From Campylobacteraceae bacterium (GTDB taxonomy: Bacteria > Campylobacterota > Campylobacteria > Campylobacterales > Campylobacteraceae): a stretch of 32,830 bases of DNA. Both the position numbers and the translations under genes were made by a program. Numbering within the stretch: position 1 is the stretch's first letter; each line of letters opens with the position of its first letter. Below the pieces are notes generated by a model. The model ran no database searches. It saw only the letters and a list, made by a program, of their open reading frames with translations, and had not been told where the DNA came from. Below are positions 1-32,830 of the stretch, in pieces. The stretch spans positions 1 to 32,830 of the forward strand of contig JAISQB010000086.1 in the NCBI GenBank assembly GCA_031274495.1, given 5' to 3'.

Positions 1-12
1 TTAAAGACACTA

Positions 13-18
13 ATTATA
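13..18 (-). promoter_or_regulatory. Possible -10 box (TATAAT) of a gene beyond the left edge
   Basis: The first 100 bases hold no gene. On the minus strand a perfect TATAAT lies at 13-18, about 85 bases past the tpsB stop and facing the left edge, where a gene (possibly the TpsA exoprotein partner) could begin. The region is very AT-rich and TATAAT also occurs on the plus strand at 15-20, so this may be chance. No -35 element is evident. Confidence 0.25.
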
Positions 19-100
19 ATAATCAGATATTACTTAAATTGTCATTAAAGTCTTGCATAGGGAAATAAAACATAGATACTAAGCTTAAAAATTTAGATTG

Positions 101-1723
101 TTAGAATTTTGTTTTAAAAGTTACCCCAAAAAAGTTACCCGTCTTAGTTACATCTTTTTTGTATGCGGGCATGGAGTAGCTTACGGTTGTTTCGAAATAT
201 TTGTTTTGTAGTTTTGCCCCTGCGGCGTAGCCTAAAAGTTGTCCGCCGAAGCTGTCGTCGTCGGATTTGATGGCACCTCCGTCTAAGGCTATGAAGTAGC
301 TATTGCCAAGCCCGTTTAAAAAGTCGAATGCCAAATTGTATGAGAGTTCGTTTCTTACGTAGTATCCGCTGTTGCCACTAAGACCCTCTTTGTTGAAGCC
401 TCTTACGCTGTAAACTCCTCCTATGCTTATCTTGTCGCTTCCAAACAGTGAGTCGTTTGTAAACTGCGAATATGCGCTAAGCGAGTATCTAAACGGCGCG
501 AAATCTTTCATCAAAGAGAGCGAGAGGTTGTATATCTCATACTCATCGTCAAGCGCTGTGGAGTGGTAGTTGTTGAAGAGATCGACGCCGCGCACATAGG
601 CTAAATTTACAAATGTGTAAAATCCGGGTACTTGATATGAGTAGTCACCGCTTAGTGAAAGCTTGCTTAAGCGGTAGCTGGAGGATTCCAGATATGCATC
701 TGCGAAATAGTTTTTTGTCCTATAGTTTGAGATAGAAACTCCCGTATTTAGGCGATGTTTTTGGTCGTGATATATTCTGTATTGCGTGTCAAAGGTATAT
801 GTTCTCGTCTCTCCTTCGGATAGAAAAACGTTATTGCCGGTCCTCACATTTTGTTTAAATCTATTATTCCTTTGCGATAGGGACAGAGTTGTTCTGCCCA
901 ATGGAAAAGAGTATTCATAACTTTTGCCTATGCTATTTTCATCTTTATAGTGTTTATCGGAGGTGTTGTAGAGTATGTTTATCTGGTCGTTGATGCCGAC
1001 AGGATTGTCAATGTTCAGTTTGCCGCTTATCTGCGCTCTGCCTGTTTTTTCGCCGCCAAAATTATCCACCCCAAGATATCCGCCAAAACGCTTTGTCGGG
1101 CTGTTTTCTATCAATATATCCGTGTATCCCACGCTCTCCGCCGGATTTAGCTTCATGCTTGCGTGGTTTGAAGGAAGCCTGTTTGCATTCTCTATCAAAA
1201 TCTCTATATCTCTGATATTCAAAAAATCCTCCGCTTTATTGACGGACGCGCTTTTAATATAGCTCTCCTGTGGCAAAATGTTTTTTATCTTACCTTCGAT
1301 AGTCTGCAAAGTGACATTGCCCTCAGCGATATTTTGAGCGGATAGATATGCTTGCGAAGTGATATAACCCTTGTCTACATATAGGGCGTTTATCTCGTTT
1401 GTGAGATTTTTCAGATCCGTCAAAGAGGTGCACTTGTCAAGATAGCGCGCGGTGATGGAGTCGATTTTTGATTTGCTTATAAGTGTTGCGCCTAAAACTG
1501 TGATATTTTTTATATCAAAGCACTGCTCGTCTTTTGAGGGCTGAAGTGGTGAAAACTCGGGGGCTTTGAAAATTTCTGTATTAGTAGAGGGATCTTTGTT
1601 TAGATTTTCAAATATATCTCTTTGGCGGTTGCGCTGTTCGTTCTCTTCAAAGACATCGGCAAGTAGGATTTGACTTAAAAGCATACATAAAGTTGTTACT
1701 TTGAAACAGGTTTTATTGAACAT
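101..1723 (-). CDS. ShlB/FhaC/HecB-family two-partner secretion transporter (TpsB)
   Basis: Predicted outer-membrane beta-barrel that exports a large TpsA exoprotein (adhesin or hemolysin type) from periplasm to surface. The 540 residues fit the family. A signal peptide occupies about residues 1-22 (hydrophobic core TLCMLLSQILLA). A linker follows, then a first POTRA domain at about 68-145 and a second at about 146-208. The 16-strand barrel starts near GGYLGVDNFGG (214-224). The family's conserved loop-6 motif is present as VRGF at 440-443, and the chain ends in Phe like many outer-membrane barrels. The ATG start is preceded by AGAGG at good spacing. It sits alone, downstream of pta-ackA but separated by a hairpin. 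The substrate gene is not in the window; it may lie to the left. Specificity of the exoprotein cannot be told from this gene. Confidence 0.9.
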   Translation of the reverse strand: MFNKTCFKVTTLCMLLSQILLADVFEENEQRNRQRDIFENLNKDPSTNTEIFKAPEFSPLQPSKDEQCFDIKNITVLGATLISKSKIDSITARYLDKCTSLTDLKNLTNEINALYVDKGYITSQAYLSAQNIAEGNVTLQTIEGKIKNILPQESYIKSASVNKAEDFLNIRDIEILIENANRLPSNHASMKLNPAESVGYTDILIENSPTKRFGGYLGVDNFGGEKTGRAQISGKLNIDNPVGINDQINILYNTSDKHYKDENSIGKSYEYSFPLGRTTLSLSQRNNRFKQNVRTGNNVFLSEGETRTYTFDTQYRIYHDQKHRLNTGVSISNYRTKNYFADAYLESSSYRLSKLSLSGDYSYQVPGFYTFVNLAYVRGVDLFNNYHSTALDDEYEIYNLSLSLMKDFAPFRYSLSAYSQFTNDSLFGSDKISIGGVYSVRGFNKEGLSGNSGYYVRNELSYNLAFDFLNGLGNSYFIALDGGAIKSDDDSFGGQLLGYAAGAKLQNKYFETTVSYSMPAYKKDVTKTGNFFGVTFKTKF

Positions 1724-1744
1724 AAGATTTACCTCTTAAGACTA

Positions 1745-1750
1745 ATTTTA
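1745..1750 (-). promoter_or_regulatory. Candidate -10 box (TAAAAT) for tpsB
   Basis: On the minus strand TAAAAT, inside TATAAAAT (1745-1752) and preceded by a short T-run, lies about 22 bases before the tpsB ATG. It is downstream of the ackA hairpin, so tpsB could have its own promoter. A second candidate, TAGAAT, lies slightly further upstream. No -35 box is recognised, as is common in Campylobacterota. Confidence 0.3.
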
Positions 1751-1814
1751 TAAAAGTGCTATTCTATAAGCTTTAAACTAAAAGATGGATAAAATGAGTA
1801 ATGCGTAGATAAAT

Positions 1815-1833
1815 AGCGGGCATTTCGCCCGCT
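1815..1833 (-). terminator. Hairpin terminator after ackA
   Basis: Perfect 7-bp GC-rich stem AGCGGGC (1815-1821) / GCCCGCT (1827-1833) with a 5-base loop, starting 6 bases past the ackA stop. The minus-strand tail (ATTTATCT) is only moderately T-rich. The plus-strand side has TTGGTTT. It is probably the end of the pta-ackA transcript and insulates tpsB. Confidence 0.6.
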
Positions 1834-1838
1834 TTGGT

Positions 1839-3035
1839 TTATCTCTTCAAATGTTTCTCATTGATGAGATGTTGCGTTAATTTTGCTATCTCGAACTCTT
1901 CGTTAGTTGGTATAACGAGTACTTCTACTTCGCTTTTGGAGCTTTGGATATGGGTAGCGTTCGCGGCGTTTCTTTTTGTGTCCAGCGTGATGCCAAAGTG
2001 TGATAGACCTTCGCACACTTGAGCTCTTACGCTTGCGGAGTTTTCGCCGATACCGCCTGTGAAGACTATTGCGTCCACGCGTCCTAAGACGGCGTAGTAT
2101 GAGCCGATATATTTTTTGATCCTATAACAGAACATATCAAATGCCAGCTTAGCTCTTTCGCAGCCTTCTCGTATCTTTGCCTCCACTTCGCGCAGGTCAT
2201 TTGTGCCGCAGATGCCTTTTAAGCCGCTCTGTTTGTTTAAGAGCATATCGATTTCGTGCGGTTTTAGTTTTTCTACCCTCTCAAGATAAAATACGATAGC
2301 AGGATCCAAATCCCCGCTTCTGGTGCCCATAACGAGCCCCTCCAAGGGAGATAGTCCCATACTCGTATCGACACATTTACCGTTTTTGATAGCCGCCGCG
2401 CTTGCTCCGCCGCCGAGATGGAGCGTTATGAGGTTGCATTTGCTTAGCGGTTTTTTGAGCACTTTTGCCGCCTCTTCGGCGATATATCCGTGCGAAGTGC
2501 CGTGAAAGCCGTAGCGCCTTATATGGAGTTTCTCACACAGATCATACGGCAGGGCGTATGTGTAAGCGTGTGGAGGCATCGTCTGGTGAAACGCCGTATC
2601 AAATACCGCCACTTGCGGCACGTGAGGGGCTTCTGTCTCTGCGGCTTTGATACCGGAGATATTGGCGGGATTGTGCAGGGGGGCAAGCGGTATATATTTA
2701 TTAATCTCTTGCATAATGCCATCGTCGATCAGTTGAGACTCTTTAAACGCGCCTCCGTGTACGACTCTGTGACCTATGCCATCCAGCGCGTCAAGCCCTT
2801 TGATGATTTTGTTGTCAATCAAAAATGACGAAATTATCTCTATGCCGTGCTCGTGATTTGGTATCACAACCTTTTGCGTTACGGGCTCTTTGAGCTGCGC
2901 GGAATTGAGCTTTATCTTGCCCATAGGCTCGCCTATCTGCTCGATTAAGCCTGAAGCCAAAACTTTACGCTCTTTCATAGAGAAGAGTTGAAACTTGATG
3001 GAAGAACTGCCTGAATTGAGTACGAGTATTTTCAT
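1839..3035 (-). CDS. ackA: Acetate kinase AckA
   Basis: Converts acetyl phosphate and ADP to acetate and ATP (reversible) in the cytoplasm, the second step of the Pta-AckA overflow or acetate-assimilation pathway. The 398 residues match the usual 400. Family motifs are all visible: N-terminal LVLNSGSSSIKF, GHRVVHGG, the FDTAFHQTMP segment, YGFHGTSH, the phosphate/adenosine loop HLGGGAS, DTSMGLSPLEGLVMGTRSGD, and FTGGIGENS near the C-terminus. These belong to the ASKHA (acetate/sugar kinase-hsp70-actin) fold. The ATG follows the pta TAG stop directly with no intergenic base, so the two are surely cotranscribed and probably translationally coupled. Confidence 0.98.
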   Translation of the reverse strand: MKILVLNSGSSSIKFQLFSMKERKVLASGLIEQIGEPMGKIKLNSAQLKEPVTQKVVIPNHEHGIEIISSFLIDNKIIKGLDALDGIGHRVVHGGAFKESQLIDDGIMQEINKYIPLAPLHNPANISGIKAAETEAPHVPQVAVFDTAFHQTMPPHAYTYALPYDLCEKLHIRRYGFHGTSHGYIAEEAAKVLKKPLSKCNLITLHLGGGASAAAIKNGKCVDTSMGLSPLEGLVMGTRSGDLDPAIVFYLERVEKLKPHEIDMLLNKQSGLKGICGTNDLREVEAKIREGCERAKLAFDMFCYRIKKYIGSYYAVLGRVDAIVFTGGIGENSASVRAQVCEGLSHFGITLDTKRNAANATHIQSSKSEVEVLVIPTNEEFEIAKLTQHLINEKHLKR

Positions 3036-5138
3036 CTATTGCTCCGTTTTGATTTGACCCGCTTGGATAGCGGTGATGACTACAGTGTTTACCACATCTG
3101 CCACAAGGCAGCCGCGGCTTAGGTCGTTGACAGGTTTTTTGAGTCCTTGCAACACGGGACCTATCGCCAAAGCGTTTGAAGAGCGTTGCACCGCTTTGTA
3201 AGTGTTGTTGCCGGTATTTAAGTCGGGGAATACAAATACGGTGGCGCTTCCCGCGACCTTGCTGTCGGGCAGCTTTGTCTTGGCTACCGTCGGGTCTATC
3301 GCGGCGTCGTATTGGATAGGACCTTCCACCAAAAGGTCGGGGCGTTTTTCTTTGACGAGTTTGGCAGCAAGTCTTACCTTTTCCACTTCCTCTCCGCTGC
3401 CTGAATTGCCTGTGGAGTAGGAGAGCATAGCGACTTTTGGCTCTATGCCGAAACTCTTTGCCGTATCGGCTGAAGAGATGGCGATTTGTGCGAGCTCTTC
3501 GGAGCTTGGGTCTTTATTGACCGCGCAATCGCCGTAAACAAGCACTTGTGTATCAAGACACATAAAAAATATGCTCGAGATGATGGAGATGTCAGGCTTT
3601 GTTTTGATGATCTGTAGGGCAGGGCGGATGGTATCTCCCGTAGTGTGTATGGCGCCCGATACCATACCGTCGGCGTCGCCTTTGTAGACCATCATCGTGC
3701 CAAAATAGCTGCAATCTTGCATCAATTCGCGGGCTTGCTCTATCGTCAAGCCTTTTGACTTGCGAAGTTCGTAAAATTCGCTTATATACTGCTCCATAAG
3801 AGGTGATGTTTCGGGCTCTATGACGGTGGCTTTTTTGATATCTATACCAAGGCTTGAGGCTCTTTTTTGGACATCTGCGGGATTGCCCAAGAGTATGATA
3901 TCCGCTACATCGCGCCTTAGGATGATTTCGCTGGCGCGCAGGATCCTGTCGTCGTTGCTCTCGGGTAGGACGATCCTTTGTCTGTTTTTTCGCGCTCTCT
4001 CAAAAAGGGCGTGCTCGAACATTATAGGCGTCATAGCCGTAGGGGCGCTTGCCGTATCTATCGTTTTTTCTATATCTTCCGTGTTTACGTATTTGCTGAA
4101 AAGTCCCGCTATAAGGGCGATTTTGCGCTCATTTGAGGGTTTAATCTGCGGCGAAATCTCTTTTGCTTTTAGTAAGATAGAGATAGTGTCCCCCTCCGCG
4201 CTCAAAATCGGGATGGATATCTTCGTAAAGCCCTCCATCAGTTTCATAAAAGAGCTTTTTGGCAGTATATTGCCGCTTAGGAGGATACCCGCTATCATCG
4301 GATAGGTGCCTGAGTTATTCGCCATAATCGCCGCTAAAATGATATCCGACCTATCGCCTCCCGTGATGATAAGATCGCCCTCTTTGAGGAATGTGAGCAT
4401 CGTATCTATCGTGGTTGAGACAACTCTTATCTGTTTTACGACACGGCGCAAATCCTCTTTTTTGCCGAAGACAAATTTACACCCAAGGGCGTTTTTGATA
4501 TTTTCGATAGTAGGGCTATTTAACTCTTCCACTTCGGGCAGCATATATATAGGTGCGCTTGTGGGAAATAGCTTTTGTCTGTTCGTCTTTAGTTTTTTGA
4601 GGGTCTCTTTATCGAGGCGGTTGATGAATGTGTTAAAGTGTGTACAGTCGGAATCTTTGATGATATTCGCCTCTATATTTACAGCGTCGGCTATCTCGTC
4701 GACCCCGCGCCCTTTGCCGCTTATGATATTAACTACAGGAGTGCCAAGGTGCTTGGCAAACTCAAGGTTGATATCAAAATCAAAAGTAGACGGCAGCCAA
4801 GAGCGCTCAATACCGCCGCATATGATAAAATCATACCTCTTTTCAAACTCTTTAAATTTAGTTATAAGGGTTTGAGTAAGCTCGTTTAGCTTGCCTTTGG
4901 CAGCGGCGGATTTGAGCTCGTCAAGAGTGAAGCCAAAAGCTTGCTCGCTTGTCATATCAAGTTTGTAATATTTAAGCATAAATGAAGTTATGTCATCAGC
5001 CTCTTTCGAGAGAACGATCGGTCTAAAGAAGGCTATATTTTTAACTTTACGCCTTAATATCTCCATAAAACCCATACTTACAAAAAGTGTTCCGGAGCAC
5101 GGCTCCAGGGACGTTATGTAAAGACTCTTAATTTTCAT
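3036..5138 (-). CDS. pta: Phosphate acetyltransferase Pta (long, multidomain form)
   Basis: Interconverts acetyl-CoA plus phosphate with acetyl phosphate plus CoA, feeding AckA directly downstream. The 700 residues correspond to the long E. coli-like type (about 714). An N-terminal BioD-like P-loop-fold domain covers about 1-200; its nucleotide loop is degenerate (LEPCSGTLFVSMG). A DRTGG domain follows at about 210-320 (ITGGDRSDIILAA). The catalytic PTA/PTB domain spans about 372-697, with DADGMVSGAIHTTGDTIRPA, MLSYSTGNSGSG, VEGPIQYDAAIDP and the C-terminal region around RSSNALAIGPVLQGLKKPVN. The start ATG has AGGAAGAG upstream. A perfect TATAAT about 60 bases upstream suggests its promoter. 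The long form is often allosterically regulated through the N-terminal domains; that is family knowledge, not visible here. Confidence 0.97.
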   Translation of the reverse strand: MKIKSLYITSLEPCSGTLFVSMGFMEILRRKVKNIAFFRPIVLSKEADDITSFMLKYYKLDMTSEQAFGFTLDELKSAAAKGKLNELTQTLITKFKEFEKRYDFIICGGIERSWLPSTFDFDINLEFAKHLGTPVVNIISGKGRGVDEIADAVNIEANIIKDSDCTHFNTFINRLDKETLKKLKTNRQKLFPTSAPIYMLPEVEELNSPTIENIKNALGCKFVFGKKEDLRRVVKQIRVVSTTIDTMLTFLKEGDLIITGGDRSDIILAAIMANNSGTYPMIAGILLSGNILPKSSFMKLMEGFTKISIPILSAEGDTISILLKAKEISPQIKPSNERKIALIAGLFSKYVNTEDIEKTIDTASAPTAMTPIMFEHALFERARKNRQRIVLPESNDDRILRASEIILRRDVADIILLGNPADVQKRASSLGIDIKKATVIEPETSPLMEQYISEFYELRKSKGLTIEQARELMQDCSYFGTMMVYKGDADGMVSGAIHTTGDTIRPALQIIKTKPDISIISSIFFMCLDTQVLVYGDCAVNKDPSSEELAQIAISSADTAKSFGIEPKVAMLSYSTGNSGSGEEVEKVRLAAKLVKEKRPDLLVEGPIQYDAAIDPTVAKTKLPDSKVAGSATVFVFPDLNTGNNTYKAVQRSSNALAIGPVLQGLKKPVNDLSRGCLVADVVNTVVITAIQAGQIKTEQ

Positions 5139-5199
5139 TCGACTCTTCCTTTATTAATTATTAAAAACTTTTTGCGTTAAATGATGCTAATTAGGAGGT

Positions 5200-5205
5200 A
5201 TTATA
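5200..5205 (-). promoter_or_regulatory. Promoter -10 box (TATAAT) for pta-ackA
   Basis: On the minus strand, TTTTT followed by CA and then TATAAT (5200-5205) lies about 62 bases before the pta ATG. A T-run just upstream of a TATAAT box and no conserved -35 is the usual sigma70 arrangement in Campylobacterota. The upstream T-run is the tail of the adjoining hairpin stem (5208-5245), so the promoter begins where the previous operon ends. Confidence 0.55.
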
Positions 5206-5207
5206 TG

Positions 5208-5245
5208 AAAAACATACTTTATTTTGAGGGATAAAGTATGTTTTT
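5208..5245 (-). terminator. Terminator hairpin of the msh/cts-like operon
   Basis: A perfect 15-bp inverted repeat, 5208-5222 against 5231-5245, with an 8-base loop. On the minus strand the stem ends in TTTTT, 60 bases after the mshG-like stop. It is symmetric enough to work in both directions. It separates the secretion operon from the pta promoter immediately downstream. Confidence 0.7.
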
Positions 5246-5304
5246 AGAAAGTGAATATATTAGCGTGTAACTATTAGTAATAAATAGATAAATCGGAGCT
5301 CGTT

Positions 5305-6564
5305 TTAGCCGCCTTTGACAGCTGAACCCATCTCCCACATAGGCATAAATATACCAAGCGCCATCAGTAGAACCATACACGCCAAAAATGCCAGCAAAAT
5401 CGGCTCTATGTAGCTTGACAGGTTGTCTATTATCGCGTTAAATTTGTCCCTGAAATAGTCCGTAACTTTTGAGAGCATCATATCCAGCGTACCGCTCTGT
5501 TCACCCGCTTGTATCATCTGTATGAGCATATTTTCAAAAAGCTCCGTCTCTCTAAATGAGTCGGTCAGCGATATACCCCTTTGAACGGATATCTTAACTA
5601 ATGATAGCCTATCTTGAAGCGTCGTATTGGTGACGGTTAAAAGCGATGTGTCAAGTGCCTCCACTACGGGGATGCCGGCGTGGATTAACTCTGAGAGAAC
5701 AAGCGTAAATCTGTTTAGGTTTGAATAGAATATGATTTTTCCTATCAGATAGACCTTTAGCATATATTTATCGCACTTCGCGTGGAATATGGGATTTGTT
5801 TTGTATGAGCGAGTGATAAATAAAAACGCGACAATGCCCACCACTAAGATATATAGACCGTAATTATTCAAGGCGCTTTCTATGCCAAGCAGTATCTTTG
5901 TGGGCAACGGAAGCTTCTCTTCCGCACCCAACTGTTTAAAGATGTCTCTAAATTTTGGCACAACCTGCGTCATCAAGATAACAAACGCCACCGCCATCGC
6001 CGTGATAATTGTCAGCGGATATCGGATAGCTTTTTTAAATTTCTTTCTGTTTTCGTGAACCTCTTCAAGGATGTCCGAGAGCTTTTTCAAAGAATCCGCC
6101 ATATTACCTGTGTTTTCGCCAAGCTCTATCATAGCGATACTGATATCTCCCAACTCCTCTTTGAAAGCCGAAGCCGAAGCGGTCAAGCTAAGACCGGCAT
6201 TCAAATCATCGTCTATCTTAGCAAAAATCGACCGCAATCTCTCATCCGCCGCCGCTTTTCCCACCTCTTTGACACTGTCGTGTATAGGAATACCGGCATT
6301 TGACATAACCGCCAACTGCCTAAATGAGGCGATGAGAAATTCCACTTTGACGCTCTTTTTAAATATCGCGTCCATTATATTGTTTTTGAGCTTTTCAAGC
6401 GTTTCGTTTAACGGAGCTGATGTCTCCGTGACTCTTATGACTGCGCTGTCGGGGTTTCTTGCCTTAAAAATCTTTATCATATCCGCTCTGTTGACAGCTT
6501 GCAAGACTGTTTTTGACTGCTTGCCTTTGACGGAATATACGATTTCAAAATGTTTTAAACTCAT
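5305..6564 (-). CDS. mshG: Type II secretion/type IV pilus platform protein (MshG/GspF/CtsF-like)
   Basis: Polytopic inner-membrane platform that couples the MshE-like ATPase to pseudopilin assembly. Its 419 residues match PilC/GspF. Two T2SSF repeats are visible at about 76-199 and 283-405, each with the helical signature (FRQLAVMSNAGIPI; RFTLVLSELIHAGIPV, and ELGENTG / QAGEQSG). Membrane segments lie at about 183-203, 234-251 and 386-408, followed by the typical FMPMWEMG ending. It is the last gene of the operon and overlaps the ATPase gene by 4 bases (ATGA). In Campylobacter jejuni the gene at this position (ctsF) is needed for natural transformation; in Vibrio the equivalent mshG serves MSHA pili. 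Which role applies here is inferred from gene order only. Confidence 0.9.
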   Translation of the reverse strand: MSLKHFEIVYSVKGKQSKTVLQAVNRADMIKIFKARNPDSAVIRVTETSAPLNETLEKLKNNIMDAIFKKSVKVEFLIASFRQLAVMSNAGIPIHDSVKEVGKAAADERLRSIFAKIDDDLNAGLSLTASASAFKEELGDISIAMIELGENTGNMADSLKKLSDILEEVHENRKKFKKAIRYPLTIITAMAVAFVILMTQVVPKFRDIFKQLGAEEKLPLPTKILLGIESALNNYGLYILVVGIVAFLFITRSYKTNPIFHAKCDKYMLKVYLIGKIIFYSNLNRFTLVLSELIHAGIPVVEALDTSLLTVTNTTLQDRLSLVKISVQRGISLTDSFRETELFENMLIQMIQAGEQSGTLDMMLSKVTDYFRDKFNAIIDNLSSYIEPILLAFLACMVLLMALGIFMPMWEMGSAVKGG

Positions 6565-8315
6565 GATTTTGCCACCCTTAATACTTCATCTACTGATGTT
6601 ATGCCCTTTGCCGCTCGGATGATACCGTCTTTGAAGAGGTCTATAAATCCTTCGGCGTAGGCTTGCCTTTTAACTTCATCTTTTGTCGTGCCTTGAGCAA
6701 TCATGCTTGCGATTTTTTCACTGATAGGTAAAATCTCTGATATCATCTCCCGTCCAAGATAGCCTGTTTGTGAGCATTTTTCACAGCCTACGGCTTTGTA
6801 GAATGTGTAATTTTCGGGGATGAATGGCTTTATTCTATCTAACATATTTTTTGGTATATTAATCTTTGTTTTACAGTTGGGGCAGAGTTTTCTTATAAGT
6901 CTTTGCGCTTCTATCGCCACCAAAGCGCCGCTTATGAGGTAGGGCTCTATACCCATATCTATGATCCTTGTCACAGCGCTTACAGCGTCGTTCGTGTGAA
7001 GCGTTGAAAAGACTAAGTGTCCTGTGAGAGCCGCTTGCACGGCGATCCTAAGCGTCTCTTGATCTCTAATCTCACCTATCATTATGATATCCGGATCTTG
7101 CCTCAAAATCGAGCGCAGAGCCGAAGCGAATGTGAGATTTGCCTTTTCGTTTACGTGGACTTGCTGGACGAGGTTTAATTGATACTCTACGGGGTCTTCT
7201 ACGGTGATAATCTTTGTCTCTACGCTTTTAATGGCATTGAGCGCGGCGTAAAGCGTCGTACTCTTACCGCTTCCTGTTGGTCCTGTTACCAAAATGATAC
7301 CGTAAGGAGCCCTCATAGAGCGTGAGAATTTTTCATAATTAGCCGGGTGCATACCGAGATTTTCAAGTTTAATCATAATCTTTGATTTGTCCAAAATCCT
7401 CAAAACTATGGATTCGCCAAAAAGAGTAGGTAGGGCGGAGATACGAAAATCGTACTCTTTGCTTAATATCTTAGCTGAAAATCTACCGTCTTGCGGCTTT
7501 CTCTTTTCAGCTATATCCATATTGGACAGGAGTTTGATTCTGGACGAGAGCGGAGGGTAGATATCCTTTTCAAATACAAAAGTTTCGGCGAGCATACCGT
7601 CTATCCTGCTTCTGACTACGCAGTTTTTTTCGGTCGGCTCTATGTGGATATCGCTCGCGCGTGATAGAATGGATGTTTTTAGTATTGCCTCTATGAGTTT
7701 TAAGATACCTGAGGACTCTTGCGGATTGCTCGCCGCGCTTGTTGTTATCTCGCGTCTTATCTCGTTGATGATGCCGTTTATGCTCTCGCTAAGCTCTATT
7801 TTGTTGAAATATTTTTCAATCAAAGATGGATCGGCTATGACTGCTTTGACCATTTTTCTGTTAAAAAGTCTTTGCAATCCGTCGACTGTCGCTATATTTG
7901 AAGGATCTTTTACGGCGATGTATATATTGATGTCATCTTCTTTAACGGGCAGGGCGTCGTACTTTTTTAACTGCGCTAATGAAACTTTTTTTGATAGTTT
8001 GTAATCAATGTCGATAGCGTCTAAGTCGATATATTCAAGTCCGGACTCTTTTGCGAGAAAGCTTAAAAAAACTTCAGGCTGTATGCCAAATTCGGCTGCG
8101 ATACTGTCTAATGTGATGGTTCCGCTTTTATAAAATCCCAAAAGTAAGATAAGAAGGTCATCTTTTGAAAAATAACCGCTGTTTATTAGAACGGAGCCCA
8201 ATGAAGAGTCATCTTGCGCGGCTTCTTCTTTAATCTTTTCTGCTGTTTGTTCGTCTATAATTCTATTTCCGACAAGATAGTTAATAATAGCGTTAGTTGC
8301 GCTTGTCTCTTCCAT
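6561..8315 (-). CDS. mshE: Type II secretion/type IV pilus assembly ATPase (MshE/GspE/CtsE-like)
   Basis: Hexameric cytoplasmic ATPase that powers pilus or pseudopilus extension. Its 584 residues begin with an MshEN/T2SSE-N type region at about 1-170. That region can bind cyclic di-GMP in Vibrio MshE; whether it does here is unknown. The catalytic core follows, with Walker A GPTGSGKS (345-352), the Asp box around TVEDPVEYQ (371-379), Walker B DIIMIGE (409-415) and the His box GHLVFSTLHTND (432-443). A four-cysteine zinc site is present: C478/C481 and C511/C514. SD AAGGGGAG precedes the ATG with 8-base spacing, and 45 bases separate it from the preceding gene, the largest gap in this operon. 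Confidence 0.93.
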   Translation of the reverse strand: MEETSATNAIINYLVGNRIIDEQTAEKIKEEAAQDDSSLGSVLINSGYFSKDDLLILLLGFYKSGTITLDSIAAEFGIQPEVFLSFLAKESGLEYIDLDAIDIDYKLSKKVSLAQLKKYDALPVKEDDINIYIAVKDPSNIATVDGLQRLFNRKMVKAVIADPSLIEKYFNKIELSESINGIINEIRREITTSAASNPQESSGILKLIEAILKTSILSRASDIHIEPTEKNCVVRSRIDGMLAETFVFEKDIYPPLSSRIKLLSNMDIAEKRKPQDGRFSAKILSKEYDFRISALPTLFGESIVLRILDKSKIMIKLENLGMHPANYEKFSRSMRAPYGIILVTGPTGSGKSTTLYAALNAIKSVETKIITVEDPVEYQLNLVQQVHVNEKANLTFASALRSILRQDPDIIMIGEIRDQETLRIAVQAALTGHLVFSTLHTNDAVSAVTRIIDMGIEPYLISGALVAIEAQRLIRKLCPNCKTKINIPKNMLDRIKPFIPENYTFYKAVGCEKCSQTGYLGREMISEILPISEKIASMIAQGTTKDEVKRQAYAEGFIDLFKDGIIRAAKGITSVDEVLRVAKS

Positions 8316-8360
8316 TGTGTAAAGCTCCCCTTAAGTTTTATGCTATAACGGTCTTAAAAT

Positions 8361-9158
8361 CTACTTATATTCACCGCTTCTGATACTTTTTAGCAAATTA
8401 GATGCTTTGGATGCGCTTTTGGCATAATCGGTATATATCTCCAAAGCCCGTATAGCGTCATCTCTTTTGCCAAGTTTTACCTGACTTTTGGCAAACATAA
8501 TCCAGCTTAATTCATTTTGTGAATCTATCTCGTTGGCTTTCAGTGCCCACTCTAACGACTTTCTATAATTTTTTCTATCAAAGTATTCCTCGGAAATCAT
8601 CGTAGCAAAGACAATATTATTTGAAGCTTCAAACTTTTTGATTAACTCTTCTATATTTTGTATATCGTTTGTCTCTATAATAATCTTTTTGTCCACAGGA
8701 GGCGCGATAAGTTCTCGCGTTTTGGGAAGTTGTTTAGTAGCGTTTGTACCGTTTTCTGCTATCTTTTTGGGAGCGGTTGCTGTTGTGTTATCGCTACTTG
8801 AAAGATTTGAAGTGTTTGAAATAGGCGGGATGGTTGCATTTGGTGTTGTTGATTCTATCGCTTGTGGTATTGCGCTCTCATTTGCACCTAAGCTGCTGTT
8901 GGCTTCTGCGGACGATTCATTTTGGATAATTGTCGCATTGGTCGGGTCACTTAACACAAGAGTTTGATTTGTGGCGTTATGAGTTATATTTGCCTCATTT
9001 TTGCTACTTAGGCTATCTTCCAGTACAAGGAACAAAAGCACAAACGACGCTATAAAAAGAAGCGCAAGAAAGACAACTACAATCTTTCTAAATATGATTT
9101 TGCTTTTATACTCTTTCCAGCGCTCTTCCAACGCCACTATCTCTTCGGTTTTAATCAT
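8361..9158 (-). CDS. mshN: MshN/CtsX-positioned bitopic TPR protein with a sequon-rich periplasmic linker
   Basis: No strong family motif, so the call rests on position between the AAA ATPase and the assembly ATPase, where mshN (Vibrio) or ctsX (Campylobacter) lies. The 265 residues divide into a short cytoplasmic N-terminus, one membrane helix at about 25-47, a low-complexity Asn/Ser/Thr/Ala/Pro linker at about 51-150, and a C-terminal helical region at about 165-262 with TPR-like repeats (pairs such as RKNYRKSLEWALKANEID and KLGKRDDAIRALEIY). Topology N-in places the linker and TPR in the periplasm. In the linker 13 of 14 Asn are in N-X-S/T (X not Pro), suggesting N-glycosylation. It overlaps the preceding gene by 8 bases. 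The TPR may contact the secretin or MshI/J; this is inference. Confidence 0.75.
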   Translation of the reverse strand: MIKTEEIVALEERWKEYKSKIIFRKIVVVFLALLFIASFVLLFLVLEDSLSSKNEANITHNATNQTLVLSDPTNATIIQNESSAEANSSLGANESAIPQAIESTTPNATIPPISNTSNLSSSDNTTATAPKKIAENGTNATKQLPKTRELIAPPVDKKIIIETNDIQNIEELIKKFEASNNIVFATMISEEYFDRKNYRKSLEWALKANEIDSQNELSWIMFAKSQVKLGKRDDAIRALEIYTDYAKSASKASNLLKSIRSGEYK

Positions 9159-9972
9159 TTATCAGTCCTGTTGCGATTCCTGCCATCTCAATCAATTTTC
9201 TCCTTTTGTTTTTGTCGGAGACAATTGATGGTTTGTTGGATTCGTAGTATTCGTAAATTTCAAATAGTCTAAATAGAAGTTTGTTTACCGTTCTAAGGTT
9301 GCCTTTTGTTATGGAAAAAATGAACGGAATATGGTGCTTGACATATGTGAGATAGTCAAATTTATTGTGATACAAAAACTTTTTTTCCAGATATGAGCGA
9401 ACTTCGGCCATTTCGGAATCACCAAGCTCTATACTCTCCCAAATTCTTGTTTTAAAGTAATCTTTTGCCAAAATCTCCTCTTTTTCCGTTTTGTGAACGG
9501 TAAAGAGAAATTTAAATAGCCTCGTATCGGCCATCAAACGGACTTTTTCTATCAAATCCTGTGGATATAGTTGAGCCTCATCTAAAAGAACCGTCACTAT
9601 GGTCTGTTCCGAAATCTTTGGTATCTTTGCTTTATATATTGTCAAAAACTCTTCATAACCGCTAAAGTGGGGCGCTTTTACGGCAAATACCTCTTCAAAT
9701 AGCGATTTTAAAAACTGTTTTTCATCAAAAAATGGTCTTGGAAAAAATACGATAGGATACTTGCCTCTAAGGTCGCTATATATCTTTTCCAGTAAAAATG
9801 TCTTACCACTACCGGGTTTACCGTAAAAAAGGACAAGTTTTAGCGGTTTGCTGATGGCGCCGGATAGTCTATCGTAAGCGATAACGGATTTGTCAAGATT
9901 TATATAATCAAAGACTTTGCCTTCGACAAATATATTCTTGACATCCGAAAATCTGTTGAAAATATCGCTCAT
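9151..9972 (-). CDS. mshM: AAA+ ATPase of the pilus/competence operon (MshM/CtsP/ExeA-like)
   Basis: A 273-residue P-loop ATPase of the ExeA/MshM type. Walker A GKPGSGKT is at 51-58 and Walker B LLDEAQ at 129-134. A sensor-like segment follows around LFTVHKTEK, and the chain ends in a helical lid region. No membrane helix or peptidoglycan-binding domain is visible, so this is the short cytoplasmic form, as with Campylobacter CtsP. ExeA-type proteins help localise or assemble the secretin, and CtsP is required for DNA uptake in C. jejuni (family knowledge). The start overlaps the secretin stop by one base (TAATG), and the 3' end overlaps the mshN-like gene. Confidence 0.85.
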   Translation of the reverse strand: MSDIFNRFSDVKNIFVEGKVFDYINLDKSVIAYDRLSGAISKPLKLVLFYGKPGSGKTFLLEKIYSDLRGKYPIVFFPRPFFDEKQFLKSLFEEVFAVKAPHFSGYEEFLTIYKAKIPKISEQTIVTVLLDEAQLYPQDLIEKVRLMADTRLFKFLFTVHKTEKEEILAKDYFKTRIWESIELGDSEMAEVRSYLEKKFLYHNKFDYLTYVKHHIPFIFSITKGNLRTVNKLLFRLFEIYEYYESNKPSIVSDKNKRRKLIEMAGIATGLIND

Positions 9973-11576
9973 TATCTACCAAGAGACTTATAACCCAGAT
10001 CGTTTAAGGATTTAGCGGAGATGGCTGACGCATCATCCTCGCCTATAACTTTTGGGGTAATAATAAATACAAGCTCTTTTGTCTTCGTCTCTTCTCCGGC
10101 ATACTTAAACGCGTAGCCAAGTATAGGTATGCTGCCAAGGACCGGAACACCTTTGTTAGTATGTATAACGGAGTTTGTTATAAGACCGCCAAGCACGATA
10201 GTGTCGCCGTTTTTGACATTGACAACAGTCGAGAGTTTCTTTTCTGTCGTGTCGGGGGCTATTCTTCTTGGTGTTAGCTGTTTTTGGTTGTCTTCTATAT
10301 ATTTAAAATCGCTGATGGAAGGGTTGATTCTTAACATGATGTTATTATCGTCTGATACCGTCGGCAATAAATTAAGTAAAATGCCGATAAATACGGAGTA
10401 GTTGGTAACATCTTCTGATATAACGCTGCTACCGCTTCCGGCGTTACTTGTTGTCTCTGTCGTTTGATAATTTATCGTATCACCTACTGTGATGAGTGCT
10501 TGTTGGTTATTGAGTGTTAAAACTTTCGGATTGGATACGACATTGGTTTTGCCTTTCTCTTTCAAAAAGTCAAAAACGCCTTGCATTGAAAAACTTGTTC
10601 CAAACGCAAAGCCGACAAGGTTACCAACATCAATAGTGCTACCGGAACCTGTCGTAGTAGGGCTTCCGGATCCTGCCTGTGCACCTGAGCCCACTAAATT
10701 CCAACCATTGGGAGTATTCCATGTTCCGCCTTGGCTTATACCTATGGAGTCAGCCCTTGCCTCTCCCGTAAAGCCAAGCTGAAATTTTGACCAATCTATA
10801 CCCATTCTGTTGTCGTCATTCAAATCAACAGATAGGATAGTAACATCAATTAAAACCTGTTTTAAGAGTCTCTTTTTGAGTGCGTCAAAATAGTCTTCAG
10901 CTCTTTTTAACTGCTCTTTTGTGGCCGTTATGGTTACAAGTCCGGCTTTTGGATTGATAATAGGCGGTTTTGCGACATATATCTCTCTGCCGGTATTTAC
11001 CACAGCTTGCACTTCGGCGTCGATAGTCTTCCAGAAGTCAAACTCCTCTTTAACTGTTATGGAGTTATCAGCTTTATCCAAAGCCTCGCTATTCCCGCTA
11101 CCTGCCTCTTGAGGTGTAGCGCTCACGGAAGCGCTCATAGTGGCGGTTCCTTGTCTGATGGAGGTTATATAATCAACTCTAAAACTTTTTGTTTCCAAAG
11201 CAGATAATTTGAGAACACTATTTTTGTAATCGTAATTTAGATTATTTGAAGCGAGTAAAACATCCAACGTTTCAAAGAGGGATTTATCTTTAATGTTTGT
11301 GCCGTATAGCGGTTGATTTGCTATCTCTATCGCCGGAGCGTCGGCAAAAACAACGCTAAAATCGCACAATTCCGATAGTTGCGAGAGCACTTCGGTCAAT
11401 TGCACATTTGCGTTTATCTTTATATTTAAGTTCTTATACTCGCACCCTTTTTTTGTCTGCAGCGTCTTGTTGTCTTGAGGCGCCGCAAGAGAGTATTGAG
11501 GTAATAATGCAAGTAATGCCGCACAAGCCGCAAAAGCAACGCTTTTCCTAATTTGTCGTAATGATACTATTTTCAT
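9972..11576 (-). CDS. mshL: Outer-membrane secretin (MshL/GspD/CtsD-like)
   Basis: Forms the outer-membrane ring through which a pilus or pseudopilus (and possibly incoming DNA) passes. Residues 1-31 are a signal peptide ending near SLAA, without a convincing lipobox, unlike some lipidated MshL proteins. An STN-type domain lies at about 55-120 and a secretin N1 domain at about 195-235. The secretin core runs from about 330 to 520, with VSNPKVLTLNNQQA, the VGDTINYQTT strand and the hallmark VPVLGSIPILGYAFK followed by ELVFIITPKVI. A Gly/Ser/Thr-rich insert of about 45 residues sits around 275-320. The gene starts 29 bases inside the upstream mshK-like gene, with SD AAGGGAAAC. In this gene order it corresponds to ctsD of C. 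jejuni. Confidence 0.93.
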   Translation of the reverse strand: MKIVSLRQIRKSVAFAACAALLALLPQYSLAAPQDNKTLQTKKGCEYKNLNIKINANVQLTEVLSQLSELCDFSVVFADAPAIEIANQPLYGTNIKDKSLFETLDVLLASNNLNYDYKNSVLKLSALETKSFRVDYITSIRQGTATMSASVSATPQEAGSGNSEALDKADNSITVKEEFDFWKTIDAEVQAVVNTGREIYVAKPPIINPKAGLVTITATKEQLKRAEDYFDALKKRLLKQVLIDVTILSVDLNDDNRMGIDWSKFQLGFTGEARADSIGISQGGTWNTPNGWNLVGSGAQAGSGSPTTTGSGSTIDVGNLVGFAFGTSFSMQGVFDFLKEKGKTNVVSNPKVLTLNNQQALITVGDTINYQTTETTSNAGSGSSVISEDVTNYSVFIGILLNLLPTVSDDNNIMLRINPSISDFKYIEDNQKQLTPRRIAPDTTEKKLSTVVNVKNGDTIVLGGLITNSVIHTNKGVPVLGSIPILGYAFKYAGEETKTKELVFIITPKVIGEDDASAISAKSLNDLGYKSLGR

Positions 11577-11952
11577 TTGTTTCCCTTAAAAATAATTCCA
11601 ATCTTCTATTTTCATTACCCAAAACAACGCTTTTTTGTTTTATGGCAATAACTCTCAAGTCGCCTATTGACGAACCTTGCCCCAACCAAGAGTCATTAAT
11701 TTTGACCTTCTTTTCAACTATGGCTTTCAGACTAAATGTCGGAGCAGTAGTGTTGCCCGTCTTCTCTGTCACAGCCGTTTGGATAACAGCAAAGGGGTTG
11801 GATAGCTTATCTATCTCCTGATTTAAAATACCGACCCGTATCTCGTTAATTTCATTGAAATACCTATCGTATTTTGCTATATCCGCACTGCTGTCGCCGA
11901 ACAAATTAAGCGTGACGGCCAACATGATAACTATCAAAAAAGACTTTTTCAA
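11548..11952 (-). CDS. mshK: Small periplasmic pilus assembly protein (MshK/PilP/CtsR-like)
   Basis: About 134 residues with a signal or anchor sequence (KKSFLIVIMLAVTLNLFG). The C-terminal beta-rich segment VKINDSWLGQGSSIGDLRVI resembles the PilP/MshK/GspC homology region that bridges the inner-membrane complex and the secretin. The frame is open to a TTG at 11967. The in-frame TTG at 11950-11952 is preferred because it overlaps the mshJ-like stop (TTGA), has GGGGGA 7 bases upstream, and puts Lys-Lys right before the hydrophobic stretch. No ATG is available near the N-terminus. Position between the mshJ-like gene and the secretin supports the role. Sequence similarity alone would be weak. 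Confidence 0.7.
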   Translation of the reverse strand: MKKSFLIVIMLAVTLNLFGDSSADIAKYDRYFNEINEIRVGILNQEIDKLSNPFAVIQTAVTEKTGNTTAPTFSLKAIVEKKVKINDSWLGQGSSIGDLRVIAIKQKSVVLGNENRRLELFLRETNENSIITTN

Positions 11953-12590
11953 TATAACATCCCCCAAACCGCGAGTTTCACATCGGTATCAAGTACGCTT
12001 GTGGTATTGCTTGATATCGTGCTCTCATAAACATCAACGACCAATTGACTCTCTTCAAGAGCATTGATAAATTTTATGACATTATGAAAAGTCCCGCGCG
12101 AATTTATATCTATATTCAAGACCTGCTCAATTTTTCCATTTTCCAAATCTTTATTGTCTTTAAAATCGTTCTCTATCTTGATAATATTGATCTTATACTC
12201 TTTTGCCAAAGCAGTTATTCTATCCATAAATGAAGCCCAACTTTGATCATTAAACAGAAGATAAGAGAGTTCTTTTAATTTGCCATCCACATAGCCGTTT
12301 ACATATCTTGCGTCTTTTAGCAGTTCGGTATTGCGTTTGATATCGCCGTCAAGCTGTGCTACTTGCGGGGCACCTTCAAATATATACTTCTCTTCACTGC
12401 TAAGCTTACTTGTTATGTCTCTCAACTTTGCCGTATTTGTATTGTAAAAACTTTCCGCTTCCGGAAATACAAAGGAGTAGATAAAAAAAACGATTAAGCC
12501 TACTACTATAACGTAGATAAGGTAAACTTCGGTCACCTTTTTTGTCGAAAGATAGTTGTCTAATTTGTCTAAAAGCGTATCGTCATGCAT
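11949..12590 (-). CDS. mshJ: Inner-membrane alignment protein (MshJ/PilO-like)
   Basis: A 213-residue bitopic protein with a short cytoplasmic start, one membrane helix at about 22-42 (VYLIYVIVVGLIVFFIYSFVF), a charged helical stretch at about 46-110, and a C-terminal ferredoxin-like half with alternating strands (IKIENDFKDNKD; VLNIDINSRGTFHNVIKFINALEES). The last part is typical of PilO/GspM-type proteins. PilO-type proteins pair with PilN-type proteins to form the periplasmic alignment complex. Its ATG overlaps the stop of the MshI-like gene by one base (TAATG), which supports a stoichiometric partner role. Family assignment rests on topology, the C-terminal pattern and gene order. Confidence 0.75.
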   Translation of the reverse strand: MHDDTLLDKLDNYLSTKKVTEVYLIYVIVVGLIVFFIYSFVFPEAESFYNTNTAKLRDITSKLSSEEKYIFEGAPQVAQLDGDIKRNTELLKDARYVNGYVDGKLKELSYLLFNDQSWASFMDRITALAKEYKINIIKIENDFKDNKDLENGKIEQVLNIDINSRGTFHNVIKFINALEESQLVVDVYESTISSNTTSVLDTDVKLAVWGMLY

Positions 12591-14143
12591 TATAGTATCT
12601 CCATATTGATGTCGCTTCTATACCTGCTGGTATTGGCGTCTTTGCTTATCTCTTTTGTTCTTATGGCATATTTTTTTGTATTGGCTATAGCGTTTATAAG
12701 TTCCGTGAATCGTTTTTCATCAGGACCTACCAGTGATAGCACTATCGTATTATTGTGCTGTTCTATCTTTTCTATTTTTACATTATTGCTGTTTGAAAGT
12801 TCGATGATATCCGATATGACTGTCGCTTTCATCGCATAATCAACTCTTTTAGAGCGTATTTCCTCCAGCAAGCCGGTTCTCATATCAAGAATATTTTTTT
12901 CATTTTTTAGATCTTGAGTAAGTTTGTTACTTTGCTCTTCCAAGCTCTTAAGTTGACTTCTTAAGTTATCAGCCCGTGGTTTTATATCATCACTATATTT
13001 TGTATTTTTTAGATCGTAAGCTACGGATTTATATATACCAAAACCGTATTGATATGCAGGATATGCCAGTGAGAGCGCGAGCGCTACTCCGGCTACTGCC
13101 AGAAATTTACCCGCCGGTCTTTTTGATAGAGGATCGGGGCGTTTGAAAATAGTAAAGTTGGAAGCCGAATCGCCCGTGTCGGATTCTATATATATTTGAG
13201 CGGTTAAAGCCATCATCGTATGTATCTGGTCTATATACTGCTCTTTGGAATTGATAGATATATTGAAATTAAAATCAAGCGCCTCAATCCCCATATAACT
13301 TTTAGCGTATTCATTCATACCGTATATGATGCCGATATCCGTACCGATATATACTCTTGCGATTTGCGAAATATTGCAATATCTTTTCGCGTAAACGGAG
13401 ATATCGTTGATGTACAAAAATATCTCACCGAAAAGCTTCATAAACTGCTGTTGGTATTTTATGTCAGTCGTATTTAGTCCATCTTTTCTAAGCATCGCGA
13501 AAAACACCTCTTCATCTACCCTTTCTCCAAGCAGCGCGCAAAATCTCTCGTTTATCTCGCGAAGCGAGTAGCGCAAAGATTTAGAGTATAGATAGTGACC
13601 GTTTTGATAAAGAGCTAAAAACGCGTCGTTTTTTTGGAAATATATAAAACACTCCGCACCGCCGTGTTGGTCTATGATCCCTTTTTTATAAAGCGCACCG
13701 ATAAGGAACGGAGCTGCGGTGATATAATCAACATAAGATATCTTTTTCTTTAGCGGTAGGAAGTTTTGGACTATCGTGTCGGTATTGACAGCGAATACAT
13801 CATATATGTAATTTTTTTGGTCACTTGCTGAGGCCGCCGTTTCTATATAGTTGATTTTATAGTTTATGGACGAGTCCAACCCCAAGTCTTCATAAGCTTT
13901 TATTTCTAGCGCATCTTTAAGATCGCTCTCAGGAATGCTCCTGCTTATTTCAAGTGTTCCGGAAATGATATCTTTTGTCGGTATGTAAGATATAAAAAAA
14001 CTATTCTTTTTAAAAGATGATTTATGTAAATCATTTTCTATCATCTCGTTTGCACTAAACTTGTAAGATGTAGCAGAATACGGATCTATTGTGATTATAG
14101 ACGCAGAGGAACTTTCAACTTTTTCTTTTCTTAACTTTGCCAT
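12590..14143 (-). CDS. mshI: MshI-like pilus biogenesis protein, PilM-like and PilN-like parts in one chain
   Basis: First gene of the operon, 517 residues. Residues about 15-325 look like a divergent actin-like PilM/GspL cytoplasmic domain, with segments such as DALEIKAYEDLGLD, VDYITAAPFLIGALY and FIYFQKNDAFLALYQNGHYL. A membrane helix lies at about 346-366 and a coiled coil at about 374-435. The final 80 residues (MKATVISDIIELSNSNNV onward) resemble the PilN/GspL periplasmic ferredoxin-like fold. Thus one protein would link the cytoplasmic ATPase side to the periplasmic alignment complex, as GspL does. The start ATG has AAGGATGG upstream. A T-tract plus TACAAT in the 58-base gap to era may be the operon promoter. 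The actin-like part is too divergent for its nucleotide motifs to be named with confidence. Confidence 0.8.
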   Translation of the reverse strand: MAKLRKEKVESSSASIITIDPYSATSYKFSANEMIENDLHKSSFKKNSFFISYIPTKDIISGTLEISRSIPESDLKDALEIKAYEDLGLDSSINYKINYIETAASASDQKNYIYDVFAVNTDTIVQNFLPLKKKISYVDYITAAPFLIGALYKKGIIDQHGGAECFIYFQKNDAFLALYQNGHYLYSKSLRYSLREINERFCALLGERVDEEVFFAMLRKDGLNTTDIKYQQQFMKLFGEIFLYINDISVYAKRYCNISQIARVYIGTDIGIIYGMNEYAKSYMGIEALDFNFNISINSKEQYIDQIHTMMALTAQIYIESDTGDSASNFTIFKRPDPLSKRPAGKFLAVAGVALALSLAYPAYQYGFGIYKSVAYDLKNTKYSDDIKPRADNLRSQLKSLEEQSNKLTQDLKNEKNILDMRTGLLEEIRSKRVDYAMKATVISDIIELSNSNNVKIEKIEQHNNTIVLSLVGPDEKRFTELINAIANTKKYAIRTKEISKDANTSRYRSDINMEIL

Positions 14144-14173
14144 TAATAACCATCCTTAAGACTGTCAATAATA

Positions 14174-14179
14174 ATTGTA
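14174..14179 (-). promoter_or_regulatory. Candidate -10 box (TACAAT) for the msh/cts-like operon
   Basis: In the 58-base gap between era and the mshI-like gene, the minus strand reads a run of seven T, then ATGT, then TACAAT (14174-14179), about 30 bases before the ATG. The T-run plus extended -10 resembles Campylobacterota promoters. No good terminator separates era from this operon, so read-through from era is also possible. Confidence 0.35.
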
Positions 14180-14201
14180 ACATAAAAAAAGCTGTTTTTA
14201 T

Positions 14202-15080
14202 TCACGAAAACCCCCATTTTGTCAATATTTTTTCGTTTTTTGTCCAGTTTTTACTATAGTTTATGGATATTTTGATAAAAATTTTCTTATTAATTATCTT
14301 TTCCATCATATTTCTTGAACGAACCCCTATCTTTTTTATCGTGCTTCCGTTTTGCCCGATGAGTATATTCTTTTGACTCTCTTTTTCAACCATAATAGTA
14401 GCATAAATCTTATCGAGTCTTTCTCCCTCCTCAACCTTATCTATAATTACATTGGAAGAGTATGGTATCTCGTCGCTTACAAATTCAAAGATAGCCTCTC
14501 TTATATATTCGGCGTAAATCTCACGCACCATTTGTGTAGTGATAAGTTCGGGGTCATAAAAATAGGGATGTTCGGGGATGAATTTTTGCAGTTCGTCAAG
14601 TAGATAACTTTTTCCGCTTTGGCGTTTTGTAGATATAGGTACGAGAGCTTTAAAATTTGACTGGTAAGTTCCAAATTCCGATATCTTTTTTAATAGTTGT
14701 TCGTTGCTGATTTTATCACATTTTGTGAGTAGCACCACGTGCGGGGCTTTGGGATTTTTGGACAAAAAGTCTTTGTAACTTTGCAAAGAGTCTGTAGCGG
14801 GTGATAGAAATAGTATCAAATCCGCATCCCCCATAGCCTTCATAGCCTCTTCTAACATAAATTTATTTAAAAGCCTCTCGCTCTCGTGGATGCCCGGAGT
14901 GTCCACAAAGATAAATTGCGTGGAGCCGTGCATAACTATCGCGTTGGCTCTTTTTCTCGTGGCGTTGGCTTTTTTTGAAACCATAGCTATTTTTTCATCC
15001 AAAAGCCAATTCAAAAGAGAGCTTTTACCGGCGTTTGGCTTGCCTATCACGGCGACAAATCCGGCCTTTTGCGTACTCAC
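14202..15080 (-). CDS. era: GTPase Era
   Basis: Ribosome-associated GTPase that binds the 3' end of 16S rRNA and aids 30S maturation. Of 292 residues, the G domain carries G1 GKPNAGKS (13-20), the Thr-containing switch ATRKRANAI, G3 DTPG (60-63) and G4 TKCD (119-122). A C-terminal KH domain at about 205-285 contains the GxxG loop IGQNGSTIKKIG. The start is GTG, overlapping the hslU stop (GTGA), so translation is likely coupled to hslU. Last gene of the argG-rplI-hslV-hslU-era group, the same order as in Campylobacter jejuni. Confidence 0.97.
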   Translation of the reverse strand: MSTQKAGFVAVIGKPNAGKSSLLNWLLDEKIAMVSKKANATRKRANAIVMHGSTQFIFVDTPGIHESERLLNKFMLEEAMKAMGDADLILFLSPATDSLQSYKDFLSKNPKAPHVVLLTKCDKISNEQLLKKISEFGTYQSNFKALVPISTKRQSGKSYLLDELQKFIPEHPYFYDPELITTQMVREIYAEYIREAIFEFVSDEIPYSSNVIIDKVEEGERLDKIYATIMVEKESQKNILIGQNGSTIKKIGVRSRNMMEKIINKKIFIKISINYSKNWTKNEKILTKWGFS

Positions 15081-16402
15081 AAAATATACCTTGCGCTATC
15101 TTCGTCTTCTACTATCGTATCAAGCTTGTCGTGTACAAGTTTTGCCGTTACATTCAGCCTCTCACCTTTGTGGGAGTCGGCGTCAAAACTTATATCTTCG
15201 ATAACCTTTTCTATGATAGTATGAAGCCTTCTTGCGCCTATATCTTCTGTTTTTTCATTTGTGATGTAGGCGATTTTTGCTATCTCTTTTATCGCCTCGT
15301 CATCAAATATAAGCTCAACGCCCTCTGTAGATAACAGCGCTTTATACTGGCGCAAAAGCGAATTTTTTGGTTGGGTTAATATTTTATGGAGTATCTCCTC
15401 ATCAAGCGAGCTAAGCTCCACTCTCAAAGGAAATCTTCCCTGAAGCTCCGGTATAAGGTCGCTTGGTTTACTCAAATGAAACGCGCCCGCGGCGATAAAG
15501 AGGATATGATCCGTGTCTATCGTGCCAAGTTTTGTGGATACGGCAGAACCTTCGACTATGGGTAGCAGATCGCGCTGAACTCCCTCTTTGCTTGGGTCTT
15601 GCCTGCCTTGGGATGTGCTTGGGACGGCTATCTTATCTATCTCGTCTATAAAGATAATTCCCTCTTCTTGAGCTCTTTTTACAGCTTCTCTTTTTATCGT
15701 TTCGTTATTTAGTATCTTGTCGGCGGCTTCGGATTTGAGAGCCTCTTTTGCCTCTTTTACGGACATCTCTTTTTTGATACTGTTTTGCCCCGCGCTTAGG
15801 ATTTTGATGAAAGACTCTTGTACTTTTATCATCTCCGGCGGCATATCGCCTCCATCAAACTCTCCGCTTCCTTGCGGCAGGTCAACTTCTATATTCAACC
15901 CATCCAAATCCCCGCTTTTTAACCTCTCTCTCATCTTTTCATAACTCTGCTTATAGGCTATCTGCTTCTCTTCGCTAGCGCCTTTGGGGATGGGCGGCAG
16001 CAATTTTTCTAATATAATTTTTTCTACATATCTCTCTATCGATTCTGCGTTTTTCTCTTTGTGTTCGTTTTTGACAAGATTCAAAGCCGCGAGAGCCAAA
16101 TCCCTCACCATAGACTCCACATCGCGTCCGACAAAGCCCACCTCGGTATATTTACTCGCTTCGACTTTGACGAATGGTAGGTTCATCATCTTGGCAAGGC
16201 GTCTTGCTATCTCTGTTTTTCCTACGCCGGTTGAGCCTATCATAAGGATATTTTTGGGCATAACCTCATCTTGCATAGAAGACTCCAACTTAAGTCTTCT
16301 GTATCTATTTCTAAGCGCTATCGCGATAGCCTTTTTTGCCTCAAACTGTCCTATAATATACTCATCCAAATACGCAACAATCTCTCTTGGCGTCCAATTC
16401 AT
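15077..16402 (-). CDS. hslU: HslU ATPase, unfoldase subunit of HslUV protease
   Basis: AAA+ ring that unfolds substrates and threads them into the HslV peptidase. Its 441 residues match the family. Walker A GSTGVGKT is at 56-63 and Walker B IIFIDE at 249-254. An intermediate I-domain lies at about 110-240. The RFPLRVEL segment with the second region of homology follows. The pore loop reads GFVG (89-92) where the common form is GYVG, a conservative change. The C-terminus ends ARYIL, fitting the tail that inserts into HslV. It overlaps hslV by 4 bases upstream and era by 4 bases downstream. Confidence 0.98.
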
Positions 16403-16947
16403 TGTTTTTTGTCATCCTCTAATATCAAAGTTTTTATCGAGCGGTTTGTGTAGATGCAGATATCCGCCGCTATCTCAAGACTCTCTTTTATCAAAGCCTC
16501 TTCGTCCATATCGGTGTGTCTGTTTAAGGCGCGCGCGGCTGAAATGGCGTAGTTGCCGCCGCTGCCTATCGCGGCTATTTGTCCGTCTTCGGGCTCTACG
16601 ACATCTCCTGTACCGCTTAGTATAAATATATGTTCACGGTTTAAAACTATCATCATAGCCTCTAAGCGCCTCAAATACTTATCTTTGCGCCACTCTTTAG
16701 AAAATTCTACGGCGGATTTTAAAAGGTCGCCCTTTTTTTGCTCCAGTATCTTTTCAAACATATCAAATAGATTGAAAGCGTCCGCCGTACTTCCCGCAAA
16801 TCCGCCAAGAACACTGCCGTTATAGAGCTTTCTTATCTTGACGGCGTTGCCTTTGAGGACGGTGTTGCCGAAAGTTACCTGTCCGTCCCCGCCGATGACC
16901 GATTTTCTCTTGCCCTTTATGGCTAAAATTGTAGTCGCGTGAAACAT
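16399..16947 (-). CDS. hslV: HslV peptidase subunit of HslUV protease
   Basis: Proteasome beta-type threonine peptidase, 182 residues. The reading starts MFHATTIL, so the catalytic Thr is expected at position 5 and three residues beyond the initiator Met must be removed. In E. coli-type HslV the Thr follows the Met directly. The same MFxATT start is familiar from Campylobacter and Helicobacter HslV. Other family segments: [49 protein letters not shown], and [17 protein letters not shown]. It overlaps hslU by 4 bases and lies 2 bases after rplI, so all are cotranscribed. Confidence 0.97.
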
Positions 16948-16949
16948 AT

Positions 16950-17396
16950 CTATTCGCCTATAATCTCTACTGTGAGATTTGAGTGTATGCCGTGTCCGAG
17001 CTTTATCTGAATATCAAAAATACCAGTACTCTTTATCGGCAACTCTATCTCTATATGTTTTTTGTCTATCTCTATCTTGTGCTGCGTTTCGAGCTCTTTG
17101 GCTATCTCCTCTTTCGTGATAGCGCCAAACAAGCTTCCGTTCGCGCCCAAAGAGCGTCTTATGACAAGTTTTATGTTACTAAGCGTCTTATCTACGATTT
17201 TTAGCTGCTCTATCTGTGCTTGTGCGTCTGCTGCTTTCTTCTTTTGTTCGGCTTCATACTGGCGCACAACATCATTTGTGGCAAGTTTCGCAAGTCCTTT
17301 TCCCAAAAGAAAATTTTTGCCGTAGCCGTCCTTGACCTCTTTTATCTCGCCTGTTTTGCCAAGCCCTTTTACATCTTTTAAAAGTAAAACCCTCAT
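16950..17396 (-). CDS. rplI: 50S ribosomal protein L9
   Basis: Large-subunit protein binding 23S rRNA near the L1 stalk base; 148 residues as usual. The N-terminal domain has the L9 signature region ([20 protein letters not shown], then [13 protein letters not shown]). A Lys-rich connecting helix follows at about 50-75, then the C-terminal domain with [30 protein letters not shown] precedes the ATG. It sits 9 bases after argG and 2 bases before hslV, an unusual operon partner compared with the rpsF-rpsR-rplI group of many bacteria but the same as in C. jejuni. Confidence 0.97.
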
Positions 17397-17405
17397 CGCC
17401 TCTCC

Positions 17406-18626
17406 CTACTGTTGTTTTTTATTCTTTCCGCTTATGATAAATCTAAGAGCGTTGAGCTTTATAAAGCCCGCCGCGTCTTTTTGGTTGTAAACTTCATCCT
17501 CTTCGAAGGTGCTAAACGCGGTATTGAAGAGGTTGTCCGTTTTTGAATCCCTGCCTATAACTATCACATTGCCTTTATAAAGTTTAAGTCTTACCGTTCC
17601 GTTTACGCTTGTTTGCGTCTTGTCTATCGCGGCTTGGAGCATTTCGCGCTCTGGGCTGAACCAAAAACCGTTATATATGAGGCTCGCGTAGCGCGGCATC
17701 AATTCATCTTTCAAATGCGCCGCTTCCCTATCAAGCGTTATGCTCTCTATCGCACGGTGCGCTTTTAGCATTATCGTGCCTCCGGGGGTTTCATAGCAGC
17801 CGCGTGATTTCATACCTACATACCTGTTTTCTACGATATCTGTTCTGCCGATACCGTTCTTCGCGCCGAGTTCATTTAGTGCTGTTAGCATTTGCGCGGG
17901 GCTTAAATCTTTGCCGTTTAATTTCACGGGGTCGCCGTTTTTGTACTCTATCTCTATAATTTCTGCTTTATCGGGAGCATTTTTGGGATCTACCGTCCAT
18001 CTCCACATACTATCTTCAGGCTCTTTGCTTGGGTCTTCCAAGACAAGTCCTTCGTAAGAGATATGTAGTAGATTGGCGTCCATAGAGTAGGGCGATTTCT
18101 CTCCTCTTTTTTCTATGCTGATGCCGTTTTGTTGTGCGTATTGCAGGAGTTTTTCGCGGGAGTTCAAATCCCACTCTCTCCACGGCGCAATGATGGTAAG
18201 GTCTGAGTTAAATCTTAAGTATCCTATCTCAAACCTAACCTGATCATTTCCCTTACCGGTAGCTCCGTGAGAAACTGCGTCTGCGCCCGTAAGAGCCGCT
18301 ATCTCGGCTTGTCTTTTTGCTATCAATGGGCGCGCTATGGAAGTTCCCAAAAGATATTCACCCTCATAAAGCGCGTTTGCCCTAAACATAGGAAAAACAT
18401 ACTCCCTTACAAACTCCTCTTTCAAATCTTCTATAAAAATATTCTCCGGTTTTATACCAAGCGAGATGGCTTTTTTGCGCGCCGGCTCGACCTCTTCGCC
18501 TTGTCCTATATCGGCTGTGAAAGTGACGACCTCACACTTATACTCATCTTGCAGCCATTTTAAAATAATACTCGTATCAAGTCCGCCCGAATAGGCTAAA
18601 ACTACCTTTTTGACGCTTTTTTTCAT
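17406..18626 (-). CDS. argG: Argininosuccinate synthase
   Basis: Joins citrulline and aspartate with ATP to make argininosuccinate, the penultimate step of arginine synthesis. Its 406 residues fit the family. The N-terminal ATP-pyrophosphatase loop AYSGGLDTS is at 11-19. Other motifs are [18 protein letters not shown], the substrate-binding stretch [17 protein letters not shown], and [17 protein letters not shown]. The start ATG has GAGG upstream. It is the first gene of the group running to era and is transcribed divergently from the lipoprotein gene at 18753. No arginine operator was recognised in the 126-base divergent region. Confidence 0.98.
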
Positions 18627-18716
18627 TGTAAAATCCTCAAGTAAAATAAAATACAGATGATATCTAAAATTAGATTAAAAAATGATATTGGAGCCCGTTT
18701 GTTACATAAAGTGTGA

Positions 18717-18722
18717 TAGAAT
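18717..18722 (+). promoter_or_regulatory. Candidate -10 box (TAGAAT) of the lipoprotein gene
   Basis: In the divergent region 18627-18752 the plus strand has GTGTGA followed by TAGAAT (18717-18722), 30 bases before the ATG. A TTGTTA upstream is spaced too closely to be a normal -35. The argG promoter must lie on the other strand of the same region; several AT-rich candidates exist there and none stands out. Confidence 0.35.
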
Positions 18723-18752
18723 ATAAGCTCATCTTAATAAAAAGGTTGTTTT

Positions 18753-19190
18753 ATGAAAAATGTTATATTGGTCATAGCCGCGCTGTTTTTGCTCTCGGGC
18801 TGCGTTTCAAAACACGATGTGGCTCTTGTGGGATTTAACACGGACGGCGTTTTAAAAGGTGTTTTTGATGAAGAGAACCAAACCGTAACCGTTACGATGA
18901 GTGACGGCGAAGTGTTGAAGGGCAAATACAGCTCATTTGACGATGAGGGCACGGTGATATTTGACAACGCTATAGGCTACTCGACAGGGGGCAGGCATTA
19001 CGGAAGAGGCACTTTCGGCGGTATCAGTATGGGGATAAACCTAAACTCCGAAAACAAAAAATACGCGCTTTTAACAAGTGAAACTTCATCTTTAAAGATG
19101 GAGATAACGATAGTCTTTCGAAGTTGGAGCAGAAACGGAATGGGCGAAGCAAAAACAAACGACGGAAGAGTTTATAAGATACAGTTTTGA
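18753..19190 (+). CDS. Small predicted lipoprotein of unknown function
   Basis: A 145-residue protein with a clear lipoprotein signal: MKNVILVIAALF, then the lipobox LLSGC with Cys17 as the lipidated residue. The +2 residue is Val, so outer-membrane sorting is likely. The mature part is rich in short beta-strand patterns (NQTVTVTMSDGEVLKGKYSS; EGTVIFDNA), a Gly-rich loop (GRHYGRGTFGGISMG) and a final strand GRVYKIQF. This resembles a small beta-sandwich or SH3-like fold, but I do not recognise the family. SD AAGG with 7-base spacing. It stands alone between the argG group and nadK, with its own likely promoter and a hairpin after it. Function unknown. Confidence 0.85.
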   Translation: MKNVILVIAALFLLSGCVSKHDVALVGFNTDGVLKGVFDEENQTVTVTMSDGEVLKGKYSSFDDEGTVIFDNAIGYSTGGRHYGRGTFGGISMGINLNSENKKYALLTSETSSLKMEITIVFRSWSRNGMGEAKTNDGRVYKIQF

Positions 19191-19203
19191 TATTAAATTG
19201 AGA

Positions 19204-19239
19204 TGAAGCATCGGAGGCAATTAACTCTTTGATGCTTCA
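19204..19239 (+). terminator. Weak hairpin after the lipoprotein gene
   Basis: A 9-bp inverted repeat TGAAGCATC (19204-19212) / GATGCTTCA (19231-19239) with an 18-base loop, starting 14 bases past the stop. The tail (ATATTTAAATAAT) is AT-rich but has no solid T-run. A second possible hairpin with a TTTTT tail lies near 19275-19302. Nothing coding is seen in 19191-19329. Confidence 0.4.
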
Positions 19240-19316
19240 ATATTTAAATAATGTAATAAAAACAATTTTAAGGCAAAATCGCCGTGCCGTTCTTCGGTTT
19301 TTCAAAAATAATATGC

Positions 19317-19322
19317 TACAAT
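19317..19322 (+). promoter_or_regulatory. Promoter -10 box (TACAAT) directly before nadK
   Basis: The sequence ATGC followed by TACAAT (19317-19322) ends 7 bases before the nadK ATG, and a T-run (TTTTTC) lies upstream. A start of transcription 7 bases past the box would fall at the ATG itself, giving a leaderless or nearly leaderless message for the whole 13-gene run. No SD sequence is present before this ATG, which agrees. Confidence 0.5.
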
Positions 19323-19329
19323 CGCGCTT

Positions 19330-20187
19330 ATGTTAAAAAAATCCATCAATTTTAAAACCATCGGTCTTATATTGCGTAAAGAGACGCATCTGAAAAAAGA
19401 GTATGAAAAGATACAAGATATTTTCGCTGCGTTTGGCGCCAAGGTCATCTTGGAAGAGAATAGTGCGAATACTATCGGTCTAAATGGACTTCCCATTAAA
19501 GAGTTGTCTTCTGCTTGCGACCTTCTTATATCGCTTGGCGGGGACGGTACACTTTTGTGGACGGCTCGGGAGAGTTTTAGCTTTCAGGTGCCTATCCTTG
19601 GTATTTGCGCTGGTAGATTGGGCTATCTTACCGTTTTGAAGATGGACGAGCTTGAAGATTTTGCCGCTAAGCTCTATAAGGGTGAGTATAAGATAAATAC
19701 GCGGGCAATGTTTGATGTGACGCTGAAAAAAGGCAAGAGAGAGACAAAAAGCACAGCCTTTAACGAAGTGGTTTTTACGCGCGCCAAAATCGCATCTATG
19801 GCTACGATAGAGGCTTACGCGAATGGGGAGCATTTTAACTCATATTTTGGAGACGGCGTACTGCTCTCTACGCCAAACGGCTCTACCGCTTACAATCTCT
19901 CGTGCGGCGGTCCTATCGTGTTGCCGCAAACGCAGGCGATGATATTGACGCCTATCTGTCCGCACTCTTTGACGCAGCGCTCAATCGTCCTTTTTAATGA
20001 CTACGAGATAACTCTGAAAAGTAAAGATAACACCGTGGTTATCATAGATGGACAAGATGTGTATGATATGCAAAATTTCGATTCCGTGAGCGTCAAATAC
20101 GCCAAAAACGGCGCGAAATTGGTCGGCAAAGTAGAACAGAGCGATTTTAGCGCGCTAAAAGAGAAGCTCCTATGGGGGCATAAGTGA
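19330..20187 (+). CDS. nadK: NAD kinase
   Basis: Phosphorylates NAD to NADP with ATP or polyphosphate, setting the NADPH pool. Its 285 residues fit. Motifs: GGDGT at 70-74 inside LISLGGDGTLLW, then the NE/D motif AFNEVVFTR, the conserved GDGVLLSTPNGSTAYNLSCG stretch that forms the NAD and metal site, and a C-terminal strand set ending near DGQDVYDM. First gene of the long plus-strand run; overlaps recN by 4 bases. The ATG lacks an SD and lies 7 bases after a TACAAT box. nadK-recN adjacency is common in Campylobacterota and other bacteria. Confidence 0.97.
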   Translation: MLKKSINFKTIGLILRKETHLKKEYEKIQDIFAAFGAKVILEENSANTIGLNGLPIKELSSACDLLISLGGDGTLLWTARESFSFQVPILGICAGRLGYLTVLKMDELEDFAAKLYKGEYKINTRAMFDVTLKKGKRETKSTAFNEVVFTRAKIASMATIEAYANGEHFNSYFGDGVLLSTPNGSTAYNLSCGGPIVLPQTQAMILTPICPHSLTQRSIVLFNDYEITLKSKDNTVVIIDGQDVYDMQNFDSVSVKYAKNGAKLVGKVEQSDFSALKEKLLWGHK

Positions 20188-21719
20188 TAGAGAGTTTTTA
20201 CCTAAAAGAGCATTTAAGTTTTAATGAAGAGAGGCTTCGTTTTAAAGAAGGGCTTATCGTATTTTCAGGTCCCAGCGGTGCGGGAAAATCGGTCTTTTTT
20301 AGCGCGCTTTTGTCGGTATTTGGCTTTAGCACCAGCGACGCGGCAGTGCTTGAGGCGGTTACGGACAGCGAGCTTCCTTTGGAAGAGTACGGCATAGAAA
20401 AAGAGGCGATAACTATCTTTAAATCCATCAAGCAAAAGAGTGCGCGCTACTTTGTCAATTCGCAAAATATCTCCCAAAAAGCACTCAAACAACTCACCTC
20501 AAATTTTATCGACTACCTCTCTTTACGTGACAGCGGAGAGTTTGAAAACAGTTCGCTTTTAGCCCTGCTTGACGCGTACGCGGCGAAAAACGACCCTTCG
20601 CATACGCAAAAATTTGACGCTTACAAAGAGTGTTATGATAAATTTATCGATATAAAAAACGCTCTTGAGGCGGTCAAAAACGAAGAGTTAAAGATAAACG
20701 AATTAAAAGAGTTTGCCGCTTACGAGATAGCTAAGATAGAGGCTGTGAACCCTAAAATCGGCGAAGATGAAGAGTTGATGGAGTTCAAAAAAAGACTCTC
20801 GAAAAAAGAGAAGATACAAGAGGCTTTGGCGTCAGCGGAGGCTATATTTGAGAGTGAGCGCTCCGTTAGCCACGCACTTGATTTGATAGGGTGCGAGAGC
20901 GCTTTGTTTGATGAAGCGATGAACTTTTTGCGCGCCGCTTTTGAGGGGGAGACGCAAAAGATAAATGAGCTTGAAGATGTTGATGTGGAGAGTGTTTTGG
21001 ATAGGATAGAGCAACTTAGCGCCTTGAAAAATCGCTTCGGCTCTATCGAGGAGACACTGGAACATCTGAAAAAACGCAAAGAGGAGTTGGCGCGTTATGA
21101 GAATATAAGCTTTGAGAAAAAGTCGCTTGAGGCGGAGTTTGAAAAGTTAAAAGACGAGCTTGAAAAAGCGGCGCAAAAGCTCTCAACTTCACGCGATAAA
21201 TTCTTAAATACACTTGAAAAATTAATCAATAGCTATCTTGAAAAAATGTATCTGAAACCTTGCTCTATAAATATGACTAAGACAGCCCCTTATGATTTGG
21301 GCGCGGAAGAGATGAGCGTAACTTTGGAAAATACGGAAGTTAAAAAGATAAGTGCGGGCGAGTTTAACAGGCTGCGCCTTAGCTTTATCGCCGCGGGCAA
21401 TGAGGTCAAATTAAACGGTGGTGGGGTTTTGATATTGGACGAGATAGACTCAAATCTAAGCGGAAAAGAGTCTATGAGCGTGGCGAATGTTTTAAAAGAG
21501 ATTTCAGCCAATTATCAGATATTTGCCATCTCGCACCATCCGCAGTTATCCTCTTGCGCGAAACAGCATTTTCTTGTCTGGAAAAAGGATAACCAAAGCC
21601 ATATAAAAGAGTTGGATGAAGAGGGTAGGATAGAGGAGCTTTCGCGTATGATAAGCGGTGAGAATATAACAGACAAAGCGCGCGAATTTGCAAAAACTTT
21701 AAGACGGGACAATAGATGA
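20184..21719 (+). CDS. recN: DNA repair ATPase RecN
   Basis: SMC-like ATPase involved in double-strand break repair. Its 511 residues are slightly shorter than the E. coli protein (about 550). The Walker A GPSGAGKS is at 29-36. A long, Lys/Glu-rich coiled coil occupies about 140-345. The ABC signature reads SAGEF (390-394) rather than LSGGE, and Walker B is VLILDE (415-420), followed by the H-loop region AISHHPQL. The altered signature and short coiled coil are compatible with the Campylobacterota RecN group; I cannot verify this by alignment. The start is GTG, overlapping the nadK stop (GTGA). Overlaps tatD by 4 bases. Confidence 0.9.
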   Translation: MIESFYLKEHLSFNEERLRFKEGLIVFSGPSGAGKSVFFSALLSVFGFSTSDAAVLEAVTDSELPLEEYGIEKEAITIFKSIKQKSARYFVNSQNISQKALKQLTSNFIDYLSLRDSGEFENSSLLALLDAYAAKNDPSHTQKFDAYKECYDKFIDIKNALEAVKNEELKINELKEFAAYEIAKIEAVNPKIGEDEELMEFKKRLSKKEKIQEALASAEAIFESERSVSHALDLIGCESALFDEAMNFLRAAFEGETQKINELEDVDVESVLDRIEQLSALKNRFGSIEETLEHLKKRKEELARYENISFEKKSLEAEFEKLKDELEKAAQKLSTSRDKFLNTLEKLINSYLEKMYLKPCSINMTKTAPYDLGAEEMSVTLENTEVKKISAGEFNRLRLSFIAAGNEVKLNGGGVLILDEIDSNLSGKESMSVANVLKEISANYQIFAISHHPQLSSCAKQHFLVWKKDNQSHIKELDEEGRIEELSRMISGENITDKAREFAKTLRRDNR

Positions 21720-22513
21720 TTATAGACACGCATTGCCATTTGGACGACGGTAGATTTACGGATGATTTGGATGAAGTGATAAAAAGAGCGCAGGCGGCGG
21801 AAGTTACGGGTATACTGATACCGGGGGCTGATATTTTCGACCTGCCTAAAGCAAGAGAGATCGCGTACGGATATGATAATATTTTTTACGCGGCTGGTGT
21901 GCATCCCTATCACCATAAAGATTATGATGAGAGCGTTTTGGAAGAGCATCTAAAAGATGAGCGCTGTATAGCGGTGGGCGAGTGCGGATTGGACTATTTT
22001 AGACTGCCTAAAGATGAAGATGAAAAGATAAAAGAGATAGCGGAGCAAAAAGAGGTTTTTATAGCCCAGATAGAGCTCGCAAAGCGACTTGATAAGCCGT
22101 TAATAGTACACATAAGAGAGGCAAACGAAGATAGTTTTGATATCTTAAACAGCTATACGGGCATCACCGGAGCGCTGCACTGTTACAATGCTTCACAGTT
22201 GCTGCTGGAGTTGAAAGAAAATTTTTATTTTGCCGTGGGCGGAGTTTTGACCTTTCAAAACGCTAAAAATTTGGTAGATATTTTGCCCAAAATTCCAAAA
22301 GATAGACTTTTATTTGAGACGGACGCCCCCTATCTTACGCCTCATCCTCATAGAGGAGAGCGAAATGAGCCCTCATACACAAGGTATGTTGTCAAAAAAG
22401 CGAGTGAAATCTTAAACACAAGCGAAGAAGAGCTTTCAAAGCTAAGTTCCGATAATGCTAAGCGTATTTTTAAAGCCTTTAGCAAGGGTAACTCAGCTAA
22501 AATGTCCAGTTAA
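21716..22513 (+). CDS. tatD: TatD-family metal-dependent hydrolase/DNase
   Basis: TIM-barrel amidohydrolase-type nuclease of the TatD/YcfH family, 265 residues. Metal ligands are visible: the DTHCHL pair (H6, H8), the Glu of AVGECGLDYFR, the His of PLIVHIREA, the His of ALHCYNAS and the Asp of LFETDAPYLTP. The last is followed by the HPHRGERNEP loop typical of the family. The ATG overlaps the recN stop (ATGA). Likely roles are 3'-5' DNA exonuclease or quality-control nuclease; the physiological substrate is uncertain. Confidence 0.94.
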   Translation: MIIDTHCHLDDGRFTDDLDEVIKRAQAAEVTGILIPGADIFDLPKAREIAYGYDNIFYAAGVHPYHHKDYDESVLEEHLKDERCIAVGECGLDYFRLPKDEDEKIKEIAEQKEVFIAQIELAKRLDKPLIVHIREANEDSFDILNSYTGITGALHCYNASQLLLELKENFYFAVGGVLTFQNAKNLVDILPKIPKDRLLFETDAPYLTPHPHRGERNEPSYTRYVVKKASEILNTSEEELSKLSSDNAKRIFKAFSKGNSAKMSS

Positions 22514-22532
22514 ATTATTTTCAAGGATATGA

Positions 22533-23747
22533 ATGAAACGATTATTGGCCGCTCTGGTCTTAAGCGCTATTTACAGCTTTGGTTATTTTATAGTGGAAGA
22601 TGACTACGCCAAACAGGTAGAGGTACTACAAAGTCTCGATATAGACACCTCTTTTTTACAGGATACCGTTTTCACCTCTATGAGGGATAATATGAGAAAT
22701 TATAAGACAAAACAGTTTTTGCGTGTACTTGAAAACGGCGCGCAATTCGCCCCCATACTTACAACGATGATAGAAGAAGCTAAGATACCGGATGTTTTTT
22801 TGTATCTTGCGATGGCGGAGTCAGGCTTTTCGACAAACGCTTACTCCAAAGCTAAAGCAAGCGGTCTTTGGCAATTTATGGCACCGACGGCTAAGAAATA
22901 TAACCTTTTGATTGATGATTATGTGGACGAGAGGCGCGACCCCGTAAAGTCCACGGAGGCTGCGATAAAGTATCTGCAGGCTCTGCACGATAGATTTGGC
23001 AAATGGTACCTCGCGGCTATGGCTTACAACTGTGGCGAGGGTAGAGTCTCAAAAGCGATTACGCAAGCGGGCACCGACAGCCTTTATGTGCTTTTGGACG
23101 AAAATAAAAAATACCTGCCCAAAGAGACAAGAGACTACATACGAAAGATAGTCGTTATGGCGTACCTTTCGCAGGATGTGAATTTTCTATTGGATAACGA
23201 GGCAAGCCACGTATTAAACAGCGGCAATATGAGTCCTTCGTTTGTGAAAGCCGATATATACGGCGGCTCATCTTTGGCGGATGTGGCGGAAGCTATCGAT
23301 ATGCCCTTAAAAGAGCTGTTAGCCTATAATACGCACCTAAAATACTTTTTTACCCCGCCAAATAAAGACACATATCACATATATATCCCTTCCGATAAAC
23401 TCGCTCTTTTTGAAACTAACTTTAAGATAGAAAGAGGCGGCTCGAAGTATTATGTCTATACGGTGGAAAAAGGGGATTCACTCCAAAAGATAGCCAAACG
23501 GTATGATGTAAGTTATCAGGTAATAAAAGATTTCAACAGTATCAGATCCGACATCATCAGAGCGGGGCAGAAGCTTATAGTGCCCACAGCTTATACGACA
23601 AGATACTATACGATACAAAGCGGCGATACTTTGCAGTCAATCTCTACAAAGTACAAATTAACAGTAGCGCAGCTGATGCAGACTAACAATCTCAAAGACT
23701 CAACTATATTCCCGGGAGCTAAACTTGAAATACCAATGGGCAACTAA
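22533..23747 (+). CDS. mltD: MltD-like membrane-bound lytic murein transglycosylase with two LysM domains
   Basis: Cleaves the glycan strand of peptidoglycan in the periplasm. The 404 residues have an N-terminal signal sequence (MKRLLAALVLSAIYSFGYF) without a lipobox. The SLT domain at about 75-215 has the catalytic Glu96 in YLAMAESGFS, followed by SKAKASGLWQFM and AMAYNCGEGRV. Two LysM modules lie at about 306-350 (YTVEKGDSLQKIAKRY) and 358-401 (YTIQSGDTLQSISTKY). SD AAGGAT lies just upstream. The gene is 19 bases after tatD and overlaps rlpA by 23 bases. It shares a transcript with RlpA, another glycan-strand enzyme, suggesting joint action at the septum or during growth. Confidence 0.95.
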   Translation: MKRLLAALVLSAIYSFGYFIVEDDYAKQVEVLQSLDIDTSFLQDTVFTSMRDNMRNYKTKQFLRVLENGAQFAPILTTMIEEAKIPDVFLYLAMAESGFSTNAYSKAKASGLWQFMAPTAKKYNLLIDDYVDERRDPVKSTEAAIKYLQALHDRFGKWYLAAMAYNCGEGRVSKAITQAGTDSLYVLLDENKKYLPKETRDYIRKIVVMAYLSQDVNFLLDNEASHVLNSGNMSPSFVKADIYGGSSLADVAEAIDMPLKELLAYNTHLKYFFTPPNKDTYHIYIPSDKLALFETNFKIERGGSKYYVYTVEKGDSLQKIAKRYDVSYQVIKDFNSIRSDIIRAGQKLIVPTAYTTRYYTIQSGDTLQSISTKYKLTVAQLMQTNNLKDSTIFPGAKLEIPMGN

Positions 23748-24474
23748 CGCAACTGTCGCGCTTTTGGCGGTTTTTATGTTTAGTGGTTGTACAAGCAAAA
23801 ACGCTGTTGTTAACACAAGAGGCGGCGGGATAAAAGACTCTCCCCAAATGCACCAAGCCACCCTAAAGCCTTATAAGATAGCGGGCAAAACTTACTATCC
23901 CACGCAAGTGAGCGTAGGCGATACGATGAGCGGTGTGGCGAGTTGGTACGGCAGGGATTTTCACGGCAAACCAACCTCAAACGGCGAAACATACAATATG
24001 CACGCCCTCACCGCCGCGCATAAGACATTTCCGATGAATACGATAGTCAAAGTTACAAACAGACGCAACGACAAAACCGTCGTCGTCCGTATCAACGACA
24101 GGGGTCCGTTTGTGGCAAATCGCATTATAGATTTAAGCTACGCAGCGGCAAAGCAGATAGGCTTGGATATCATAGGAACCGCGCCCGCAACGGTCGAAGT
24201 ACTTGGATTTCAAGGCTCTGGAAGAGGCGAGAGAAGTGTCGTGATAAGCGACTTTGATGTACAGATAGGCGCGTTTAAAAACAGAAGCGGCGCACAGATT
24301 TATCAACAAGAGCACAATAACGAGGGCGGCAGATACGAGGCAATCATCCAAGAGGGTTATCTGGATAACGAGAAGATCTACCGCGTCTGGCTTAGAGGCT
24401 TCAATAGCGAAGGTGAAGCGCGAGATTTTATCGCTAACGGCAGATACCAAGGCGCATTTATAGTGCGGGAGTAG
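23725..24474 (+). CDS. rlpA: RlpA-like septal-ring lipoprotein with SPOR domain
   Basis: Outer-membrane lipoprotein; RlpA of Pseudomonas is a lytic transglycosylase acting on denuded glycans. Of 249 residues, a lipoprotein signal ends at FSGC with Cys22. A double-psi beta-barrel (RlpA) domain covers about 65-155, including GVASWYGRDFHGKPTSNGE, the ALTAAHKTFPMNT segment, and VVRINDRGPFVANRIIDLS. A C-terminal SPOR domain at about 172-248 (FDVQIGAFKNRSGA onward) binds denuded peptidoglycan. The start is TTG, 23 bases inside mltD, with GGGAG upstream; the hydrophobic lipoprotein signal begins within ten residues, which favours this start. Confidence 0.93.
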   Translation: MKYQWATNATVALLAVFMFSGCTSKNAVVNTRGGGIKDSPQMHQATLKPYKIAGKTYYPTQVSVGDTMSGVASWYGRDFHGKPTSNGETYNMHALTAAHKTFPMNTIVKVTNRRNDKTVVVRINDRGPFVANRIIDLSYAAAKQIGLDIIGTAPATVEVLGFQGSGRGERSVVISDFDVQIGAFKNRSGAQIYQQEHNNEGGRYEAIIQEGYLDNEKIYRVWLRGFNSEGEARDFIANGRYQGAFIVRE

Positions 24475-24483
24475 GACAAAAAT

Positions 24484-25056
24484 ATGACAAATATTTCACG
24501 CAAAACAAAAGAGACGGATATAGAGCTTTCTTTGGAGTTGCACGGCGGCGGCAAGAGTAAGATAGATACCGGCATAGGCTTTTTTGACCATATGCTGGAG
24601 GCTTTGAGCAAGCACGCTTTTTTGGATCTGGAGCTTAAGTGCAAGGGCGATATCAATGTCGATTTTCACCACAGCGTGGAAGATGTCGGTATCGTTATCG
24701 GGCAAGCTTTGCAAAAAGAGATATTTCCCGTTAAAAATATGGAGAGATTCGGCGAAGCGGTTATCTTACTGGACGAAGCCGCGGTAAGCTGCGTTATAGA
24801 TTTAAGCGGACGGGCTTTTTTCTTTTGCGATCTGCCGCTTGAAAATAAAGTAGGGGAGTTTGATGCTGAGCTTGCCGAAGAGTTTTTCAGAGCCTTAGTG
24901 GTCAATGCCGGCATCAGCGTGCATTTGACATTTGTGCGCGGCAAAAACCGTCACCACATCATAGAAGCGGCGTTCAAATCATTCGCGGTAGCTCTTCGCA
25001 GGGCGGTCGCGGAGAACAAAAGAGCGCAGATACCAAGCACAAAAGGCGTACTGTGA
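24484..25056 (+). CDS. hisB: Imidazoleglycerol-phosphate dehydratase
   Basis: Dehydrates imidazole glycerol phosphate to imidazole acetol phosphate in histidine synthesis. The 190 residues correspond to the monofunctional dehydratase, with no histidinol-phosphatase domain. The manganese-binding repeats are visible as GIGFFDHMLEALSKHA with DFHHSVEDVGIVIG, and later HLTFVRGKNRHHIIEAAFKS. The C-terminus ends PSTKGVL as usual. It lies 9 bases after rlpA and overlaps kdsC by 4 bases. It is the only histidine gene here, embedded in an envelope operon, so histidine genes are scattered in this genome. Confidence 0.97.
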   Translation: MTNISRKTKETDIELSLELHGGGKSKIDTGIGFFDHMLEALSKHAFLDLELKCKGDINVDFHHSVEDVGIVIGQALQKEIFPVKNMERFGEAVILLDEAAVSCVIDLSGRAFFFCDLPLENKVGEFDAELAEEFFRALVVNAGISVHLTFVRGKNRHHIIEAAFKSFAVALRRAVAENKRAQIPSTKGVL

Positions 25057-25547
25057 TAGAGCTTATAGTGTTGGATGTCGATGGCTGCTTGACCGATGGG
25101 ACTATATTTTATACCAATGAGGGCGAGGCGGCGAAAGCTTTTAATGTAAGGGATGGTTTTGGTATCGTCTGCTGGCAAAAAATAGGCAAAAAATGCGCGA
25201 TTATCACGGGTAAGAGTTCAAAATTTGTCGAGCATAGAGCCAAGGATTTGGGCATTAAGTATGTTTTTCAAGGGGTGCAGGATAAGTTGGGGGTATTAAA
25301 AGAGCTATTAAAGGAGCTCAATTTAGAGCTTCATAATGTAGCCGCTATCGGAGACGATACGAATGATTACAAGCAACTAAAAAGCGTCGGATGGTCGTTT
25401 GCGCCTGCGGATGCGTTGCCTTTTATCCGCACACAAGTTAAGACTGTTTTGAAAAACAGTGGCGGCAGGGGTGCGGTAAGAGAGATGATAGAAACTATCG
25501 TTGATGAAGAGAATTTGCGCGGGGAGTTTGAAAAACCTTGGTTGTAA
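25053..25547 (+). CDS. kdsC: 3-deoxy-D-manno-octulosonate 8-phosphate phosphatase
   Basis: HAD-family phosphatase that makes free Kdo for lipopolysaccharide inner core. Its 164 residues match the minimal KdsC type without a cap domain. Motif I DVDGCLTDG is at 8-16, with AKAFNVRDGFGIVCW as substrate segment. Motif II lies in AIITGKSS. Motif III/IV is GDDTNDYKQL. The C-terminal GRGAVREMIE tail is typical of KdsC. The start is GTG, overlapping the hisB stop (GTGA). It precedes lptC and lptA, the usual LPS synthesis/export linkage. Confidence 0.94.
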   Translation: MIELIVLDVDGCLTDGTIFYTNEGEAAKAFNVRDGFGIVCWQKIGKKCAIITGKSSKFVEHRAKDLGIKYVFQGVQDKLGVLKELLKELNLELHNVAAIGDDTNDYKQLKSVGWSFAPADALPFIRTQVKTVLKNSGGRGAVREMIETIVDEENLRGEFEKPWL

Positions 25548-26062
25548 AGATACTCTACTATTTTTTGTGCATTTTTTTTATCGTTATATTTATGCTTGTG
25601 TCGCAGGATTCTTACTCGTTGGATTTTGAAGAGTTTGGCGAAAGCAAGCCCACGATAGAGTTTTTTAACATAAAAGATTATAAGATTACCGCTAATGGAG
25701 CGGATGTGTACTCTACGGCGAGTAGGGCGCAGAGGTTTGCAGATAGGGATATTTTGTACGATATTGATGTATTGATGGTAAAACAAGAGGGTATGGATAG
25801 GTTGAAGTCTGATAACGGTACTCGCAAAGATGATATTTTGTATTTGAACGGAAATGTCAAGTATGAAAAGGCCGACTCATCTTCTTTGGTAGCTGAATCG
25901 GTGGAGTATCATGAGCTCAATAAAACGCTCGTGGGCAAGAGTCCTTTTGTGTTTGAGGGTAGGGGGGTCAAAACTTTTGGTGATTCGTTTACGTATGATG
26001 TAAAGAACGGCAAAATGGAAGCTCAAAATGTTAGAGTATTGATTCAAATGAGGGACAAATGA
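25538..26062 (+). CDS. lptC: LptC-like LPS export protein
   Basis: Probable bitopic periplasmic component of the Lpt bridge that passes LPS from LptBFG to LptA. The 174 residues start with one membrane helix at about 4-22 (KILYYFLCIFFIVIFMLV). A beta-jellyroll-like domain follows, with strands such as YKITANGADVYST, VKYEKADSSSLVAESVEYH and VKTFGDSFTYDVKNGKMEA. The start is TTG, 10 bases inside kdsC; no better start precedes the membrane helix. Assignment rests on the topology, the OstA-like strand pattern and position between kdsC and lptA. It overlaps lptA by 4 bases. Confidence 0.8.
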   Translation: MVVKILYYFLCIFFIVIFMLVSQDSYSLDFEEFGESKPTIEFFNIKDYKITANGADVYSTASRAQRFADRDILYDIDVLMVKQEGMDRLKSDNGTRKDDILYLNGNVKYEKADSSSLVAESVEYHELNKTLVGKSPFVFEGRGVKTFGDSFTYDVKNGKMEAQNVRVLIQMRDK

Positions 26063-26529
26063 GGATTGTAATTTTGTTTTTGGCGATGAGCTCTTTTATT
26101 TTTGCGGCGCAAGTTGAAGTGATCGCCAAGAATGCTATCATGAATGAAAAGGAGCTAAAGGGTTACCTTAGTGGAAATGTCGTTATAACAAAGGATTTAG
26201 ATAAGCTCATGGGCGACAAGCTAACGATAGAGTATAGCAAAAAAGAGGAGCCTTTTAGATATGAGATGAGCGGCAATATCAAAGCGGATATAACTATGAA
26301 TAACAAACGCTACCGAGCCAGTGGAAATAACCTTGTGTATGATGTGAAGCCGAATGTATATACTCTCACGGGAGATGCATTTTTGGAAGAGTCTGATACC
26401 AATAGAAGAGTTTACGGCGATATGATTACGGTCGATCAAAATAACGGCACTTACGCTGTGAACGGAAGTGAACAGCAACCTGTGAGATTCATCTTTCAGA
26501 TAGACGATACGAGAACGGAGATAAGGTAG
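26059..26529 (+). CDS. lptA: LptA/OstA-like periplasmic LPS transport protein
   Basis: Periplasmic beta-jellyroll bridge that carries LPS to the outer membrane. The 156 residues have a signal peptide (MRIVILFLAMSSFIFAA, cleaved near residue 17) and a mature OstA-like N domain. The repeated strand pattern is seen in GYLSGNVVITKDLDKLMGDK, EMSGNIKADITMNNKRYRA and YTLTGDAFLEESDT. The ATG overlaps the lptC stop (ATGA). The order kdsC-lptC-lptA-engB is the same as in Campylobacter. Confidence 0.88.
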   Translation: MRIVILFLAMSSFIFAAQVEVIAKNAIMNEKELKGYLSGNVVITKDLDKLMGDKLTIEYSKKEEPFRYEMSGNIKADITMNNKRYRASGNNLVYDVKPNVYTLTGDAFLEESDTNRRVYGDMITVDQNNGTYAVNGSEQQPVRFIFQIDDTRTEIR

Positions 26530-26530
26530 G

Positions 26531-27136
26531 GTGGTAAGAGTTATCAGCGCCGAATTTGTCAAATCCTCGCCTGGTATCACGGAAGCGTTGGATGAGGGCG
26601 TTATGGAAGTTCTGTTTTTGGGGCGTAGCAATGTGGGCAAAAGCTCTCTGATAAACGCTCTGTGTGCTAAACGCCAACTCGCCAAAAGCTCCTCCACGCC
26701 GGGCAAAACGCAGCTTATCAACTTTTTTGACATCATATATGAAGACGACGATAAAAACAGATACAACGCGCGCTTTACGGACCTGCCCGGATTTGGTTAC
26801 GCGAAAGTTTCAAAAGAGAAGAAAAAAGAGTGGAGCGAAGCTTTAAATACATTCATCAAAAAAAGGCTCTCCGTGAGGCTTTTTATCCACCTGATAGACG
26901 CGCGCCACACCGACCTTGAGATAGATAAAGGGGTAAAAAGTTATATCGACTCTATCTTAAGAGCCGACCAAAAGGTCTTAAACATCTACACAAAAGCGGA
27001 TAAATTGACGCAAAAAGAGTCTTCGGCTATACTTAGGCAAGACAAAAACGCCCTGCTTGTATCGGTGCTCAAAAAACGCGGTATCGACGAGGCGAATGAG
27101 AAAATTTTTAGTTTATTGTTTGGAAAAGAGAGATGA
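26531..27136 (+). CDS. engB: Ribosome biogenesis GTPase EngB (YsxC/YihA)
   Basis: GTPase needed for 50S subunit assembly, 201 residues. G1 is GRSNVGKSS (31-39). The switch region is SSSTPGKTQLINFF, G3 is DLPGFGYAKVS, G4 TKADK, and G5 near LVSVLKKRG. The start is GTG, one base after the lptA stop, with AGGTAGG immediately before it. It overlaps the acetyltransferase gene by 4 bases. Confidence 0.96.
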   Translation: MVRVISAEFVKSSPGITEALDEGVMEVLFLGRSNVGKSSLINALCAKRQLAKSSSTPGKTQLINFFDIIYEDDDKNRYNARFTDLPGFGYAKVSKEKKKEWSEALNTFIKKRLSVRLFIHLIDARHTDLEIDKGVKSYIDSILRADQKVLNIYTKADKLTQKESSAILRQDKNALLVSVLKKRGIDEANEKIFSLLFGKER

Positions 27137-27591
27137 TTATCTATAGAAAAGCGACACTTGATGATATAAAGGAGATACAAGAGCTCGTGCGCGAAGAGGT
27201 GATAAACGGTATCATCTTGCCGCGTGCGGACGACGAAGTAGCCACAAATATACGCTCGTATACTTTGGCTGAAAAGAACGGCAAAGTCGTAGGACTCTCG
27301 GCGCTTCACATACATGCACCGCACCTTGCGGAGGTAAGGAGTATAGTAGTAAGAGGCGATTTGAGAGGTAACGGCGTGGGGGCACAAATAGTTAAAAAAC
27401 TTTTGGAAGAGGGCAAAAAACTTGGATTAAAACAGGTATTTACACTCACATACCAAAAAGAGTTTTTTGAGAAACTCTCATTTAAAGAGATACCAAAAGA
27501 GTCTTTGCCGACAAGCAAGATTTGGGCGGATTGTATAAAATGCAAACATTTTCCGGTATGCGACGAAATAGCTCTCATCATCAATATTTGA
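27133..27591 (+). CDS. argA: Short-form N-acetylglutamate synthase (ArgA-like GNAT acetyltransferase)
   Basis: A 152-residue GNAT acetyltransferase without the amino-acid-kinase domain of classical ArgA. The pattern matches the short ArgA type (as in Mycobacterium Rv2747): GIILPRADDE near the start, HLAEVRSIVVRGDLRGNGVGAQIVKKLLEE (acetyl-CoA pyrophosphate loop RGNGVG), VFTLTYQKEFFEKLSFKEI, and a C-terminal WADCIKCKHFPVCDEIA with three Cys. It would make N-acetylglutamate for the first step of arginine synthesis, consistent with argG elsewhere in the window. Specificity among GNAT enzymes is inferred from these motifs. Overlaps engB by 4 bases and the next gene by tens of bases. Confidence 0.78.
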   Translation: MIIYRKATLDDIKEIQELVREEVINGIILPRADDEVATNIRSYTLAEKNGKVVGLSALHIHAPHLAEVRSIVVRGDLRGNGVGAQIVKKLLEEGKKLGLKQVFTLTYQKEFFEKLSFKEIPKESLPTSKIWADCIKCKHFPVCDEIALIINI

Positions 27592-28022
27592 AGCTAACTA
27601 TTTTAGCTTTAGCGTTGGTGCTTTATCAGATATTTTCGAGTGTCTATGTTTTTCTCTCTCCGCTCGTGGGCTTTTTTTTCGTCTATATCGTTAAAAATTT
27701 TAAGCGCGACAGCCTTGAACTTTATCTGGCGCTTGCATATATGGCTTTTTTTGAGTTAAATCAGGGATTTTATCTCTTCTCTATCGCGCTACTGTTCGCG
27801 CTGTTTTATAACTTTTTAAAACCCCGTATTGAGGCGGTGTTTGAAAATGAGTCGTGGATCATCGCGATAACCGTTGTGAGTGCCTATATGGGGCTCTTTT
27901 TAATCAACTCGCTTTTGGCGTATTTCTTTGACGGAGAGTTTTTCTATCTTAGCATAGTCTACTTTTTTTATATAGTCATTGATACGATTTTGGCGATACT
28001 TTTTTTAAAGCACAGCACATGA
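27558..28022 (+). CDS. Predicted membrane protein in MreD position before PBP2
   Basis: Hydrophobic protein of about 154 residues with four to five membrane helices, for example LKLTILALALVLYQIFSSVYVF, a second around LVGFFFVYIVK, LYLALAYMAFFELNQGFYLF, and ITVVSAYMGLFLINSLLAYFF. It ends 4 bases inside mrdA. Size, topology and location directly before the elongasome transpeptidase fit MreD, but I do not recognise MreD signature residues, so no symbol is given. A gene in the same place exists in C. jejuni (Cj0651 region). The frame opens at TTG 27522; ATG codons occur at 27540 and 27558. None has a clear SD, so the start is uncertain. All starts overlap argA. Confidence 0.8.
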   Translation: MRRNSSHHQYLKLTILALALVLYQIFSSVYVFLSPLVGFFFVYIVKNFKRDSLELYLALAYMAFFELNQGFYLFSIALLFALFYNFLKPRIEAVFENESWIIAITVVSAYMGLFLINSLLAYFFDGEFFYLSIVYFFYIVIDTILAILFLKHST

Positions 28023-29815
28023 AACGCGTCTATATAGTACTATTTTTCTTTGCTATCGTGTGGCTTTTATTGATAGGTCGCGTATTTTATCTTAGCGTCA
28101 AACTGAATCCATACTACGAAGAACTTGCCAATAAAAACGCCATCAAAGTAGAACATTTGCCGCCTCTAAGAGGTCTTATCTATGATAGAAAAAACCGCCC
28201 GCTTGCCGTCAATCAATTGGGCTTCGCGATAGGTATCAAGCCACAATTAAGCTCACAATCAAAAAAGGAAGTATTAGAAAAAGAGTTAGACTTTTTAGTG
28301 CGTGAAATCCCATCACTAAACAAAGAGAAGCTCAAATCCCGCTATGTCAAAAACGACTCCCTTTATGAACACGACTTCGTGCAAGTGGTGGACTTTTTGC
28401 TTCACGATGAAGTGATAGCGAGCTTTTCAAAGATAAACCTACGCGAAAATCTCTCCATCTACCCGATATCGCGCCGCTACTATCCGTACGGCACGACGAC
28501 ATCGCACATAGTAGGCTATGTGGGAAGGGCAAACCGCGAAGATTATGTCGACCCCATAGCCAAACTTACGGGCTCTATCGGCAGAATGGGTATAGAGAAA
28601 TACTACAACGACATCTTAAAAGGCGAGAGCGGCATACAGCTTAGCAAAGTAAATGCGCTCAACAAACAGATGGAACTCATAGAGCGAAAAGCGCCTGTGA
28701 GTAAAGATATATACCTCAGTATAGATGTGGAGCTGCAAAAGTATATCTCGTCGTTATTCACGGACAAATCAGGCTCTGCGATAGTAGTTGATTTGAGCGA
28801 CGGCTCTATCTTGTCGGCTGTGAGCTTTCCCGAATATGACCCAAATAAATTCGTAGCCGGCATTTCACACGAGGATTGGAAAGTGCTCTCAAACGACTTT
28901 AACCACCCGTTCACCAATAAATTTATAAACGGACTCTATCCACCTGGCTCCGTTATAAAGATGGGTATGGCACTCTCGTTTTTAAATACAAAAGAGATAA
29001 CCCCAAGCACGACTTTTGACTGCAAAGGGTCGATGGAGTTCGGCGGGCGGACATTTAGGTGTTGGAAACACGACGGACACGGCATCACAAATTTGAAAAA
29101 AGCCATCAGAGAGAGCTGCGACACATACTTTTACGAAGGCTCTTTGAAGGTGGGGATTGACGCTATCTCGCCTGTATTAGAGCGGCTTGGATTTGGTACG
29201 AAGACGGGGGTGGATCTGCCCAATGAATTTATCGGCGTTGTGCCGAGCAAAGAGTGGAAGATGAAACGCTACGGTGAGTCGTGGTTTCACGGCGAGACTA
29301 TCATCTCCTCTATCGGTCAGGGCTTTTTTCTGACGACCTCTATGCAGATAGCAAGACATACGGCGATGTTAGCTACAGGGCAAAATATCACGCCGCACTT
29401 TTTGCAGAAGATAAATAACAATATAATGCAGTATGATATGAGCGATACTGTATTTAACGATACGGAGAAGCGCTATCTGCCGTTGATACGGGAGTCGATG
29501 ATGGAGGTGAGCAATAACCCAATGGGTACAGCTTACCGCAATACGCGAAACTCCAAAGTAAAAATTGCCGGTAAAACCGGAACCGCGCAAGTCATAAGCC
29601 TGCCCCAAGAAGAAAAGCTAAGAATGAAAGAGAATGAATTGGAGTACTATCAGCGCTCTCACGGATGGTTTACCTCTTTTGGTCCCTACAAAAACCCAAA
29701 ATACGCAGTAACCGTCATAGTAGAACACGCCGGCGGCACCGGACCGGCAACATCGTTGGCGTCCAGTATTTATAATAAACTTTACGAGCTTGGTTATATC
29801 ACGAGCTTGGAGTAG
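28019..29815 (+). CDS. mrdA: Penicillin-binding protein 2, elongasome transpeptidase
   Basis: Class B PBP that cross-links peptidoglycan during cylindrical growth with RodA and MreB. Its 598 residues have an N-terminal membrane anchor at about 4-27, a PBP dimerisation domain at about 45-215 (start RGLIYDRKNRPLA) and a transpeptidase domain. Active-site motifs are complete: SxxK as S311-V-I-K314 in LYPPGSVIKMG, SxD-type S366-C-D368 in RESCDTYFYEG (typical of PBP2), and K519-T-G521 in IAGKTGTAQV. Last gene of the run that starts at nadK, overlapping the membrane-protein gene by 4 bases and followed by a strong terminator. Confidence 0.97.
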   Translation: MKRVYIVLFFFAIVWLLLIGRVFYLSVKLNPYYEELANKNAIKVEHLPPLRGLIYDRKNRPLAVNQLGFAIGIKPQLSSQSKKEVLEKELDFLVREIPSLNKEKLKSRYVKNDSLYEHDFVQVVDFLLHDEVIASFSKINLRENLSIYPISRRYYPYGTTTSHIVGYVGRANREDYVDPIAKLTGSIGRMGIEKYYNDILKGESGIQLSKVNALNKQMELIERKAPVSKDIYLSIDVELQKYISSLFTDKSGSAIVVDLSDGSILSAVSFPEYDPNKFVAGISHEDWKVLSNDFNHPFTNKFINGLYPPGSVIKMGMALSFLNTKEITPSTTFDCKGSMEFGGRTFRCWKHDGHGITNLKKAIRESCDTYFYEGSLKVGIDAISPVLERLGFGTKTGVDLPNEFIGVVPSKEWKMKRYGESWFHGETIISSIGQGFFLTTSMQIARHTAMLATGQNITPHFLQKINNNIMQYDMSDTVFNDTEKRYLPLIRESMMEVSNNPMGTAYRNTRNSKVKIAGKTGTAQVISLPQEEKLRMKENELEYYQRSHGWFTSFGPYKNPKYAVTVIVEHAGGTGPATSLASSIYNKLYELGYITSLE

Positions 29816-29853
29816 GCGCGTTACGTGTGCATAATTCGATAGAATTAAGCGAC

Positions 29854-29888
29854 GAGGAATCTTAAATATTGCGCTATAAAGATTCCTC
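29854..29888 (+). terminator. Rho-independent terminator after mrdA
   Basis: A 10-bp perfect stem GAGGAATCTT (29854-29863) / AAGATTCCTC (29879-29888) followed by ATTTTTT. It ends the long plus-strand run and stands between two convergent genes. A near-identical hairpin recurs at 32097-32126. Confidence 0.85.
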
Positions 29889-29921
29889 ATTTTTTATGAA
29901 AATATCGGAAATTTGGTATAG

Positions 29922-30650
29922 TTATTTTTTTAGCTCCGCGACCTCTTCGCAACCCTTTTGCTCTTCCAAGTCGCACGCTTTGCCAAAATACTCAAGAGCT
30001 TTGTTTGCATTTTTTTTAACACCTTCGCCATTATGATATATTGCACCTAAATTATAGCAACCGCCGCCATCTTTTCCGTCGCAGGCTTTTTTGAAAAATT
30101 CGGCAGCTTTAAGATAATCTTGTTTAACGCCGTTGCCGTCATAATGCATTGCACCCAAACTATAGCAGCCGTCGATCTCTTTTCCATCGCAAGCTTTTTT
30201 GTACAATTCGGCAGTTTTAAGATAGTCTTGTTTAACGCCGTTGCCAAAATCATACATTAGACCCAAGCTATAACAACCCGTAGCATATCCTTTATCGCAA
30301 GCTTTTTTGTACAGTTCGGCAGCTTTAAGATAGTCTTGCTTAACGCCGTTGCCGCCATCATACAATGTGCCCAAACTGTAGCAACTAACAGTCTCTCCTC
30401 CATCACAAGCTTTTTTGTATAACTCAGCGGCTTGCAAGTAGTCTTGCTTAACGCCTTTGCCAAAATCATACATCGCTCCTAAAGTGAAGCAACTAAAATT
30501 GCGTTTGCTATCGCAGGATCTTTGAAGAAGTTGAACCACTTTCGTATAATCGCCGCTATCGTAAGCCTTTAGCGCATCATCAACATCATCCGCAAAAGTT
30601 ACACTTGTAAATAGAGCTATCCCAACAAGACACTTCAAAACTGTTTTCAC
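29922..30650 (-). CDS. Secreted cysteine-rich Sel1-repeat protein (Hcp-like), paralog 1
   Basis: A 242-residue protein with a signal peptide (MKTVLKCLVGIALFTSVTFA) followed by 36-residue Sel1-like alpha-alpha repeats. Each repeat contains a Cys-x7-Cys pair, as in ACDGGETVSC and ACDKGYATGC. Six such pairs are present. In Helicobacter Hcp proteins the equivalent pairs form disulfides that brace each repeat. Typical repeat text is LGTLYDGGNGVKQDYLKAAEL. Hcp proteins are periplasmic or secreted, and some bind penicillins or act on host cells; function here is unknown. The frame extends to a TTG at 30653, but the GTG at 30650 is preferred because paralog 2 starts with GTG at the same place and both have GGGAG five bases upstream. 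Confidence 0.9.
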   Translation of the reverse strand: MKTVLKCLVGIALFTSVTFADDVDDALKAYDSGDYTKVVQLLQRSCDSKRNFSCFTLGAMYDFGKGVKQDYLQAAELYKKACDGGETVSCYSLGTLYDGGNGVKQDYLKAAELYKKACDKGYATGCYSLGLMYDFGNGVKQDYLKTAELYKKACDGKEIDGCYSLGAMHYDGNGVKQDYLKAAEFFKKACDGKDGGGCYNLGAIYHNGEGVKKNANKALEYFGKACDLEEQKGCEEVAELKK

Positions 30651-30683
30651 CAAAACTCCCTTTTTATAAAATAATTACTTGTA

Positions 30684-30689
30684 ATTTTA
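30684..30689 (-). promoter_or_regulatory. Promoter -10 box (TAAAAT) of Hcp-like paralog 1
   Basis: On the minus strand TTTTTGT then TAAAAT (30684-30689) lies about 33 bases before the GTG start. The same 16-base block (30683-30698) recurs before paralog 2 (32005-32020), so it is conserved between the two duplicated units. T-tract plus -10 is the Campylobacterota style. The rest of the 161-base gap holds no gene. Confidence 0.55.
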
Positions 30690-30811
30690 ACAAAAATTCA
30701 TTTTATTTGATTTAAATGATAGAAATATTTTTTATTAATTTATATAGTGTGTAATTTTAGACAGTGCAAAGTGATAATGGGGTGCACAAATCTTGCGATG
30801 ACGAAAAATAG

Positions 30812-31972
30812 TTATTTTTTTAATCTCGCGTAACTTTCGCAGCCTAATTGAAATTTCAAATCACACGCCTTGCTGTAATATTCAAGCGCTTTACTCATGT
30901 CCCTTGTGACACCATTGCCGTTATGATACACTACGCCCAAGTTATGGCAACTAAGAGCCACGCCGCCATCGCAAGCTTTCTTGAAAGCTTCAGTAGCTTC
31001 GAGATAATCCTGCTTAACGCCTTTGCCGCCTGTATATATTATGCCCAAATCGCTACAGCCGCTAACATTTCCGCCATCACACGCTTTTTTGAAAAATTCT
31101 GCAGCCTTGAGATAATCCTGTTCGACACCTTTGCCGCCCGCATATATCATACCCAAATTGCCACAGCTACCGGTATTTCCGCCGTCACACGCTTTTTTGA
31201 AAGCTTCGGCAGCTTTGAGATAGTCTCGCTTGATACCTTTGCCGCCCGCATATATTATGCCCAAATCACCGCAACTATCAGTATGTCCGCCATCGCAAGC
31301 TTTTTGAAAAGATTCGGCAACTTTAAAATAGTCCTGCTTGACACCTTTACCCTCACTATATATCACACCCAAATTGCTACAACCAATAGCATCTCCGCCG
31401 TCACACGCTTTTTTGAAAAATTCGGCAGCTTTAAAATAGTCCTGCTCGACACCTTTACCTTCGCTATATATTGCACCTAAATTTCTACAGCCAATAGCAT
31501 CTTCGTTATCGCAAGTTTTTTTGAAAAATTCAGCAGCCTTAAAATGATCTTGCCCAACACCCTCACCGCCATCATACATTGAAGCCAAATTGCTGCAACC
31601 ATCAATGCTTCCGCCATCACAAGCTTTTTTGTACAGTTCGACAGCTTTAAAATGGTCTTGCCCAACGCCTATACCAAAATTATACATTGCGCCCAAGCTA
31701 TAGCAGCCAACAGCCTCTTCTACATCACACGCTCTTTTGTAAAATTCGACAGCTTTAGGATAATCTTGTTTAACGCCATTACCAAAATCATACATTGCAC
31801 CCAAATTAAAGCAGCTAAAACCATGTCCGTCATCGCAAGCTTTTTGAAAAAACAAAGCCGCCTTCGTGTAATTACCGGACATGTAAGCTTCAAATGCCTC
31901 ATCGGCATCATCCGCAAAAGCCGCGCCTATAAATAAGACTATCATTGCAAGACACTTTAAAACTATTTTCAC
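30812..31972 (-). CDS. Secreted cysteine-rich Sel1-repeat protein (Hcp-like), paralog 2
   Basis: The longest of the three paralogs, 386 residues, with signal peptide MKIVLKCLAMIVLFIGAAFA and ten Cys-x7-Cys Sel1-type repeats. Examples are ACDDGHGFSC, TCDNEDAIGC, ACDGGNTGSC and ACDLKFQLGC. Repeats in the middle (about residues 150-340) are nearly identical (IYAGGKGVEQDYLKAAEFFK and variants), pointing to recent internal repeat amplification. The C-terminal cap LGCESYARLKK matches that of paralog 3. Start is GTG with GGGAG five bases upstream. Predicted as a periplasmic or secreted solenoid for protein or peptidoglycan binding; no catalytic motif is evident. Confidence 0.92.
   Translation of the reverse strand: MKIVLKCLAMIVLFIGAAFADDADEAFEAYMSGNYTKAALFFQKACDDGHGFSCFNLGAMYDFGNGVKQDYPKAVEFYKRACDVEEAVGCYSLGAMYNFGIGVGQDHFKAVELYKKACDGGSIDGCSNLASMYDGGEGVGQDHFKAAEFFKKTCDNEDAIGCRNLGAIYSEGKGVEQDYFKAAEFFKKACDGGDAIGCSNLGVIYSEGKGVKQDYFKVAESFQKACDGGHTDSCGDLGIIYAGGKGIKRDYLKAAEAFKKACDGGNTGSCGNLGMIYAGGKGVEQDYLKAAEFFKKACDGGNVSGCSDLGIIYTGGKGVKQDYLEATEAFKKACDGGVALSCHNLGVVYHNGNGVTRDMSKALEYYSKACDLKFQLGCESYARLKK
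30812..31972 (-). repeat. 108-bp periodic coding repeats in Hcp-like paralog 2
   Basis: The DNA shows about ten imperfect copies of a 108-bp unit (36 codons), each containing motifs like GCTTTTTTGAAA, TTTGCCGCC and TATATTATGCCCAAAT on the plus strand. The same unit occurs six times in each of the flanking paralogs. It reflects Sel1 repeat amplification and gives a substrate for recombination between the three genes. Confidence 0.85.
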
Positions 31973-32005
31973 TCAAACTCCCTTTACAAAAAAGAATTAC
32001 CGACA

Positions 32006-32011
32006 ATTTTA
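32006..32011 (-). promoter_or_regulatory. Promoter -10 box (TAAAAT) of Hcp-like paralog 2
   Basis: On the minus strand TTTTTGT followed by TAAAAT (32006-32011) lies about 33 bases before the GTG start, at the same spacing as before paralog 1. A second shared block, TTTATATAGTGT at 32061-32072 (30739-30750 in the other copy), lies farther upstream and may be another regulatory site. The 213-base gap 31973-32185 otherwise holds only the repeated hairpin. Confidence 0.55.
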
Positions 32012-32096
32012 ACAAAAATTTATTGTATTTGGTCTAAATAGTTGAAATATTTCTTATTGATTTATATAGTGTATAATTTAGGCAGAGTGAGGTGGC

Positions 32097-32126
32097 GAGG
32101 AATCTTTTTGGCTATAAAGATTCCTC
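32097..32126. repeat. Second copy of the mrdA-terminator hairpin
   Basis: Stem GAGGAATCTTT (32097-32107) / AAAGATTCCTC (32116-32126), loop 8 bases, followed on the plus strand by ATTTTCTACGAGAATATCGG. The same stem, the sequence CTATAAAGATTCCTCATTTT, and the downstream AATATCGGAA element occur after mrdA at 29854-29910. It therefore looks like a duplicated terminator carried along with a Sel1 cassette. It could serve as a terminator for paralog 3, though the minus strand lacks a T-tail. Confidence 0.7.
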
Positions 32127-32185
32127 ATTTTCTACGAGAATATCGGAACGATGAAATATAATGCGCAAATTTAGCGATGAAATAG

Positions 32186-32830
32186 TTAGTTCTTTAATCT
32201 CGCATAACTTTCGCAACCTAACTGCTCTTCCAGATCACACGCCTTGCCGTAATATTCAAGCGCCATATTTGTATCTTTTTTGGTACCCACTCCGTGCTCA
32301 TATATTATGCCCAAATTGGCACAACCTTTGGAATCTTCGCCATCGCAAGCTTGCTTAAATAATGCAACAGCCTTAAAATAGTCCTGCTTAACACCCTCAC
32401 CGCCAAAGTACCTTCCGCCCAAATTACTGCAACCCAAAGCATATCCTCCGCCACAAGCTTTTTTAAATAGTGCAACAGCTTTAAAGTAGTCTTGCCCAAT
32501 GCCCTCGCCCTCGCTATACTTTGTACCCAAACTGTTACAACTTGCAAAATCTTCGCCGTCGCAAGCTTTTTTGTAAAATTCGACAGCTTTAATATGGTCT
32601 TGCTTAACGCCCTCGCCATAACTATATGTTTCACCCAAATAGCCGCAACCAGTAGCGTTTCCGCTATCACAAGATTTTTTGAATAATCCGATAGCCCTTT
32701 TTGCGTCTTTTTTAACGCCCATCCCATAAATATACATCGAACCCAATATATTACATCCATAATTATTTCCGCCATCGCAAGCTTTTTGAAATAGTTGAGC
32801 CCCTTTTGCGCTGTCATTATTTTTTAAAGC
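32186..32830 (-). CDS. Secreted cysteine-rich Sel1-repeat protein (Hcp-like), paralog 3, 5' part cut by window edge
   Basis: The frame is open from the stop at 32186 to the right edge; 214 residues are visible and the signal peptide and start lie outside. The visible N-terminal end reads ALKNNDSAKGAQLFQKACDG, which aligns with the region just after the signal peptide in paralogs 1 and 2, so only some 20-30 residues are missing. Six Cys-x7-Cys pairs are present (ACDGGNNYGC, SCDSGNATGC, ACDGEDFASC, ACGGGYALGC, ACDGEDSKGC, ACDLEEQLGC). The C-terminal cap CESYARLKN is close to that of paralog 2. Function unknown, as for the other two. Confidence 0.9.
   Translation of the reverse strand, partial: ALKNNDSAKGAQLFQKACDGGNNYGCNILGSMYIYGMGVKKDAKRAIGLFKKSCDSGNATGCGYLGETYSYGEGVKQDHIKAVEFYKKACDGEDFASCNSLGTKYSEGEGIGQDYFKAVALFKKACGGGYALGCSNLGGRYFGGEGVKQDYFKAVALFKQACDGEDSKGCANLGIIYEHGVGTKKDTNMALEYYGKACDLEEQLGCESYARLKN

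Follow-up and report, generated by a model that had tools for sequence, protein, structure and literature searches.

Sequon-packed periplasmic tethers in a genus of Campylobacteraceae point to C. jejuni-type N-glycosylation with an apparently relaxed acceptor rule

Machines of the cts type have their AAA and GspE-type ATPases on the cytoplasmic side and a secretin in the outer membrane, with CtsX spanning the inner membrane; in the ctsD-P-X-E-F order, we take ctsF to hold the last place. In other bacteria, exported and disordered low-complexity linkers rich in Ser/Thr are O-glycosylated and dense in glycosylation sites. The C. jejuni loci are Cj1474c (ctsD), Cj1473c (ctsP), Cj1472c (ctsX) and Cj1471c (ctsE), with a CtsX of 195 aa (PMC8308473). 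Among the 33 glycoproteins of C. hepaticus, 9 carry at least two sites, and the examples named have three (PMC9816155). Naturally relaxed PglBs are those of Desulfovibrio gigas, D. desulfuricans, D. vulgaris, C. coli and C. upsaliensis (PMC4894442). The enzymes of C. coli, C. upsaliensis and D. gigas are relaxed despite keeping R331, and R147 and nearby residues have been proposed to matter for the choice of the residue at -2 (PMC4894442).

Here, we analysed a stretch of 32,830 nt (the window) from a draft genome, 99% complete, whose 97 contigs add up to 1.81 Mb. The named relatives in the genus of this genome, g1, are metagenome bins called 'Campylobacteraceae bacterium', presumably of termite-gut origin to judge by how they are named, and genus g2 is taken as the C. 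jejuni group, judging from its gene content and PglB likeness. An operon on the minus strand of the window has the gene order secretin, AAA ATPase, X, GspE-type ATPase, GspF-type protein, which is the order ctsD, ctsP, ctsX, ctsE, ctsF. It encodes a CtsD-like secretin (9972..11576; PF00263 and TIGR02519 MshL above the cut-off), a CtsP-like AAA ATPase (9151..9972; PF13401 above the cut-off), a CtsX-like bitopic inner-membrane protein of 265 aa (8361..9158), a CtsE-like ATPase of the GspE/PilB family (6561..8315; PF00437, PF05157) and a CtsF-like membrane protein of the GspF/PilC family (5305..6564; PF00482). Three upstream genes assigned by position to the same operon (11548..14143, minus strand) encode proteins of 139, 213 and 517 aa that gave no match in Pfam or NCBIfam and, by position and layout only, could be small accessory, PilO-like and PilM/N-like components. 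The 265-aa protein is at the ctsX place, between the CtsP-like and CtsE-like genes; it has homologues in 135 of 150 genomes of the family and matches several g2 genomes (E 1e-13 to 4e-17). The initial annotation had called it MshN/CtsX-like; the secretin of the operon scores above the MshL cut-off, while no MshN model was reported for the 265-aa protein by NCBIfam or Pfam, which gave only TPR-like matches below the cut-off. Elsewhere in the window, a 540-aa protein (101-1723, minus strand) resembles outer-membrane transporters of two-partner secretion (TpsB/ShlB-type), and at least three adjacent genes (29922-32746, minus strand) encode Sel1-type repeat proteins with the repeat xxYxxACDGGxxxGCxxLGxxYxxGxGVKQD, at least two of the products having signal peptides.

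The CtsX-like protein has three parts, all encoded on the minus strand. Residues 1-46 (9021..9158) comprise the cytoplasmic N-terminus and a transmembrane helix (~24-46) within a helix that AlphaFold2 models at residues 4-56 (pLDDT mostly 80-95); basic residues ahead of the helix suggest an N-in orientation. Residues 47-152 (8703..9020) are the putative periplasmic linker, rich in Asn, Ser, Thr and Ala, poor in Lys and Arg, low in identity among orthologues and disordered in the AlphaFold2 model (pLDDT <50 across residues 57-148). Residues 168-262 (8373..8657) form a helical TPR domain (pLDDT 94-98 from residue 171) for which the Foldseek matches are TPR domains (prob 1.00), and which would lie in the periplasm. 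Antisense to the linker is an open frame of 109 aa (8638-8967, plus strand), probably a side effect of the Asn/Ser/Thr/Ala richness of the coding strand.

The translation of the linker contains 13 N-X-S/T sequons within residues 57-141 (8736..8990, minus strand). As the initial annotation had stated, the 14 Asn at residues 54, 57, 61, 64, 74, 80, 87, 93, 107, 115, 118, 124, 136 and 139 all, except N54, belong to sequons in which X is not Pro; residues 51-142 include 28 Ser/Thr among 92, and Glu occupies -2 only at N57 and N87. Its chance expectation of about four sequons is likewise borne out by shuffles of residues 47-152 (3.6 ± 1.5); none of 300,000 shuffles reached 13, the maximum being 12. 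No other spacing tried (N-S/T, N-x-x-S/T, N-x-x-x-S/T or the reversed S/T-x-N) exceeds expectation, so that the excess is one of the sequon itself and not of Ser/Thr richness. Eight further Asn outside the linker, including those of the TPR domain, contribute no sequon. No tandem repeat was found in the DNA, and the codons at +2 are mixed (ACN, TCN and AGY, in 7 of 13 g1 species parsed); thus, a microsatellite effect or other DNA repeat origin is rejected. Three sequon pairs are spaced by three residues (61/64, 115/118 and 136/139) and may not both be used.

The packing is found throughout g1. The 13 full-length orthologues carry 6-13 linker sequons each and, pooled over congeneric species that are non-independent samples, 98 sequons vs 41.4 ± 5.2 expected (z 10.9), with control spacings at z -0.2 to 1.1. 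N-x-T is found 68 times vs 26 expected and N-x-S 30 times vs 16, while NP[S/T] is found 0 times vs 2.3 expected. The 13 proteins, with 8-14 Asn each beyond the linker, have a single sequon there in total. Sequon Asn occupy 40 alignment columns, 21 of them in single species, and linker identity is 17-70% in species pairs with a TPR identity of 87-96% (29% and 87%, respectively, between the window's protein and one relative). Where an aligned Asn is kept, the +2 residue stays Ser/Thr in 366 of 510 comparisons; for the remaining Ser/Thr of the linker, the figure is 697 of 2,088. This contrast depends on the alignment and is supportive only. As read from these sequences, selection keeps the number of sequons in the linker high while their positions drift. 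Shuffles, control spacings and turnover thus agree with the earlier suggestion of selection for sequons; of the expectation that homologues would keep sequons amid a drifting linker, the number is upheld, but individual positions turn over. In the fourteenth g1 species (G057, L015), the CtsX copy lacks the membrane helix and linker and begins with a signal-peptide-like stretch, and might be degenerate or re-purposed.

In genera g4, g6 and g8, the CtsX linkers approach those of g1 in Asn content (14-15%; Ser+Thr 16-18%), and their sequon placement is random (z 1.3, -0.8 and 1.1); no STT3 protein was found in g8 among the four genomes sampled. Those of g2 and g5 show a small excess (z 2.6 and 2.7) on few sequons, the g2 linkers being short and Lys/Glu-rich with 0-2 sequons each. 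Rich linkers with randomly placed sequons, which the initial annotation held to count against selection, therefore exist in other genera, but not in g1.

A second protein, P0004, is a 'divergent polysaccharide deacetylase' (PF04748) unrelated to CtsX, with a juxtamembrane linker that is also packed with sequons. The 13 g1 species, again non-independent, have 56 sequons in it vs 12.6 expected (z 14); in the other genera, each represented by at most three or four species, the counts are 18 vs 6.0 in g2 (z 5.6), 19 vs 8.4 in g4 (z 4.2), 19 vs 6.2 in g5 (z 6.1) and 8 vs 7.3 in g8, where no STT3 was found (z 0.3). Asp or Glu precedes these sequons at -2 in 17/18 cases in g2, 13/19 in g5, 9/19 in g4, 4/7 in g6 and 3/3 in g7, that is, in 46/66 over the OST-bearing genera, vs 9/56 in g1 (Fisher p 2e-9). 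Thus, the acidic -2 rule of C. jejuni PglB appears to be written into the substrates of the C. jejuni group, and it is nearly absent from those of g1. In the g1 CtsX linkers, Asp/Glu at -2 (13/98) equals composition; the g1 PF04748 linker is poor in Asp/Glu (4%), and an acidic -2 residue in 16% of its sequons exceeds composition (p 5e-4). Exported proteins of the window's genome likewise show a mild acidic bias at -2 (19.4% vs 11.9%, OR 1.78, p 5e-5). These two observations suggest a relaxed rule in which some bias remains, not indifference, so that g1 specificity may be biased, not free.

The sequon excess extends to exported proteins as a class. A survey covering 864 kb, about half of the window's genome, in which genes were called and classed mechanically, so that the figures are rough, gave 436 sequons vs 351 expected in proteins with an N-terminal signal or anchor (z 5.4; 413 vs 346 after removal of CtsX and a SurA-like protein), 146 vs 146 in polytopic proteins and 958 vs 880 in cytoplasmic ones, a small excess of 1.09x. 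For exported proteins, the g8 genome G018, in which no STT3 was found, gave 107 vs 118 expected, and the C. jejuni-group genome G088 gave 153 vs 132. The initial annotation had tied the packing to a competence or pilus complex. This specificity is rejected, because the unrelated PF04748 linker is equally packed and the whole exported class has an excess: sequon packing is general among membrane-tethered exported proteins in g1, and the tie to competence is incidental.

Other sequon-rich exported proteins are encoded in the same genome. The SurA-like protein just mentioned, which contains SurA_N and is periplasmic (L126:6965-8101, minus strand, G000:C6), has an insert with 8 sequons vs 2.1 expected, the majority of them preceded by an acidic residue at -2. 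Most of the relatives aligned have only a short insert or none; it is hence lineage-specific, and the protein was rejected as the third example shared by the genus. Local clusters of up to 7 sequons in 60 residues occur in large exported proteins and lipoproteins (L135:10373-14986 and L163:5970-10088, plus strand; L167:10828-12270 and 16639-18183, minus strand), and an exported TPR-like protein (L147:14412-15677, plus strand) has the predicted mature N-terminus ANQTNQTNQTG.

The oligosaccharyltransferase (OST) that the initial annotation had proposed to look for is present. The sole STT3 protein found, a PglB identified by Pfam and structure matches (C2:20342-22618; L042:342-2618), scores 89.6 bits with PF02516, 180 with PF21436 and 26.7 with PF18527 (cut-off 26.5), above the Pfam cut-offs for the N-terminal and core domains of STT3; among solved structures, C. 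lari PglB is closest to it (E 7e-129). It keeps all catalytic residues, with D56, R147, D154, D156, E319, R375 and WWD 463-465 in place (C. lari numbering); the equivalog model for C. jejuni-type PglB, NF050801, gave 527 bits, below its cut-off of 1300. A counterpoint to relaxation is that R147 and R331 are retained, the latter as Lys in two species. Among the 11 sufficiently complete g1 PglBs, the R331 equivalent is Lys in that of the window's genome and in one relative, and Arg in nine. Loss of R331 is therefore rejected as the cause of relaxation, all the more because relaxed OSTs with Arg are known (PMC4894442). Of 123 columns conserved in 52 other PglBs, 14 are altered in g1, and four of these (146, 149, 328 and 332) are no more than three residues away from R147 or R331 (p 0.015, uncorrected); a further g1-specific change, G57S, directly follows D56. 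Together, the substrate -2 counts and the g1-specific changes near R147/R331 support the relaxation at -2 that the initial annotation had implied, as far as sequences can tell.

Downstream of pglB are a phosphomannomutase-like gene, the gene for a PglK-like flippase, close by, and CDP-glucose genes; upstream are LPS-core-like and other glycosyltransferase genes. The best solved match of the flippase is C. jejuni PglK (E 1.5e-131), and its score is below the NF050066 equivalog cut-off (549 vs 1000). A PglC-type initiator (PF02397) is absent from the window's genome (99% complete) and from 8 of its 13 relatives, but present in five of the 14 species. Without such an initiator, the donor lipid must start another way. 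The window's genome encodes two PF00953 proteins (L161, G000:C85:1629-2177, and G000:C32:34700-35155), one of which is presumably MraY, and the donor lipid is perhaps started there by a PF00953 protein of the WecA type. Glycan initiation may thus be WecA-like in part of g1 and PglC-like in five other species.

In our view, the best explanation of these patterns is probably that the linkers are tethers selected for N-glycosylation, on which a naturally relaxed PglB acts. A strict PglB, which would glycosylate the few D/E-X-N-X-S/T sites and no others, the remaining sequons being noise or otherwise kept, would accord with the retention of R147 and R331/K331, with the odds ratio of 1.78 for Asp/Glu at -2 in exported proteins, and with the glycopeptides of C. 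hepaticus, all of which match D/E-X-N-X-S/T (PMC9816155). Strictness is unlikely, however, given that 85 of the 98 g1 CtsX sequons, the total of which is 2.4x expectation, lack Asp/Glu at -2, and that 47 of the 56 g1 PF04748 sequons lack an acidic -2 residue present in 17 of 18 in the orthologous linker of the C. jejuni group.

Selection might also have favoured the motif for a reason other than PglB, be it a turn-prone linker repeat, another Ser/Thr modification or a cytoplasmic N-glycosyltransferase. This is quite improbable considering the exact N-X-S/T spacing, the lack of NP[S/T] (0 vs 2.3) and the stronger excess for Thr than for Ser, as well as the restriction of the excess to exported stretches, its absence where STT3 was not found, and the acidic -2 rule seen in the C. 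jejuni-group orthologues. Finally, the richness of the linker in Asn, Ser and Thr and the shared ancestry of the species would fit an ordinary low-complexity linker shaped by composition and chance and passed on to relatives. That account is scarcely credible and we reject it: no shuffle among 300,000 reproduced the count, control spacings are at chance, more than half of the sequon columns (21/40) belong to one species only in linkers far more divergent than the TPR domain (17-70% vs 87-96% identity), there is no DNA repeat, and similarly rich linkers in other genera are random.

Under the preferred explanation, selected tethers and a relaxed PglB, CtsX would act in DNA uptake, with its linker as an N-glycosylation tether: a disordered stretch of ~105 residues that would run through the periplasm from the membrane anchor to the TPR domain. 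PglB, fed by the PglK-like flippase, would transfer glycans to many of the linker sequons. The g1 enzyme would be naturally relaxed at -2, since g1 sequons ignore the Asp/Glu rule that orthologous linkers obey elsewhere. The glycans would lengthen the linker, make it hydrophilic and shield it from proteases, resulting in a bottle-brush spacer, and the PF04748 deacetylase would use the same tether device. More broadly, we lean, if only slightly, towards a scenario in which the whole genus switched its PglB from D/E-X-N-X-S/T to a eukaryote-like N-X-S/T, building densely N-glycosylated bottle-brush tethers on inner-membrane-anchored proteins, the DNA-uptake machine included, and in which orthologous linkers record the switch, their sequons obeying the acidic rule in relatives with an OST and showing no selection where none was found. 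If this is true, there would be a natural clade of relaxed single-subunit OSTs close to the bacterial enzyme studied most, and the positions next to R147 and R331 would be candidates in a question left open earlier (PMC4894442). Orthologous disordered linkers would then offer a method, namely, a genome-readable evolutionary record of OST acceptance, and dressing long periplasmic tethers would suggest itself as one purpose of bacterial N-glycosylation.

Compared with known systems, what would be new here is C. jejuni-type N-glycosylation with an apparently relaxed acceptor rule, combined with sequon-packed tethers. As in C. jejuni, the OST is a homologous single-subunit enzyme with all catalytic residues and WWD, a PglK-like flippase is encoded nearby, and the targets are exported and often inner-membrane proteins, the PF04748 linker being packed in the C. 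jejuni group too. By contrast, the g1 linkers, read as substrates, are packed without the acidic -2 rule, the window's genome has no PF02397 initiator, and, instead of a single compact pgl cluster, we see pglB and pglK among LPS-core and CDP-sugar genes. Glycoproteins of the C. jejuni type have few sites each, whereas up to 13 sequons are found here. The described relaxed PglBs also accept N-X-T without an acidic -2 residue, and some keep an R331-equivalent Arg, but their relaxation was shown by an assay in E. coli (PMC4894442), whereas here it is deduced from native substrates and for a whole genus. The CtsX-like protein shares with C. jejuni CtsX (Cj1472c) the place between ctsP and ctsE and, with g2 proteins, C-terminal homology, but it has 265 aa rather than 195, and the g2 linkers are short, with 0-2 sequons each. 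O-glycosylated linkers of other bacteria are similarly disordered, exported and dense in sites; the g1 linkers differ in that the motif is N-X-S/T and the genome encodes an STT3-type enzyme.
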